Positions 1 through 64,000 of a stretch of 64,000 nucleotides of DNA are shown one piece after another. The notes under the pieces are model-generated. The model had not been told where the DNA came from and did no database searches. It saw nothing but the letters and a program-made list of their open reading frames with translations. Source of the stretch: Pseudomonas mendocina (GTDB lineage Bacteria; Pseudomonadota; Gammaproteobacteria; Pseudomonadales; Pseudomonadaceae); assembly GCF_900636545.1 (NCBI RefSeq), contig NZ_LR134290.1, forward strand, positions 4,464,001 to 4,528,000, given 5' to 3'. The translations under genes and the position numbers were made by a program. Within the stretch, counting starts at the first letter, position 1. Every line of letters begins with the position of its first letter.

Positions 1-610
1 TCGGCCGGCACAGTGCCTGGCTGAATACGCCGATGACCTGATGCTTGGCGCCAGCCGGATTGGTCATCGGGCCGAGCATGTTGAAGATGGTGCGCAGACC
101 CAGCTCGCGGCGCGGGCCGATGGCATGCTTCATCGCACCGTGATGAGACGGAGCGAACATGAAGCCAACCCCGACGCTTTCGACGCAGCGCGCCACCTGC
201 TCGGGCTTGAGCCCCAGGTAGACGCCTGCAGCTTCCAGAAGATCGGCGCTGCCGCTCTTACCGGAGACCGCGCGGTTGCCGTGCTTGGCCACCTTGCCGC
301 CAGCCGCCGCGACGACGAAGGCCGCCGCGGTGGAGACGTTGAAGATGTTCATGCCATCGCCGCCGGTGCCGCAGGTGTCGACCAGGCGCTCGGCGTCGAT
401 CACCACCGGTGCAGCCAGCTCACGCATGACGCTGGCGGCGCCGACAATCTCGTCGATGGTCTCGCTCTTCATGCGCATGCCCATGAGGAAGGCACCGATC
501 TGCGCGTCGGTGCATTGGCCGGTCATGATCTCGCGCATGACCGCCTGCATTTCCTCGGTGGTCAGATCGAGCTGAGCGACGATGCGGTTGAGGGCTTCCT
601 TGATATTCAT
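1..610 (-). CDS. trpD: Anthranilate phosphoribosyltransferase TrpD (3' part outside window)
   Basis: TrpD transfers phosphoribosyl from PRPP to anthranilate, the second step of tryptophan synthesis. The gene reads leftward and leaves the window; about 203 N-terminal codons are visible. The protein begins [17 protein letters not shown] and contains the glycine-rich PRPP-binding DTCGTGGDG motif, the [17 protein letters not shown] segment and HHGAMKHA, all typical of the family. Its ATG overlaps the trpG stop by 4 bp (ATGA), so the two are translationally coupled in a trpG-trpD order. The C-terminal part cannot be assessed. Confidence 0.96.
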
Positions 611-1203
611 GCGCGCACGCCTCCGGTCTGCTTGAGGAAGTTGGCGAACAGTTCGTGGCCCTGCTCGGTGAGGATGGACTCGGGGTGGAACTGCACGCCC
701 TCGACGTTCAGGGTCTTGTGGCGCAGGCCCATGATCTCGTCGACCGAGCCGTCTTCATGCTGCGTCCAGGCCGTTATCTCCAGGCAATCCGGCAGGGTTT
801 CGCGCTTGACCACGAGGGAATGATAGCGGGTCACGGTGAGCGGGTTGTTCAGACCCGCGAACACGCCCTTGTCCTCATGGAACACCGGGCTGGTCTTGCC
901 GTGCATCACCTGGCGCGCACGCACCACATCGCCACCGTACGCCTGGCCGATGCTCTGGTGGCCGAGGCAGACGCCGAGGATCGGCAGCTTGCCGGCGAAA
1001 TGCAGGATGGCCTCGATGGACACGCCCGCTTCGGTTGGCGTGCACGGGCCGGGCGAGACGACGATGCGCTCGGGCTTGAGCGCTTCGATCTCAGCGATGC
1101 TCAGCTCGTCGTTGCGAATCACGTGCACGTCGGCGCCCAGTTCACCCAGGTACTGCACGACGTTGTAGGTGAAGGAGTCGTAGTTATCGATCATCAAAAG
1201 CAT
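607..1203 (-). CDS. trpG: Anthranilate synthase glutamine amidotransferase subunit TrpG
   Basis: This 198-residue class I glutamine amidotransferase supplies ammonia to TrpE for making anthranilate from chorismate. It starts [20 protein letters not shown]. The nucleophile elbow GVCLGHQ places the catalytic Cys at about 79, and FHPES near the end gives His173 and Glu175 of the triad. The ATG at 1203 is preceded by AGGAG; an in-frame extension further upstream has no family similarity. The gene starts 13 bp after trpE and overlaps trpD by 4 bp, forming one trpE-trpG-trpD run. PabA paralogues are similar, but the context favours TrpG. Confidence 0.97.
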
Positions 1204-1216
1204 GGTACGGCTCCTG

Positions 1217-2707
1217 TTATTCCTGGGCCTGTGCGGCAGTCTGTTCGGCGAGCGCAACGGCGCGGAACATGGCGCGGCGCTTGTTCAGAGTCTCTTCCCA
1301 CTCCAGCGCGGGCACCGAGTCGGCGACGATGCCGGCACCGGCCTGCACGTGCAGCTCGCCGTCCTTGATCACCGCTGTACGAATCGCGATGGCGGTGTCC
1401 ATGTTGCCGTTCCAGGCGTAGTAACCGACCGCACCGCCGTAGACGCCACGCTTGACCGGCTCCAGCTCGTCGATGATTTCCATGGCGCGAATCTTCGGCG
1501 CGCCGGACAGAGTGCCGGCCGGCAGGATGGCGCGCAGTGCGTCCATCGCCGACAGCTCGGGTTTGAGCTGACCGGTGACGTTGGAGACGATGTGCATGAC
1601 GTTGGAATAACGCTCGATGACCATCTTCTCGGTGAGCTTGACCGAGCCGATCTGCGACACGCGGCCGGTGTCGTTGCGGCCCAGATCGATCAGCATCAGG
1701 TGCTCGGCGATTTCCTTGGCGTCGGACAGCAGGTCCTCTTCCAGCGCCTTGTCCGCCTCCTCGCTGGCGCCACGCGGGCGCGTACCGGCGATGGGGCGCA
1801 CGGTGACCAGGCCGTCCTCGACGCGTACCAGCACCTCGGGCGAGGAGCCGACCACATGGAAGTCGCCGAAGTTGAAGAAGTACATGTACGGCGTCGGGTT
1901 GATGCAGCGCAGCGCACGGTACAGATCGATGGGCGCGGCCTTGAACGGAATCGACATGCGCTGGGAAATCACCACCTGCATGCAGTCACCGGCCAGGATG
2001 TACTCCTTGATCGAACTGACCGCCGCCTCGTAATCGCCCTGGCTGTAGCTGGAGCGGAACGCCGGCTCTTCGCCCAGCGGCGCGGACAGATCCACCCCCA
2101 GGCGCGGGGTGATCGGCTGGCGCAGCTTGCGCAGGATTTCGCGCAGGCGTGCCTGGCCTTGCTCGAAGGCGTCCGGCTGAGCCGGATCGGCGAGGACGAT
2201 GCCGTGCATCTTGCCGGCCAGGTTGTCGAACACCACCACGGCGTCGGAAACCATCAGCAGGATGTCCGGCGTACCCAGCGCATCAGGGTTCACCCCAGCA
2301 GCCAGCTTGGGCTCGACGTAACGCACGCTGTCGTAGCCGAAGTAGCCCACCAGGCCGCCGTTGAAGCGCGGCAGACCGGCGATGGTCGGCACTTTGTAGC
2401 GCGCCTTGAACTGCTCGACGAACTCCAGCGGGTCGGCGCATTGGTGGCGCTCGACCTCGACGCCGTCGGTGCTGACCAGCACATCATGGCCATGCACGCG
2501 CAGTACGGTGCGCGCCGGCAAGCCGATGATCGAATAGCGGCCCCACTTTTCGCCGCCCTGCACGGATTCAAGCAGGTAGGAGTTGGGCACGTCGGCCAGT
2601 TTCAGGTAGATGGACAGCGGCGTGTCGAAATCCACCAGGGTTTCGCAGGCCAGGGGAATGCGATTGTAGCCTTCAGCGGCTAAACGCAGAAATTCTTCAT
2701 GGGTCAT
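1217..2707 (-). CDS. trpE: Anthranilate synthase component I TrpE
   Basis: TrpE (496 residues) is the chorismate-utilising subunit that forms anthranilate with TrpG. The N-terminal regulatory half begins [19 protein letters not shown] and includes [15 protein letters not shown], the feedback-inhibition site seen in TrpE. The catalytic half has [23 protein letters not shown] and [13 protein letters not shown]. The start at 2707 is favoured by GAGG seven bases upstream and by agreement with Pseudomonas TrpE N-termini; an in-frame ATG at 2719 is less likely. A short Trp-rich leader ORF lies upstream (2774-2818), consistent with attenuation. Confidence 0.97.
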
Positions 2708-2773
2708 GATCAGCCTCATGGCTCGGGGAAAACGGTCGGGTGCAAACGGGCCGCGCGCAGCGGCAGGACGAAA

Positions 2774-2818
2774 TCAGGCGCGCCAGCGCCAACGGGCCAG
2801 AGCCTTGATCACTTTCAT
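2774..2818 (-). CDS. Putative trp leader peptide (two near-adjacent Trp codons)
   Basis: A 14-codon ORF upstream of trpE reads MKVIKALARWRWRA and contains two tryptophan codons separated by one arginine codon, then TGA. It lies 67 bp before the trpE start. The following transcript has a GC-rich inverted repeat (gccgc/gcggc, 2750-2764) and a short U run near 2729-2732. Attenuation of trpE by a leader peptide has been described in Pseudomonas putida, so this ORF fits that role. The ribosome binding site is weak and I could not model the alternative hairpins. Confidence 0.7.
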   Translation of the reverse strand: MKVIKALARWRWRA

Positions 2819-2931
2819 CCAGAGTTTGCAGCTAACCACCACGGTGCGATCTCGACAGGCGGGGGATAAGGAGAGCGGCCAAGGTAGCAGCTACACGCCA
2901 AGCGCTGCAAGCGGGGCAAAGCGATAGCTTG

Positions 2932-2990
2932 GTAGGAGCGGATTTATCCGCGATCTCAATCGCCAGTTGCGCGGATAAATCCGCTCCTAC
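2932..2990. repeat. REP-type inverted repeat between trpE and gph
   Basis: Perfect 21-bp arms (2932-2952 and 2970-2990), each carrying gtaggagcggatttatccgc or its complement, flank a 17-bp loop. The same core (ggagcgg...ccgctcc) recurs at 36546-36622 and as partial copies at 15001-15078 and 38203-38229. Such dispersed hairpins are typical REP elements of pseudomonads. Together with the trp leader this accounts for the roughly 300-bp space between trpE and gph. Confidence 0.85.
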
Positions 2991-3008
2991 AAAACAGCTG
3001 AAGACTCG

Positions 3009-3689
3009 TCAGAGCAACTCGGCGAGGCTATCGACCACCAGGTTCGGTTTTTCTTCGGCAATGGGGCGGCCATGGTTATAGCCGTAGCTCACCGCGACGC
3101 AAGGTACGCCAGCTGCGTGAGCGGCCAGCACATCGTTGCGCGAGTCGCCGATGAACAGCGATTGCGCCGCTGTGACATCAGCCAAGCGCATCACCTGCAA
3201 CAACGCCGCCGGGTCCGGCTTCTGTTGCGGCAGGGTATCGCCGCCGATGATCCAGCGGAAATAGCCGCCCAGGCCAACCTGCTCCAGCAGCGGCGCGACG
3301 AAGCGCTCCGGCTTGTTGGTCACCACTGCCAGCTCCACGGCTGCGGTGCTGAGCGCTTCGAGCAGCTCATGTACGCCTGGGTAGAGCGCGGTCAGCTCAT
3401 GGCAGTCGGCGTAGATATCGAGAAAGCGCGCCAGCGCCTGCTCCGTCTCACCATCACCCACTGCCGTGTGATCCAGACCACCGGCCAGGGCACGGCGCAC
3501 CAGCACGCGGGCGCCATTGCCGACCCATTCGCGAACCTGATCTACGCCCGCCGGCGCACGACCCAGTTCGACCAGCATGCGGTCGACCGCTGCGGCCAGG
3601 TCAGGCACCGAGTCGATCAGCGTGCCGTCCAGGTCGAACATCACCAGGCGCGGCAGCTCACCGCCGCACAGCTCGCGCAGCGGTTTCAT
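3009..3689 (-). CDS. gph: Phosphoglycolate phosphatase Gph (HAD family)
   Basis: This 226-residue haloacid dehalogenase-type phosphatase removes phosphate from 2-phosphoglycolate, a product of oxidative DNA end damage. Motif I is FDLDGT with nucleophile Asp19 and acid/base Asp21. VVTNKPERF supplies the Ser/Thr of motif II, and [12 protein letters not shown] is motif IV. Length and motif spacing match Gph. Its ATG overlaps the rpe stop by 4 bp, giving an rpe-gph operon as in P. aeruginosa (PA0607-PA0608), next to trpE. Confidence 0.95.
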
Positions 3690-4360
3690 CCACGCACCTG
3701 GGCCAGTTCGGCACGCATGGCGTCGATCACCGCCTTGTAGTCCGGCTGGTTGAAGATCGCCGAGCCGGCGACGAAGGTGTCGGCGCCCGCCTCGGCGATC
3801 TCGCGGATGTTCTGCACGTTCACGCCGCCGTCGATTTCCAGGCGAATCTCGCGGCCGCTGGCGTCGATCAGTGCGCGGGCTTCACGCAGCTTGTCGAGGG
3901 TACCGGGGATGAACTTCTGCCCGCCGAAGCCGGGGTTGACGCTCATCAGCAGGATCATGTCGACCTTGTCCATCACGTACTTGAGCACGTCCAGCGGGGT
4001 CGCCGGGTTGAACACCAGGCCCGCCTTGGCGCCGCCGGCCTTGATCAGTTGCAGGGAACGGTCGATGTGCTCGGACGCTTCCGGGTGGAAGGTGATGTAG
4101 CTGGCGCCGGCTTCGATGAAGTCGCCGATGATGCGATCCACCGGCTTGACCATCAGGTGCGCGTCTATGGGCGCGGTGATACCGTACTTGCGCAGCGCCG
4201 AGCAGACCATCGGGCCGATGGTCAGGTTGGGCACGTAATGGTTGTCCATCACATCGAAGTGGACGATGTCTGCCCCGGCGGCGAGTACGTTGTCCACTTC
4301 CTCACCCAGGCGGGCGAAGTCGGCGGAAAGGATCGACGGGGCGATGGCGAAGGGTTGCAT
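3686..4360 (-). CDS. rpe: Ribulose-phosphate 3-epimerase Rpe
   Basis: Rpe (224 residues) interconverts ribulose 5-phosphate and xylulose 5-phosphate in the pentose phosphate pathway. It is a TIM barrel starting [20 protein letters not shown]. Metal-binding and catalytic residues appear in HFDVMD (His34, Asp36), DAHLMV (His68) and [19 protein letters not shown] and FVAGSAIF form the phosphate site. It is the first gene of the rpe-gph pair, with translational coupling to gph. Confidence 0.97.
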
Positions 4361-4439
4361 GGCGCACCTCTGAGTGCTGGATCACGGTGGCGCGCATTGT
4401 AGCGGCTGTGGCGCCCTTGATCGACAAGCGCAGGAGACA

Positions 4440-4508
4440 GTGGGAGGCGCTTTAGCGGCGAGCTTCTGGCTTTTGTGCCAAGCCGGTCGCGGCTAAAGCC
4501 CCTCCCAC
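4440..4508. repeat. Inverted repeat between the dehydrogenase gene and rpe
   Basis: Arms of about 22 bp (4440-4461 and 4487-4508) carry gtgggaggcgctttagcggc and its imperfect complement around a 25-bp loop. It resembles a REP hairpin of a different subfamily from the one at 2932. It separates rpe from the accessory block and could end transcription in either direction, although there is no clear T run. Confidence 0.7.
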
Positions 4509-4522
4509 AATAGCGACCTGAT

Positions 4523-5977
4523 TCAGATACCGCCGAGGCAGAGGTACTTGATCTCCAGATACTCGTCCAACCCGTACTTGGAGCCTTCGCGGCCCAGGCC
4601 GGAGGCCTTGATGCCGCCGAACGGCGCCACTTCGTTGGAGATCAGCCCGGTGTTGATGCCGACCATGCCATACTCCAGCGCCTCGCCGACGCGGAAGGCG
4701 CGGCCTAGGTCGCGGGTGTAGAAGTAACCGGCCAAACCGAACTCGGTGTCGTTGGCCTGGCGGATCACTTCGGTTTCGTCGCTGAAGCGGAACAGCGGCG
4801 CCAGCGGGCCGAAGGTCTCCTCACGGGCTACGCGCATGTCCGGCGTCACGTCGACCAGCACGGTGGGGGCGAAAAAGTTGCCGCCCAGCGCCTTGCCGCC
4901 CTGTAGCACCTTGGCACCTTTCTCCAGGGCATCGGCCAGATGGCTCTGCACCTTGGCCACGGCATTGGCGTCGATCAACGGGCCGGTGGTCACGCCGGCC
5001 TCGGTGCCCGCCCCGACCTTGAGCTTTGCCACCGCCGCCGCAAGCTTCTCGGCGAAGGCGTCGTAAACGCCGTCCTGTACATAGATACGGTTGGCGCATA
5101 CGCAGGTCTGTCCGGCGTTGCGGTATTTGGCGACCATGGCGCCCTCGACCGCGGCATCCAGGTCGGCATCGTCGAAGACGATGAACGGCGCATTGCCGCC
5201 CAACTCCAGGGACAGTTTCTTGAGGGTCGAAGCGCATTGCTCCATCAGTTTGATGCCGACACCGGTGGAGCCTGTGAACGACAACTTGCGCACGATGGGG
5301 TTGGCACACAACTCACTGCCCACCTCGCGAGACCGCTCGGCGTCGGCCGGCAGCACGCTGAACAGTCCAGCCGGGATGCCGGCGCGTTCGGCCAGCACAG
5401 CCAGCGCCAGGGCACTGAAAGGCGTCTGTGGCGCAGGCTTGAGCACCATAGCGCAGCCGGCGGCCAGGGCAGGACCGGCCTTGCGGGTGATCATCGCCGC
5501 GGGGAAGTTCCACGGGGTGATCGCCGCCGTCACGCCAACGGGCTCCTTGGTCACGATCAGGCGCTTGTCGGCCTGATGGCCGGGAATGGTGTCGCCATAG
5601 ACGCGCTTGGCTTCCTCGGCGAACCATTCGATGAAGGAGGCGGCGTACAGCACTTCGCCACGGGCTTCGGCCAGCGGCTTGCCCTGTTCGGCGGTCATGA
5701 TCTGCGCCAGGTCTTCCTGGTTGGCGAGCATCAGCTCGTACCATTTGCGCAGGCGCGCGGCGCGCTCCTTGGCGGTCAGCGCACGCCAGGCTGGTTGCGC
5801 GGCCTGGGCGGCTTCGATGGCGCGGCGGGTTTCGGCTGCGCCCAGGTTCGGTACATGGCCGAGGGACTCACCGTTGGCCGGGTTGAAGATCTCCGTGACG
5901 GCGCCGTCGGGCGCGTCACACCACTGGCCGTCGATATAGGCCTGGTGGCGCAGCAGATCGGGGTCGTTGAGTTGCAT
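4523..5977 (-). CDS. NAD(P)-dependent aldehyde dehydrogenase, succinate-semialdehyde dehydrogenase type
   Basis: This 484-residue aldehyde dehydrogenase is closest in overall sequence to GabD, which oxidises succinate semialdehyde to succinate. Visible motifs are ITPWNFP (155-160), the cofactor loop FTGSTGVG (234-241), the general base Glu258 in LELGGNAPF and the catalytic Cys292 in GQTCVCANR. The start has a strong GGGAGGAG site. It is last in a block with a permease, an Fe-alcohol dehydrogenase and a sigma-54 activator, beside GABA-type ABC transport genes, which supports a C4 semialdehyde substrate. Other short aldehydes remain possible. This block is absent between agt and rpe in PAO1 as I recall it. 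Confidence 0.85.
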   Translation of the reverse strand: MQLNDPDLLRHQAYIDGQWCDAPDGAVTEIFNPANGESLGHVPNLGAAETRRAIEAAQAAQPAWRALTAKERAARLRKWYELMLANQEDLAQIMTAEQGKPLAEARGEVLYAASFIEWFAEEAKRVYGDTIPGHQADKRLIVTKEPVGVTAAITPWNFPAAMITRKAGPALAAGCAMVLKPAPQTPFSALALAVLAERAGIPAGLFSVLPADAERSREVGSELCANPIVRKLSFTGSTGVGIKLMEQCASTLKKLSLELGGNAPFIVFDDADLDAAVEGAMVAKYRNAGQTCVCANRIYVQDGVYDAFAEKLAAAVAKLKVGAGTEAGVTTGPLIDANAVAKVQSHLADALEKGAKVLQGGKALGGNFFAPTVLVDVTPDMRVAREETFGPLAPLFRFSDETEVIRQANDTEFGLAGYFYTRDLGRAFRVGEALEYGMVGINTGLISNEVAPFGGIKASGLGREGSKYGLDEYLEIKYLCLGGI

Positions 5978-5989
5978 GGATCGCTCCTC

Positions 5990-6015
5990 CCGCCAGGGCC
6001 TTGGCGCCCTGGCGG
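5990..6015. terminator. Intercistronic hairpin between permease and aldehyde dehydrogenase
   Basis: Perfect 10-bp arms ccgccagggc (5990-5999) and gccctggcgg (6006-6015) enclose a 6-nt loop in the 58-bp gap. There is no T run on the minus strand, and the dehydrogenase Shine-Dalgarno lies just beyond. It may act as an mRNA-stability or attenuation element rather than a true terminator. Confidence 0.55.
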
Positions 6016-6035
6016 TACTGATGGATGGGACAGGA

Positions 6036-7415
6036 TCACTCGCCCGGCGGCAGATCCTTGGTGAAGGTCTGGTCGTTCTCGCCTCGGAACATCTGCGCCC
6101 CGTAGATCAGCGCACACAGGCCGACGCCGATGGCGAAGGCCCAGCCGGCGCCCTTGATCGCCAGCACCGCGCCGATCACACCGGCGATACCCAGGTCGCG
6201 CTGGCTGCGCGCTTCCATGATGCCCAGGCGCACGCTGACGTAGCCCTGGATCAACAAGGTCAGCGCCAGCGCTACGCCGAGAATCGGCTGCAGAAGGGTG
6301 ACCACTGGCAGCAGCAACAGACCGGTGTTGGTACCCCAGCGGAACGAACCGACACCGCCATAGATGGACTTCATCGCCTGGGCGCCGCCCTTGAAGCGCT
6401 CGGTAATGACCACCTGCATGGCCGACCACTGTGGGCCGCACATGGCCACGTCCGGACCAAAGATACTCATCAAGGCATTGCGCCCACCGAAGATCATGTG
6501 CGAACGGTTCGGGTTGAAGTCGACCTTCTCGTCACTGCGGATATGGTCGGCCTCGGAGAGGATCGCCCTGGCGCCCAGCACGTCGCCGAACACTACCAGG
6601 TAGGCGGCGAACACGGTGGGAATGGCGGTGACGAACATCATCAAAGGCGGCATGCCGAGGCCGAACACCGTGTACTCGTTCCACAAGGTGACGAAGTCCG
6701 GCTTGCTGATGCCCCACTCGATGTTCGGCCAGGGCGCCTCACCGAAGATCGGCGCGACGAACACCGCCAGCAGGATGATCGGGAAGATGCCCAGCTTGGC
6801 GAAGTTCCACCAGAAGCGGCTGCGCTTCTTCAGTTGTTGGAAGTGCAGGGAGAACACCAGGTAGAAGGCGATGCCGACGGCGATGGAGATGGTCCAGGGG
6901 AAGGCGTCGAAGCGCCCGCCTTCCTTGAACACGGTGACCACCGCACTGAGGCCGGCGCCCATGATGATGCCGGCCTTGAGCGCCGAGGGCACCAGTGACA
7001 CCACCTTGCGCGCCATGCCCGTCATGCCCAGGCCGATGGAAAATATCCCCAGCATCAACTGGAAGGCGATCAGAGCATGCACACGCTCCGGGCCCTCCGG
7101 GAACTGGCTGCAATAGGCCATCAGCAGGGGGATCGCCGGGGTGATCCAGCCCGGCACCACCGGGTCGCCCAGCAGATGGTGAGTCAGGTACAGCAGGCCG
7201 TTGAGCATGACCACCGCCAGTGCTACCTCGAACGGCATGCCGAGGAACTCGGTCATCAGCGGAATCGCCGCCAGATCCACCGCACACATGAGCAGGCCCT
7301 GCATGTAGTCGGAGAGCTCGAAGCGGTAATGAATGAAAGGCAGACGTACCTTGAACGGCCCCACCGGCCAGTACGGGGCTTCGACGCCCAGGTCTTGTTG
7401 ATGCAGTTCGGACAT
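6036..7415 (-). CDS. NCS2/SLC23-type membrane permease
   Basis: The 459-residue product has about a dozen hydrophobic segments (for example around IIMGAGLSAVVTVF, IFPIILLAVFVAPIFG and MMFVTAIPTVFAAYLVVFG) and resembles the nucleobase-cation symporter 2 / xanthine-uracil permease group. Family members move nucleobases, ascorbate or other small anions across the inner membrane. Its place between an Fe-alcohol dehydrogenase and a semialdehyde dehydrogenase suggests it imports the substrate of that pathway, perhaps a C4 hydroxy acid, which is inference. I chose the ATG at 7415; a GTG three codons upstream is possible. Confidence 0.75.
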   Translation of the reverse strand: MSELHQQDLGVEAPYWPVGPFKVRLPFIHYRFELSDYMQGLLMCAVDLAAIPLMTEFLGMPFEVALAVVMLNGLLYLTHHLLGDPVVPGWITPAIPLLMAYCSQFPEGPERVHALIAFQLMLGIFSIGLGMTGMARKVVSLVPSALKAGIIMGAGLSAVVTVFKEGGRFDAFPWTISIAVGIAFYLVFSLHFQQLKKRSRFWWNFAKLGIFPIILLAVFVAPIFGEAPWPNIEWGISKPDFVTLWNEYTVFGLGMPPLMMFVTAIPTVFAAYLVVFGDVLGARAILSEADHIRSDEKVDFNPNRSHMIFGGRNALMSIFGPDVAMCGPQWSAMQVVITERFKGGAQAMKSIYGGVGSFRWGTNTGLLLLPVVTLLQPILGVALALTLLIQGYVSVRLGIMEARSQRDLGIAGVIGAVLAIKGAGWAFAIGVGLCALIYGAQMFRGENDQTFTKDLPPGE

Positions 7416-7451
7416 ATGAATCACCCAGCTTTATTAGAGTTGTAAGCAGCA

Positions 7452-7472
7452 AGCCCCGGCGTGGCCGGGGCT
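7452..7472. terminator. GC-rich hairpin between alcohol dehydrogenase and permease
   Basis: agccccggc (7452-7460) pairs perfectly with gccggggct (7464-7472) around a 3-nt loop. It sits 26 bp after the alcohol dehydrogenase stop. No T run follows on the minus strand, so it is more likely a processing or stability hairpin within the operon than a full terminator. Confidence 0.55.
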
Positions 7473-7497
7473 GTTGGTCATAGGTTGTGAAACGGGA

Positions 7498-8646
7498 TCA
7501 GTAGGCGGCGCGGTAGATCTGCTCGATATCGCCGGCAGTCAGGCGCCGCGGGTTGTTACGCATCAGGCGGTCGATCTTGCTGGCCTCTTCGGCCATCGCC
7601 GGTATGGCCTCTTCCGGCACGCCGAAGCTGCGCATGCCCTTGGGGATATCAACGCTGGCGCACAGCTCGGCCATGGCCTCGACGGCCAAGTCGGCGGCGG
7701 CCTTGTCGCTCAGGCCGTGCGTCTGCACACCCAGGGCAGTTGCGATCTCGGCCATGCGCTCGACGCAGGCCAGCTTGTTCCAGGCCATCACGTAGGGCAG
7801 CAACAAAGCGTTGCTGACGCCATGAGCGATGTTGAAGCGCCCGCCCAGCGGATAGGCCAGGGCGTGTACGGCGCCGACCCCGGCGTTGCCGAAGGCCATG
7901 CCGGCCATCAGGCTGGCGGTGGCCATGTCTTCGCGCGCTTTCAGGTCCGCCGGGTTGGCGTAGGCCTTGGGCAGCGCCTTGGCGATCAGCTTGATGGCGC
8001 CGATGGCAAGGGCATCGGTGATCGGCGAGGCATGCACCGACAGGTAGGACTCCACCGCGTGCACCAGTGCATCGACGCCGCTGGCAGCCGTCACGCTGCG
8101 CGGGCAGGTCAGGGTCATCACCGGGCTGACCAGGGCGACGTCGGGCAGCAGGTAATCGCTGACGATGCCCTTTTTCAGCTGCGCCTTCTTGTCCGAGAGG
8201 ATCGACACGTTGGTCACTTCCGAGCCGGTGCCGGCAGTGGTCGGGATGGCGATCAGTGGCGGGCCCTTGCGAGTAACCTGGTCGACGCCGAACAGCTCCT
8301 CAAGCGCACCGTCGTGGCCAACGTAGCCAGCCACCGCCTTGGCGATATCGATGGCGCTACCGCCACCGACGCCGATCAGGCCATCGTGGCCTCCGTCGCG
8401 ATAAACCTTTGCGCAGGCCTCGACGATGGCGATTTCCGGCTCCGGCTCCACGCCGTCGAAGATGCCGTAGGCACGCCCACCGAGCTGTTTGAGCACGTGT
8501 TCCAGGGTGCCGGATTTGATCAGGATGGCGTCGGTGACGATCAGTGGATTGTCGACTTTCAGATGGGGCAGTTCGTGCGCCAGCTGCTCCACGGCACCCT
8601 GGCCGGTCAGCAGCTTATTGGCGATCTTGAATGCAGCAATACTCAT
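7498..8646 (-). CDS. Iron-containing (group III) alcohol dehydrogenase, 4-hydroxybutyrate dehydrogenase-like
   Basis: This 382-residue Fe-ADH oxidises an alcohol with NAD(P). The dinucleotide site GVGGGSAID lies at 92-100, and IPTTAGTGSE at 134-143 is a family hallmark. Predicted metal ligands are Asp192, His196, His261 and His275, matching the spacing in FucO. The ATG at 8646 begins the family-typical protein; the longer in-frame extension is not conserved in composition. It is the first gene after a sigma-54-type promoter (8700-8715) and is followed by a permease and a semialdehyde dehydrogenase. 4-hydroxybutyrate or a related diol or hydroxy acid is the likely substrate, by context only. 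Confidence 0.85.
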   Translation of the reverse strand: MSIAAFKIANKLLTGQGAVEQLAHELPHLKVDNPLIVTDAILIKSGTLEHVLKQLGGRAYGIFDGVEPEPEIAIVEACAKVYRDGGHDGLIGVGGGSAIDIAKAVAGYVGHDGALEELFGVDQVTRKGPPLIAIPTTAGTGSEVTNVSILSDKKAQLKKGIVSDYLLPDVALVSPVMTLTCPRSVTAASGVDALVHAVESYLSVHASPITDALAIGAIKLIAKALPKAYANPADLKAREDMATASLMAGMAFGNAGVGAVHALAYPLGGRFNIAHGVSNALLLPYVMAWNKLACVERMAEIATALGVQTHGLSDKAAADLAVEAMAELCASVDIPKGMRSFGVPEEAIPAMAEEASKIDRLMRNNPRRLTAGDIEQIYRAAY

Positions 8647-8699
8647 CAGCAGGCCCTTTTTTATGCGGTGTTTCGCTGAACGGGTTCGGGCCCTCCTAT

Positions 8700-8715
8700 A
8701 GCGATTCCTGTGCCA
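8700..8715 (-). promoter_or_regulatory. Predicted sigma-54 (-24/-12) promoter of the dehydrogenase operon
   Basis: Read on the minus strand the site is TGGCACAGGAATCGCT. It matches the consensus TGGCACG-N4-TTGCW with the invariant GG and GC spaced by exactly 10 bp and one departure in the -12 element (TC instead of TT). It lies about 55 bp before the alcohol dehydrogenase start and is next to a divergently oriented neighbour that encodes a sigma-54 activator. An upstream inverted repeat ggcttg-N18-caagcc (about 8740-8769) could bind that activator. Confidence 0.75.
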
Positions 8716-8826
8716 GCTCGCGCAAACCCTTGTCGCAGAAGGCTTGCGTCGTTTTGTCACAGCTCAAGCCAGAGTCATTACGATCAGAAAACCAATCAAA
8801 AGGCCACCTTATGATCCATTTTTCAA

Positions 8827-10197
8827 TCAACCCTGTTCCCAGCGTTTCATCTTCTGCACCAGCGTCGCCTGGCTGAGTCCAAGCGCCTTGGCGGCCTCGC
8901 GGGTGGTCTTGTGTTGCAGCAGCGCCTTGCCAATCAAACGCCGCTCCAGATTCTCTACCTGCTTGCGCAGCGGCAGCAGGTGGTCGCCAGCTCCGTCGCT
9001 GCGGGCAGTTCGTACCTCGTCGGGCAGATCGAACAACTCGATGGTCTCGCCGATGCTGGTGACCACGAGGCGCTCGACCAGATTGATCAGTTCACGGATG
9101 TTGCCTGGCCAGGCATAGTCGGTGAGCGTATCCAGGGCTTCCAGGCCCCAGGTGAGCGAACGTCCATAGCGCAGGTTGAATTCGGCAAGGTAGAACTGAA
9201 GCAGCGGTTGGACTTCATCGGCTCGCTCGCGCAAGGCGGGGATATGAATGGGCACCACGTTCAGCCGGTAGTAAAGGTCGGCGCGAAAACGCCCATCGGC
9301 GACCATCTGGCGCAGATCGTGATGGGTAGCGGTGATGATGCGCACGTCCACCTCTTTCAGCTCCAATCCACCCACCGGGATGAAGCGGCTCTCCTCGATC
9401 ACCTTGAGCAGCTTGACCTGCAGTGCCAGCGGCAAGTCGCCGATCTCGTCGAGAAACACCGTGCCCTGATTGGCCAGTTCGAGCAAGCCGCGCTTGCCCT
9501 TGCTGCCAGCGCCGGTGAAGGCGCCTGCCACGTAGCCGAACAACTCGGCCTCGATCAGGTTTTCCGGCAGCGCACCGCAGTTGAGCGCCAGGAACGGTTG
9601 CGCCGCACGCGAGCTGCTCTTGTGGATGTACTGGGCGATCAGTGTCTTGCCAACACCGGTTTCCCCTTGTAGGAGCACCTTCACGTCACTCCCGGCGACC
9701 TGCCGCGCCTGGGCGAAAACGCGGCCAGACGCGGGTAGATTGGCCACGGGCGAGGCATGGAGCAGGTCGTCACGTTGGCCGGCGTGCAACTTCGCCGTGC
9801 TGTTGCGCAGCTGTTTCAGTTGCTGCAGCTCGTCGCGTTCGTGCTTGATGCGCAGCAGCTCGGTCATGTCACGCACCGTGCTGACCACATAACGCACCTT
9901 GCCCTCGCTGGAGAAAATCGGCGTTCCGCTGACCAGCAGGCGCTTGCCCTGGCTGACGCTCTGCATCAGTGAAAGCGCCTTGCCTTCCTTGAGCACACGC
10001 AGCGACACCGACTGCGAGATGACGCCCTGTTCCACCAGTGCCTGCATGTGTTGGCCAACGACATCCTCGCTACGTAGCCCGGTCAGGCGTTCGTAGGCGC
10101 TATTGACCTTGAGGGTGAAGCCGTTGGCATCGGTGATGTAGAGGCCATCGTGCAGCGCATCGATCAGCTCGCGAAATCCGGGATCATCGAAGTCCAT
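8827..10197 (-). CDS. PAS-domain sigma-54-dependent transcriptional activator
   Basis: This 456-residue bacterial enhancer-binding protein has an N-terminal PAS domain (about 8-118), a central AAA+ domain and a C-terminal Fis-type helix-turn-helix ([20 protein letters not shown]). Walker A is GETGVGKT (178-185), the sigma-54 contact loop GAFTGA is at 225-230, and Walker B is FLDEIGD (248-254). AGGGTGG precedes the start. It lies directly upstream of the alcohol dehydrogenase operon, whose promoter has -24/-12 elements, so it is very likely the specific activator. The PAS domain probably senses a metabolite. Confidence 0.92.
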
Positions 10198-10251
10198 CTG
10201 GCCACCCTGTTACAACTGGAGAAACCGCGCATTCTACGCCCGGAAACGACA

Positions 10252-10281
10252 AAGGCTCCGCGGGTTTCCCGGCGGAGCCTT
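10252..10281 (-). terminator. Hairpin terminator after agtD
   Basis: aaggctccgc (10252-10261) and gcggagcctt (10272-10281) are perfect 10-bp arms around a 10-nt loop. On the minus strand the stem is followed by a T-rich stretch (TTTGTCGTTTC), compatible with ending the ABC transporter transcript 20 bp after its last stop codon. Confidence 0.65.
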
Positions 10282-10300
10282 CTGTCCATAGCCACGCAGC

Positions 10301-11128
10301 TTATTCCGGCGTCGAGGTGCGCAGCTTCTCGCTACGTCCGCGCAGCCATTCCAGAGTCAGCAACAGCAGGATGGAAAAGCCGATCAGCAGTGTGGCGGCA
10401 GCAGCGATGGTCGGCGACAGGTTCTCGCGGATGCCGCTGAACATCTGCCGCGGCAGGGTGGCCTGTTCGGGCCCGGCGAGGAACAGCGTCACCACCACTT
10501 CGTCGAACGAAGTGGCGAAGGCGAACAGCGCACCGGAGATGACGCCAGGCGCGATCAGCGGCAGGGTCACCCGGCGGAAGGTGGTCAACGGTGATGCACC
10601 AAGGCTGGCAGCCGCGCGCACCAGGTTATGGTTGAACCCCTGCAGCGTGGCCGACACGGTGATGATGACGAAGGGCACGCCGAGCACGGCATGCACCAGG
10701 ATCAGCGACAGGTAGCTGTTGCCCATGCCCAGCGGCGCGAAGAACAGGTAACTGGCGACACCGATGATCACCACCGGAACGATCATCGGTGAGATCAGCA
10801 GGCTCATCACCAGCGCCTTGCCGCGAAACTCGCCACGGGTCAGGCCGATGGCCGCCAGGGTACCGAAGACCATGGCCAGCATGGTCGCGGCCGGGGCGAT
10901 GATCAGGCTGTTCTTCAGCGAGCGCATCCAGTCCGCGGACATGAAGAAATCTTCATACCAGCGCAGCGAGAAGCCCTGCAGCGGGTAGACCAGGAAGGTG
11001 CCGGAGTTGAACGACAGCGGCACGATCACCAGCACCGGCAGGATCAGAAACAGCAGCACCAGGCCGCAGAGAATGCGCAGGCCGTAGTACCAGAGGCGCT
11101 CGACGGGTGACATGTAGGGGCTGAGCAT
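10301..11128 (-). CDS. agtD: ABC transporter permease (PotC-like), AgtD
   Basis: The 275-residue inner-membrane permease has six predicted transmembrane segments, with the binding-protein-dependent transport signature around RAAASLGASPLTTFRRVTLP (EAA loop). It is the PotC/YdcV type of the polyamine/opine family. It is the last of four genes ordered ATPase, binding protein, permease, permease, as in P. aeruginosa PA0603-PA0606 (agtABCD), which takes up GABA and 5-aminovalerate. The assignment to agt rests on order and on the neighbouring agtSR-like genes. An unusual 204-bp repeat-rich gap separates it from agtC. Confidence 0.8.
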   Translation of the reverse strand: MLSPYMSPVERLWYYGLRILCGLVLLFLILPVLVIVPLSFNSGTFLVYPLQGFSLRWYEDFFMSADWMRSLKNSLIIAPAATMLAMVFGTLAAIGLTRGEFRGKALVMSLLISPMIVPVVIIGVASYLFFAPLGMGNSYLSLILVHAVLGVPFVIITVSATLQGFNHNLVRAAASLGASPLTTFRRVTLPLIAPGVISGALFAFATSFDEVVVTLFLAGPEQATLPRQMFSGIRENLSPTIAAAATLLIGFSILLLLTLEWLRGRSEKLRTSTPE

Positions 11129-11151
11129 GGCTGTGACTCCATTTAGCGTTT

Positions 11152-11314
11152 AGCTCCCCTCTACCGCTTGCGGGAGAGGGGCTGGGGGAGAGGGCGCTCT
11201 TCATGCGCCATCCTCCCGAGTTCGGTTACCGAGAGGCAGTGGTGCCAACACAAGCACCCTCTCCCGCCCTTCGGGCACCCTCTCCCATAAATGGGAGAGG
11301 GTCATCAGATGGTC
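11152..11314. repeat. ccctctccc-type hairpin repeats between agtC and agtD
   Basis: The 204-bp gap between the two permease genes is filled with short inverted repeats: cccctctaccgcttgcggga followed by gaggggctgggggaga (about 11155-11192), then several ccctctccc units and a stem ending in gggagagggt near 11314. The motif appears in multiple orientations. It looks like a dispersed Pseudomonas intergenic repeat inserted inside an operon. Confidence 0.6.
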
Positions 11315-11332
11315 TGCCACGCAGACCGCTTT

Positions 11333-12580
11333 TTAACCAAGCCTAAGCTTGCTCGCGCCGACCAGCCAGCTGTACACCACGTAGAGCACCAGGGTCGCGG
11401 CCAGCAGCAGGCCGCCTAGCGCAGTAGCCATGCCCCAGTTGATGGTGGTGTTGGTGTAGAAGGCGACGAAGTAGCTGATCATCTGGTCGTTCGGGCTGCC
11501 CAGCAGCGCCGGGGTGATGTAGTAGCCGATGGACAGGATGAACACCAGCAGGCATCCAGCGCCGACACCGGCCAGGGTCTGCGGGAAGTACACCCGCCAG
11601 AAGCTGGCGAACGGATGACAGCCGAGCGACACCGCCGCACGCATGTAGCTGGGCGAAATACCCTTCATCACGCTGTAGATCGGCAGGATCATGAACGGCA
11701 GCATGATGTGCACCATGGCCACATAAACACCGCTGCGGTTGAACACCAGTTGCAACGGCTGCTCGATGATGCCCAGCGATATCAACGCGCTGTTGATCAA
11801 CCCTCCCGATTGCAACAGCACGATCCAGGCCGCGACCCGCACCAGGATCGACGTCCAGAACGGCAGCAACACCAGAATCATCAGCAAATTGCCCGAGCGG
11901 GTCGGCAGATTGGCCAATAGGTAGGCCAGCGGATAGGCCAGCACCAGGCAGATGGCGGTGATCACCAGGCTCATCCAGAAGGTGCGGGCGAAGATGTCCA
12001 GGTAGATGGCCTGATCCGGCGTGGCCTTAGCCAGTTCGCCGAGGTCGTCGATGCGATGATCGAGTGCGGCCAGCAGGTAGTAGGGAGTAACCGGCGAGGC
12101 GTTGCGGCGGATTACTTGCCAGTAGGCGGGATCGCCCCAGCGCTCGTCCAGGTCGAGGAAGGCCTCCTGGTAGGACGCCGGCTCCTCGCGCAACGGCAGC
12201 TTGCGTGCGGTGCTGCTGACTAGGCTGCGGAACCCCGCCAGCTCCATGTTCAGACGCTTGGACAGATCGCCCAGGTTCTGGTTGCGCCGAGCCTCGACGA
12301 TATCGCTGGCAATGGCCTGGTACACCGACTCGTCCGGCAAACCGCGACCATCCCAGGCACTGATCGCCTCGACGGTGCGCGGCAGGCTACCGACCACTTC
12401 CGGGTTGTCGACGCTGCGCAGCAACAGGGCGCCGATGGGCAGCAGGAAGGTCAGCAGAAGGAACAGCAACAGCGGCAGGATCAGCGCCTTGGATTTCAGG
12501 CGATTGAAGCGCTCGGCACGGGCCAGACGCTGTTTCAGGCTCGGCCCGGGCAATTCGCTGGCAGGCAGTACGGCGGCCAT
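11333..12580 (-). CDS. agtC: ABC transporter permease (PotB-like, with long insertion), AgtC
   Basis: This 415-residue permease is longer than the usual 280-300 residues for PotB proteins. After a first membrane helix (SKALILPLLLFLLLTFLLPIG, about 30-50) there is a polar region of about 150 residues, probably periplasmic, before the remaining helices. The EAA-type loop is RAAVSLGCHPFASFWRVYFP. I chose the ATG at 12580 because GGAG sits 7 bp upstream; an upstream TTG is unlikely. With agtD it should form the membrane channel of the transporter. Long PotB variants are known in this subfamily. Confidence 0.82.
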   Translation of the reverse strand: MAAVLPASELPGPSLKQRLARAERFNRLKSKALILPLLLFLLLTFLLPIGALLLRSVDNPEVVGSLPRTVEAISAWDGRGLPDESVYQAIASDIVEARRNQNLGDLSKRLNMELAGFRSLVSSTARKLPLREEPASYQEAFLDLDERWGDPAYWQVIRRNASPVTPYYLLAALDHRIDDLGELAKATPDQAIYLDIFARTFWMSLVITAICLVLAYPLAYLLANLPTRSGNLLMILVLLPFWTSILVRVAAWIVLLQSGGLINSALISLGIIEQPLQLVFNRSGVYVAMVHIMLPFMILPIYSVMKGISPSYMRAAVSLGCHPFASFWRVYFPQTLAGVGAGCLLVFILSIGYYITPALLGSPNDQMISYFVAFYTNTTINWGMATALGGLLLAATLVLYVVYSWLVGASKLRLG

Positions 12581-12646
12581 GGACAACTCCGCAAGCAAGA
12601 AGAAAATTCAGACGGCCCTGCCAGCAGGCAGGGCCGGATAGGCGAC

Positions 12647-13678
12647 TTAGCGCGCGGCCCAGGCGTTGAAGCGCTGTTCCAGCTGCTCGCCGTAGTCAGC
12701 CCAGAAGGTCACGTCGATGGCCACCTGGTTGGCGATGTTTTCCGGCGTGGTCGGCATCAGGTTGAGACGCTCCGGCGCCAACAGATCGATGGCCTGCTTG
12801 TTGGCCGGACCGTAGGCGATATTTTCCGAGTAGGTCTTCTGCGCTTCGGGCTTGACCGAATAGGCGATGAACTCCTTGGCCAGTTCGGCGTTCTTGGCGC
12901 CACGCGGGATGGCCCAGGAGTCGAAGTCGTAGATGCCGCCGTTCCACACCACCTGCAGGTTGCTCTCACCCTGCACGGCAGCGATGCGGCCGTTGTAGGC
13001 CGAGCTCATCACCACATCACCGGAGGCCAGGTACTGCGGCGGCTGGGCGCCTGCTTCCCACCACTGGATGTTGGGTTTGAGCTCGTCGAGTTTCTTGAAC
13101 GCGCGGTCCTGGCCTTCCTTGGTGGCCAATACCTTGTACACATCCTTGACCGGCACGCCGTCAGCCATCAGGGCGAACTCCAGGGTGTACTTGGCGCCCT
13201 TGCGCAGGCCACGCTTGCCGGGGAATTTCGCTACGTCCCAGAAGTCGGCCCAACTGGTCGGGGCCGCGCTGAGTTTGTCGGCGTTATAGGCCAGGACGGT
13301 GGACCAGACGAAGAAGCCGACACCGCAGGGCTGGATGGCGCCTTCGATGAAGTTGGCCTCATCGCCGAACTGCGCCGGGTCGAGCTCTTCGAACAGGCCT
13401 TCGTCGCAACCGCGAGCCAGTTCCGGCGACTCCACCTCCACCAGATCCCAACTCACGCTGCGGGTGTCGACCATGGCTTTGACCTTGGCCATTTCACCGT
13501 TGTATTCACCGCCCAGCACCTTGTTGCCGGTTTCCTTCTCGAAGGGTTCGTAGAACGCCTTGACCTGCGCCGCCTTGTTCGCGCCGCCGAAGGATACCGC
13601 CGTCAGGTCTACCGCCAGTGCCGGCATGGCGCAGCTAACGCCCAGGGCCAATGCCGCCAGCTTCAGGGATTTCGTCAT
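12647..13678 (-). CDS. agtB: Periplasmic substrate-binding protein, AgtB-like
   Basis: The 343-residue protein starts MTKSLKLAALALGVSCAMPA, a clear Sec signal with cleavage after ALA (about residue 22). The mature part is a PotD/AgtB-type binding protein of the SBP_bac_8 kind (YNADKL, PTSWADFWD, WEAGAQPPQYLASGDVVMSS). The start at 13678 has a GAGGAG site; the longer ORF adds an unlikely N-terminus. It lies 53 bp after the ATPase gene. By analogy with P. aeruginosa agtB its ligand is GABA or 5-aminovalerate; polyamines are an alternative. Confidence 0.85.
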   Translation of the reverse strand: MTKSLKLAALALGVSCAMPALAVDLTAVSFGGANKAAQVKAFYEPFEKETGNKVLGGEYNGEMAKVKAMVDTRSVSWDLVEVESPELARGCDEGLFEELDPAQFGDEANFIEGAIQPCGVGFFVWSTVLAYNADKLSAAPTSWADFWDVAKFPGKRGLRKGAKYTLEFALMADGVPVKDVYKVLATKEGQDRAFKKLDELKPNIQWWEAGAQPPQYLASGDVVMSSAYNGRIAAVQGESNLQVVWNGGIYDFDSWAIPRGAKNAELAKEFIAYSVKPEAQKTYSENIAYGPANKQAIDLLAPERLNLMPTTPENIANQVAIDVTFWADYGEQLEQRFNAWAAR

Positions 13679-13731
13679 TCTTATCAGCTCCTCTGTGTTA
13701 CGGGGTAAAGGTGAAGCACTGCGCGAAGCGG

Positions 13732-14829
13732 TCACTCGGCTTGGAGTGGGTCGAGCGCGCGGACATGCTCGACAGACCAGCCGAGCGGAACCAAGTCACC
13801 AACCGCCAGCGCCGGATCGAGCTCGGCTACGGGTTGCTTGACGTAGAAATCGGACTTGCCGCAGACCTCCATGCGGATTCGCACGTGGTCGCCCAGATAG
13901 ATGAACTCGGCAATACGCCCGGAGAAACGGTTCGGGCAAGCCTCGCTGTGGCCGTTGAGGCGGATGCGCTCGGGGCGGATCGACAGGCTCACCGCCTCGC
14001 CTACAGCACCGACATTGACCGCCGTGGCACGCACTTCCTCACCGCGCGCCAGGCGCACCACGCACGCATCACCATCACGGCTGACCAACTCGCCGGCCAG
14101 GCGATTGTTCTCGCCGATGAACTGGGCGACGAAGGTGTTGTGCGGCGCCTCGTAGAGATCGCGCGGCGGGGCGATCTGCTGAATCTCACCCTGGTGGAAC
14201 ACGGCTACGCGGTCAGACATGGTCAGCGCCTCGCCCTGGTCATGAGTTACGTAGACCACGGTTACGCCCAGGCGCTGGTGCAGGTGCTTGATCTCCATCT
14301 GCATGTGTTCACGCAGCTGCTTGTCCAGCGCGCCGAGGGGTTCGTCCATCAGCACCAGCTGCGGCTCGAACACCAGCGCACGGGCCAGTGCCACGCGCTG
14401 CTGCTGGCCACCGGAGAGCTGGCCCGGATAACGATTGCGGAAACTGTCGAGCTGTACCATGGACAGTGCGCGCTTGACGCGCTCGCTGATGTCGGTGCGC
14501 GACATGCCGCGCACGCTCAGCGGGAAGGCCAGGTTCTCTGACACCGTCATGTGCGGGAACAGCGCGTAATTCTGGAACACCATGCCGATGTCGCGCTTGT
14601 GCGGCGGCAGTTTGTTCAGTGAGCGACCGTCGAGCAGGATCTCGCCAGCGGTCGGGGTTTCGAAACCGGCCAGCATCATCAGGCTGGTGGTCTTGCCAGA
14701 GCCGGACGGGCCGAGCAGGGTCAGGAACTCACCCTTGCGGATATCCAGGTTGAGGTCTTTGACGATCAGCGTCTCGCCGTCATAGCTCTTCTGCACGCCA
14801 CGGAAGCTCACCAGTACATCGTTTGCCAT
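13732..14829 (-). CDS. agtA: ABC transporter ATP-binding protein (PotA-like), AgtA
   Basis: This 365-residue ATPase has Walker [10 protein letters not shown] (40-48), Q-loop in FQNYALFP, signature LSGGQQQR (138-145), Walker B LMDEP (Asp162, Glu163) and the H-loop YVTHDQ. The C-terminal third is a TOBE regulatory domain. It is first in the operon. The ATG at 14829 follows AAGGGTG; a GTG one codon upstream is also possible. A perfect palindrome at 14941-14960 lies about 112 bp upstream and may be the operator for the neighbouring response regulator. Confidence 0.9.
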
Positions 14830-14940
14830 CACACCACACCCTTGTTCTTGTCTCAGGCCGATGAATCAAGAGTAGGTGGGCGAGCAAGGGTGAAAAATCG
14901 GGCGGGATGACAAGCTGATATCAGGCGTGAGGAGAATCTC

Positions 14941-14960
14941 TTGTAGGGATCGCCCTACAA
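14941..14960. promoter_or_regulatory. Perfect palindrome upstream of agtA (candidate AgtR operator)
   Basis: ttgtagggatcgccctacaa has 8-bp arms with a 4-nt centre and stands alone in the spacer between agtR and agtA. LuxR/NarL-type regulators bind such short dyads. Its distance to the agtA start suits an activator site. The binding partner is inferred from adjacency only. Confidence 0.5.
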
Positions 14961-15000
14961 ATTCCGAGTGATTGCATCGGTTATACAGTGCATGAAAACC

Positions 15001-15078
15001 GTAAGAGCGGCTTCAGCCGCGAAGCTCCGGTGGGCGATTCATCGCGGCTGAAGCGCAATGCCGCCCAGCCGCTCCAAC
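15001..15078. repeat. REP-like element in the agtR-agtA spacer
   Basis: agcggcttcagccgcga (15006-15022) is complementary to tcgcggctgaagc (15042-15054), and a further gccgctcc lies at 15068-15075. It is a degenerate copy of the ggagcgg/ccgctcc REP family seen elsewhere in the window. It sits immediately downstream of agtR and may mark the 3' end of that transcript. Confidence 0.6.
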
Positions 15079-15090
15079 GAAAGCGTCCGA

Positions 15091-15720
15091 TCAGACCAGA
15101 CGGTGCTCCATGGCGTAGCGCACCAGATCGGCCACCGAATGGGCACCGAGCTTCTGCATCAGGCGCGCCTTGTGCGTGCTCACGGTCTTGTTGCTCACCG
15201 CCAGGTGCAGGGCGATATCGTTGACCCCCTCTCCTCGCACAAGACGCTCGAATACCGAAAACTCACGCTCGGACAATTGCGCATGGGGCGGACGCGAGTC
15301 GGTCAGCCCCACCTCGAAGACCATGCGGTCGGCCAGTGCCGGGTCGATATAGCGACCACCACCCGCCACCTTGCGAATCGCGGTGATCAACAGCGCCGGG
15401 TCGCTGTCCTTGGTGGCATAACCGGCGGCGCCGGCCTTGAGCGCACGCGCGGCCATCTGCGCCTCATCGTGCATCGACAGCACCAGAATCGCCGGTGCCT
15501 CGTTCAGCGCGCGAATGCGCGGGATGGCCTCCAGGCCGTTGACACCGGGCATGGAGATATCCAGCAGCACCACATCGCAGGGCGTTCGGCGCAGCACTTC
15601 GAGCAGTTGCTCGCCATTGCTCGCCTCGCCTGCCACCTCAAGATCACGGGCCATGCCGATCAATTGCTTGATGCCTTCCCGCACGATGGTGTGGTCTTCG
15701 GCCACCAGTACCCGAATCAC
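15091..15720 (-). CDS. agtR: NarL/FixJ-type response regulator, AgtR-like
   Basis: The 209-residue protein has a receiver domain with phosphoacceptor Asp54 (VLLDISMPG), acidic residues at 8-9 and a C-terminal LuxR-type helix-turn-helix (LSEREFSVFERLVRGEGVND...VSNKTVSTHKARLMQKLG). It begins with GTG, overlapping the sensor-kinase stop by 4 bp. The gene pair adjoins the transporter exactly as agtSR adjoins agtABCD in P. aeruginosa (PA0600-PA0601), where it activates GABA/5-aminovalerate uptake genes. The protein itself is intact, although its partner kinase is frameshifted here. Confidence 0.87.
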   Translation of the reverse strand: MIRVLVAEDHTIVREGIKQLIGMARDLEVAGEASNGEQLLEVLRRTPCDVVLLDISMPGVNGLEAIPRIRALNEAPAILVLSMHDEAQMAARALKAGAAGYATKDSDPALLITAIRKVAGGGRYIDPALADRMVFEVGLTDSRPPHAQLSEREFSVFERLVRGEGVNDIALHLAVSNKTVSTHKARLMQKLGAHSVADLVRYAMEHRLV

Positions 15721-18121
15721 GCCACGACCTCCTCATCCAGGTTTATGCGCGCGCACAGCGTAGTGCCCTCACCGGGCCGGCTGTCAATCTGCAACAGGCC
15801 GCCAAGCATCAGCATGCGTTCCTGCATACCGACCAGCCCGAAGGACTGCCCCGGCTTGCGCAACGACGGATCGAAGCCCTTGCCATCATCGCTCACGGAC
15901 AGGCACAGGCTGCCCGCCTCCTGCCACAAACGCACCACGACACTGTGCGCACCGGCATGGCGCATGACGTTGGTCAGCGCCTCCTGGAGGATGCGGAACA
16001 GGCCGATGGCCTGAGCATCGGGCAAGTGTGGCAGGTGCTCAGGCACCTCGACCAGGCAGGGGATCTGCGTGCGCTCCTCGAAGCGGCGCACCTGCCACTC
16101 GATGGCCGAGGCAATGCCGGCATCGAGAATCGGCGGGCGCAGCGCCGTGGCCACATCACGCACCAGCTGGAACAGCTGGGCGATCAGACGTTTCATGCTG
16201 GCCAGGCGCTCATCCAGCTCCGGCACCTGACCGGCGCAGGCCAGCTCGCACATGGCCGTCTCCAGCTTGAGCACGGTCAGCACCTGGCCGAGTTCGTCAT
16301 GTACTTCGCGGGCGATGCGCGCCTTCTCTTCCTCACGCACGCTTTCCAGATGCGCGGACAATTCGCGCAGACGCGCCCGCGAGTCAGCCAGGGCCAGCTC
16401 GGCCAGCTTGTTCTCGGTGATGTCCCAGAGAATCCCGTCCCACACCACACGACCGCCGCCGAGCGAACGCGCGGTGGTGCGAATATCGGCCCACAGCACC
16501 TCCTGCTCGGCCGTGAGAATACGCCCCTGCCAGTACCAGTCGCTCTCGCTCTCCAGCGCCAGCGTCTGCTGTTGAGGTAGCTGGGTAAGTCCTGCGGATG
16601 CACCAAGCCGCGAATGCCGCGATCCTCACGCTGTAGCTCATGCGCCGGCCAGCCAACCATTTCCTGACTGGCCTCGCTGATGTAGGCGAAGTTGACCACC
16701 GCTCCCGGTCCGGCGCGCTCCAGACGAAACACCAGGCCAGGCACGTTGCCGGCGATGCCCTTGAAACGCGCCTCGCTCTCTTCCAGCGCAGCACGCGCAC
16801 GGCGGCGCTCGGTCACGTCACTGAGAAACACCACCAGATACTCGGCCTGGCGGTAGCGCAGAAAGCTCAGGGACACATCGGCCGGCATGCGGCTGCCATC
16901 GGCGCGCAGGCAGTCGATCTCGAAGCTCGTCGAACCGCCACCCTGCTCACGCACCCGTTTCCACAGGTTGAGCCAACGATCCATATCGAGGCTCGGCTCC
17001 AGCTGACTCAGCGGTTTGTCCACCAGCTCACCGGCGGCGTAGCCGAGCATGCGTTCGGCAGCGCGGTTGGCATAGCGCAAGTGGCTGTCCCAATTGACCC
17101 AGAGAATGCCCACCGTGCTGTGATCGATGGAGAACTGACTCAGGCGAAGCGCTTCGGCCGCCTGCTGATGGCGATCCAGTTCGCCGCGTGCGCCCAACAA
17201 CCCGCGCTCGAGCAGACGCGCCTGCTGACGTTGGCGATAGAGGGCGGTAGCACCGATCAACAGCAGCAGCGCCAGAAACAGCGCGAGTGTTTTCCAGAAG
17301 CTGACGAAGTCGCTGGATTGCGGGTAACGCAAAGGCATCCAGGTTTCACGCAACTCCTCCAGCTCACGGGCAGGCAGTGCCTGCAAGACTCGGTCAACGA
17401 TGCCGGACAGCAACGGCTGGTCACGGCGCGTGGCCAGGCGCAGCAACTGCGGCAGGCCGATGTCACCGACGATGCTCAGGTTGGAAAAACGTGATTCACG
17501 CAGCAGCAGGCTGAGGCTCGCCTCGTCCAGCACCGCGTAGCTGACCTCCTGATTCAGCACCAGCAGCAACGCGGCACGGTCCGAAGGCGCCGCGCGCAGG
17601 CGCAGGTTGGTATGGGTGCGTTCCAGGTATTCGGCAGCCTGACTCGGTGAGCGCAGGGCGACTATCTGCTCCAGTGGCAGTTGATCCAGATCTACCGCGC
17701 CACTGCCACTACGTTCGCCGACCACCAGATGCGGCACACGCAGGTAGGGCATGGAGTAGTGCCAGATGCGCAGACCGGCTGGCGTCTGCTGCAGACCCGG
17801 CGCCAGGTCCACTTCGCCCGCGCCGGCCGCCCGCTCCAGCGCCTCGAGGCTCGGGTATAGGCGCCAGTCAGGAGCGACGCCCATGCCGTCCAGCAGGCGC
17901 TGCATCAGTTCGACGTTGGCGCCGGTCAGCTGTCGATTCTGGCTACGCTGCACCCAGGGCGCCTGCTGAATCAGGCCTACACGCAGGACCGGATGCGCCT
18001 CGAGCCAGGCGCGTTGTTCGGCATCGAAGGCCGGACGCAGCGGCATGCGCGTGTTCTCGGCCCAGGCGGTAGTTATCGCCAGCAGCAGCAAAAGAGAGAG
18101 GCGGGAGAGAAAGGACTTCAT
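15717..18121 (-). pseudogene. agtS: Hybrid periplasmic-binding/PAS sensor histidine kinase (AgtS-like), frameshifted
   Basis: About 800 codons encode a signal peptide (1-22), a periplasmic SBP_bac_3-like domain (about 30-265), a transmembrane helix (FWKTLALFLALLLLIGATAL), two PAS domains, a HisKA_3 domain with EVHDELGQ, and an ATPase domain (EALTNVMRHA, VSDDGKGFD, GLVGMQERM). The reading frame breaks near 16575, at the end of the second PAS: frame one reads HPQDLPSYL, and homologous sequence continues in another frame as QQQTLALESESDWYWQG. One missing base would explain it. As written, the N-terminal product lacks the kinase. It may be a real mutation or a sequencing error. Confidence 0.82.
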
Positions 18122-18234
18122 GCACGGCGAATCCGGTGACGCGATCCCCTACCTTACTCCAGTCTTGCCCGAGTCGCCTGACAAAAGCGGAGCGCCGCAT
18201 TAGGCTCTGTCATAGACATCATGGAGCCTTATCG

Positions 18235-19218
18235 ATGCGCCCCTACTCATTTGCACTGCTCGGTTTCTGCCTGTTCTGCGCTGCTGCCAGTTGGGCAACC
18301 GAGGAAGTCCAGAGCGCGGAACCTGGCGAAGCTGAGGCACCCGCAGCAGACGAGCGCCCTGCGCTGCCTGAGCGCAGCGTCAGCGACGCACAGACGCTGG
18401 AGCAACGCCTGGACAAGCGTGAACAGCAGATGCTGCAAGCGGGTGCCGAGAGTTTCCTCGCCCTGTGGTTGCCAGCCAACGTCGGCGATCCCAGTGGCGC
18501 GGTGATCCTGGTGCCCGGCGATGTGGAGAACGCCGATGGCGCTGCAGCGGTCGGCCCGCTGAGGCGCAAGCTACCCGATGCAGGTTGGCACAGCTTGAGC
18601 CTGACGCTGCCGGACCCGGACGGCGACCCATTGCCACTGCGCAGTGCAGCCGTTGCGCCTGCAGAAGGCGAAACATCCACGACCGAGAGCGCTCCCGCCT
18701 CCGAGCCAGCGGTCGCAGCGCCCGCTGATGGAGGCACTCCGCAACCGGAGGGCAGTACAGTCAGTCCCGAGCAGCGGCGACAGGCGCACGCCGAACGCGT
18801 AATGGCGCGCATCGATGCCGCCATCGCCTTCGCGGCGCAACAGCAGGCCAAGGAAATCGTGCTGCTAGGCCATGGCAGCGGCGCCTACTGGGCAGCGCGT
18901 TATCTGAACGAGCGCAAGCCGGCCAATGTGCATAACCTGCTGATGGTGGCGGCCGAGTTACCTACCGGTTTCGCTCCGCCGCTGGACGAGCTGGTCGCTG
19001 AACTACCGGTGGCTGCCGGCGACTTTTACTACAAGGATCAGGCCACAGACCGTACAGCCGCCCTGAAGCGCCTGCAAGCGAGCAAACGCGCCAAATTGCC
19101 CACTTATATCCAGGTATCGATGAAAGCCCTGCCAGGTAATCTGGACGTGCAACAGGAACAGCTCTACCGCCGCCTGCGCGGCTGGCTGAAGCTGCATATC
19201 CGCGCCTCCAGCGGCTAA
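18235..19218 (+). CDS. DUF3530 family periplasmic protein
   Basis: The 327-residue product has a signal peptide (MRPYSFALLGFCLFCAAASW, cleavage near residue 21) and an alpha/beta-hydrolase-like fold with a nucleophile-elbow-like LLGHGSGA, in which Ser lies in GHGSG. The middle contains a low-complexity Ala/Pro/Glu segment (about 137-180). It matches the DUF3530 family of pseudomonads (PA0599 position). No substrate is known. The ATG at 18235 has GGAG 8 bp upstream. It is the first plus-strand gene after the agt block and faces the djlA-like gene convergently. Confidence 0.8.
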   Translation: MRPYSFALLGFCLFCAAASWATEEVQSAEPGEAEAPAADERPALPERSVSDAQTLEQRLDKREQQMLQAGAESFLALWLPANVGDPSGAVILVPGDVENADGAAAVGPLRRKLPDAGWHSLSLTLPDPDGDPLPLRSAAVAPAEGETSTTESAPASEPAVAAPADGGTPQPEGSTVSPEQRRQAHAERVMARIDAAIAFAAQQQAKEIVLLGHGSGAYWAARYLNERKPANVHNLLMVAAELPTGFAPPLDELVAELPVAAGDFYYKDQATDRTAALKRLQASKRAKLPTYIQVSMKALPGNLDVQQEQLYRRLRGWLKLHIRASSG

Positions 19219-19976
19219 CGAATTCCCCGGCGTTGCCGGATCAGTGCATAAGCCTGATGCAACTGCCGAGTGGTCTCGGTCGCTTCACGAATGCGCTCAG
19301 GCGAAGCGCCGGAGCCGGCCAGTTTGTCCGGGTGATGGCGACTGAGCAGACGCCGGTAGGCGCGCTTGACCTGCTCGGGCTCACTGCCCTCGTTGACCCC
19401 CAACAGGCGCAGCGCCTCCTGATAACTGCCCCCTGCCGGAGCCGGCTGCTGGTTACGACGCGGCGCATATTCCTCGCCCAGGCTATCGAGTCGCGCACTG
19501 TCCCAACCGAGCCATTTCCCCCATAGCAGGATCAGTTCGTGCTCGCTGGGCGATACCCGCCCATCAACCCAAGCCATGCGCCAGCAAGCCCGTAATATCG
19601 CGTCGGCGCGCTCACGCTGGCGCTGCAGCGGCGCACGCAGGTTGTCTCGTCCGGTCTTGCCTCGGGCGAAGGCCTCGATGGCGCGGCGCTGAGCTCCGGC
19701 GTCCAGCCCAAGTCGCTGCATTTCCGAGCGTGCCTGCTGGATATGGCTCTGCACCACCCGGCCATCGCTCTTGGCCAGACGTCCCAACATCAGAAACAGC
19801 AGGTCGTCATCTGCCGGTGCCGCACGGCCGCCCAGCCGTTCGCGCAGATTGTCCCAGCCGTGCAGGCGCAGGCGGCGATCCAGCACCTGCCCGAGCAGAC
19901 CACCCAGCAACGCCCCCGGGATACTGGCAAGCGCCAGACCAGCTGCAGCGCCAAGCAGGGTTGCTGGCCAGAGCAC
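19215..19976 (-). CDS. djlA: Membrane-anchored DnaJ-like co-chaperone (DjlA type)
   Basis: This 253-residue protein has an N-terminal membrane segment (ATLLGAAAGLALASIPGALL), a TerB-like helical domain (about 55-155) and a C-terminal J-domain with HPD in SRHHPDKL (about 213). That order defines DjlA, which stimulates DnaK at the inner membrane. It starts with GTG directly abutting the murU stop, with GGAGG 8 bp upstream. It is co-transcribed with amgK and murU, as in P. aeruginosa. The tail overlaps the DUF3530 gene by 4 bp on the opposite strand. Confidence 0.87.
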   Translation of the reverse strand: MLWPATLLGAAAGLALASIPGALLGGLLGQVLDRRLRLHGWDNLRERLGGRAAPADDDLLFLMLGRLAKSDGRVVQSHIQQARSEMQRLGLDAGAQRRAIEAFARGKTGRDNLRAPLQRQRERADAILRACWRMAWVDGRVSPSEHELILLWGKWLGWDSARLDSLGEEYAPRRNQQPAPAGGSYQEALRLLGVNEGSEPEQVKRAYRRLLSRHHPDKLAGSGASPERIREATETTRQLHQAYALIRQRRGIR

Positions 19977-21670
<1,694 letters not shown>

Positions 21671-21794
21671 CAAGGGGTCTCCGACGGCGCTAGCCGTTGC
21701 GCGGGTCATGCTTTATTATCCAGCATCTTTTTCAGCCCATCGAGAGGCGTGCGGCCCCTGGGCCGATAGCGCGCAGGAAGCCCGGACTAACAAG

Positions 21795-24605
21795 ATGGCA
21801 GTAAAACACCCCGCGTTCCGCAAGAAATTCCCACTGCTGGTTACCGGCAGTTTTCTGGCCTTACAGCCCGTGTTCAGCCTACAGTCCTTTGCCGCCGAGC
21901 AATACGATTGCCAGGCGTCGCCAACGGGCGGCTGGGCATGTGCGCCGAAATCAGCCGCCAGCGCCCTGCCGCCACGCCCCGTGCACAGCCGTGATGCTGT
22001 CAGCAGCAGCGGCGCGACCAGCGAGGCCGTGGCCAAGAAGGACGCCGCTCCGGTGCTGGTCACTGAGAGCAAGGGCCGCGCCCTCGCCTCGCGCAGCCCC
22101 GACTACAGTCACTTGGACTGGGTCCCGCGTGATAAGTTGACTGCCGCGCAACTGGCCGAGGCTGGCCCTTACTGCGCCGGCGCCTATGTCGAGCCGCTGC
22201 GTCCGGGCATGGATGACACCACGCCACTGGACGAGTCGCCGATGTACGTTTCTGCCAAAGCCTCGCGCTTCGAGCAGGAAAAACAGATCGCGACCCTCGC
22301 TGGTGACGTGGTACTGCGTCAGTCCGGCATGCAGGTCGAGGCCGACGAAGCCAGTCTGCACCAGACGGAAAACCGTGGTGAGTTGGTCGGCAACGTGCGC
22401 CTGCGCGACAAGGGCACCCTGGTGGTTGGCGACCGCGCAGAGCTGCAGCTGGATAACGGCGAGGCTCGTATCGACAATGCCGAATACGTGATGCACCAGG
22501 CTCACGTGCGTGGCAGTGCGCTCTACGCCAAGCGCGAAGAGACCGCGATCATCCGCCTCAAGGATGGTACCTACACCCGCTGCGAGCCGGGCGACAATGC
22601 CTGGCACCTGAAGGGCAACAACGTCACGTTGAACCCGGCCACCGGCTTCGGCACCGCGACCAACGTAACGCTGCGGGTCAAGGACATTCCGGTGTTCTAC
22701 ACCCCGTACATCTACTTCCCGATCGATGATCGCCGCCAGTCCGGCTTCCTGCCGCCGAGCTTCGGCACGTCGAGCAGCAATGGTTTCTCGCTGCAAACGC
22801 CTTACTACTTCAACCTGGCGCCGAACTATGACGCCACGCTTTATCCGACCTACATGGCCAAACGCGGTCTGCTGATGGAAGGTGAGTTCCGTTACCTGAC
22901 CGAAAGCAGTGAAGGTCAAGTCGGTGGCGCATGGCTGAACGACAGCGAAGACGAGCGCAAGCTGCAGTCCGAGTACGAAGACCAGCGCTGGATGTACAGC
23001 TGGCAGCACAAGCAGGGCCTGAACTCGCGCCTGCTCGCAGAAGTCGATTACACCGATATCAGCGACCCGTACTACTTCCAGGACCTGAATACCGATCTGG
23101 GCATCGAAACCCAGACCTACGTAAACCAGCGCGGCACGCTGACTTATCGTGGCGACAGCTATCGCGCCCGCCTGAACCTGCATGCGTACGAGCTGGCCAA
23201 TATCACCGACGTGACGCCATACGACCGCCTGCCGCAGATCACTCTGGACGGTAAACTGCCCTTCAATCCAGGTGGTCTCGACTTCACCTATGGCACCGAG
23301 TACGTGCGCTTCGATCGCAATCTGCGCTCGGGTTTCTACACGGAAAAAGATGGCACAACAGGTCGACCACAAGATCGCTGGTACGACGAGCGCTTGACCG
23401 GCCTGAACCGTGCCGACGGCGAACGCTTGCACCTGGAGCCTGGTGTAAGCTTGCCGCTGGATTGGACCTGGGGCTTCATCAAACCCCAAATCAAGTACAT
23501 GCAGACGCAATACCAGATTAATCTGGATGGTAAAGGCAAGTCCGAGCTCGCGACCAACGACCCGGACAATCAATGGTTCGGAGTGGACTACAAGCGCTCA
23601 CCCAACCGTGGTGTGGGCCTGTTCAGCGTCGACAGCGGCCTGTACTTCGATCGTAATACCCAGCTGTTTGGCAAAGACTTCCGTCAGACTCTGGAGCCGC
23701 GTGCGTTCTATCTCTACGTGCCGGAAGAAGACCAGACCGATATCCCGGTATTCGACACTGGCGAGCCGACCTTCAGCTACGCCTCACTGTGGCGTGAAAA
23801 TCGCTTTAGCGGCAAGGACCGTATCGGCGACGAGAATAAGCTGTCGCTGGGCGTAACCAGCCGCTGGATCGAGCCAAATGGCTTCGAGCGCCAGCGCTTC
23901 AGCATCGGCCAGGCCTTCTACTTCGAAGACCGCAAGGTGCAACTGCCAGGTATCGATTACCGCGCCCGCCAGGACGCCACCTCGGACGTATCGCCCTATG
24001 CCCTGGAGTACCTGTATCGCTTCAACCGCGACTGGCGCTTCTCGTCGACTTTCAACTGGGACCCGGACCAGCATGCTACCCGCTCGGGCAGCGCGATGTT
24101 CCATTACCAGCCGGAAGCCACTCCTGGCAAGATCGTCAACTTCGGCTACCGCTACCGTAACGACACCGTGCGTTATGACCGTGACAGCGGCACCTGGACC
24201 ACCAACCCGGACTACGGCAGCCCGACTATCAACGGGCTGCCGAACCCCAACTACATCAAGAACTACTACAAGATCGACCAGCATGACTTCTCCGTCATCT
24301 GGCCGCTGGCTCCACAGTGGAGCCTGATCTCGCGCTGGCAGTACGACTACGGCCGCAACCGTACCCTCGAAGCCTTCGGTGGTTTCGAATACGACAACTG
24401 CTGCTGGAAACTGCGCCTGATCAACCGCTACTGGATCGATTACGACGAAGTCAGCCTCAACCCATCGCGCAACGACGAGCCGGACCGCGGCATCTTCCTG
24501 CAGATCGTCCTCAAGGGCCTCGGCGGCGTTGTTGGCAACAAGGTGGAAACTTTCCTCGACCAAGGCATTCAAGGTTACCGTGAACGTGAAGACCAAGCTT
24601 TCTGA
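21795..24605 (+). CDS. lptD: LPS-assembly outer-membrane protein LptD
   Basis: LptD (936 residues) is the outer-membrane barrel that with LptE inserts lipopolysaccharide into the outer leaflet. A signal peptide of about 34 residues ends in SFAA. The periplasmic LptA-like domain (about 140-260) begins near [19 protein letters not shown]. The remainder is beta-barrel rich in aromatic strands. Cysteines at 39 and 49 and the adjacent pair 869-870 (YDNCCWKL) are the kind used for the essential inter-domain disulfides. Start [15 protein letters not shown] matches pseudomonads. surA begins inside its 3' end. Confidence 0.96.
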
Positions 24606-25878
24606 TCGCCTGCGCCCCCTGCTGTTGGGCGCAGCGCTGCTGGCGGCAACGGCTCAGGCCCAGGTTCGCCCACTGGATCGCGTCGTGGCCATTGTCGATA
24701 ACGACGTGGTCATGCAGAGCCAGCTCGACGCACGCCTGCGTGAGGTGCAACAGACCATCGACAAACGTGGCGGCGCACTGCCGCCCGAGCATGTGCTCAG
24801 CCAGCAGGTACTCGAGCGCCTGATCATCGAGAACATCCAGCTGCAAATCGGCGATCGCTCCGGTATCCGCATCACCGATGAGGAACTGAATCAGGCCATG
24901 GGCACCATCGCCCAGCGCAACGGCATGAGCCTGGAGCAGTTCCGCGATGCCCTGGCACGTGATGGCCTGTCCTACGCCGACGCCCGTGACCAGGTGCGCC
25001 GCGAGATGATCATCAGCCGCGTACGTCAGCGTCGCGTCGCCGAGCGTATCCAGGTCACCGATCAGGAAGTGCAGAACTTCCTCGCCTCCGATCTGGGCAA
25101 GATGCAGCTGTCGGAAGAATTCCGCCTGGCCAACATCCTGATTCCGGTTTCCGAAGGTGCGTCCTCCAGCGAAATCCAGGCCGCTGACCGCCAGGCACAG
25201 GAGCTGTATCAGCAACTGCAGCAAGGCGCGGACTTCGGCCAACTGGCAGTGTCTCGTTCGGCCAGCGAGAACGCCCTGGAAGGCGGTGAAATGGGCTGGC
25301 GCAAGGCTGGTCAGTTGCCACCGCCCTTCGACAGCATGATCAGCCAGCTGAATCCGGGCGAGGTCACCGAGCCGGTGCGTACACCGGGCGGCTTCATCAT
25401 CCTCAAACTGATTGAGAAGCGCGGTGGCGACACTCAGGTGCGTGACGAAGTGCATGTTCGCCATATCCTGATCAAGCCCAGCGAAATCCGCAGCGAAGAA
25501 GAAACCCGCCGCCTGGTCGAGCGCCTGTATCAGCGCATCGTGGATGGCGAGGATTTCGCCGAACTGGCGAAGAGCTTCTCCGAAGATCCGGGCTCGGCAC
25601 TCAATGGCGGCGATCTGAACTGGATCGATCCCAATGCGCTGGTACCCGAGTTCCGCGAGGTGATGAACAACACAGCCAGCGGCGAACTGTCCAAACCGTT
25701 CAAGAGCCCGTACGGCTGGCACGTACTGCAGGTCATGGGCCGCCGCGCCACCGACAGCAGCGCGCAGTTCCGCGAACAACAGGCCGCCAACCTGTTACGC
25801 AACCGTAAGTACGACGAGGAGCTGCAGGCTTGGCTACGCCAGATCCGCGACGAAGCCTACGTCGAGACCAAGCTTTAA
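24586..25878 (+). CDS. surA: Periplasmic chaperone and prolyl isomerase SurA
   Basis: SurA (430 residues) escorts outer-membrane proteins, including LptD, through the periplasm. The signal peptide ends ATAQA (about 25). The N-terminal chaperone domain contains [16 protein letters not shown], and two parvulin domains follow (about 172-275 and 283-383; the second begins [12 protein letters not shown]). I chose the GTG at 24586 because the resulting N-terminus [15 protein letters not shown] matches Pseudomonas SurA; this overlaps lptD by 20 bp and couples the two. A terminator follows at 25896. Confidence 0.95.
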
Positions 25879-25895
25879 CAGCTCTATCGCGTAGC

Positions 25896-25923
25896 AAAGC
25901 CCGGCCCCAGTGCCGGGCTTTTT
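25896..25923 (+). terminator. Rho-independent terminator after surA
   Basis: aagcccggc (25897-25905) and gccgggctt (25912-25920) form a 9-bp stem with a 6-nt loop, followed by ttttt. It lies 18 bp after the surA stop and before pdxA. Confidence 0.9.
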
Positions 25924-25985
25924 CGTTATTGGCCCGCCAGCGTAAACTGGCCCTCCGCGCCCATCCATACAGACAGAGAACGACC

Positions 25986-26981
25986 ATGACTGCGCAGCAA
26001 TGCTTTGCCCTCACTCCAGGCGAGCCCGCCGGCATCGGCCCCGATCTCTGCCTGCTGCTGGCTCAGCAGGCCCAGCCAGCGCCCCTGGTCGTCATCGCCA
26101 GCCGCCAATTGTTAGCTGAGCGCGCAGGACAACTGGGGCTGGATATCCTGCTAATGGAGGTAGGCCCGATGCACTGGCCGGACCGCCCGGCGCCCGCAGG
26201 CACCCTGTATGTCTGGGATACGCCACTGGCAGTGCCCGCTGCGCCAGGCAAACTGATGCCTGCCAACGCCGCCTACGTGCTCGAAACCCTCACCCGCGCG
26301 GGTCAGGGCTGCCTGGATGGTACTTTTGCCGGAATGATCACCGCCCCCGTGCACAAAGGCGTGATCAACGAGGCGGGCATCACCTTCTCTGGTCACACCG
26401 AGTTCCTCGCCGAGCTGACCCGCACCGAGCAGGTCGTGATGATGTTGGCGACCCGCGGCTTGCGTGTGGCGCTGGTTACCACCCATCTACCGCTAAAGGA
26501 TGTTGCGGCCGCAATCACCGCCGAGCGTCTGGAGCGCGTCACGCGTATTCTGCACGGCGATCTGCAAAGCAAGTTCGGCATCGCCGAGCCGCGCATCCTG
26601 GTCTGCGGGCTCAACCCACACGCGGGCGAAGGCGGTCACCTGGGTCGTGAAGAAATCGAGATCATCGAGCCGACGCTGGAACACCTTCGGACGGAAGGCA
26701 TGAACCTGATCGGCCCGTTGCCAGCGGACACCCTGTTCACGCCGAAGTATCTCGAACATGCCGATGCCGTGCTGGCCATGTACCACGACCAAGGCCTGCC
26801 AGTGCTCAAATTCAAGGGTTTCGGCGCAGCACTGAACGTCACTCTGGGCCTGCCGATCATCCGTACCTCGGTAGACCATGGCACCGCGCTGGATCTGGCC
26901 GGCACTGGCAAGATTGACATCGGCAGCCTACAGGTAGCGCTGGAAACCGCTTACCAGATGGCCGCCAGCCGCAAGCAATGA
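25986..26981 (+). CDS. pdxA: 4-hydroxythreonine-4-phosphate dehydrogenase PdxA
   Basis: PdxA (331 residues) oxidises 4-phosphohydroxy-L-threonine in pyridoxal 5'-phosphate synthesis. Motifs include [12 protein letters not shown] at the N-terminus, the zinc-ligand segments [11 protein letters not shown] and [11 protein letters not shown], and [14 protein letters not shown] near the C-terminus. The ATG at 25986 gives the family-typical beginning; the in-frame upstream extension runs through the surA terminator. It is followed by rsmA, as in many gammaproteobacteria. Confidence 0.96.
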
Positions 26982-27094
26982 ACCTCTGAGGCCATGGTCC
27001 GCACCCGCGGCACCATTCGCTGGTAGACTGTGCGACTTTCTTTTTTGCATCCAGCCTCGAAACCTGCGTATCGAGGCGCTCCGCGGAGCCGCAC

Positions 27095-27904
27095 ATGTCC
27101 GAATACCAACACCGCGCGCGCAAGCGCTTCGGCCAGAACTTCCTGCATGATGCCGGAGTGATCGACCGCATCCTGCGCGCCATTCGTGCCAAGGAAGATG
27201 AGCGCCTACTGGAAATCGGCCCAGGCCAGGGCGCCATTACCGAAGGTTTGCTCGGCAGCGGCGCACAACTCGACGTGATCGAGCTCGACCTCGACCTGAT
27301 TCCCATCCTGCAGAACAAGTTCGGCGCCAATCCGCGTTTTCGCCTGAATCAGGGCGACGCACTGAAGTTCGACTTCGCCCGCCTCGAAGCGGCACCCCGC
27401 AGCCTGCGCGTAGTCGGCAACCTGCCCTACAACATCTCCACGCCGCTGATTTTCCATCTGCTGGACAACGCGCCGCTGATTCGCGATATGCACTTCATGC
27501 TGCAGAAGGAAGTAGTCGAGCGCATGGCCGCCGGCCCAGGTGGTGGCGACTGGGGCCGCCTGTCGATCATGGTGCAGTACCACTGCCGCGTGGAACACCT
27601 GTTCAACGTCGGCCCCGGAGCCTTCAACCCGCCGCCCAAGGTGGACTCGGCCATCGTGCGCCTGGTCCCGCATGAAACCCTGCCGCACCCGGCGAAGGAT
27701 TATCGCTTGCTCGAGCGCGTCGTACGTGAGGCCTTCAACCAGCGCCGCAAGACCCTGCGCAATACGCTCAAGCAATTGCTACCGGCCGAAGCCATCGAGG
27801 CTGCCGGTGTCGACGGCAGTCTGCGCCCCGAGCAGCTGGATCTGGCCGCCTTCGTTCGCCTGGCCGACCAACTGGCTCTGCAGCCCTCCGCTGCGCAGGA
27901 CTAA
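27095..27904 (+). CDS. rsmA: 16S rRNA (adenine1518/1519-N6)-dimethyltransferase RsmA (KsgA)
   Basis: This 269-residue methyltransferase dimethylates two adjacent adenosines near the 3' end of 16S rRNA. It starts MSEYQHRARKRFGQNFL with the RFGQNFL signature. The SAM-binding loop EIGPGQG is at 40-46 and the catalytic NLPYN at 109-113. It precedes apaG and apaH in the classic ksgA-apaG-apaH order. Note that the symbol rsmA is also used for an unrelated RNA-binding regulator in Pseudomonas. Confidence 0.97.
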   Translation: MSEYQHRARKRFGQNFLHDAGVIDRILRAIRAKEDERLLEIGPGQGAITEGLLGSGAQLDVIELDLDLIPILQNKFGANPRFRLNQGDALKFDFARLEAAPRSLRVVGNLPYNISTPLIFHLLDNAPLIRDMHFMLQKEVVERMAAGPGGGDWGRLSIMVQYHCRVEHLFNVGPGAFNPPPKVDSAIVRLVPHETLPHPAKDYRLLERVVREAFNQRRKTLRNTLKQLLPAEAIEAAGVDGSLRPEQLDLAAFVRLADQLALQPSAAQD

Positions 27905-27933
27905 ACTGCATTTACGCTTAACGGATCACGCGC

Positions 27934-28314
27934 ATGCACGACCCTCGCTATCAGATCGACGTCAGCGTCACCACCCGCTATCTGGCTGCGCAATCGCAGC
28001 CGGAGCAGAACCGCTACGCGTTCTCCTACACAGTCACCATCGTCAATAACGGCGAGCTGCCGGCGCAACTGCTGTCGCGCCACTGGATCATCACCGATGG
28101 CGACGGCCGCGTGCAGGAAGTCCGCGGCGCCGGTGTGATCGGCCAGCAACCGCATATCGAGCCGGGCGCCAGCCACACCTACAGCAGCGGAACGGTCATG
28201 ACCACCCAGGTCGGCACCATGCAGGGCAGTTACCAGATGCTCGCCGAAGACGGCAAGCGCTTCGACGCAACCATCGCGCCGTTCCGCCTGGCAGTACCCG
28301 GGGCCTTGCACTGA
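27934..28314 (+). CDS. apaG: ApaG domain protein
   Basis: The 126-residue ApaG protein has a fibronectin III-like fold. Conserved stretches are [42 protein letters not shown] and MQGSYQM. Its molecular role is not settled. The TGA stop overlaps the apaH ATG by one base (TGATG), so the two are coupled. Confidence 0.95.
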
Positions 28315-29132
28315 TGGCGGTGTATGCTGTCGGCGACCTGCAGGGTTGCCTGAAACCGCTCAAATGCCTGCTCGAGCAGGTAGCGTTCGATCCCGCGAAC
28401 GACCAGCTCTGGCTGGTGGGCGATCTGGTCAACCGCGGCCCACAGTCGCTGGAAACCCTGCGCTTCCTCTACTCCATCCGCCAGGCAGTCAGCTGTGTGC
28501 TGGGCAACCATGACCTGCACCTGCTAGCGGTAGCGCACAACATCGAACGCCTGAAGAAGGGCGACACCCTGCGCGAGATTCTCGACGCCCCGGACCGCAA
28601 CGACCTGCTCGACTGGCTGCGCATGCAGAAACTGGTACACCACGATGCCGAACGCAAGGTGACCCTGGTACATGCCGGTATCCCGCCACAGTGGACGCTG
28701 AGCAAAGCGCTGCGCCGCGCCGCCGAGGTCGAAGAAGCACTGCGCGACGATGCTCGCCTCCCGCTGTTTCTCGATGGCATGTACGGCAACGAGCCAGCCA
28801 AGTGGAACAAGGAACTGCATGGCGTCACCCGCCTGCGGGTCATCACCAACTATTTCACCCGCATGCGCTTCTGCAAGGCAGACGGCACACTGGACCTCAA
28901 AACCAAGGAAGGCGTCGACAACGCGCCTCCCGGCTTCGCCCCATGGTTCAGCCACCCGCAACGCAAGATGCGTGGCGAGAAGATCATCTTCGGTCACTGG
29001 GCGGCGCTGGAAGGCAATTGCACCGAACCAGGCCTCTACGCGCTGGACACCGGCTGCGTCTGGGGCGGCGCAATGACCCTGCTCGACGTCGACAGCGGAG
29101 AACTTCGCCGCTGCACCTGTCCCAAGGAATAA
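28314..29132 (+). CDS. apaH: Symmetrical bis(5'-nucleosyl)-tetraphosphatase ApaH
   Basis: ApaH (272 residues) hydrolyses Ap4A to two ADP and also removes Np4 caps from bacterial mRNA. Metallophosphatase motifs are in order: GDLQGC (7-12), [26 protein letters not shown] and FGHWA. Length is standard. Confidence 0.96.
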
Positions 29133-29172
29133 GCGCCCGAGGCGCACTCAAGAATCACTCGAAGGCCCGAAC

Positions 29173-29502
29173 ATGAGCGAATTCAAGCGTATTTCCCCGC
29201 AACAGGCGCAAGAACTGCGTGCCCAGGGTGCCGTGGTGGTCGACATCCGCGACCCGCACAGTTTTGCCAATGGTCATATCTGCGGCTCGCGTCATCTGGA
29301 CAACCACTCGCTGCATGACTTCATCACTCATGCCGACCTCGATGCGCCGCTGATCGTCTCGTGCTACCACGGCAACTCCAGCCAGGGCGCGGCGGCTTAT
29401 CTTGCAGGCCAGGGTTTCTCTGAAGTGTACAGCCTCGATGGCGGTTTCGAGCTTTGGCGCGCCACCTACCCAAGCGAGACGGCCCAGAGTTCCGAAGAAT
29501 AA
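29173..29502 (+). CDS. glpE: Thiosulfate sulfurtransferase GlpE (single-domain rhodanese)
   Basis: This 109-residue rhodanese transfers sulfane sulfur from thiosulfate to cyanide or thiols. The active-site loop [10 protein letters not shown] places catalytic Cys64; [15 protein letters not shown] is the rhodanese CH2A-like motif. It is a cytoplasmic single-domain protein without signal peptide. It follows apaH by 40 bp and is probably in the same transcript. A 10-bp stem (29513-29542) lies just downstream. Confidence 0.92.
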
Positions 29503-29512
29503 ATTTCTTCAT

Positions 29513-29542
29513 GCGGCAGGCCGCGTCCGCTCTGGCCTGCCG
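29513..29542. terminator. Hairpin after glpE
   Basis: gcggcaggcc (29513-29522) and ggcctgccgc (29533-29542) are perfect arms around a 10-nt loop, 11 bp after the glpE stop. A T run is lacking, so termination may be incomplete or bidirectional. Confidence 0.55.
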
Positions 29543-29587
29543 CCACTTCCCGATGCACGGTAACATCCAGTTATCGTTGTCCCGCCC

Positions 29588-29614
29588 TTGACGCTCTGCA
29601 GAACGAACTATTCT
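29588..29614 (+). promoter_or_regulatory. Candidate prkA promoter (RpoS-like -10)
   Basis: TTGACG (29588-29593) is followed 15 bp later by CTATTCT (29608-29614), similar to the CTATACT -10 preferred by the stationary-phase sigma factor. It lies about 170 bp before prkA in an otherwise gene-free 283-bp gap. prkA-yeaH-spoVR modules are commonly stress or stationary-phase induced. The spacing is short, so this is tentative. Confidence 0.3.
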
Positions 29615-29785
29615 GTTACTCAGGCCATCCCACTGAAGGTAGAGCCGGCCAACCGGCATCGGGCCATCGGTAACGACTTTTAGGTTTTGGGGGATAGTTC
29701 CCGACTTCTTCGGAGCCGGCGCCACCCAGCACCTGCATGCACGACCGATCCCGAGCCAGCTTTCAGCATCGAGCGAGGTGAAGTC

Positions 29786-31708
29786 ATGAGCATTTTCAGT
29801 CACTTCCAACAACGTTTCGAGGCGACCCGCCAGGAGGAGTACTCGCTGCAGGAGTACCTCGAACTGTGCAAGCAGGATCGCAGTGCCTACGCCACTGCGG
29901 CCGAGCGCCTGCTGATGGCCATTGGCGAGCCGGAGTTGCTGGACACCTCCAGTGATCCACGGCTGTCGCGCATCTTCTCCAACAAGGTGATCCGCCGCTA
30001 TCCGGCCTTCGCCGACTTCCATGGCATGGAAGAATGCATCGACCAGATCGTCTCCTACTTCCGCCACGCCGCGCAGGGCCTGGAGGAGAAGAAGCAGATC
30101 CTCTACCTGCTGGGTCCGGTGGGTGGCGGTAAATCCTCGCTGGCCGAGAAGCTCAAGCAACTGATGGAGAAGGTGCCCTTCTACGCCATCAAGGGCTCGC
30201 CGGTGTTCGAATCGCCACTGGGGCTGTTCAACGCCACCGAAGACGGCGCCATTCTCGAAGAGGACTATGGCATCCCGCGCCGTTACCTCAGCTCGATCAT
30301 GTCGCCGTGGGCCACCAAGCGCCTGCAGGAGTTCGGCGGCGACATCAGCCAGTTCCGCGTGGTCAAGCTGTACCCCTCGATCCTCAACCAGATCGCCGTG
30401 GCCAAGACCGAGCCGGGCGACGAGAACAACCAGGACATCTCCGCCCTGGTGGGCAAGGTGGACATCCGCAAGCTGGAGGAATACCCGCAGAACGACGCCG
30501 ACGCCTACAGCTACTCGGGCGCTCTATGCCGGGCCAACCAGGGCCTGATGGAATTCGTCGAGATGTTCAAGGCGCCGATCAAGGTGCTGCACCCGCTGCT
30601 GACCGCCACCCAGGAAGGCAACTACAACAGCACCGAAGGCCTCGGCGCGATCCCCTACAGCGGCATCCTGCTGGCCCACTCCAACGAATCGGAGTGGCAC
30701 AGCTTCCGTAACAACAAGAACAATGAAGCCTTCATCGACCGTATCTACATCGTCAAGGTGCCCTACTGCCTGCGGGTGACCGACGAGATCAAGATCTACG
30801 ACAAACTGTTGATCAACAGCTCGCTGGCCAAGGCCCATTGCGCCCCGGACACGCTGAAGATGCTCGCCCAATTCTCCACCCTGTCACGCCTCAAGGAGCC
30901 GGAGAACTCCAACATCTACTCGAAGATGCGCGTCTACGACGGCGAGAACCTCAAGGATACCGACCCGAAAGCCAAGTCGATCCAGGAGTACCGCGACAGC
31001 GCTGGCGTCGACGAGGGCATGAACGGCCTGTCGACCCGCTTCGCCTTCAAGATCCTGTCCAAGGTGTTCAACTTCGACCCGCATGAGGTGGCGGCCAACC
31101 CGGTACACCTGCTCTACGTGCTGGAGCAGCAGATCGAGCAGGAGCAGTTCCCCGCCGAAGTACGCGAGCGCTACCTGCGCTACATCAAGGAATACCTGGC
31201 GCCACGTTACATCGAGTTCATCGGCAAGGAAATCCAGACCGCTTACCTGGAGTCCTACAGCGAGTACGGGCAGAACATCTTCGACCGTTACGTGCTGTAC
31301 GCAGACTTCTGGATCCAAGATCAGGAATACCGCGACCCGGAAACGGGCGAAATCCTCAACCGCGTGGCGCTGAACGAAGAACTGGAGAAGATCGAGAAGC
31401 CAGCCGGCATCAGCAACCCGAAGGACTTCCGCAACGAGATCGTCAACTTCGTGCTGCGTGCCCGCGCCAACAACAACGGCAAGAACCCCACCTGGCTCAG
31501 CTACGAGAAGCTGCGCGTGGTGATCGAGAAGAAGATGTTCTCCAACACCGAGGACCTGCTCCCGGTCATCAGCTTCAACGCCAAGGGCAGCAAGGAGGAT
31601 CAGCAGAAACACAACGACTTCGTCAAACGCATGGTCGAGCGCGGCTACACCGAGAAACAGGTACGCCTGCTGTCGGAGTGGTATCTGCGCGTACGTAAAT
31701 CGCAGTAA
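29786..31708 (+). CDS. prkA: PrkA family serine protein kinase (YeaG)
   Basis: The 640-residue protein has an N-terminal AAA+ module with Walker A GPVGGGKSS (110-118) and a C-terminal kinase-like domain, as in E. coli YeaG. The start MSIFSHFQQRFEATRQEEYS follows GAGGTG. YeaG acts in sustained nitrogen starvation and other stresses, and in Bacillus PrkA acts in sporulation. It heads a three-gene module with yeaH and spoVR, with a 84-bp gap to yeaH that contains a long inverted repeat. Confidence 0.95.
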   Translation: MSIFSHFQQRFEATRQEEYSLQEYLELCKQDRSAYATAAERLLMAIGEPELLDTSSDPRLSRIFSNKVIRRYPAFADFHGMEECIDQIVSYFRHAAQGLEEKKQILYLLGPVGGGKSSLAEKLKQLMEKVPFYAIKGSPVFESPLGLFNATEDGAILEEDYGIPRRYLSSIMSPWATKRLQEFGGDISQFRVVKLYPSILNQIAVAKTEPGDENNQDISALVGKVDIRKLEEYPQNDADAYSYSGALCRANQGLMEFVEMFKAPIKVLHPLLTATQEGNYNSTEGLGAIPYSGILLAHSNESEWHSFRNNKNNEAFIDRIYIVKVPYCLRVTDEIKIYDKLLINSSLAKAHCAPDTLKMLAQFSTLSRLKEPENSNIYSKMRVYDGENLKDTDPKAKSIQEYRDSAGVDEGMNGLSTRFAFKILSKVFNFDPHEVAANPVHLLYVLEQQIEQEQFPAEVRERYLRYIKEYLAPRYIEFIGKEIQTAYLESYSEYGQNIFDRYVLYADFWIQDQEYRDPETGEILNRVALNEELEKIEKPAGISNPKDFRNEIVNFVLRARANNNGKNPTWLSYEKLRVVIEKKMFSNTEDLLPVISFNAKGSKEDQQKHNDFVKRMVERGYTEKQVRLLSEWYLRVRKSQ

Positions 31709-31710
31709 GC

Positions 31711-31771
31711 GGCCTCAGGCGGCAGGCCGCAGGCTCCAGGCGAAAGCGCTTGCAGCCTGGGGCCTGAGGCC
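31711..31771 (+). repeat. Long inverted repeat between prkA and yeaH
   Basis: ggcctcaggc (31711-31720) pairs with gcctgaggcc (31762-31771), enclosing further GC-rich complementary stretches. It fills the short intergenic gap and ends 21 bp before the yeaH ATG. It may stabilise the prkA message or lower read-through. Confidence 0.55.
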
Positions 31772-31792
31772 TGCAGCGCCCGGAGGGCTTGT

Positions 31793-33064
31793 ATGAGCTA
31801 CGTAATCGACCGACGCCTCAACGGCAAGAACAAAAGCACGGTGAACCGCCAGCGTTTTCTGCGGCGCTACCGTGAGCACATCAAGAAGGCGGTAGAGGAA
31901 GCCGTCAGCCGGCGCTCCATTACCGACATGGAGCACGGCGAGCAAATCAGCATTCCCGGCCGAGATATCGACGAACCGGTGCTGCATCATGGTCGCGGCG
32001 GCAAGCAGACCATCGTCCACCCCGGCAACAAGGAATTCACCACCGGCGAACGTATTCCTCGCCCACAAGGCGGTGGCGGCGGACGAGGCAGTGGCAAGGC
32101 GAGCAACTCCGGCGAAGGCATGGACGAGTTCGTGTTCCAGATCACCCAGGAGGAATTCCTCGACTTCATGTTCGAGGACCTGGAGCTGCCTAACCTGGTC
32201 AAGCGCCACCTCACCGGCGCCGACACCTTCAAGACCGTGCGCGCCGGCATCAGCAACGAGGGAAACCCTTCGCGCATCAACATCGTGCGCACCCTGCGCT
32301 CGGCGCATGCACGGCGCATCGCCCTGTCCGGCTCCAGCCGCGCCAAGCTGCGCGAAGCCAAGGCAGAACTGGAGCGACTGCGACGGGAAGAGCCGGACAA
32401 CTTCGGCGATATTCAGGCCATTCAGGAGGAAATCGAGCGGCTCAGCGCGCGCATCCATCGCGTGCCGTTTCTCGACACTTTCGACCTCAAGTACAACCTG
32501 CTGACCAAGCAGCCCAACCCAAGCTCCAAGGCGGTGATGTTCTGCCTGATGGACGTCTCCGGCTCCATGACCCAGGCCACGAAGGATGTCGCGAAGCGCT
32601 TCTTCATCCTGCTGTACCTGTTCCTCAAGCGCAATTACGACAAGATCGACGTGGTGTTCATCCGCCACCACACCAGTGCCAAGGAAGTGGACGAGGAGGA
32701 GTTCTTCTACTCCCGCGAGACCGGCGGCACCATCGTCTCCAGCGCCCTGAAGCTGATGCAGGAGGTGATGGCCGAGCGCTATCCAATCAACGAATGGAAT
32801 ATCTACGCCGCCCAGGCGTCGGACGGCGACAACTGGAACGACGACTCGCCGGTATGCCGGGATATATTGATCAACCAGATCATGCCGTTCGTGCAGTACT
32901 TCACCTACGTCGAGATCACCCCACGTGAGCACCAGGCGCTGTGGTTCGAGTACGAACAGGTGGCCGCGGCCTTCGCCGACAGCTTCGCCCAGCAGCAACT
33001 GGTGTCCGCCGCGGACATCTACCCGGTGTTCCGCGAACTGTTCCAGCGTCGCCTGGTGAGTTGA
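31793..33064 (+). CDS. yeaH: YeaH/YhbH family DUF444 protein (vWA domain)
   Basis: This 423-residue DUF444 protein has a basic N-terminus ([20 protein letters not shown]), a Gly-rich linker ([10 protein letters not shown], about 93-102) and a von Willebrand A-like domain with MIDAS motif DVSGSM at about 254. It also has a predicted coiled-coil segment (about 180-222). It is the invariant partner of PrkA and SpoVR and probably acts with PrkA in stress responses; its biochemical function is unknown. Confidence 0.93.
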
Positions 33065-33074
33065 GGGCCAAGCC

Positions 33075-34640
33075 ATGAATGCCAGCACGAGAAAACGCGA
33101 GCCGATCTCCACCGGCTCGGAATGGACCTTCGACCTGATCCGCCAATACGACAAGGAAATCGCGCGCATCGCCGAACGCTATGCGCTGGACACCTACCCC
33201 AACCAGATCGAAGTGATCACCGCCGAGCAGATGATGGACGCCTACGCCTCGGTCGGCATGCCGCTGGGCTACCACCACTGGTCGTACGGCAAGCACTTCC
33301 TCGCCACCGAAAAGGGCTACAAGCGCGGGCAGATGGGCCTGGCCTACGAGATCGTGATCAACTCCGATCCGTGCATCGCCTACCTAATGGAGGAGAACAC
33401 CATCTGCATGCAGGCCCTGGTGATCGCCCATGCCTGCTATGGCCACAACAGCTTCTTCAAGGGCAACTACCTGTTCCGCACCTGGACCGATGCCAGCTCG
33501 ATCATCGATTACCTGGTGTTCGCCAAGCAGTACATCATGCAGTGCGAGGAACGTTACGGCATCGACGCCGTGGAGGAGTTGCTCGACTCCTGCCACGCCC
33601 TGATGAACTACGGCGTCGACCGCTACAAACGGCCCTACCCCATCTCCGCCGAAGAAGAACGGCGCCGGCAGAAAGACCGTGAAGAGCACCTGCAGAAGCA
33701 GATCAACGACCTCTGGCGCACCATTCCCAAAAGTGCGGACAAGGGCGGCGAGAAGGACAGCAAGCGCTTCCCGGCCGAACCGCAGGAAAACATCCTCTAC
33801 TTCCTGGAAAAACACGCGCCGCTGCTGGAGCCCTGGCAGCGTGAGGTGATCCGCATCGTGCGCAAGATCGCCCAGTACTTCTACCCGCAGCGCCAGACCC
33901 AGGTGATGAACGAAGGCTGGGCCACCTTCTGGCACTACACCCTGATGAACGACCTGTACGACGAAGGCCTGGTCACCGACGGCTTCATGATGGAGTTCCT
34001 GCAATCACACACCAGCGTGGTCTACCAGCCACCGTTCGACAGCCCCTACTACAGCGGCATCAACCCCTACGCCCTGGGCTTCGCCATGTACCGCGACATT
34101 CGCCGTATCTGCGAAAACCCGACCGAGGAGGACAAACGCTGGTTCCCGGATATCGCCGGCAGCGACTGGCTGACCACCCTCAAGTTCGCCATGACCAGCT
34201 TCAAGGATGAGAGCTTCATCCTGCAGTTCCTCTCGCCCAAGGTGATCCGCGACTTCAAGCTGTTCGGCATCCTCGATGACGACCAGAAGGACGAACTGGT
34301 GGTGCCTGCCATTCATGACGAACCCGGCTACCGCACCATCCGTGAACTGCTCGCCGCCCAGTACAACCTGGGCAACCGCGAGCCCAACGTGCAGATCTGG
34401 AACATCGACCGCCGCGGCGACCGCTCGCTGACCCTGCGCCATCAGCAGCACGACCGCAAGCCACTGGGCGACTCCACCGGCGAGGTGCTCAAGCACCTGC
34501 ATCGCTTATGGGGTTTCGATATCCACCTAGAGGTATGCCAGGGCGACCAGTTGATCACCACTCAGCATGTGCCACCACGCGGCAGCTCGGAGAACGACAA
34601 CGAATACCCGCGGCTGGACCTGATCATTCCACCCATTTGA
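33075..34640 (+). CDS. spoVR: SpoVR family protein
   Basis: The 521-residue SpoVR/YcgB protein begins after an 10-bp gap from yeaH. Conserved regions include MPLGYHHWSYGKHF, VIAHACYGHNSFFKGNYLF and VMNEGWATFWHYTLMNDLYD, whose His/Glu residues resemble a metal-binding helix. It completes the prkA-yeaH-spoVR module found across many bacteria that do not sporulate. In Bacillus it affects spore cortex; the role here is unknown. Confidence 0.94.
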   Translation: MNASTRKREPISTGSEWTFDLIRQYDKEIARIAERYALDTYPNQIEVITAEQMMDAYASVGMPLGYHHWSYGKHFLATEKGYKRGQMGLAYEIVINSDPCIAYLMEENTICMQALVIAHACYGHNSFFKGNYLFRTWTDASSIIDYLVFAKQYIMQCEERYGIDAVEELLDSCHALMNYGVDRYKRPYPISAEEERRRQKDREEHLQKQINDLWRTIPKSADKGGEKDSKRFPAEPQENILYFLEKHAPLLEPWQREVIRIVRKIAQYFYPQRQTQVMNEGWATFWHYTLMNDLYDEGLVTDGFMMEFLQSHTSVVYQPPFDSPYYSGINPYALGFAMYRDIRRICENPTEEDKRWFPDIAGSDWLTTLKFAMTSFKDESFILQFLSPKVIRDFKLFGILDDDQKDELVVPAIHDEPGYRTIRELLAAQYNLGNREPNVQIWNIDRRGDRSLTLRHQQHDRKPLGDSTGEVLKHLHRLWGFDIHLEVCQGDQLITTQHVPPRGSSENDNEYPRLDLIIPPI

Positions 34641-34701
34641 TCGGTTGCCGGTCATGGCCCAAGCCCTCAGCATCGCAGGCAGACTCCGCGAGATGCCCTG
34701 C

Positions 34702-35214
34702 ATGCGCCTATTCCTCGTCATTCTGTTGTGCCTGGGGCTGGCCACTTGTGCCAGCCACATCCCCCAGGCACGCATCCTAAGCCCTGCCGATGCCTCACTT
34801 GCCGGACGCTATGGTTTCGAATTGATCGACCCACAGGCCAGCCTGGAGGGCGACTCGCCCTTTCCCGAGCGCTATCGCCAGTTGCCACAACTCTTGCGCC
34901 ACGGCCTTTCGGCCCGTGGCTACCACGAAAGCCAACAGCCACAACTACGCGTCTATTACTGGCTGGCCGTGCAGGATGGTCCGCTATTGTTCAAGGTCGA
35001 CGCGCCGCCACCGAACCCGCTCGGTTCTTATCAGGCCATCCATCACCTGCGTGACGAAACCGGTACCTTGCGCCTGCGCCTGACCGATCTCGACCAGCTC
35101 ATACTCTGGGAAGGCGTGATCAGTACCGGCCTGAGCCCTGCACGTGACAGCGCCGAGCTGCTGGAGCGCGCCGTGCAAGTGCTGACCGAGCAGATTCCGC
35201 TAGCCACACCGTAG
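34702..35214 (+). CDS. Putative small lipoprotein or exported protein, DUF4136-like
   Basis: The 170-residue product begins MRLFLVILLCLGLATCASHI, an export signal ending in LATC. Thr before the Cys departs from the standard lipobox [GAS]C, so lipidation is uncertain. The rest is loosely similar to DUF4136 proteins (YRQLPQLLRHGLSARGYHES, PQLRVYYWLAV). A start three codons upstream (34693) is possible. The TAG stop lies inside the first arm of a REP hairpin. It sits where PA0585 lies in P. aeruginosa, between spoVR and cca. Confidence 0.6.
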   Translation: MRLFLVILLCLGLATCASHIPQARILSPADASLAGRYGFELIDPQASLEGDSPFPERYRQLPQLLRHGLSARGYHESQQPQLRVYYWLAVQDGPLLFKVDAPPPNPLGSYQAIHHLRDETGTLRLRLTDLDQLILWEGVISTGLSPARDSAELLERAVQVLTEQIPLATP

Positions 35215-35269
35215 CCCGGATGCAATCCGGGGATATCCGCGCGAACGTCCCGGATTGCATCCGGGCTAC
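35211..35269. repeat. REP hairpin overlapping a stop codon (gtagcccgg family)
   Basis: gtagcccggatgcaatccgg (35211-35230) pairs with cggattgcatccgggctac (35251-35269). A shorter palindromic copy of the same family is at 36639-36663. The first arm supplies the TAG stop of the preceding gene. Confidence 0.8.
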
Positions 35270-35319
35270 CTCCCAGTCCCGACCAGCCGCTATCCTCTGC
35301 GCTCAGTGGAGGAACACAC

Positions 35320-36549
35320 ATGCAGATCTACAAAGTCGGCGGAGCAGTACGCGATCGCCTGCTCGGCCGTCCCGTCAGTGAAGTGGACTGGGTCGTGGTC
35401 GGCGCCAGCGCAGAACAGATGCTAGAGCTCGGTTATCGCCCGGTGGGCGCCGATTTTCCGGTGTTCCTGCACCCGCAGACGGGTGAGGAATATGCCCTGG
35501 CCCGCACCGAGCGCAAGAGCGGCCGCGGCTATGGCGGTTTCACTTTTCACGCCAGCCCGGACGTGACGCTGGAAGAAGACCTGATCCGCCGCGACCTGAC
35601 CGTCAACGCCATGGCCGAGGACGATCATGGCCGGCTGATCGACCCTTATGGCGGTCAGCAGGATCTTCAGGCCCGCCTGCTTCGTCACGTTTCCCCGGCC
35701 TTCGCCGAAGATCCGCTACGCGTACTGCGTGTTGCCCGCTTCGCCGCACGCTATGCGCCGCTCGATTTCAGCGTTGCGCCTGAAACCCTGGCGCTGATGC
35801 GTCAGTTGGCAGAGTCCGGCGAACTGGGTCATCTCACCGCCGAACGCAGCTGGAAGGAAATCTCTCGCGCGCTGATGGAGCCGCGCCCGGATGTATTCAT
35901 CCAGGTGCTACGCGACTGCGGCGCGCTGGCCGCCCTGCTGCCGGAAGCGGATAAGCTGTTCGGCGTGCCGCAACCACAGACGCATCACCCCGAAGTCGAC
36001 ACCGGTGTGCATGTGCTGAGCGTGCTTCGCCAGTGTGCGGAGCACGACCAGCCGCTCAACGTGCGCTGGGCCTGCCTGCTGCACGATGTCGGCAAGGGGC
36101 TGACGCCAGAGGCCGAATGGCCGCGGCATATCGCTCATGAACATAAGGGGCTGCGCCTGATCCAGACGATCAATGAGCGCTGCAAGGCACCGCGCGACTG
36201 CGCCGAACTGGCAATGCTGGTGGGTGAATTCCATACCCACGGCCACCGCGCACTGGAACTGCGCCCCTCGACATTGCTCGAGCTGCTACAGCGCTTCGAC
36301 GTGTTCCGCCGCCCGCAACGCTTCGCCGAGTTCGTCGCCGCTTGCGAGATGGATGCCCGTGGCCGCCAGGGCCTGGAACAGCGCGATTATCCACAAGCTG
36401 CTTACCTGTTGGGCGCCGCGGAGGTGGCGCGCCAGGTGGCGGTCAAACCGCTACTGGAGAAGGGATTCAAAGGCGCGGAGCTGGGCGAGGCGCTCAACCG
36501 CGAACGCCTGCAGGCGCTCAAGACCTACAAAGAACAGCACATCGCGTAG
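35320..36549 (+). CDS. cca: CCA-adding tRNA nucleotidyltransferase (with HD domain)
   Basis: This 409-residue class II enzyme adds or repairs the CCA end of tRNAs. The nucleotidyltransferase head starts [16 protein letters not shown] with the catalytic carboxylate near [16 protein letters not shown] and [16 protein letters not shown] are the family B and template motifs. The C-terminal HD domain ([10 protein letters not shown]) gives the phosphohydrolase activity of E. coli-type enzymes. Its TAG stop lies in the first arm of a REP hairpin. Confidence 0.96.
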
Positions 36550-36663
36550 GAGCGGCTGGGCGGCATTCCGTTTCAGCCGCGAAACTCCGCAGCCGCCTTT
36601 TCGCGGATAAATCCGCTCCTACCGGTCAACGCCAACCCGTAGCCCGGATTGCATCCGGGCTAC
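36546..36663. repeat. Two adjacent REP hairpins between cca and folK
   Basis: The first element (36546-36622) has gtaggagcgg and ccgctcctac as outer arms. The second (36639-36663) is a near-perfect palindrome, gtagcccgg-attgcat-ccgggctac. The outer arms supply the TAG stops of cca (plus strand) and of folK (minus strand), so the convergent genes end inside the repeats. This fills the whole 110-bp gap. Confidence 0.85.
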
Positions 36664-37193
36664 GAAGAGCGCGCCTGCAGCAACTCGGCCGGCGTCAGCT
36701 CGACACCGCGCCACTGGAAGGCCGCTGGCCATAACTGCTGATCGATCTGCGCCGACGCCCAGAGCTCGGCGAACGAACGCCCATCCACCGGGTGGCACAC
36801 CTGCGGTGCCAGCAAGGCCAGAGGCCAGAGCACGAAGGCGTTCTTGAGAATTTCCGCGCGCGGCAGGATCAGGCCGTTGAAGTTGCCGACCTGTTCACCA
36901 TACAGCAGCACATCGATATCCAGCGGCAGGCCCTTGCGGTCCGGTGCGTAGCGGCCGTTATCAGCCTCGATGAACTTCAGCCGGCGGTCCAGTTCCAGCA
37001 GCGGCAGCTCGGTTTCGCCAACCACCACCAGATTGAAGAAATTTCCGCTCTTGATGCCCACCGCATGGCTTTCGAAAACCGGCGAGCAGCGCATATCGCT
37101 GAGCACACCAGCCAGTGCATCGAGCCCGGCACATAGATGAACCTCGCGCTGCACGTTGCTGCCGAGGCCGAGAAAGACCCGAGTCAGAGGCAT
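36660..37193 (-). CDS. folK: 2-amino-4-hydroxy-6-hydroxymethyldihydropteridine diphosphokinase family protein
   Basis: This 177-residue FolK-family protein should transfer pyrophosphate from ATP to hydroxymethyl-dihydropterin in folate synthesis. FLGLGSNV is the N-terminal signature, and LPLDIDVLLYGE is the metal-binding DxD segment. The usual Arg residues before this motif are only partly kept (GRYAPDRKGLPLDID), and pseudomonads carry another FolK elsewhere, so activity may differ. It overlaps the folB end by 10 bp; the two genes catalyse consecutive steps. Confidence 0.82.
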   Translation of the reverse strand: MPLTRVFLGLGSNVQREVHLCAGLDALAGVLSDMRCSPVFESHAVGIKSGNFFNLVVVGETELPLLELDRRLKFIEADNGRYAPDRKGLPLDIDVLLYGEQVGNFNGLILPRAEILKNAFVLWPLALLAPQVCHPVDGRSFAELWASAQIDQQLWPAAFQWRGVELTPAELLQARSS

Positions 37194-37540
37194 CCGCGCT
37201 CGATCTCCACACCTACGCCGCCACGTGCGGCCGGCACTGCACCGGGCTTGGTCAGCTTCAGGCGTATCCAGGGTATGTTGAACTCGTCCATCAGAAGCTG
37301 CACCAGACGCTCGGCAAAGGTCTCGACCAGAATGAACTGCGATTCGGTCGCAAAGGCCTGGATACGCGTGGACACGCTGGCATAGTCGAGCGCCAGGTTG
37401 AGGTCATCACCGGCTGCGGCCGGGCGGTTGTCCCAGCCCATCTGCAGGTCCAGACGCAGGCACTGGCGAATGTCGCGCTCCCAATCGTAAGCGCCGATCA
37501 CCGTGTCGACTTCCAGCCCCTCGATAAATACTCTGTCCAC
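37184..37540 (-). CDS. folB: Dihydroneopterin aldolase FolB
   Basis: FolB (118 residues) converts dihydroneopterin to hydroxymethyl-dihydropterin, the substrate of FolK. The start is a GTG at 37540 with GGAG upstream, giving VDRVFIEGLEVDTVIGAYDW, the family N-terminus; the longer ORF runs into plsY. Catalytic and pterin-binding residues occur in IGAYDWER, LDYASVS, LVETFAERL and KLTKPGAV. It is divergent from plsY, with a 75-bp shared promoter region. Confidence 0.94.
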   Translation of the reverse strand: MDRVFIEGLEVDTVIGAYDWERDIRQCLRLDLQMGWDNRPAAAGDDLNLALDYASVSTRIQAFATESQFILVETFAERLVQLLMDEFNIPWIRLKLTKPGAVPAARGGVGVEIERGCL

Positions 37541-37615
37541 CCGCACTCTCCGCGCCACGACAAGGGCGCTGCACCTCGTTAGAATCGGGCCACCCCATGC
37601 CCTGGAATGGCCACC

Positions 37616-38185
37616 ATGTTCTGGCTTCTGGCAATCCTTGCCTACCTGCTCGGTTCGTTGTCCTTCGCCATCCTGCTCAGCCGACTCGCTGGCGGGCCGG
37701 ACCCGCGTGCCAGTGGCTCGGGCAACCCCGGCGCCACCAATATGCTGCGCGTGGCCGGCAAGAAGCTCGCCGTCATGACGCTGATCGGCGACCTGCTCAA
37801 GGGCCTGCTGCCGATCCTCATCGCCAAGCTGCTCGGCCTGAGCCTGCATCAGCAGGCCTGGATCGGCCTGGCGGCCGTCGTCGGCCACCTTTACCCGCTG
37901 TACTTCCGTTTTCGCGGCGGTAAGGGCGTCGCCACTGCCGCCGGCATGTTGCTCGGTCTCTATCCGCCGGCGGCCTTGCTCGCGCTGGCTGCCTGGGCAC
38001 TGGTGTTCCTGCTCACCCGCACCAGTTCGCTGGCATCGCTGATCGCCACACCGCTGACGCTACCGCTGCTGGCCTGGCAACAACCGGCGGCCTTGCTGCC
38101 GGCCTGCGTATTGACCGGGTTGATCGTGTGGCGTCACCGCAGCAACCTGCGCGATTTGTTCGCCGGGCGCGAGCGGCGTTTTTAG
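37616..38185 (+). CDS. plsY: Acyl-phosphate:glycerol-3-phosphate acyltransferase PlsY
   Basis: PlsY (189 residues) makes lysophosphatidic acid from acyl-phosphate, the first acylation in phospholipid synthesis. It has five predicted membrane segments and the three conserved cytoplasmic motifs: [20 protein letters not shown] and the C-terminal [11 protein letters not shown] chose the ATG at 37616 ([14 protein letters not shown]) by similarity; an ATG three codons upstream is possible. Confidence 0.95.
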
Positions 38186-38202
38186 GCAACCTGTCAGAAC
38201 GC

Positions 38203-38229
38203 AAATCGCGGCTGAAGCCGCTCCTACAG
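38203..38229. repeat. Half REP element between plsY and tsaD
   Basis: The short stem gcggct-gaa-gccgc followed by ctcctac is one arm of the ggagcgg/ccgctcc REP family. It sits between convergent plsY and tsaD. Confidence 0.5.
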
Positions 38230-38242
38230 AGCAAGCATCTGG

Positions 38243-39268
38243 TTAAATCGCCGGCAGCGACTCCATCGGCCAGCGCGCCTGCACCTTGATCGCCAGATCT
38301 TCATGCTGCCCGGCCAGCAAACGCTGGCAACCGGCGTATGCGATCATCGCGCCATTGTCGGTACAGAAACGCGGCCGCGCATAGAACACCTTGCCCTTCA
38401 TCTCGCCCAGCATACGTTCCAGATGCTCGCGCAGCGCCTTGTTGGCACTCACGCCGCCGGCGATGACCAGGCTGTTCAGCCCACTCTGCTTGAGCGCACG
38501 TTTGCACTTGATGGTCAGAGTCTCAACCACCGCCTTCTGGAAGGCCAGCGCGATGTCGCGCCGGGCTTGGTCGAGGTCGTCGCCATTGTCGCGGCATTGC
38601 TGCCAGGTATTCAGAGCGAAGGTTTTCAGACCGCTGAAACTGAAATCCAGGCCCGGCCGATCGGTCATCGGCCGCGGGAAGACGAAACGCCCCGGCGTAC
38701 CCTGCTCGGCCAGCTTGGCGATCTCCGGGCCGCCGGGGTAATTCAGGCCCATCAGCTTGGCGGTCTTGTCGAAGGCTTCGCCGGCTGCATCATCCAGCGA
38801 CTCGCCGAGCAGTTGGTACTGGCCGATGCCATCGACCCGCACCAGCTGGGTATGGCCACCGGACACCAGCAGGGCGACGAACGGAAAGGCCGGCGGCTGC
38901 TCTTCCAGCATCGGCGCCAGCAGATGACCTTCCATATGGTGCACACCGACAGCCGGAATGCCCCAGGCGAATGCCAGCGCCTGCGCGCAGGAAGCGCCCA
39001 CCAGCAGCGCCCCGACCAGGCCGGGACCCGCCGTGTAGGCCAGCGCATCGATATCGCTGGCCTGCTTGCCGGCTTCATCCAGCACCTGGCGGATCAGCGG
39101 CAGCATGCGTTTGACGTGATCACGCGAGGCCAACTCGGGCACCACACCGCCATACACACGGTGCAAGTCGATTTGGCTGAACAGGGCATCAGCCAGCAGG
39201 CCACGCTCGCTGTCATAGAGCGCGACGCCGGTTTCATCGCAGGAAGTTTCCAATCCCAGTACGAGCAT
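38243..39268 (-). CDS. tsaD: tRNA N6-adenosine threonylcarbamoyltransferase TsaD
   Basis: TsaD (341 residues) transfers threonylcarbamoyl to A37 of ANN-decoding tRNAs. It starts [20 protein letters not shown]. The iron-binding HHMEGH motif has His111 and His115; [10 protein letters not shown] and [11 protein letters not shown] are ASKHA ATPase elements. The start at 39268 matches the family; the upstream in-frame extension is not conserved. It is divergent from rpsU, as in many proteobacteria. Confidence 0.96.
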
Positions 39269-39471
39269 AGAGCTTGAACCTTGGTTTGCCGCATAGAACA
39301 AAGGCGCGCATGATAAGCGCCGCCCGGCGGAGCGACCAGCGCTTTTCGACCTAAGGGCTTTGCATTCCGCGCGGCGAGGCGGTAACATCCGCAACCCTTG
39401 AAAACCGACGCATCCCGAGCCATCTGCCGGGCACGCGTTGAAACCGGTAATTAAAGATAGGTACGACCTGG

Positions 39472-39687
39472 ATGCCAGCCGTCAAAGTTAAAGAGAACGA
39501 ACCCTTCGACGTAGCCCTGCGTCGTTTCAAGCGCTCCTGCGAAAAAGCCGGTGTACTGGCTGAAGTTCGCAGCCGCGAATTCTACGAAAAGCCGACCGCT
39601 GAGCGTAAGCGCAAAGCCGCTGCCGCTGTTAAGCGTCACGCCAAGAAAGTGCAGCGCGAACAGCGCCGCAGCGTTCGCCTGTACTAA
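39472..39687 (+). CDS. rpsU: 30S ribosomal protein S21
   Basis: This 71-residue basic protein is S21, needed for translation initiation ([20 protein letters not shown]...RRSVRLY). It leads the rpsU-dnaG-rpoD macromolecular-synthesis operon. The 200-bp gap to tsaD upstream should hold the operon promoter, but I could not single one out. Two hairpins follow the gene, which explains how S21 can be made in excess of DnaG and RpoD. Confidence 0.98.
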
Positions 39688-39707
39688 TACCGTACACGCC
39701 ACGCTCG

Positions 39708-39779
39708 AATGCCCGGCTCAGGCCGGGCATTGCATTTTAAAGACTCCGCCTCGCGCCTTAGCGAGTAAGCGGAGTTTTT
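39708..39779 (+). terminator. Two consecutive hairpins between rpsU and dnaG
   Basis: Hairpin one is aatgcccggc/gccgggcatt (39708-39731) followed by gcatttt. Hairpin two has outer arms actccgc (39743-39749) and gcggagt (39769-39775) followed by a T run to 39779. A leaky terminator at this place is a known feature of the macromolecular-synthesis operon. Confidence 0.85.
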
Positions 39780-39834
39780 GCTTTTCTACCCATCCGTTGT
39801 CCAGCGCTTGCGCCGGGCAGTATGCTGAGCGTCT

Positions 39835-41835
39835 ATGGCCGGCCTGATCCCGCAATCCTTCATCGATGACCTGCTCAACCGCACCGACATCGTCGATGTG
39901 GTGAGTTCGCGCATCCAGCTGAAGAAGACCGGCAAGAACTACAGCGCCTGCTGTCCTTTCCACAAGGAAAAGACCCCCTCCTTCACGGTCAGCCCGGACA
40001 AGCAGTTCTACTACTGCTTCGGCTGCGGTGCCGGCGGCAATGCCCTTGGCTTCGTCATGGACCACGATCAACTGGAGTTCCCCCAGGCGATCGAGGAGCT
40101 GGCCAAGCGCGCCGGCATGGATGTACCACGTGAGGAAAGCGGCCGCGGACACAAACCCAGGCAGCCCGTCGACTCACCGCTCTACCCGCTGCTCAATGCC
40201 GCCGCCGAGCACTATCGCCAGGCGCTGAAGAGCCATCCACAGCGCAAGTACGCCGTGGACTACCTAAAAGGCCGCGGCCTGACCGGTGAGATCGCCCGCG
40301 ACTTCGGCATCGGTTTCGCCCCGCCCGGCTGGGACAACCTGCTCAAGCAGCTGGGTGCCGACGCCCTGCAACAGAAAGTCATGATCGACGCCGGCCTGCT
40401 GATCGAGAACGCCGAGAACGGCAGGCGCTACGACCGCTTCCGCGACCGCATCATGTTCCCCATCCGCGACAGCCGCGGCCGGGTGATCGCCTTCGGCGGC
40501 CGCGTACTGGGCGACGACAAGCCCAAGTACCTGAACTCGCCGGAGACCCCGGTATTCCACAAGGGCCAGGAGCTTTACGGCCTGTACGAGGCGCGCAAGC
40601 ACAACCGTGATCTTGACGAGATCATGGTGGTCGAAGGCTACATGGACGTCATCGCCCTCGCCCAGCAAGGCCTGCGCAATGCCGTGGCGACTCTCGGCAC
40701 GGCCACCAGCGAAGAACACCTCAAGCGCCTGTTCCGCATCGTGCCCAGCGTGCTGTTCTGCTTCGACGGCGACGCCGCCGGACGCAACGCTGCCTGGCGC
40801 GCGCTAGAATCCACCCTGCCGAGCCTGCAGGACGGCCGCCGCGCGCGCTTCCTGTTCCTGCCCGAAGGCGAGGACCCGGACACCCTGGTGCGTGCCGAAG
40901 GCACCGACGCCTTCCGCGCACGCATCAACCAGCACGCCCAGCCGCTGGCCGACTACTTCTTCCAACAGCTCTGCGAAGAAGCCGACCCGCGCTCACTGGA
41001 AGGCAAGGCGCACCTGGTGACGTTGGCCGCGCCATTGATCGACAAGATCCCCGGCAACAACCTGCGCGCGCTGATGCGCCAGCGCCTGAGCGAGCTCACC
41101 GGCCTTTCCGGCGAAGCCATGAACCAGGTTGCCAGCGCCCCACGCAGCCATGCGCCGAGCACGCCCAGCCACGCCCCCAGCAGCGATTACCCGGATTACG
41201 GCGACATTCCCGACAGCGCCTACTACGACAGCCTGCCGGATGTCGGCGGCTACGAGCAGCCCGCCCCGCCTCAACAACAGCACTACGAGCGCCAAAACGA
41301 AGGCGGCAAAGGCAGCTGGAAGAAAGACGGTGGCAAATGGAGCAAGAAGGGCAAGGGCGATTTCGCACCACGTGCCCCGCGCACCGCGGTGAGCGTCGAA
41401 TCACCACATCTGATCGCTCTGCGCACCTTGCTGCACCATCCGCAGCTGGCGCAAAAGGTCGAGGATGTCAGCCACTTCGCCGACGAAGAGGACACCTACG
41501 CGCAACTTCTGGTAGCACTGGTCGGTGCCCTGCAGAAAACGCCCAACCTGCGTTCGCTGCAACTGATCGCTCGCTGGCACGGCACCGAACAGGGCCGTCT
41601 GCTGCGGGCACTGGCGGAGAAGGAATGGCTGATTCAGGGCGACAACCTTGAACAGCAGTTTTTCGACACCATTACTACACTTGCAAACAGTCAATCGCAG
41701 AGGCGGCGTGAAAAGGCGCTCCGCAGCATCATTCATAAAAGCCCCAGCGAGCTCACAGACGAGGAAAAGACATTGCTCAGAGAGCACTACAGCCTCACTT
41801 CCTCACCGAGCAGCAAGTCCCCAACTGGCGCCTAA
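39835..41835 (+). CDS. dnaG: DNA primase DnaG
   Basis: DnaG (666 residues) makes RNA primers at replication forks. The N-terminal zinc-binding domain has Cys40, His43, Cys61 and Cys64 (CCPFH, YYCFGCG). The TOPRIM core includes VVEGYMDVIAL and FCFDGDAAGRNAAWRAL. The C-terminal helicase-binding domain follows a low-complexity linker of about 80 residues rich in Pro, Gly, Tyr and Lys (about 440-520). Length is normal for Pseudomonas. Confidence 0.97.
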   Translation: MAGLIPQSFIDDLLNRTDIVDVVSSRIQLKKTGKNYSACCPFHKEKTPSFTVSPDKQFYYCFGCGAGGNALGFVMDHDQLEFPQAIEELAKRAGMDVPREESGRGHKPRQPVDSPLYPLLNAAAEHYRQALKSHPQRKYAVDYLKGRGLTGEIARDFGIGFAPPGWDNLLKQLGADALQQKVMIDAGLLIENAENGRRYDRFRDRIMFPIRDSRGRVIAFGGRVLGDDKPKYLNSPETPVFHKGQELYGLYEARKHNRDLDEIMVVEGYMDVIALAQQGLRNAVATLGTATSEEHLKRLFRIVPSVLFCFDGDAAGRNAAWRALESTLPSLQDGRRARFLFLPEGEDPDTLVRAEGTDAFRARINQHAQPLADYFFQQLCEEADPRSLEGKAHLVTLAAPLIDKIPGNNLRALMRQRLSELTGLSGEAMNQVASAPRSHAPSTPSHAPSSDYPDYGDIPDSAYYDSLPDVGGYEQPAPPQQQHYERQNEGGKGSWKKDGGKWSKKGKGDFAPRAPRTAVSVESPHLIALRTLLHHPQLAQKVEDVSHFADEEDTYAQLLVALVGALQKTPNLRSLQLIARWHGTEQGRLLRALAEKEWLIQGDNLEQQFFDTITTLANSQSQRRREKALRSIIHKSPSELTDEEKTLLREHYSLTSSPSSKSPTGA

Positions 41836-41843
41836 AGCCAAAA

Positions 41844-41861
41844 CCGAGGTATAATCCTCGG
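41844..41861 (+). promoter_or_regulatory. Candidate internal rpoD promoter in a hairpin loop
   Basis: ccgagg-TATAAT-cctcgg (41844-41861) is a perfect 6-bp stem whose loop is a consensus -10 hexamer, followed by cttgtttt. As DNA it may be a promoter -10 for rpoD (the matching -35 is poor). As RNA the stem plus T-rich tail looks like a weak terminator between dnaG and rpoD. Both readings are possible. Confidence 0.4.
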
Positions 41862-41902
41862 CTTGTTTTCAGCCCGCCAAGACCTTCAGTGGATAGGGTG
41901 TT

Positions 41903-43750
<1,848 letters not shown>

Positions 43751-43753
43751 TAC

Positions 43754-43783
43754 CAGAACCCCCGGCCCAGGCCGGGGGTTCTG
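43754..43783 (+). terminator. Rho-independent terminator after rpoD
   Basis: cagaacccccggc (43754-43766) and gccgggggttctg (43771-43783) are perfect 13-bp arms around a 4-nt loop, followed by ctttcc. It ends the rpsU-dnaG-rpoD transcript three bases after the stop codon. Confidence 0.88.
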
Positions 43784-43888
43784 CTTTCCGCCTCCGGCAT
43801 GGCGCCTGCGCAGGCGTCGCAATCAAACTGCCATCCCCGCATTGGCCGGTCTACACTGCGACCATATCGATCCTGAAACGAGGCCGTT

Positions 43889-46800
43889 ATGCCCCGCCTG
43901 CCGGCCATTTTGCTGTTGTGCCTGGCGTACTGGGTGACCCCCGCCCTGGCCCTGACACTCAACGAGAATGAGCGCACCTGGCTGGCGGCTCATCCCGAAC
44001 TGAGCCTGGGTGTCGATGCTGCCTGGCCACCTTTCGAGTTTCGCGACGACCAGGGTCAGTACCACGGCCTGACCGCCGACTACGTGCGCCTGATCGAAGA
44101 GCGTCTCGGCGTGACCTTTCGCCCCGTCGAGCAAGGCAGTTGGAGCGCGATACTGGAACAGGCAAGCAGGGGCCAGGTCGACCTGCTACCCGGCGTGATG
44201 GCGACCGCCGAGCGCCAGGAATACCTGAGCTTCACCCGTCCCTACCTGGACTTCCCCATCATCATCCTGGCGCGCAACGGCGGCCCACAGCCCAAGCGGC
44301 TAACAGACCTGTACGGCCTCAAGGTCGCAGTGGTCACCGACTATGCACCGCATGAATTGCTGCGCCAGCATCACCCCGACCTCAACCTGCTGGCGCTGCC
44401 GAGTGTGGCCGCCGCGTTGCAGGCACTGGCCACAAACCAGGCCGACGCCATGGTCGGCGACCTCGCATCCAGCGTCTGGAGCCTGCGCCAGCTCAAGCTC
44501 GACGGCATCTATATCAGCGGCGAGACGCCCTACCGCTATCAACTGGCCATGGCCGTACCGCGTGGGCAGAGCATGCTGGTCGGCATTCTCGACAAACTTT
44601 TCGCCGAGCTCAGCACCGAGGAAATCGCCGCCTTGCAAGCCCCCTGGGTCGGCAACGTACTGGACACGCGCGACGCCTGGCACGAAATCCTGCTCTATGG
44701 CCTGCCAGCCGTGTTCGGCCTGTTGGCGATCATTGCCGCCATCCTCAGCATCAACCGCCGACTGAAACGCGAAATGCGCAACCGCGTGGCACTGGAGCAG
44801 GAGCTGCGCAGCCGTGAGCAGCACTTTCGCGACATGGTCGAGAGCCTCTGTGCCATCACCTGGGAAACCGAATCGAGCGGGCTCACCTACACCTACGTGT
44901 CACCGCACGCGGAAAAACTGCTGGGCTACCCCCTGCACGAATGGCTCGAGCCCGGCTTCTGGCAGCGCCACCTGCACCCCGACGATCATCAGCGCACCCT
45001 GCGCGACTGCCTCGAGCAATCCTCTGCCGGCAAAGACCACGCGCTGGAATACCGGCTGCTCGCCGCCGACGGGCGCATCGTATGGGTCCGCGATATCGTC
45101 ACCCTGCTACAACGCAGCGACCAACAGGTGATTCGCGGCCTGATGATCGACATCAGCGAAGCCAAGCAGACCGAGCAGGCGCTGCGCCAGTCGGAACAGA
45201 AATTCGCCTCGGTGTTCCAGCAATGCCCGGACATCCTGATCATTGCCCGGCGAGCCGACGGCGTGCTGCTGGAGGTCAATACCGCCTTCACCGAGCAGAC
45301 CGGCATCAGCATCGAACAGGCCGTCGGCAAGACCGCCACCGAGCTCGACCTCTGGGGCGTGCCCGGCATTGGCCCGAGCCTGCTGCTGCGCCTGCAGGAC
45401 GAATGCCTACGCAATCTGGAACTGCCCTTTCGCCGCGCCGACGGCAGCCTGTTCATCGGCCTCATCTCCGCCAGCCCGTACATCCTCGACAACACCCCGG
45501 CGCTGGTCATGGTGGTGCGCGACATCAGCCAGCTCAAGAGCACCCAGCAGCAACTGCAGATATCCGAGGAGAAGTTCGCCAAGGCCTTCCATGCCTCGCC
45601 CGATGGCTTGCTGATCACCCGCATGCGCGACGGCCGGCTGATCGAAGCCAACGAAGGCTTCAGCCACATCACCGGCCACAGCTTCGACCAAGACGGCGAG
45701 CAGAGCACGCTCAGCCTGGGTATCTGGGCCGACCCGAAGGACCGCGAGAATATGGTGCAGTGCATCCGCGAGCACGGCAGCGTGCGCGACATGATCGCCC
45801 CGGTGCGCACCAAGAGCGGCCAGTTGCGCCTCTGCGAACTCTCCGCGCAGCCCTTGTCCATCAATGGCGAGGAATGCCTGCTGACCATCGCCCGCGACAT
45901 CACCGAACGCCAGCAGATGCAGGAAGAGCTGCAGCAGGCCGCCACCGTCTTCGAAAGCACCGCCGAAGGCGTACTGATCACCGACCTCGAACAGCGCATC
46001 ACCGCGGTCAACCGCGCCTTCACCCAGATCACCGGCTACAGCGAGGCCGAAGCCCTCGGCCAGCGCCCCACCCTGCTCTCCTCCGGCCAGCACGACAAAG
46101 CCTTCTACGCAGCCATGTGGCACAGCCTCGCGGCCAACGGACACTGGCAGGGGGAGATCTGGAACCGACGCAAGAACGGCGAGCTGTACCCGGAGTGGCT
46201 GACCATCAGCGCCGTGCGCAACCGCGACAACCAGATCACCCACTTCGTTGGCGTATTCGCTGACATCTCCAGCCTCAAGCATGCCCAGGCGCGTCTCGAT
46301 CATCAGGCCCACCACGACCCGCTGACCGGCCTGCCCAACCGCCTGCTGTTCGAAAATCGCCTGCGCGGCGCTCTGGACGGCACGCGCGCCGATGACCAGC
46401 TCGGCGCCGTGCTGTTTCTCGACCTCGACCGCTTCAAGCAGATCAACGACAGCCTTGGCCATCCGGTCGGCGATCAACTGCTCAAGGCCATCGCCGAGCG
46501 TCTGCGCCTGCAACTGCGCGACATCGACACCGTGGCCCGCCTCGGCGGCGACGAATTCATCATCCTGCTGCCCGGCCTGCACCAGCCGCAGGATGCCGAG
46601 CAGATCGCGCAGAAACTGCTCGAATGCTTTGACGCGTCGTTCCAGCTCGACAACCACGAGTTCTTCATCAGTGCCAGCATCGGCATCAGCCTCTACCCCA
46701 CGGACGGCCAGGATGTGGCCACCCTGGTAAAGAACGCCGACGCGGCCATGTACCAGTCCAAGGCCAAGGGACGAAACCGCTGCGAGTTCTATACCCGCTC

Positions 46801-47623
46801 GCTGACCTTCCAGGTCAACGAACGCATGGCCATGGAACAGGAACTGCGCCGCGCCCTCGAACGCAACGAGCTGTGCCTCTACTACCAGCCCAAGTTCTGC
46901 CTGCGCAGCCAGAGCCTGGTGGGCGCCGAAGCCCTAGTGCGCTGGCCGCACCCGGTATTCGGCGACATCCCGCCGGATCGTTTCATCCCGGTGGCCGAAG
47001 AAAGCGGGCTGATCCTGCCGCTGGGCGACTGGGTGCTGGAACAGGCCTGCCGCCAGTTGCAGGAATGGCAGGAAAGCGGCCGCGGCTTCGGCGCCCTTTC
47101 GGTCAACCTCGCCGGCGCGCAACTGCACCAGCCCAGCCTGCTACCGCGTATCAGCGCCCTGCTGCAACGCTACAACCTGGCGCCGGAACTGCTGCAGCTG
47201 GAGATCACCGAGAACTTCATCATGAACCAGGCCGAGGAAGCGCTGGACATCCTCCACCGTCTCAAGCAACTCGGCGTGCAACTGGCGATCGACGACTTCG
47301 GCACCGGCTACTCCTCGCTCAGCTACCTCAAACGCCTACCGCTGGACGTACTGAAGATCGACCAGTCCTTCGTCCGCGGCCTGCCGGACGACCCGCACGA
47401 CCTGGCGATCACCCGCGCCATCATCGCCCTGGGCAACAGCATGCAACTGACGGTGATCGCCGAAGGCGTGGAAACCAAGGCTCAGGAACTCTGCCTGGCC
47501 GCCGAAGGCTGCCTGCAGATCCAGGGCTACGTGCTCAGCCGCCCACTCTCGGCCGACACCTTCGCCCGGAAATTTCTCCCGCCAGGTCAAGCGGTTGGCG
47601 CTGGCGAGAGCGCACCGGTATAA
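43889..47623 (+). CDS. rmcA: Redox/phenazine-type c-di-GMP modulator RmcA (SBP-PAS-GGDEF-EAL)
   Basis: This 1244-residue membrane protein combines a signal sequence (1-22), a periplasmic SBP_bac_3 domain (about 30-265), a transmembrane helix (about 270-290), four PAS domains, a GGDEF domain and an EAL domain. The GGDEF motif is intact at 886-890 (RLGGDEF). The EAL motif at 1014-1016 and DDFGTGYSSL are intact, so phosphodiesterase activity is likely. Architecture, length and position next to rpoD match P. aeruginosa RmcA (PA0575), which lowers c-di-GMP in response to phenazine and redox state. The downstream tRNA promoter overlaps its 3' end. Confidence 0.92.
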   Translation: MPRLPAILLLCLAYWVTPALALTLNENERTWLAAHPELSLGVDAAWPPFEFRDDQGQYHGLTADYVRLIEERLGVTFRPVEQGSWSAILEQASRGQVDLLPGVMATAERQEYLSFTRPYLDFPIIILARNGGPQPKRLTDLYGLKVAVVTDYAPHELLRQHHPDLNLLALPSVAAALQALATNQADAMVGDLASSVWSLRQLKLDGIYISGETPYRYQLAMAVPRGQSMLVGILDKLFAELSTEEIAALQAPWVGNVLDTRDAWHEILLYGLPAVFGLLAIIAAILSINRRLKREMRNRVALEQELRSREQHFRDMVESLCAITWETESSGLTYTYVSPHAEKLLGYPLHEWLEPGFWQRHLHPDDHQRTLRDCLEQSSAGKDHALEYRLLAADGRIVWVRDIVTLLQRSDQQVIRGLMIDISEAKQTEQALRQSEQKFASVFQQCPDILIIARRADGVLLEVNTAFTEQTGISIEQAVGKTATELDLWGVPGIGPSLLLRLQDECLRNLELPFRRADGSLFIGLISASPYILDNTPALVMVVRDISQLKSTQQQLQISEEKFAKAFHASPDGLLITRMRDGRLIEANEGFSHITGHSFDQDGEQSTLSLGIWADPKDRENMVQCIREHGSVRDMIAPVRTKSGQLRLCELSAQPLSINGEECLLTIARDITERQQMQEELQQAATVFESTAEGVLITDLEQRITAVNRAFTQITGYSEAEALGQRPTLLSSGQHDKAFYAAMWHSLAANGHWQGEIWNRRKNGELYPEWLTISAVRNRDNQITHFVGVFADISSLKHAQARLDHQAHHDPLTGLPNRLLFENRLRGALDGTRADDQLGAVLFLDLDRFKQINDSLGHPVGDQLLKAIAERLRLQLRDIDTVARLGGDEFIILLPGLHQPQDAEQIAQKLLECFDASFQLDNHEFFISASIGISLYPTDGQDVATLVKNADAAMYQSKAKGRNRCEFYTRSLTFQVNERMAMEQELRRALERNELCLYYQPKFCLRSQSLVGAEALVRWPHPVFGDIPPDRFIPVAEESGLILPLGDWVLEQACRQLQEWQESGRGFGALSVNLAGAQLHQPSLLPRISALLQRYNLAPELLQLEITENFIMNQAEEALDILHRLKQLGVQLAIDDFGTGYSSLSYLKRLPLDVLKIDQSFVRGLPDDPHDLAITRAIIALGNSMQLTVIAEGVETKAQELCLAAEGCLQIQGYVLSRPLSADTFARKFLPPGQAVGAGESAPV

Positions 47624-47624
47624 T
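47595..47624 (+). promoter_or_regulatory. tRNA promoter overlapping the rmcA stop
   Basis: A consensus -10 TATAAT (47619-47624) lies 18 bp after TTGGCG (47595-47600) and 16 bp before the tRNA. The -10 includes the rmcA stop codon TAA (47621-47623). Confidence 0.7.
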
Positions 47625-47639
47625 CCGCCGGCCTTCTGG

Positions 47640-47716
47640 GGGCCTATAGCTCAGTTGGTTAGAGCAGAGGACTCATAATCCTTTGGTCCACGGTTCGAGT
47701 CCGTGTGGGCCCACCA
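47640..47716 (+). tRNA. tRNA with CAT anticodon, probably tRNA-Ile2 (lysidine-modified)
   Basis: The 77-nt gene folds as a full cloverleaf: acceptor GGGCCTA/TGGGCCC, D arm with AGTTGGTTA, anticodon loop CTCATAA, T arm with GGTTCGAGTCC, and encoded CCA. The anticodon CAT could be Met or the Ile2 species modified by TilS. The C4-G69 and C5-G68 pairs of the acceptor stem are TilS identity features and are absent in elongator Met tRNA, so Ile2 is preferred. A terminator follows at once. Confidence 0.93.
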
Positions 47717-47721
47717 CCTTC

Positions 47722-47745
47722 AAAGCCGCGCATTGCGCGGCTTTT
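47722..47745 (+). terminator. Terminator after the tRNA
   Basis: aaagccgcgc (47722-47731) and gcgcggcttt (47735-47744) form a 10-bp stem with 3-nt loop, followed by tttg. It ends the tRNA transcript. The next 80 bp up to the predicted prophage end (47746-47826) contain no gene I can recognise. Confidence 0.88.
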
Positions 47746-47826
47746 GTATTCCTCAGTCCGGTTAGCTGAGCATCGCAATCTCTGATTTCCCCTGAACCTT
47801 TGCCCTTATTGCCCGGTCGGCTTTAA

Positions 47827-48001
47827 TGTGAGGGGGTTATAGGTTTGGCATAGGGCCGAATGGTGGCGGAAGAAGCCGGATAAAGCCGGAAAGCCCCGGA
47901 CGGCGCAGGCCCGGCAGGTTCAGTCTATGCCAAAAGGCTGCGAAGGCTGGAACGGGCCGGCCTACCCCTGGTAGCCCTGATTTCGCAGCTATTTGGCATA
48001 A
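47827..48001. other. Predicted phage left end (attL) with three transposase-type sites
   Basis: TTTGGCATA occurs three times: 47844-47852 and 47992-48000 on the plus strand and 47926-47934 on the minus strand. The second and third share a longer consensus, TTCGCAGCYWTTTGGCATA. If the end is TGTGAGGGGG at 47827, the sites fall at about 6-26, 99-120 and 154-175 from the end, close to the L1, L2, L3 layout of phage Mu. The preceding 5 bp (tttaa, 47822-47826) would then be the target duplication. The exact end needs the right end for confirmation. Confidence 0.65.
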
Positions 48002-48006
48002 CCCTT

Positions 48007-48735
48007 TCAGATCATCCAGCCGCCAGCCCATACAACGCGACCGATGATCTGCAGCTCGCCCAGCCGATCCTTGGGGACGGTCATCGGGTCATATTCCTTG
48101 TTGTGGCTGATGATTCGCACCGAGCCATCAAACTGGCGCTGCAGGCGCTTGGCGTATAGGTGGTCATCGAGCATCACCACATAGACACCCTCACCCTCCA
48201 GAGTATTGCGGCTCAGGTCGATCATCACCGTATCGCCGTCATCAAGCAGCCCCACCATCGAATCGCCGTCTACACGCAGGCACGCCAGGAACGCGGGCTG
48301 CAGACCCTTTTTGCGCAGGCTGTAGCGCGTGAACGACAGGTTTACCAGCACGCGGCATCGCTCGTTCCATGCACCGCTCCCTGCGCTGCAGCGGGCGTCA
48401 TAGAGCGGAACGTACGCGTACATATCCTCATCATCTTCCTGCTTCTGAGGTTCTGCTATCTGGGTCTCACCAAGCATGCTGCCATGACCTGTGGCCACCC
48501 AGTCCAGCGAGGCGCCCTTTGCCATAGCCAGGCGGGCCAGGGAGTCGAAGGACGGCATGCCTTCCTCTGCCAGCCACCTCTGCAGGGTCGATACGGCTAC
48601 GCCAGCCATCGCGGCAGCCTGTTTACGGGATTCGAACAGGTCCGCTATCGCTTCAATGCGTGTTCCGATTCCTTTGCTGGGAAAAGGAACCGAATTTGCG
48701 CCTTCTTTGGTCTGTTCCGATTCTTCGTAACTCAT
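48007..48735 (-). CDS. Phage repressor (HTH plus S24 peptidase, lambda CI type)
   Basis: The 242-residue protein has an N-terminal helix-turn-helix (SRKQAAAMAGVAVSTLQRWL, about 37-56) and a C-terminal S24/LexA-like domain with Ser159 (VDGDSMVG) and Lys196 (HLYAKRLQ). CSAGSG near 116-121 supplies an Ala-Gly cleavage site. This is a self-cleaving, probably RecA-responsive repressor, unlike the Mu c protein. It faces left toward attL and is divergent from the early genes, as expected for the lysogeny switch. Tandem repeats at 48737-48756 near its start are operator candidates. Confidence 0.9.
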   Translation of the reverse strand: MSYEESEQTKEGANSVPFPSKGIGTRIEAIADLFESRKQAAAMAGVAVSTLQRWLAEEGMPSFDSLARLAMAKGASLDWVATGHGSMLGETQIAEPQKQEDDEDMYAYVPLYDARCSAGSGAWNERCRVLVNLSFTRYSLRKKGLQPAFLACLRVDGDSMVGLLDDGDTVMIDLSRNTLEGEGVYVVMLDDHLYAKRLQRQFDGSVRIISHNKEYDPMTVPKDRLGELQIIGRVVWAGGWMI

Positions 48736-48736
48736 T

Positions 48737-48756
48737 GATTTATCTCAGATTTATCT
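48737..48756. promoter_or_regulatory. Tandem 11-bp repeats, candidate repressor operators
   Basis: GATTTATCT occurs at 48737-48745 and again at 48748-48756, spaced by exactly 11 bp (one helical turn). The pair abuts the repressor start codon and overlaps its probable -10 region, which suits autoregulation. Confidence 0.5.
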
Positions 48757-48809
48757 AAAAATCGCCCATGAGGTCGCATAAAAGAGAATCGGAACCGCAA
48801 AAACGGGCT

Positions 48810-48837
48810 TTGACCAGTCCCGTATTTGCGTTATGTT
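48810..48837 (+). promoter_or_regulatory. Candidate phage early promoter
   Basis: TTGACC (48810-48815) and TATGTT (48832-48837), with 16-bp spacing, lie in the divergent control region and point toward the ner-like gene about 65 bp downstream. A 16-bp dyad, gccacttTCaagtggc (48871-48886), follows and may bind the Ner-like protein or the repressor. Confidence 0.5.
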
Positions 48838-48903
48838 TATGCCCTAGGACAGGTTAGACGTCCCAAAAAAGCCACTTTCAAGTGGCGTAATTAGGACAAG
48901 GGC

Positions 48904-49242
48904 ATGAACACTACCGAAATTCCAAACGACCCCACCCTTCGCTGGGAGTGGATCAAATTCCAGCTCCGCGCCAAGGGTTCCTCCCTCGCCATCGTTGCTC
49001 GCTCGCTTGGGCTTAGTGCCCAGGCCGTGAAGAACGCCAAGCGCCAGCCGTACCCAAGCGTCGAGCGTGCCATCGCCAAGGTTCTCAAGCTGCAACCGAT
49101 GCAGCTTTGGCCGGAGCGCTGGAACGAGGACGGATCGCCTCACCGCCAGCGCCCCAACCGCGCGGAATCTGTGGGGCCGCAATTGCGAAAGCATAACCCA
49201 GCTCATGACCTTGGGCACCGTAAAACCGGAACGGAGGCTTGA
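48904..49242 (+). CDS. Ner-like DNA-binding regulator
   Basis: The 112-residue protein contains the Ner/Nlp winged helix-turn-helix (LRWEWIKFQLRAKGSSLAIV, ARSLGLSAQAVKNAKRQPYP). In Mu, Ner represses the early and repressor promoters as transposition starts. The C-terminal 35 residues are basic and specific to this phage. It is the first gene of the rightward early operon. Confidence 0.85.
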   Translation: MNTTEIPNDPTLRWEWIKFQLRAKGSSLAIVARSLGLSAQAVKNAKRQPYPSVERAIAKVLKLQPMQLWPERWNEDGSPHRQRPNRAESVGPQLRKHNPAHDLGHRKTGTEA

Positions 49243-49244
49243 AC

Positions 49245-49676
49245 ATGCGTCACGGAAAAGATGACCGCACCCTAGACATCTTCGATGTTCCCCAGCCGAA
49301 GCTGGCTGTGCCCGGCGAGGGCAACTATGCCGCCGAAGTCAGCCTGATGGTCGGCTCGCTGCTCAAGGGTCTGGATCGCCGCGAGCTGGCCGCACACATG
49401 TCGCGTCTGTCTGGTGATGACGTGAGCAAGCACATGCTCGACGCCTGGGCCAGCGCCGCACGCCAGGATCACAACATTCCCTTCTACCGTGTCCCGCTCC
49501 TGGAACAGAGCTGCGACAGCCACGATCTGACCGACTGGCTGGTCGAGCAGCGCGGCGGCCGCGCTGCTTATGGCACAGAGGCGCTCGATGCTGAGCTGGG
49601 GCGCTTGAAGCGCCAGGCCGCAGCCATCACCCGCCGCGCCCGTGACCTAGAGAAGCTCATGGGGGTGCGGAAATGA
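49245..49676 (+). CDS. Conserved phage protein, unknown function
   Basis: The 143-residue product starts MRHGKDDRTLDIFDVPQPKL with GGAGG 7 bp upstream; a TTG two codons earlier is not needed. The C-terminal third is helical and basic (LKRQAAAITRRARDLEKLMG). The middle has LDRRELAAHMSRLSGDDVSK, resembling a helix-turn-helix. It is conserved in transposable-phage early regions but I cannot assign a role. It overlaps the next gene by 4 bp. Confidence 0.7.
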   Translation: MRHGKDDRTLDIFDVPQPKLAVPGEGNYAAEVSLMVGSLLKGLDRRELAAHMSRLSGDDVSKHMLDAWASAARQDHNIPFYRVPLLEQSCDSHDLTDWLVEQRGGRAAYGTEALDAELGRLKRQAAAITRRARDLEKLMGVRK

Positions 49677-49867
49677 CCAGCATCCCGCAAAGCCTCCTGG
49701 ACGATCTTCGCCACGCCACGGAGTTCTATGACTGCTGCGTTGCTGAAAGCGCAGCCGGGCACAACGACGCCGAGACAGGCACGTTCCGCGATGCCGAGGA
49801 CTGGCTCCGTAGTGCTGCGCTGAACCTGGGCGCGTTCCTTGTCCGTGGTGAGGTGCCCAATGCGTAA
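49673..49867 (+). CDS. Small phage protein, unknown
   Basis: The 64-residue acidic protein (MTSIPQSLLDDLRHATEFYD...) overlaps both its neighbours (4 bp and 8 bp), which supports its being translated. No family is recognised. It immediately precedes the transposase gene. Confidence 0.6.
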   Translation: MTSIPQSLLDDLRHATEFYDCCVAESAAGHNDAETGTFRDAEDWLRSAALNLGAFLVRGEVPNA

Positions 49868-51908
49868 GTGGTTTACCTCCGCCGAGCTGGCAGGCCTGGA
49901 CGGCATGCCAAGCACCGAACGCGGCGTGCGTAAGCTTGCTGAGCGCGAGGGCTGGGAAGGCCAACGCCGTCTCGGCTCCAAAGCCATCGAGTACCCGTTC
50001 GGGTGGCTTCCGCCCGAGACCCAGGCCGCCTTGTTGGCACGCCTTGTCGGTCAGGAAGAACCGCAACCGGAAACGATGCAGGAGCAAAAACCGTGTGAGC
50101 GTGACGCGCTTTCGGCGTCACGCTTTAGCGATTCGCAACGCTCGGTCATGCAGGCCCGCCTGTCGTTCGTACGCGAAATCGAGCGCATGAGTAAGGCCGT
50201 CACGCAACAGCGCGCCATCATGACGCTGGTAGGGCTGGCCCGTGACGGCGACCTTCCGCCTTATCTGGCTGAGCGCGTTGTCCGTGCTAATGACCGCAAG
50301 ACGGCCGACCGTTCGCTAAGCGAACGCACCCTCATGCGCTGGCTGTCCGATTACCGCAACAAAGGCGAAGCCGGCCTGGCGCCAGTACGCCGCCAAGCGG
50401 ACATGAGCGTGCCTGCTTGGGCGCCTGACTTCCTGCGCCACTACCAGCGGCCGACCAAGCCCAGCGTCGAGACGGCCTATGCCGAATACGCCGCGAAATG
50501 TACAGGCGACCGCCCGAGCATTCACCAAGTGCGGCGCTTCCTGAACAAGCTCAGCGCGGAGGCCCGCGAGCGTGGCCGCCGTAGCCCGCAGGAGCTGAAA
50601 GCGTTGCAGCCGTTCAAGCGCCGCGACACCCGCAGCATCATGCCGGGCGACGTGTACACGGCGGACGGCCACAAGTTTGACGCCGAGGTACTGAACCCGC
50701 GCACCGGCAAACCGTATCGCCCGGAAACCACCACAGTGCTCGACGTGGGCACACGCCGCGCCCTGGGCTATTCCATTGGCGAAGCCGAGTCGACAGTGGG
50801 CGTGCTCGACGCACTGCGCGATGCCGTGAAGCGTGGCGGCATGTTCGCGGTGTTCTACGTCGACAACGGCTCGGGCTTTGCCAACGACACCGTGCGTGAG
50901 GTGGTCGACCGCCTCGGCGGCACCATGACCCATGCGCTGCCTTACAACAGCCAAGCGCGTGGCTTGATCGAGCGTGCTCACCAGTCCATTTGGGTGACGG
51001 CTGCGAAGAAGCTGCCGAGCTACATCGGCGCCGCCATGGACAAGCACGCGGGCACTGCGGTGCACAGGATCAGCCGCAAGCAGTTGCGCGAGGCCGGCAC
51101 CACCGCACTAATCCCGACCTTTGCCGAGTTCATCGCGGGCGTCGAGTTTGAGCTGGAGGCTTACAACAACAGGCCGCACCGTGGCCTGGCGAAAGTCCGC
51201 GATCCGCAGACCGGTCGCATGCGCCACATGAGTCCTAACGAAGCCTGGCAGGCAGCTATCGACAGCGGCTGGGAGCCGATGCTGGCGCCTGCAGAGCTGG
51301 TAGAGGACCTGATGCGCCCGCAAGTGGTCCGCCCTGTACGCCGTGGCGAAATCACCTGGGCCGGTCACAGATACTTCCTCGACAGCCTGCGCGATCTGCA
51401 CGGCGAAGACGTGAGCGTGGCCTACGACGTGCGCGACGCCTCCCGCGTATGGGTTCGCACCCTGGAAGGCCACCTGCTCGGCGAGGCGCTTCTCGATGGC
51501 AACGCCAGCGACTACATGCCGAAAACGATGATCGAGCAGGCCTACGAGCGCCGCGAACACGGCCAGATGAAGCGCGCCATCGACAAACTGGAAACCGTGA
51601 CCGGCAAGCGTGTCGAGCTGCTTGCACCGACTACGGCACCAAGCGCCAACCTGGAGCCGGTTCAGTTGGCCAGCGCCCAGCAATACGCCGCCCTGACTCT
51701 AGACGCCCAGGCCGCCGCGTTCACCGTGCCGGGTGACCCGATGGCCCGCTACGACCTCTGGCAGAGCCTCAACGAACGCCACCTCGCTGGCGCAACCCTC
51801 ACCGATGACGAAGCCCGCTGGCATGAACGCTACCCGGCCCACCCGGACTTCGCCTCGATTCAACGCATGTATGACCAATTCGCGGAGCCGGCAACGGCCC
51901 GCGCTTGA
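49860..51908 (+). CDS. DDE transposase, MuA type
   Basis: The 682-residue protein starts MRKWFTSAELAGLDGMPSTE with the Mu-type winged-helix DNA-binding domain. The catalytic core has Asp269 (ADGHKF), Asp335 (YVDNGSGF) and Glu371 (GLIERAHQS), close to Asp269, Asp336 and Glu392 of MuA. The C-terminal region should bind the MuB partner. It cuts and joins the phage ends for replicative transposition. GAGG precedes the ATG at 49860. Confidence 0.94.
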   Translation: MRKWFTSAELAGLDGMPSTERGVRKLAEREGWEGQRRLGSKAIEYPFGWLPPETQAALLARLVGQEEPQPETMQEQKPCERDALSASRFSDSQRSVMQARLSFVREIERMSKAVTQQRAIMTLVGLARDGDLPPYLAERVVRANDRKTADRSLSERTLMRWLSDYRNKGEAGLAPVRRQADMSVPAWAPDFLRHYQRPTKPSVETAYAEYAAKCTGDRPSIHQVRRFLNKLSAEARERGRRSPQELKALQPFKRRDTRSIMPGDVYTADGHKFDAEVLNPRTGKPYRPETTTVLDVGTRRALGYSIGEAESTVGVLDALRDAVKRGGMFAVFYVDNGSGFANDTVREVVDRLGGTMTHALPYNSQARGLIERAHQSIWVTAAKKLPSYIGAAMDKHAGTAVHRISRKQLREAGTTALIPTFAEFIAGVEFELEAYNNRPHRGLAKVRDPQTGRMRHMSPNEAWQAAIDSGWEPMLAPAELVEDLMRPQVVRPVRRGEITWAGHRYFLDSLRDLHGEDVSVAYDVRDASRVWVRTLEGHLLGEALLDGNASDYMPKTMIEQAYERREHGQMKRAIDKLETVTGKRVELLAPTTAPSANLEPVQLASAQQYAALTLDAQAAAFTVPGDPMARYDLWQSLNERHLAGATLTDDEARWHERYPAHPDFASIQRMYDQFAEPATARA

Positions 51909-51925
51909 CCTGGGGAGTAACACCT

Positions 51926-52648
51926 ATGAGCGTTTCCAAGATCGTACCTTTAACCAACGTCGGCCTCCTGGCCAGCGCCATTGACCGTGCCCTGCAACGC
52001 CCGGTCGGCCTGCCCGGCCTGGTAGTCATGTTCGGGCCGAGTGGCTTTGGTAAGTCCGTTGCCGCAGCCTGTGCCGCCAACCAGCACCGCGCCTATTACG
52101 TCGAGTGCCGTGATAGCTGGACTAAGAAGGCGTTCCTACTCGCCATCCTGCGCGATATGGCGATCACCCCGGCCCGCAACATCAGCGAGATGGTCGACCA
52201 GATCGCCGAGCAGCTCAGCTTGAGCAACCGGCCGCTGATCGTCGATGACGTGCAGTACCTCCTGGACAAGAGCGCGGCCAACGTCCTGACCGACCTCTAC
52301 AACGCCAGCCAGGGCACCATCATCCTGATCGGTGAAGAGAAGGTCGCCAGCAGCCTGTCCAGGCTGGAGCGCCTGCACAACCGCGTGCTGGAGTGGGTGC
52401 CCGCCCAGGCTGCCAACCTGGTGGACGTCAAGCGCCTGGCCAGCGTCAGTTACCCGAACCTGCGCCTGGCAGATGATCTGCTGCAAGACCTGAACAACGC
52501 TGTTAAAGGCTGCCTGCGTCGGGTCGCGGTCAACCTGCACCGTGTGAACAGCGAAGCCACTGCGTCCGGTCTGGAAGAAGTTGACTTGGCCACTTGGGGC
52601 AAGCGCGGCTGGTTCACTGGCGCAGCCCCTGCGCGGAGGGTTGCTTGA
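51926..52648 (+). CDS. AAA+ target-DNA activator, MuB type
   Basis: This 240-residue ATPase has Walker A GPSGFGKS (37-44) and Walker B LIVDDVQYL, and resembles MuB, which delivers target DNA and stimulates MuA. The ATG at 51926 has a GGAG site 9 bp upstream and starts 17 bp after the transposase stop. The next gene overlaps its stop by 1 bp (TGATG). Confidence 0.9.
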   Translation: MSVSKIVPLTNVGLLASAIDRALQRPVGLPGLVVMFGPSGFGKSVAAACAANQHRAYYVECRDSWTKKAFLLAILRDMAITPARNISEMVDQIAEQLSLSNRPLIVDDVQYLLDKSAANVLTDLYNASQGTIILIGEEKVASSLSRLERLHNRVLEWVPAQAANLVDVKRLASVSYPNLRLADDLLQDLNNAVKGCLRRVAVNLHRVNSEATASGLEEVDLATWGKRGWFTGAAPARRVA

Positions 52649-53253
52649 TGGCTGCCGGACGCAAAGCGATTCACTTGGAAATGCGCGGCGGTAAGAACAA
52701 CCGGCAGCGCGTGTGGGAGGCCATCCGAGCGGCGGCCGACAGCTTCACCAGCTACAACGTGGCCCGCAAATCGAACGTCGACCACGCCACTGTCCGCACC
52801 TACCTCCAGGGGCTGATGAAGGGCGGCTATGTGAAGGTACTCAGTGGCGGCCGTTTCGAGGAACAGACCTTCGCCCTGGCTAATGACATCGGCGCGGAAG
52901 CGCCCGCTGTTACCCGTGACGGCAAAGCCAGCACGGCAGGTTCGGGAACCGAAGCCATGTGGCGCTCGCTGCGCATCCTGGGCGAGCTGGATGCCCAGGA
53001 GCTGGCGGATCAGGCCTCGATTGCGACGCCGACCACCCGAAGCACCGCCATGCGCTACCTACAGTGGCTGGTGCATGCCGGCTATGTCCAGGTCGTGAGC
53101 AAGGGCGCGCCGGGCAAGCCTGCCCGTTACCGCCTAATTCCCCAGCGCTACAGCGGCCCGCGCCCGCCGATGATTCAGCGGATTGGTCAGGTGTTTGACC
53201 CGAACCTGGGCAAGGTCGTTTACCGCCAGCCCGAGCCGGAGGGCGACGAATGA
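52648..53253 (+). CDS. Phage protein with two winged-helix-like domains
   Basis: The 201-residue product appears to have two helix-turn-helix modules: SFTSYNVARKSNVDHATVRT near the N-terminus and ELADQASIATPTTRSTAMRY in the middle. It was probably formed by duplication. Its position just after MuB suggests a regulatory role in early transcription or replication. I do not recognise a named family. Confidence 0.65.
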   Translation: MAAGRKAIHLEMRGGKNNRQRVWEAIRAAADSFTSYNVARKSNVDHATVRTYLQGLMKGGYVKVLSGGRFEEQTFALANDIGAEAPAVTRDGKASTAGSGTEAMWRSLRILGELDAQELADQASIATPTTRSTAMRYLQWLVHAGYVQVVSKGAPGKPARYRLIPQRYSGPRPPMIQRIGQVFDPNLGKVVYRQPEPEGDE

Positions 53254-53636
53254 ATCGCGCCGCCCGCGTAGACCTTTCGGCATGGGGCGAACAGCCGCCG
53301 CTGTTCGTCAGCCTGCTGGCACGTGAGGTCGAGAACAGCAACCGCACCAAGGCGGCCGGCCGCATCGGCATGAGCCGCACAGCCGTAACCCTGCTGTTGC
53401 AGAACCGCTACCCGTCACCAAGCACTGAGCACGTTGAGCGCCGTGTGATGGACACCCTCGGCCGCATCGAGTGCGTCGCGCTGGGTGAGGTGATCACGGC
53501 CGAGCAGTGCCAAAGCTACCGCGAAAAGCCCGCGCCTACCCACAACCCACACGCGATGCAGCACTGGCGCGCCTGCCATCACTGCCCGCAAAACCCCCGC
53601 TGTGCCGCACAGGAGCAACGTTATGGCAGCCACTGA
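53250..53636 (+). CDS. Small phage HTH protein with C-terminal Cys cluster
   Basis: The 128-residue protein has a helix-turn-helix-like segment (TKAAGRIGMSRTAVTLLLQN) and ends with a cluster WRACHHCPQNPRCAAQ that could bind a metal. It overlaps the preceding gene by 4 bp and the following gene by 14 bp. Function is unknown; a DNA-binding regulator is likely. Confidence 0.6.
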   Translation: MNRAARVDLSAWGEQPPLFVSLLAREVENSNRTKAAGRIGMSRTAVTLLLQNRYPSPSTEHVERRVMDTLGRIECVALGEVITAEQCQSYREKPAPTHNPHAMQHWRACHHCPQNPRCAAQEQRYGSH

Positions 53637-53928
53637 GCAACGCCCGATGAAAGTCCTGACCCCAGCGCTGGCCACCAGCCTGCGCGACTTCAACGCAGCC
53701 GCCCGCCACCTCCAGGCCATGGGCGTGCGACTGCTGCAGATCAAACCCACTGAGAACCGCCTGGAGATCAGCCCCGAAGACGGCGAACGCCTGCAAGGCA
53801 AGCGCCTGACCGAGGGCTACCAGCGCCACGCCTCGGCAGGGAGTGACCGCATCACGGTGATGTTTGAGGGCGTAACCCTCGAATGGCGCCGCCCTATCAG
53901 CTACCGCGATTTTCAAATCATTCACTGA
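53623..53928 (+). CDS. Small phage protein, unknown
   Basis: The 101-residue product (MAATEQRPMKVLTPALATSL...) has GGAG 8 bp before its ATG and overlaps the previous gene by 14 bp. No motif is recognised. It precedes the Gam gene by 15 bp. Confidence 0.6.
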   Translation: MAATEQRPMKVLTPALATSLRDFNAAARHLQAMGVRLLQIKPTENRLEISPEDGERLQGKRLTEGYQRHASAGSDRITVMFEGVTLEWRRPISYRDFQIIH

Positions 53929-53943
53929 GAGAGGACCCCAAAC

Positions 53944-54462
53944 ATGGCACCGAAAAAACGACTGAAAGCCGCCGCTGCTCAGAACATCCCGCAGACCCGC
54001 GACCAGGTGGTAAGCGACATCAAAGCCATCGGCGACGTGCAGCGCGAAATCACCCGACTCGAAACCCAAATGAATGACGAAATCGGTGAAGTTACCGAGC
54101 GCTTTGCCGGCCCCGTCGATGATCTTAAAAAGCGCCTGGCTGCCCTGCAGGGCGGCGTACAGGGCTGGTGCGAGGCCCACCGCGCCGAGCTGACCGATAA
54201 CAACAAGGTCAAGTTTGCCAACCTGGTGACCGGCGAAGTGCAGTGGCGCTGCCGCCCGCCGAGCGTGACCGTGCGTGGCGCCGATACCGTCCTGGAGTTG
54301 CTCAAGGTCAAGGGACTTGAGCGCCTGATTCGCACTAAGGAGGAGGTGAACAAAGAGGCCATCCTCAACGAACCGGAGGCCGTCGAAGGGCTGCCGGGCG
54401 TGACCATCAACCGCGATATCGAGGACTTCGCAATCGTGCCCTTTGAACAGGCGGTGCAGTGA
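53944..54462 (+). CDS. Gam-like host-nuclease inhibitor
   Basis: This 172-residue helical protein matches the Mu Gam family: an N-terminal coiled coil (VQREITRLETQMNDEIGEVT, about 37-56) and the later segment KVKFANLVTGEVQWRCRPPS. Gam binds DNA ends and protects linear phage DNA from RecBCD, and is related to the Ku end-binding fold. It lies in the early region, as in Mu. Confidence 0.88.
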   Translation: MAPKKRLKAAAAQNIPQTRDQVVSDIKAIGDVQREITRLETQMNDEIGEVTERFAGPVDDLKKRLAALQGGVQGWCEAHRAELTDNNKVKFANLVTGEVQWRCRPPSVTVRGADTVLELLKVKGLERLIRTKEEVNKEAILNEPEAVEGLPGVTINRDIEDFAIVPFEQAVQ

Positions 54463-54463
54463 C

Positions 54464-54907
54464 ATGAGCACTTCCATTGTCGAGTTCGCAGACAACGGTC
54501 AGGACTTCCTGCACTGGGTGCTGGATGCCGAGGGCGTGGTGGTCGACTCGCGCCCTTTTCAGGGCGACGTCTGGCGAGGGTTGAAAGTGACCAACCTGGA
54601 AAAGCTCAAGGCGGGCGGTGTGGTCGAGTACCGACACCACGGCCGCGCCGGTTGCATCAGCCACCTGGTGCGGTCGGTGGTTCCAGTCGTACCGACGGAG
54701 GTTGCGGTGCGGGCCAACGGCATTGCCGGGTACGTGACCAGTTCAGTTCGCGGCAAGAAAGTTTCCTGCACTCACAGCGACGAGTACGCAGTTCAACAGC
54801 TCGCCAAGAAGCTATTCCCAGACCGTCCTAGCGTTGTCGAGCGCGTGCCGTTCAAGGCAGACGGTCGTATACACAGCAAATGGCTCATTACTCCTGAGGG
54901 GGCTTGA
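54464..54907 (+). CDS. Phage early-region protein, unknown
   Basis: The 147-residue product begins MSTSIVEFADNGQDFLHWVL. It is followed with no gap by two further small genes. I see no transmembrane segment or recognisable motif. It is in the semi-essential early region, where Mu-like phages carry accessory genes. Confidence 0.55.
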   Translation: MSTSIVEFADNGQDFLHWVLDAEGVVVDSRPFQGDVWRGLKVTNLEKLKAGGVVEYRHHGRAGCISHLVRSVVPVVPTEVAVRANGIAGYVTSSVRGKKVSCTHSDEYAVQQLAKKLFPDRPSVVERVPFKADGRIHSKWLITPEGA

Positions 54908-54908
54908 A

Positions 54909-55175
54909 ATGACCAAGTTCTATGCGGTCTGCGACATCAGCGGGGCAATCAGGATCACCGACGAGAAACCCTGCGAGGGGCAATTCGCCCTTGCCGTTGG
55001 GGAGTTTGATGCGGTGATCGACACCATTGCCAAGACCAGTGGTGGGTGCCCCGCCAACCAGGTTCCTGGCGTGGAGCCTAATGGCGATACCCGCGCAAAC
55101 CTGGGCGCCATCGCTCGATACATCCAGCTGCTGGGCACTCTTGAAGTGCCGGGCTTTCGAGCGTTGGGGGTCTGA
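54909..55175 (+). CDS. Small phage protein, unknown
   Basis: The 88-residue protein (MTKFYAVCDISGAIRITDEK...) starts 2 bp after the previous stop and ends directly against the next start. Function is unknown. Confidence 0.55.
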   Translation: MTKFYAVCDISGAIRITDEKPCEGQFALAVGEFDAVIDTIAKTSGGCPANQVPGVEPNGDTRANLGAIARYIQLLGTLEVPGFRALGV

Positions 55176-55367
55176 ATGAGCAAGGTCACTTTCATTCTTG
55201 AAGACCAGGACGGCGATGTGCGGCTGACGCTGGACTTGCGCCAGGGCGACGAGCGCATGCCGGCTGGCCGCCTTGCCGGAGAGCTGTACGCGGATGCGAT
55301 GCAGCGCATGTACCTGGCCCGCGTTCCGGCCTGCTACCGGCACCCGCCATCCAACACCCTCCATTGA
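55176..55367 (+). CDS. Small phage protein preceding a hammerhead ribozyme
   Basis: The 63-residue protein (MSKVTFILEDQDGDVRLTLD...) has no recognised family. Its TGA stop (55365-55367) is immediately followed by the first hammerhead ribozyme, and the proposed distal part of ribozyme stem II includes its last codons. Confidence 0.55.
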   Translation: MSKVTFILEDQDGDVRLTLDLRQGDERMPAGRLAGELYADAMQRMYLARVPACYRHPPSNTLH

Positions 55368-55430
55368 GCGAAACCGCCCCGGCCTAGCCGGGGATGGTCT
55401 GCCCAGCGTGGTGGCTGGGTACTGACGAGC
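55368..55430 (+). ncRNA. Hammerhead ribozyme 1 (type II)
   Basis: The order is GC-GAAA (GAAA 55370-55373), stem III hairpin closed by A73-U98 with a bulged A94 and a 7-bp GC stem (ccccggc/gccgggg), cleavage triplet GUC ending at 55399, stem I of 8 bp (tgcccagc/gctgggta, loop gtggtg), then CUGACGA (55422-55428) and GC. The flanking GC/GC pair begins stem II, so this is the type II circular permutation. All invariant core bases are present. A distal CUCCA/UGGAG pairing (55359-55363 with 55437-55441) may extend stem II. Cleavage is expected after C55399. Confidence 0.88.
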
Positions 55431-55446
55431 AGCCACTGGAGAGAAC

Positions 55447-56118
55447 ATGGATCGCAAGAAAGCCCTGGATAAGGTCAAGAAGTGCCTGGCCTTGGCCAAT
55501 AGCAGCAACCCCAACGAAGCGGCCGCAGCGATGCGACAGGCCCGCGCGATGATGGAGAAGTACCAGCTAGAGCAGAGCGACCTGGACCTGTACGAGATCG
55601 AGGAGCACAGCGCCCGAAGCGGTTCGAAGATGAACCCCGCGCAATGGGAAGCCTACCTGGCGCAGATCATCGCCGAGGCCTATGCCTGCCGCCTTATTTT
55701 CATGCCCGGTCTGGGCGACTGGCGATTCGTTGGCGAGATGGCCGAGGTGGCTGGTTACGCCATGACCGTGCTGCTGCGCAAAGTGCGCCAGGCCCGCCGC
55801 GAGTACATCGGCAATGATCTGAAACGCTGCAAACCAGCCAACAAGACCAAGCGGGCCGACCAGTTCTGCGACGGCTGGGTGTGGGCTGTGCGCAAAGAGG
55901 TGATGCAGTTCGCAGGCGCCGCGCCATCAGATGCGACTGAGGCTTACATGCTCAAGCATTACCCCAAGTTGATCACCGGCAAGTCTATCGACCGCAACAG
56001 CAGCACCAAGGCTATGAGTCAGCGGGCGATTAGCGATGCTACAGCGGGCATCCGAGCAGCCAATGGTGTGCAACTGCAGCACGGTGTGCGTGGCGCCGAA
56101 CAGCTGGCCCTGACCTGA
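55447..56118 (+). CDS. DUF2786 domain phage protein
   Basis: The 223-residue protein starts with the DUF2786 motif (DKVKKCLALANSSNPNEAAA, MRQARAMMEKYQLEQ). The rest has MNPAQWEAYLAQIIAEAYAC and a basic C-terminus. The domain is frequent in phages, with unknown function. The GGAGAG Shine-Dalgarno lies in the 3' strand of the proposed distal stem II of hammerhead 1, so ribozyme folding could affect its translation. Confidence 0.75.
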   Translation: MDRKKALDKVKKCLALANSSNPNEAAAAMRQARAMMEKYQLEQSDLDLYEIEEHSARSGSKMNPAQWEAYLAQIIAEAYACRLIFMPGLGDWRFVGEMAEVAGYAMTVLLRKVRQARREYIGNDLKRCKPANKTKRADQFCDGWVWAVRKEVMQFAGAAPSDATEAYMLKHYPKLITGKSIDRNSSTKAMSQRAISDATAGIRAANGVQLQHGVRGAEQLALT

Positions 56119-56128
56119 GGACATGACG

Positions 56129-56362
56129 ATGACCCTGACAAGCGCCCCTGTAGATGCGCCTGCGATAAAGCGGAGCAAGCACGGCTGCTGCGCCGACGAG
56201 GCATGTACTGACGCGACCTGCATGGAACTGCCAGCAGGAAAGGCCTGTGGCGACTGCGTGCATGAGCACCGCTGCTGCCTGATCTTTGGCCACACGCCAA
56301 CGGACACCTACTGCGACTGGTTCCCGCGCCGCTTCCGCGAGAAGGTCATCAACCCCAACTAA
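56129..56362 (+). CDS. Cysteine-rich small phage protein
   Basis: The 77-residue product has about nine cysteines, spaced as HGCCADEACTDATC and later KACGDCVHEHRCC, which may bind zinc. I chose the second ATG (56129) because GAGG lies 8 bp before it; the ATG at 56123 is too close. Its TAA (56360-56362) directly precedes hammerhead 2. No function is known. Confidence 0.6.
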   Translation: MTLTSAPVDAPAIKRSKHGCCADEACTDATCMELPAGKACGDCVHEHRCCLIFGHTPTDTYCDWFPRRFREKVINPN

Positions 56363-56424
56363 GCGAAACCTCGCCCCACCAGGGGCGAAGGTCTGCCGGG
56401 CGTGGTGGCCCGGTACTGATGAGC
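56363..56424 (+). ncRNA. Hammerhead ribozyme 2 (type II)
   Basis: GC-GAAA (56365-56368) is followed by stem III (A68-U92, C69-G91, C70-G90, U71-A89, bulged A88, cgcccc/ggggcg, loop acca), cleavage triplet GUC ending at 56393, stem I of 8 bp (tgccgggc/gcccggta, same loop gtggtg), then CUGAUGA (56416-56422) and GC. Compared with hammerhead 1, stem I changes AG to GG on one side with CT to CC on the other, and a G-U pair in stem III becomes U-A; the bases differ but pairing is kept. Confidence 0.88.
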
Positions 56425-56431
56425 AGCCGCA

Positions 56432-56710
56432 ATGAATGAATCGACACAAGACCGCAAACGCCGATTGAGCCGCGCTCGCTCGGCCCGTTACCGCAAGAAC
56501 AAGCGCGACCAGGTGGCGCGGGTTAAAGGCGTCAAGTTCAAGGGCGTCTTTGGCGCGGGAACCATGGCCGATCTGGAGCGCGTCCGCGCCGAGTGTGGGT
56601 GCCAGAACATCGAGGAGACGATTGCGCTGATGGCTCGATTCGTCGCGGCATCCGTTCGCCTCGATCCGCTAGCAGTGCGAACGGCCATGAACCCGAGGAA
56701 CCCGGTATGA
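56432..56710 (+). CDS. Small basic phage protein
   Basis: The 92-residue protein has a strongly basic N-terminus (DRKRRLSRARSARYRKNKRD) and an amphipathic C-terminal half. It may be a ribbon-helix-helix type regulator; this is uncertain. Its ATG starts 8 bp after the hammerhead 2 core and there is no strong Shine-Dalgarno outside the ribozyme. It overlaps the gp16-like gene by 4 bp. Confidence 0.55.
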   Translation: MNESTQDRKRRLSRARSARYRKNKRDQVARVKGVKFKGVFGAGTMADLERVRAECGCQNIEETIALMARFVAASVRLDPLAVRTAMNPRNPV

Positions 56711-57105
56711 GCACAGGCAAGACGAAAATTCAAATCGCCCGCCGCCAACTCGGCCTGGACGATGAAACGTACCGCGCGATCCTCAAGCGCACTGTTGGGG
56801 TTGAGTCGTCAAAAGACCTGACCCCGCGCCAGATCGGCCGCGTCCTTGTCGAGCTGGAGCGCTTGGGGTTCAAGCCCAAGGCATCGACCGGTCGCGCCAA
56901 GCCGAAGCCGGCTGCCGAGCGCGCCAAGCTGGTCGGCAAGATCGAGGCGCAACTGGCTGAGGCTGGCCGCCCTTGGGACTATGCCGACGCCCTGGCCGCC
57001 CGCATGTACCAGGTCGAGCGCCTGGAGTGGTGCGACAGCAAGCAACTGGGCGGCATCATTACCGCGCTGGCCAAGGATGCCGAGCGCCACGGGCGGCCGC
57101 TATGA
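56707..57105 (+). CDS. gp16-like (DUF1018) phage protein
   Basis: The 132-residue protein has the DUF1018 pattern: KIQIARRQLGLDDETYRAIL, then DLTPRQIGRVLVELERLGFK, with a C-terminal segment QVERLEWCDSKQLGGIITAL. Mu gp16 is of unknown function and lies just before Mor, as here. The ATG at 56707 has GAGGAAC upstream. Confidence 0.85.
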   Translation: MSTGKTKIQIARRQLGLDDETYRAILKRTVGVESSKDLTPRQIGRVLVELERLGFKPKASTGRAKPKPAAERAKLVGKIEAQLAEAGRPWDYADALAARMYQVERLEWCDSKQLGGIITALAKDAERHGRPL

Positions 57106-57542
57106 AACTGGAACAGGCCCGTGACCTGCTGCCGCCGACCGTGCAACGCATTGCCGAAGTAGTCGGCCTGCCCGCCACGATGAAGCTAGTGGCCGAGCTG
57201 GGCGGCACGTCCTGGTTCTTTGCCCAGGGTGTCGGCCGCAATGGCCAAGCCCGTGTTGCTGCGCTGGCCGAGATCGTTGGCGAGGAAGCGGCCGAGAAGC
57301 TCGGGCGCTATGCCAGCGAGCGCGAAACGATCTACATACCCAAGTGCGACGCGGCACTGATCGCGCTGCGCGATGCCGAGATTCATCGCCAGTTTGAACA
57401 AGCGACGCGCGAGGGTGTCAGTGCAAATACCGTCGTTAACGAGCTGGCCCGCACCTACCAGCTCAGCGACCGCCATATCTGGCGCATTCTCAAGCGCCTG
57501 CCCGAACTGGCCGCCCCGTCTACGCCCGACCTGTTCAACTGA
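57102..57542 (+). CDS. Mor-family middle transcription activator
   Basis: The 146-residue protein resembles Mu Mor: an N-terminal part with VQRIAEVVGLPATMKLVAEL and a helix-turn-helix near the C-terminus (EGVSANTVVNELARTYQLSD, RHIWRILKR). Mor activates the middle promoter with sigma-70. The target promoter should be near the gene end or within the 55-bp gap after it. It overlaps the gp16-like gene by 4 bp. Confidence 0.85.
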   Translation: MKLEQARDLLPPTVQRIAEVVGLPATMKLVAELGGTSWFFAQGVGRNGQARVAALAEIVGEEAAEKLGRYASERETIYIPKCDAALIALRDAEIHRQFEQATREGVSANTVVNELARTYQLSDRHIWRILKRLPELAAPSTPDLFN

Positions 57543-57579
57543 GTTACTGACACCCGTCCGCTAATACCTGCATACCGAT

Positions 57580-57597
57580 GCCGCCGACCATGGCGGC
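57580..57597 (+). promoter_or_regulatory. Hairpin abutting the start codon of the next gene
   Basis: gccgcc (57580-57585) pairs with ggcggc (57592-57597), leaving the 6-nt loop gaccat; the ATG follows at 57598. The stem occupies the place of the Shine-Dalgarno, so it may limit initiation until unfolded. Confidence 0.45.
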
Positions 57598-57933
57598 ATG
57601 AACACTCTAGACCCCAGCACTCTCACCAGCCCCCGCGCCTACGCTTCCGCCGTATTGGCCGAGGCGGCGCTCGACCGCCGCCAGTGGCTGATGGAGCGCT
57701 GCCCGGTCGATTGGCGCGCCCAGGTCGAGGAGCACGTCAAGAGCGCATTTCCGAAAGTCGCAGCCTACCGTCGTCACCGTGCCGGCCGGGAAGAACAGGC
57801 GCGCGAGAAGCCACCGGCCGCACAGCGCCGCGATGCCACGCCAAAGCCCCGCCCCGTATCACGCTCGGCCCCCGAGGTGGGTAATGCGGCTATCGCCAAG
57901 CTACGTAACGCCATCGGCAAGGGTGCCGCATGA
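57598..57933 (+). CDS. Phage protein downstream of mor, unknown
   Basis: The 111-residue protein (MNTLDPSTLTSPRAYASAVL...) has a Pro/Arg-rich C-terminal half (about 66-95). It is the first gene after mor and overlaps the endolysin gene by 4 bp. A role in lysis control or regulation is possible, but nothing is recognised. Confidence 0.6.
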   Translation: MNTLDPSTLTSPRAYASAVLAEAALDRRQWLMERCPVDWRAQVEEHVKSAFPKVAAYRRHRAGREEQAREKPPAAQRRDATPKPRPVSRSAPEVGNAAIAKLRNAIGKGAA

Positions 57934-58463
57934 GCCTGCGTGGACGTATCGCAGCCGGCACTCTGTTGCTGGCCAGCACCGGCCTTATGGCCTTTCTGGG
58001 CACCTGGGAAGGTGACGGGCAAAACACCGTCTACGGCGACAAGCTGGCCCGTGGCCTGCCCACCGTATGCAAGGGCATCACCAAGCACACCAGCCCTTAC
58101 CCGGTAATCGTCGGTGACTACTGGTCGGACGAGCGCTGCGAAGAGGTAGAGCGCCTTGTTGTCAGCAACGGCCAGCTGGAGCTGGCGGACTGCATCACCA
58201 ACCAGGACATCAGCCAGAAAACCTTCGACGCGCTGAGCAGCCATGGCCACAACTTTGGCAACCCGTCTACATGCGCAAGCCGGGCCGTCGTCCTGATCAA
58301 CCGGGGGCGCGTGGCCGAGGGCTGCAATGCCCTTGCATGGGGGGCGGATGGCCGCCCGGTGTGGGCATACGTCACCGATGCCAATGGACGCCTGGTGTTC
58401 GTGCGGGGGCTGCACCTTCGCCGCCTGGATGAGCGCCGCCTGTGCCTGGAGGGTCTGCAATGA
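57930..58463 (+). CDS. GH24 endolysin with N-terminal SAR domain
   Basis: The 177-residue lysozyme has a weakly hydrophobic N-terminus (GRIAAGTLLLASTGLMAFLG), like signal-anchor-release endolysins that are exported by Sec and stay tethered until the membrane is depolarised. The T4-like catalytic triad is probably Glu27, Asp37 and Thr45 (WEGDGQNTVYGDKLARGLPT). Spanin genes follow directly. Confidence 0.85.
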   Translation: MSLRGRIAAGTLLLASTGLMAFLGTWEGDGQNTVYGDKLARGLPTVCKGITKHTSPYPVIVGDYWSDERCEEVERLVVSNGQLELADCITNQDISQKTFDALSSHGHNFGNPSTCASRAVVLINRGRVAEGCNALAWGADGRPVWAYVTDANGRLVFVRGLHLRRLDERRLCLEGLQ

Positions 58464-59098
58464 AGTGGCTCAGCGTCCTGCGTCCCTTACTGCCGTTTGC
58501 CGTGACACTGGGTGTTTTGGCAGGCGTTTACTTGCTGATCGATCAGCTTGAGCAAGCGGCATATCGCCGTGGGTTTGGCATGGCCCAAACCGAAGGCGCC
58601 CTTGCCCTGGAAACGCTGCGCGGCGAGCACCAGGCCCAGGAGCTGGCCCGCTCCCTGGCCGCCGAGGCCGATGCCAAAGCCGCCGCAAAACGCCTGCAGG
58701 AAGAGCAGGCCCGTAACGACAAGCTCGCGTCAGACCTGGCCGAGCAGCAACGCCAACACCGCAAAACAACCGACTACCTCTCAGGGGAGATTGCCCGTGT
58801 CGCCGACCTTTACCGGGAGGCGCTCGACGCGCCGCCTAAGCCTCTACCTGCTTGCGTGTTCACTGCTGGCTGGGTGCGGATTTATGACGAAGCAACCGGC
58901 GCCCGAGCCGCAATGTCCGGCGCCGCAGATTCCGGCCGAGCTGCTGCGCAAGGCCCCGACCCCGTCGCCGCTGAGCAACTCGATTCAGGCCTCAGCCAGG
59001 CCGCTCTCCTGGGACACCACATCCAGTACGCCGAGCAGTGCCGCAACACAGCGGCACAGCTGGACGCTCTGATCGACGCGGTCTTGGGGGGCAAATGA
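58460..59098 (+). CDS. Inner-membrane spanin (Rz-like)
   Basis: The 212-residue protein has one N-terminal transmembrane segment (LLPFAVTLGVLAGVYLLIDQ) and a long Ala/Glu/Gln/Lys-rich coiled coil (about 50-110), the layout of i-spanins that join the membranes during lysis. It overlaps the endolysin stop by 4 bp. A second ORF for the outer-membrane partner is embedded in the +1 frame. Confidence 0.8.
   Translation: MKWLSVLRPLLPFAVTLGVLAGVYLLIDQLEQAAYRRGFGMAQTEGALALETLRGEHQAQELARSLAAEADAKAAAKRLQEEQARNDKLASDLAEQQRQHRKTTDYLSGEIARVADLYREALDAPPKPLPACVFTAGWVRIYDEATGARAAMSGAADSGRAAAQGPDPVAAEQLDSGLSQAALLGHHIQYAEQCRNTAAQLDALIDAVLGGK
58797..59072 (+). CDS. Embedded outer-membrane spanin lipoprotein (Rz1-like)
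   Basis: A 91-residue ORF lies wholly inside the i-spanin gene in another frame. It starts with GTG preceded by AGGGGAG at 7-bp spacing. The signal RRLSLYLLACSLLAGCGF has a canonical lipobox LAGC with mature Cys27. The mature part is Pro-rich (QPAPEPQCPAPQIPAELL), typical of Rz1. A TTG two codons upstream is another start. This is the classic embedded Rz/Rz1 arrangement. Confidence 0.8.
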   Translation: MSPTFTGRRSTRRLSLYLLACSLLAGCGFMTKQPAPEPQCPAPQIPAELLRKAPTPSPLSNSIQASARPLSWDTTSSTPSSAATQRHSWTL

Positions 59099-59412
59099 TG
59101 GTGATGGATTTTACGCAGGCCGTGACCTGGGCCATTTCGCTGCTGGGCATCTTCAGCACGTTGGTTTTCGGCCTGGTCAAGCTGCTGTTGAGCCAGATGG
59201 AGAAACGCCTGGGCGAACGCTTTGCCTCCCAGGAAAAGGAGATCGCGAAGCTGGCCGAGCTGGAGCGCGACTTCCTGCGCTTCCAGGCAGAACTGCCTAT
59301 GCAGTACGTCCACCGCCAGGACTACGTGCGAAACCAAACAGTGATCGAAGCCAAGCTGGACGGGCTACGGGACAAGCTTGAAGTCGTCCAGATGAAAGGA
59401 GCCAATCAATGA
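59095..59412 (+). CDS. DUF2730-like membrane protein (gp25 type)
   Basis: The 105-residue protein has one membrane segment (AVTWAISLLGIFSTLVFGLV) followed by a coiled coil (SQMEKRLGERFASQEKEIAK). The layout is like DUF2730 proteins of Mu-like phages (Mu gp25 position); a holin role is possible but not shown. The start may be either of two adjacent ATGs (59095 or 59098) after a GGGGGG site. Confidence 0.7.
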   Translation: MMVMDFTQAVTWAISLLGIFSTLVFGLVKLLLSQMEKRLGERFASQEKEIAKLAELERDFLRFQAELPMQYVHRQDYVRNQTVIEAKLDGLRDKLEVVQMKGANQ

Positions 59413-59717
59413 TCAACATCGATACCGCCAAGGTTCGCCGTGAGTCGATGCGCTGGTACATCCTGCTCACCCTCAATAACGCGCGGCCGGTAGACCCGCA
59501 TGAAGCTCTGGTGCTTTCCACTATCCAGGGCATTCATAGCGATGCGACCCAGCATGAGGTGCGCCGCGAGCTGGATTACCTGGCCGACCGCAGCCTAGTG
59601 ACGCTCGACAAGCGCCCGGACGGGCAATGGGTGTGCGGCCTGACCCACTACGGCGTCGACGTGGCCGAGTACACCATTCCCTGTAACCCCGGCATTGCCC
59701 GGCCGGTGCGAGGCTGA
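59409..59717 (+). CDS. gp26-like (VpaChn25_0724-type) winged-helix phage protein
   Basis: The 102-residue protein has a winged-helix look (MRWYILLTLNNARPVDPHEA, TQHEVRRELDYLADRSLVTL). Such proteins lie at the gp26 position between gp25 and the small terminase in Mu-like phages. It overlaps the gp25-like gene by 4 bp. The exact role is unknown. Confidence 0.75.
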   Translation: MINIDTAKVRRESMRWYILLTLNNARPVDPHEALVLSTIQGIHSDATQHEVRRELDYLADRSLVTLDKRPDGQWVCGLTHYGVDVAEYTIPCNPGIARPVRG

Positions 59718-59721
59718 GCCT

Positions 59722-60234
59722 ATGCCACCGCGCAGCAAGGTTGGCCAACTACCGGCCGAGGTGAAGGCCTGGCTGGACCAGGCGCTGATCGAGAGCAACT
59801 TCTCGGGCTATGAATTGCTCTCGGCCGAGCTGGCCGAGCGCGGCTACAGCATCGGCAAGTCGGCGCTGCACGCCTATGGCCAGGGCTTCGAAGAACGGCT
59901 GTCCGCGCTAAAAGTGGCCAGCGAACAGGCGCGCGCCGTGGTTGCCGCTGCCCCCGATGAAGAAGGCGCTGTCAACGAAGCCTTGATGCGCCTGGTGCAA
60001 GAGCACCTATTCAAGCTGCTGCTGACGGATGGAAAACAGATCGACTTGCCCAAGGTGGCCAAGGCTGTGGCCGAGCTGGGCCGGGCCTCGGTCGTGCAGA
60101 AGAAGTGGCAGAGCGAGGTGCGTGCCAAGGCCGAGTCGGCCGCTGCCCAGGTCGAGAAGATCGCCCGCAAGGGCGGCCTCAATGCCGAGACTGTGGACGC
60201 GATCCGCCGTGAGATTCTTGGGGTGGCAGCGTGA
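59722..60234 (+). CDS. DUF3486 small-terminase-like protein (gp27 type)
   Basis: This 170-residue protein starts MPPRSKVGQLPAEVKAWLDQ, the DUF3486 signature with a helix-turn-helix (GYELLSAELAERGYSIGKSA). Mu gp27 is thought to be the small terminase subunit that recognises packaging sites. Its TGA overlaps the GTG start of the large terminase gene (GTGA). Confidence 0.85.
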   Translation: MPPRSKVGQLPAEVKAWLDQALIESNFSGYELLSAELAERGYSIGKSALHAYGQGFEERLSALKVASEQARAVVAAAPDEEGAVNEALMRLVQEHLFKLLLTDGKQIDLPKVAKAVAELGRASVVQKKWQSEVRAKAESAAAQVEKIARKGGLNAETVDAIRREILGVAA

Positions 60235-61805
60235 ACGCCACCAGCGAGCACAAGCTATCCCCCCTGCATGAGGCCGTATCGGGCGGCCGGGTGCCCGGTA
60301 CGCCTGTCGTCCTGCTTCCGTATCAACAGCGCTGGGTAAATTTGCGTGCGCCACTCAAGGTCGGTGAGAAGAGCCGGCGTATCGGCCTTACTTGGGCTGA
60401 GGCCGCCGACAACGTCTTGGTCGCGGCCAGCGCCACGGTGGCCGGTGGGATGAACGTCTACTACCTGGGCTACAACCAGGACATGACCGTCGAATACATC
60501 CAGTCCTGTGCGATGTGGGCGCGGGCATTCAACTATGCGGCGGGCGAGATCGAGGAAGCTATATGGCACGACGAGGACGCAGATAAGAACATCAAGACGT
60601 ACATCATCACGTTCCCCTCGGGCTATCGCATCGTTGCCCTGACCAGCCGGCCCAGCAACTTGCGGGGCCGCCAGGGCGTGGTAGTGATCGACGAGGCGGC
60701 GTTCCACTCTGACCTGGCCGAGCTGCTCAAAGCGGCATTGGCGCTGCTCATCTGGGGTGGTGAGGTGCATGTGATCAGTACCCATAACGGCACCGACAAC
60801 CCGTTCAACGAGCTGATCGACGAGATACGGGCAGGCAAGCGCAAGGGCGAGCTATTCCGCTGCACCTTCAAGGAGGCCGTGGCCGATGGCTTGTACAAGC
60901 GCGTATGCCTGCGCAAGGGCATCCCTTGGGCTGAGGCCGAAGAGCTGGAGTGGGTACAAGACGTTTACAGCTACTACAGCGATGCGGCCGAAGAGGAGCT
61001 GGATTGCGTGCCCAGTCAGGGCGGCGGGACTTTCCTTAGCCTTGCGATTCTTGAAGCCCGCAGCCGCTCCAGCGTGCCGGTATTGCGGCTGTCTTACCCC
61101 GTTGGGTACGAAGTAATCGCCGAGCCTCTACGCCTGGTCGATAGCTTGGCCTGGTGCGAGCGCGAATTAGCGCCGCTTTTGGCACAACTGCCGGCCGGTG
61201 CCTGGAGTTTCTACGGCATGGACTTCGCCCGTAGCGGCGACCTTTCTGTGATTGTTCCATTGCTCCAGGAGCAGGACAGCCGCAAGCGGCCGCCCTTCAT
61301 GGTCGAGCTGCGAAACGTCCCCTTCAAACAGCAAGAGCAAATCCTGTTCTTCATCGTCGACCGCCTGCCTAACTTCATGGCCGGTGCCAACGACGCACGG
61401 GGCAATGGCCAGGCGCTGGCCGAGGCGGCAGCCGTGCAGTACGGCCACAACCGCATCAGCCAGGTGATGCTTACCGAGGGCTGGTATCGAGACAACATGC
61501 CCGGCCTCAAGGCCGACCTCGATGACGGGACGCTGTACGACCTGCCATCGGACCGTGACGTGATAGCCGATCTGCGTGCATTCCGCATGGTCAAGGGCGT
61601 GGCCCGAATTCCTGAGTCCAGGACAAACGAAAAAGGCGCGGCCCAGCGCCACGGCGACGCCGGTATCGCCATTGCCCTTGCCCGCTTCGCCAGCCGGATG
61701 GACATCGAGCAATACGGCTATGAGGCCGTGCGCTCCAGCAACAGCAATTCATTTGAAGACGACGACACGTTCAGCGGCGGCCGCAACGTGGGAGGTGTGT
61801 GGTAA
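60231..61805 (+). CDS. Large terminase subunit (gp28 type)
   Basis: The 524-residue protein begins with GTG. The ATPase half has RIGLTWAEA as a degenerate Walker A and GVVVIDEAAFH as Walker B; VISTHNG is the coupling motif. The nuclease half has MDFARSGDLSV and GANDARGNGQ, placing metal-binding aspartates. It packages phage DNA into heads, and its TAA overlaps the portal ATG by 1 bp. Confidence 0.92.
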   Translation: MNATSEHKLSPLHEAVSGGRVPGTPVVLLPYQQRWVNLRAPLKVGEKSRRIGLTWAEAADNVLVAASATVAGGMNVYYLGYNQDMTVEYIQSCAMWARAFNYAAGEIEEAIWHDEDADKNIKTYIITFPSGYRIVALTSRPSNLRGRQGVVVIDEAAFHSDLAELLKAALALLIWGGEVHVISTHNGTDNPFNELIDEIRAGKRKGELFRCTFKEAVADGLYKRVCLRKGIPWAEAEELEWVQDVYSYYSDAAEEELDCVPSQGGGTFLSLAILEARSRSSVPVLRLSYPVGYEVIAEPLRLVDSLAWCERELAPLLAQLPAGAWSFYGMDFARSGDLSVIVPLLQEQDSRKRPPFMVELRNVPFKQQEQILFFIVDRLPNFMAGANDARGNGQALAEAAAVQYGHNRISQVMLTEGWYRDNMPGLKADLDDGTLYDLPSDRDVIADLRAFRMVKGVARIPESRTNEKGAAQRHGDAGIAIALARFASRMDIEQYGYEAVRSSNSNSFEDDDTFSGGRNVGGVW

Positions 61806-63376
61806 TGGCTGAATCCGTGATCGTTGACGCCCAAGGCCGGCCGATCCATAAAACCGAGCTGCTCCAGGAGCTGGTTCAAGCCAGCACCACGGGCGTCTAT
61901 CAAGCGTGGACGGTCGAGTCTGTCTCGGCCACCCTCGACCCGGCGCGCCTGCGCTCGATCCTCAATGCCGCCGCCCAGGGTGACCATTACTCGTACCTCA
62001 CCCTGGCCGAGGAAATGGAGGAGAAAGACCCGCACTATGCCGCCGTGCTGGGCACGCGCAAGCGGGCCGTCTCCGGGCTGCCAGTCGTTGTCGAGGCCGC
62101 GAGCGAGGACGAACACGACGAGCAACTGGCAGAAGCTGTGCGCGAGCTGGTCGAGGCGCCCGAGTTCAGCGACATGCTCGATGACCTGCTCGATGCCATT
62201 GGCAAAGGTTTCTCTGTCGCCGAGCCTATCTGGCAACTGATCGGCGACCAGTTCTGGCCAACCCGCTATGAGCACCGCGACCCGCGCTGGTTCCAGTTCG
62301 ACAAGGTCACTGGCCAACGCCTGCAGTTGCGCAGCGAAGGCGGCGATGGTCTGGAGATTCCGCCCGGCAAGTTGATCGTCCACAAGCCGCGCTTGAAGTC
62401 AGGCCTGCCGATCCGCGGCGGTGTCGCGCGCCTGGTGGCCGTGTCGTTCATGTGCAAGGCGTTCGGCCTCAAGGACTGGATGCGCTATGCCGAGCTGTAC
62501 GGTATGCCGCTGCGCATTGGCCGCTATGGGCCGGGTGCCAAGTCGGACGATATCGCCGTCCTGCGCCGTGCCGTGGCCCAGCTCGCGGCAGATGCCGCAG
62601 CCGTAATGCCGGAAGGCATGAAGATCGAGTTTGTAGAGATCGCCAACGCTGCAGGCGGCGCCGAGCTGTTCGAGCGCATGGCCGAGTGGCTCGACAAGCA
62701 GATCAGCAAGGGCGTGCTGGGGCAGACGATGACCACCGATGACGGGTCGAGCCAGAGCCAGGCCAACGTGCACAACGAAGTGCGTATGGACATTCTGCGC
62801 GCCGATGCCAAACAGCTCGCGGCGACGCTCAACCGCGACCTGGTGCAAACCTTCATCGACCTGAACTATGGCCCGCAGGATCGTTACCCGCGCATCGTCC
62901 TGCAGGTGACTGAAGCTGAGGACTTGAAGGCGCTGGCCGATGCCCTCGGGCCGTTCATTGACCGAGGGCTGCCGGTAGAAGCCTCGGCGATCCTGGACAA
63001 GTTCGGCCTGTCCGCGCCCCAGTCCGGCGCCCAGGTGCTGCGCCCGCAGCATTCCATGCAGCCGCTGGCCCTGAACCATCAGCAGCAATCGTGCGCCTGC
63101 TCGGCATGCGGCGAGCGCAAGGCATTGAACGCCGAGCAACCGAAGCGCGACGAGCTGGACGAGCTGGTGGCCGACGAGCTGGGCGACTGGGTTCCGGTGA
63201 TGAAGCCCGTGCTCGATCCGGTGCAGCAGCTGGCGCAGCGGGTTGGAACCTTCGACGAGTTCCGCGCCGGCCTGGCCGGCCTGCTCGAGGAAATGGACGA
63301 CAGCGCCCTGATCGAGCGCCTGGCCCTGGCCGCGTTCAAGGCCCGCGCCACTGGCGACGTGAGCGACCAGCTATGA
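61805..63376 (+). CDS. DUF935 portal protein (gp29 type)
   Basis: The 523-residue portal protein (DUF935) forms the head-tail connector. Characteristic parts are DPHYAAVLGTRKRAVSGLPV, YEHRDPRWFQFD and LKDWMRYAELYGMPLRIGRY. A Cys pair in QQQSCACSACGERKALN near the C-terminus is notable. Its TGA overlaps the next ATG by 4 bp. Confidence 0.92.
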   Translation: MAESVIVDAQGRPIHKTELLQELVQASTTGVYQAWTVESVSATLDPARLRSILNAAAQGDHYSYLTLAEEMEEKDPHYAAVLGTRKRAVSGLPVVVEAASEDEHDEQLAEAVRELVEAPEFSDMLDDLLDAIGKGFSVAEPIWQLIGDQFWPTRYEHRDPRWFQFDKVTGQRLQLRSEGGDGLEIPPGKLIVHKPRLKSGLPIRGGVARLVAVSFMCKAFGLKDWMRYAELYGMPLRIGRYGPGAKSDDIAVLRRAVAQLAADAAAVMPEGMKIEFVEIANAAGGAELFERMAEWLDKQISKGVLGQTMTTDDGSSQSQANVHNEVRMDILRADAKQLAATLNRDLVQTFIDLNYGPQDRYPRIVLQVTEAEDLKALADALGPFIDRGLPVEASAILDKFGLSAPQSGAQVLRPQHSMQPLALNHQQQSCACSACGERKALNAEQPKRDELDELVADELGDWVPVMKPVLDPVQQLAQRVGTFDEFRAGLAGLLEEMDDSALIERLALAAFKARATGDVSDQL

Positions 63377-64000
63377 CCGGGCCGACACGTGAGCCGCTGC
63401 CCGTCCCTGTGCCAAAGGAAGCGCTCGACTACCTGCGCGCCAAGGGCTACCGGGTGGGCTTCGATCACCGCGACGTGTTCCAGGAAGAGCACGCTACGGC
63501 CTGGACGGTGGCCAAGGCCATGCGCCTGGACATCCTTGAGGCGATCCGCGCGGCGGTCGACGAGGCGATCACGGGCGGCCAGGCCTTCGCAGAGTTCAAG
63601 CGGGATCTGCAGCCGCTCCTGGAGAAGCTCGGTTGGTGGGGCCGTGGCGAGCTGCTCGACCCGCTGACCGGAGAGACGCGCGAGGTGCAGCTGGGCAGCC
63701 CGCGCCGCCTGCGAACAATCTATGACGTGAACCTGCGCCAGGCCCATGCGGCCGGCCAGTGGGAGCGCATCGAGCGCACATCGAAGACGCATCCGTATCT
63801 GCTCTATGAGCTGGGGCCGAGCCGAGAGCATCGGCCAGAGCACGTGGCGTGGGCCGGCATCCTGCTGCCCGCCGATGACCCGTGGTGGCAGACGCACTTC
63901 CCGCCCAATGGCTGGGGCTGCAAATGCCGGGTTCGCCAGGTCAGCCGCCGAGAGGCCGAGCGCCTGCAGGCATCAGGGCGCTATATCACGGCCGCGCCCG
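63373..64000 (+). CDS. MuF-type head morphogenesis protein (gp30 type), cut by window edge
   Basis: About 209 codons are visible with no stop. The protein starts MTGPTREPLPVPVPKEALDY and contains the phage Mu protein F signature (RPEHVAWAGILLPADDPWW and HFPPNGWGCKCRVRQVS). MuF is a minor head protein made next to the portal. Whether a toxin domain is fused at its C-terminus, as in some MuF proteins, cannot be seen here. Confidence 0.9.
   Translation, partial: MTGPTREPLPVPVPKEALDYLRAKGYRVGFDHRDVFQEEHATAWTVAKAMRLDILEAIRAAVDEAITGGQAFAEFKRDLQPLLEKLGWWGRGELLDPLTGETREVQLGSPRRLRTIYDVNLRQAHAAGQWERIERTSKTHPYLLYELGPSREHRPEHVAWAGILLPADDPWWQTHFPPNGWGCKCRVRQVSRREAERLQASGRYITAAP

Follow-up and report, generated by a model that had tools for sequence, protein, structure and literature searches.

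Hammerhead ribozymes clustered in prophages are the closest described counterparts of the elements analysed here. The available text of Perreault et al. 2011 (PMC3088659) describes prophages in which several hammerheads lie around one gene or a short run of genes, an arrangement that implies processing of long phage transcripts into operon- or gene-length mRNAs. The identities of the flanked genes are not constant there, and a triple from Agrobacterium (A. tumefaciens), cloned in E. coli, cleaves in vivo; the available main text does not contain the word 'Pseudomonas' (PMC3088659). A 2017 review (PMC6155905), in its accessible part, describes retrozymes and calls the role of hammerheads in bacteria and phages an open question. 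PMC10651486, which mentions both the hammerhead ribozyme and DMS3, employs the hammerhead as an added tool in its accessible part.

We analysed a window of 64,000 nucleotides of Pseudomonas mendocina DNA, the right part of which is a Mu-like prophage by gene order: a Mu-type transposase, AAA ATPase, Gam, GemA, Mor and Mu portal are encoded in this order. Immediately beyond the left part of the prophage is a tRNA-Met gene (CAT, 47640-47716). Inside the prophage, two same-strand hammerhead ribozymes, HHR1 (entry) and HHR2 (exit), flank two genes, as in clustered prophage hammerheads (Table 1). A sequence-only reading had placed such a pair around the DUF2786 and Cys-rich genes of an early transcript; the Rfam and Pfam positions confirm the bracketing, and the gene content of the region resembles the early operon of a Mu-like prophage. 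The processing idea that came with that reading had already been published in 2011 for clustered prophage hammerheads (PMC3088659, available text). The sole sigma-70-like promoter match in 48500-58500, at 48810, is weak evidence (1 found versus 1.6 expected from shuffles). We found no intrinsic terminator at HHR1 and one terminator-like match, on the minus strand, at HHR2. The PHROG family of the DUF2786 protein (phrog_421) is of unknown function. The Cys-rich protein, g6 and a further cargo protein, c3, match only PHROG families of unknown function and no Pfam family above cut-offs.

Table 1. Features of the prophage region, in positions of the window.
Feature	Position	Strand	Basis or remark
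CI-like repressor	48007-48735	minus	
Mu-type transposase	49839-51908		
g3, 63 aa, upstream slot edge	55176..55367	+	stop abuts HHR1
Entry type II hammerhead ribozyme HHR1	55365..55449	+	RF02276 63.4 bits; stop TGA of g3 to ATG of DUF2786
HHR1 predicted cleavage site	55399..55400	+	inferred; sequence checked
Predicted released RNA, 994 nt	55400..56393	+	arithmetic; product ends folded
Cargo gene 1: DUF2786 + DUF7168, 223 aa, phrog_421	55447..56118	+	PF10979 E 6.1e-14; PF23771 E 1.4e-24
Cargo gene 2: Cys-rich protein, 79 aa, phrog_10154	56123..56362	+	PHROG; stop abuts HHR2
Exit type II hammerhead ribozyme HHR2	56360..56434	+	RF02276 69 bits; model R1 80 bits; base-by-base reading
HHR2 predicted cleavage site (after C17 of GUC, C56393)	56393..56394	+	inferred from hammerhead core; sequence checked
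HHR2 tertiary contact, 4-bp pseudoknot	56402..56429	+	loop I 56403-56406 (UGGU) with tail 56426-56429 (GCCG)
g6, 92 aa basic protein, phrog_4093, downstream slot edge	56432..56710	+	ATG touches HHR2
GemA, next operon gene	56707..57105	+	PF06252

An Rfam scan of the entire window on both strands at the gathering threshold (cut-off of 37 for RF02276, Hammerhead_II) matched HHR2 at 56361-56432 (E 2.8e-12) and HHR1 at 55366-55438 (E 8.4e-11), the latter beginning 995 nt before HHR2. A third RF02276 copy was not found in the genome of origin (5,192,837 bases, one contig; E 0.001). HHR2 spans from the TAA of the Cys-rich gene (56360-56362) to the ATG of g6. Read base by base, the TAA runs directly into the first stem II strand (GC, 56363-56364) and GAAA (56365-56368); stem I, TGCCGGGC/GCCCGGTA, lies inside 56394-56415, and the core CTGATGA (56416-56422) is followed by the second stem II strand (GC, 56423-56424) and the pseudoknot strand GCCG (56426-56429). 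The CUGAUGA, GUC, GAAA and both stems named by the sequence-only reading are thus all present, as are the stop codon at the start and the start codon a few bases behind. Its box, 56363-56424, holds the core and stems and misses the 3' pseudoknot strand. HHR1 repeats this architecture part for part, as had been noted, from the TGA of g3 to CUGGAGAGAAC-AUG of DUF2786. It has CTGACGA for CTGATGA in the core, a difference at the free N7 position, and its region includes a GGAG Shine-Dalgarno-like motif ahead of the DUF2786 ATG. The two copies therefore differ in junction class: HHR1 is a Shine-Dalgarno-bearing entry, and HHR2 is a Shine-Dalgarno-less exit.

Both copies have the type II hammerhead core C3 U4 G5 A6 N7 G8 A9, G12 A13 A14 A15.1-U16.1 and H17. 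Some of the core positions follow the available text of PMC3088659. By Rfam, alignment and base-by-base reading, stems I and III are loop-closed and stem II is open, and loop I pairs with the 3' tail in a pseudoknot of four pairs. The window elements share all core nucleotides, the three stems with open stem II and the pseudoknot with RF02276, and they show no essential difference from it; stem III of HHR2 carries a bulged A. Judged by its sequence, HHR2 is a hammerhead, as first observed, and a canonical type II one, with predicted catalysis.

We sought evidence of conserved pairing in an alignment of 119 matches (114 distinct rows) from 83 sources that were hand-picked, with near-duplicates left out. 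Base-pair cells pair in 96.4% of cases and 16 of 24 pairs have changed on both sides; since stems I-III guided the alignment, these counts are biased towards the structure. The signal vanishes when the partners are slid, none of 500 shuffles reached any of five measures, and covariation is strong also in a set of 27 sequences. The pseudoknot is absent from the fitted model, yet it pairs in 96.5% of cells. Its columns are invariant or changed on one side, with no double changes in the 114 rows; the 27-row set holds a single double change, A-U for G-C. A strict motif pattern matched twice in the window and never in 6.4 million bases of simulated sequence (first-order Markov, derived from the window). 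A chance motif is ruled out by the Rfam scores, the conserved pairing and these pattern counts.

The minimum free energy (MFE) fold of HHR2 (z = -3.48 for 56360-56434) forms both stems III and I. For HHR1 (z = -2.62 for 55365-55446), the unconstrained MFE fold forms stem III, and a rival pairing takes up stem I and the tail; the stem I hairpin does fold in the 3' product of HHR1. In the separated cleavage products, the hairpins at the ends fold. The cleavage positions that had been named, 55399/55400 and 56393/56394, agree with the sites predicted from the sequence. The predicted cuts would leave leaders of 47 nt on DUF2786 and 38 nt on g6, and the expected RNA of about 1 kb comes to 994 nt; its release as a discrete molecule is plausible.

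We searched for related ribozymes in genomes and phages. RF02276 occurs in 20 of 398 genus genomes (two copies in 8, one in 12) and in 17 of 298 genomes of a family draw that overlaps the genus draw (16 above cut-off). Viral records fetched via DUF2786 carry it in 21 of 22 cases, nine with two copies; 13 of the 22 have one or no ribozyme, and many of these are fragments. Of 68 gemA-bearing viral loci, 35 have a ribozyme and 33 have none, with less than 900 nt upstream of gemA in five of the 33. Blastn of a phage collection (E up to 0.1) found similar sequence in 109 records; Pseudomonas phages account for 76. Model R1 matches in DMS3, D3112, JBD24, JBD69, HW12, LPB1, JBD30, PaMx73, Gregale and Meadow. 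It has no match in the 5,579 nt of phage B3 that were scanned; B3 encodes a DUF2786 relative (35.1%). We considered and rejected another ribozyme class as a stand-in: Rfam on 20 sources, namely 19 of the 33 ribozyme-free gemA loci and a 5.6-kb stretch of phage B3, returned only C4 antisense RNA and tRNA. The type II hammerhead of four genus genomes (L066-L069) is divergent (38.6-43.6 bits); its surroundings differ from the slot described here, and its 3' flank (about TTCTATGGGTTATAGGTCCT) is conserved.

The Casadabanvirus phages DMS3, D3112, JBD30 and JBD24 have the same ribozyme behind the same preceding gene, before g6 or DUF2786. They show one ribozyme in the stretches scanned, whereas the window has two, and JBD24 has DUF2786 without an exit ribozyme by model R1. 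The records of DMS3, D3112 and JBD30 carry no RNA feature at the ribozyme site. Those of DMS3 (DMS3-17; L092:3072-3365) and D3112 (orf17; L093) start the post-ribozyme gene later than the conserved ATG that touches the ribozyme; read from this ATG, the frame spans just 50 codons in the D3112 record. On the DMS3 record, the predicted cut behind GUC falls at 8982/8983. The annotated coding sequence of HW12 (L178:2011-2322) begins inside the ribozyme (model match 2010-2084), which is probably an annotation artefact.

We next consider the genes around the ribozymes. At least 274 model matches gave at least 207 distinct ribozymes, of which 204 were analysed after L035, L036 and L197 were dropped; in these three, GTGAAA replaces GCGAAA and the stem II C-G pair becomes U-G. 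The census is non-random: some loci were reached via DUF2786 or gemA, others via the ribozyme or, among the viral matches listed, via a sequence pattern. Neighbour genes were grouped by single linkage. The g3 cluster lies upstream of 93 of the 204 ribozymes and never downstream, and a cluster named HU-like from its sequence (c4) lies upstream of 22. Conversely, g6 lies downstream 74 times and upstream never, and its profile has no match in the 33 ribozyme-free gemA loci. The commonest cargo is DUF2786, c3 (median 137 aa, phrog_5671) and the Cys-rich gene; the order of Cys and DUF2786 varies, with both orders found (the window versus L044, L053 and L059). At least 19 loci with g3 or c4 are cargo-free, having one ribozyme and g6 directly behind it; they were recognised via ribozyme plus g6, so ribozyme-less cargo-free slots could be missed. 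From these comparisons, the ribozymes are markers of one slot in Mu-like phages, g3-HHR-cargo-HHR-g6.

The geometry of the junctions recurs as well. In 144 of the 204 ribozymes the upstream stop codon abuts the stem II GC (TAA 79, TGA 65); it ends one base earlier in 19 more and one base later in 7. Starts lie 6-9 nt behind the ribozyme in 82 cases, 0-2 nt behind in 73, 3 nt behind in 8 and at other distances in 33; none was found in 8. A Shine-Dalgarno-like motif precedes 77 of the 82 starts at 6-9 nt and 0 of the 73 at 0-2 nt (0 of 8 at 3 nt, 24 of 33 at the remaining distances). Cargo falls mostly in the 6-9 nt class (DUF2786 27/27, c3 35/38, Cys 7/11), and g6 mostly in the 0-2 nt class (69/74). 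That g6 starts at the ribozyme-touching ATG is supported by ATG in 66 of 66 cases and by the dominance of third-position substitutions from codon 2 (397/274/1629 at codon positions 1/2/3; codons 2-31, 232 pairs). Neither the two junction classes nor the marking of an exchangeable slot by the pair was part of the sequence-only reading. Where both copies could be parsed (54 loci), the two share an identical stem I in 3 cases and an identical stem III in none, a divergence that rules out recent tandem duplication there; the comparison covers parseable ribozymes, and at least L047, L097 and L229 among 45 rows inspected were mis-parsed.

Compared with the clusters in the available text of PMC3088659, the window shares the type II fold, the loop I-tail pseudoknot, multi-copy flanking and the processing hypothesis. 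It differs in having one Mu-like slot with the edges g3 and g6, fusion to stop codons, two junction classes and cargo switching at the ribozyme. In the literature searched, mostly non-subscription and in part only as accessible text, we did not find the slot rule, the junction classes or the crossover evidence.

We favour, as probable though well short of certain, a reading in which the two type II hammerheads split the early polycistronic RNA into modules and also serve as a cargo joint. HHR1 and HHR2 would cut in cis straight after synthesis of this RNA, yielding three pieces: (i) the genes through g3; (ii) the 994-nt cargo RNA with DUF2786 and the Cys-rich gene; and (iii) g6-gemA onwards. 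Hammerhead cleavage leaves a 5'-OH and a 3' end with a 2',3'-cyclic phosphate, and RNase E prefers a 5'-monophosphate. Each cut would cap both new ends with a hairpin: stem III would close the upstream RNA at its 3' end, and stem I the downstream RNA at its 5'-OH. Such caps would guard against exonucleases as well as 5'-monophosphate-dependent RNase E, and each module would gain separate stability and translation. The ribozyme would double as the fixed joint where cargo is swapped or lost. We infer cleavage in vivo, end protection and selection for modular expression.

Several observations favour this modularisation: the cores are complete, RF02276 scores lie far above cut-off, stems covary, placement is strictly junctional, the slot recurs, paired copies are not fresh duplicates, the product-end hairpins fold, and there is the A. 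tumefaciens precedent. Against it, the pair is not obligatory, given single-copy genomes, ribozyme-free gemA loci and the ribozyme-less B3 with its DUF2786 relative, and the MFE fold of HHR1 prefers a rival pairing over stem I. Neither a spliced nor a circular product was found by Perreault et al. (PMC3088659, available text), which also counts against it. Ribosomes terminating at the abutting stop could block ribozyme folding, and cleavage may then be partial. The idea of a better mRNA is insufficient alone, since g6 behind exit ribozymes lacks a Shine-Dalgarno motif.

The strongest competitor, which we hold to be unlikely but worth weighing, is that the ribozyme is a block of about 70 nt of homology at gene boundaries through which cargo is swapped, with self-cleavage incidental or tolerated. 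JBD24 and DMS3 illustrate such a swap. They are 98.4% identical over 2776 nt, ending at the GCAGCC of the ribozyme; behind it DMS3 continues directly with the g6 ATG and JBD24 with DUF2786, and the two rejoin at the g6 ATG (96.2% over 2427 nt). After the DUF2786 stop, JBD24 (L094:3758-3778) and LPB1 (L179:2491-2511) share TGAGCG-CGTCCGG(T/C)G-ATGACG, which may, as a guess from its sequence, be a shrunken exit ribozyme. A gene called c7 sits behind some Casadabanvirus ribozymes; by PHROG, its Meadow copy (L184:2101-2322, phrog_3273) weakly resembles Lar-like restriction alleviation proteins (E 0.0029).

We quantified such switches in close pairs, defined as having at least one 120-nt side at 85% identity or more, among loci with 120 nt on both sides. 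At the entry ribozyme, gene content changes from one side to the other in 72 of 294 such pairs, versus 0/276 at a control place 150 nt upstream, 0/366 inside gemA and 0/169 at the mor start. The 69 switch pairs with a common upstream side were profiled over the last part of the ribozyme, starting 24 nt ahead of the CTGA core, with the stem III part outside the profile, and running through GCAGCC. Identity is 0.91-1.00 at all these positions but N7 (0.23), and it drops immediately after GCAGCC. These pairs are non-independent: they come from 30 loci, and 45 of them repeat a single contrast, c7 versus g6. This tempers the homology-block reading. So do the 27 of 375 pairs that switch at the ribozyme-free gemA start and the exit ribozyme's mere 9 of 190. 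Moreover, joints between phage modules often lie at gene boundaries in any case.

A four-combination test points to the ribozyme itself. From 16 loci with 90% ungapped identity to DMS3 over 200 nt upstream (a filter that JBD30 and LPB1 failed), 13 have downstream allele A or B. Among these 13, the downstream allele combines in all four ways with 15 of 24 informative upstream sites, and likewise with the stop-codon context and the stem III loop. N7 follows the downstream allele without exception (alleles: 8 B, 5 A, 3 C). Because the loci are related by descent, these counts do not represent independent events. These marker combinations suggest crossovers inside the ribozyme, between stem III and core. 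Yet the combinations are incomplete at 9 of the 24 sites, the change at N7 could be due to mutation, and a homology block needs no catalytic core, covariation or pseudoknot, all of which are kept.

The exit junction raises a further alternative, which we regard as doubtful: the exit ribozyme could be the translation start region of g6, its fold locking the region before the ATG until cleavage or unfolding by ribosomes frees it, with the corollary that ribosomes halting at the abutting stop would hinder ribozyme folding. The contrast in Shine-Dalgarno-like motifs between starts at 0-2 nt and at 6-9 nt speaks for this, as do the supported g6 start, the rarity of internal in-frame starts with a motif (only 5 of 66) and the lack of a g6 profile match in ribozyme-free gemA loci. 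This support is purely geometric, however. The missing motif follows from the ribozyme's own sequence reaching the ATG, g6 may be confined to the ribozyme-bearing phage lineage, and the gate does not account for the use of a motif-less ATG after cleavage.

We give a similarly low chance to the combination in which these type II hammerheads are two-faced joints, with expression and recombination modules in one element. As RNA, the fold would place the upstream stop and the downstream start on the two strands of the 2-bp stem II; the intact form would couple translation across the junction and cleavage would uncouple it, the exit ribozyme being the g6 start region. As DNA, the same roughly 70 nt would be the homology block for exchange of early-gene cargo.

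Retrozymes and other hammerhead-bounded RNAs have two same-strand ribozymes bounding about 1 kb, as in the window, a layout that speaks for the pair excising a circular or mobile RNA of retrozyme- or viroid-like kind. We nevertheless consider this very improbable. The window pair is type II, not I or III, and lies in a DNA phage operon; its segment is protein-coding with variable cargo, and in most pairs stems I and III are not the same in both copies. The host genome has no match to RtcB (PF01139; 9 of 14 controls matched), so it offers no RtcB-type ligase and RtcB-mediated circles are unlikely. That Perreault et al. detected no circular or spliced products (PMC3088659, available text) weighs against circles too. 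Finally, that the elements are non-functional relics or chance hairpins is hardly credible in view of their Rfam scores, covariation and recurring position.

Modularisation by cis-cleavage is thus the most likely role of the pair, with a linker role as its likely side effect or a second role. DMS3, D3112 and JBD30, which can be grown on standard laboratory hosts, carry the ribozyme unannotated, which makes its role testable. Natural allele swaps and near-identical phages with and without cargo are at hand, and each hypothesis predicts a defined RNA end or a change in a reporter.
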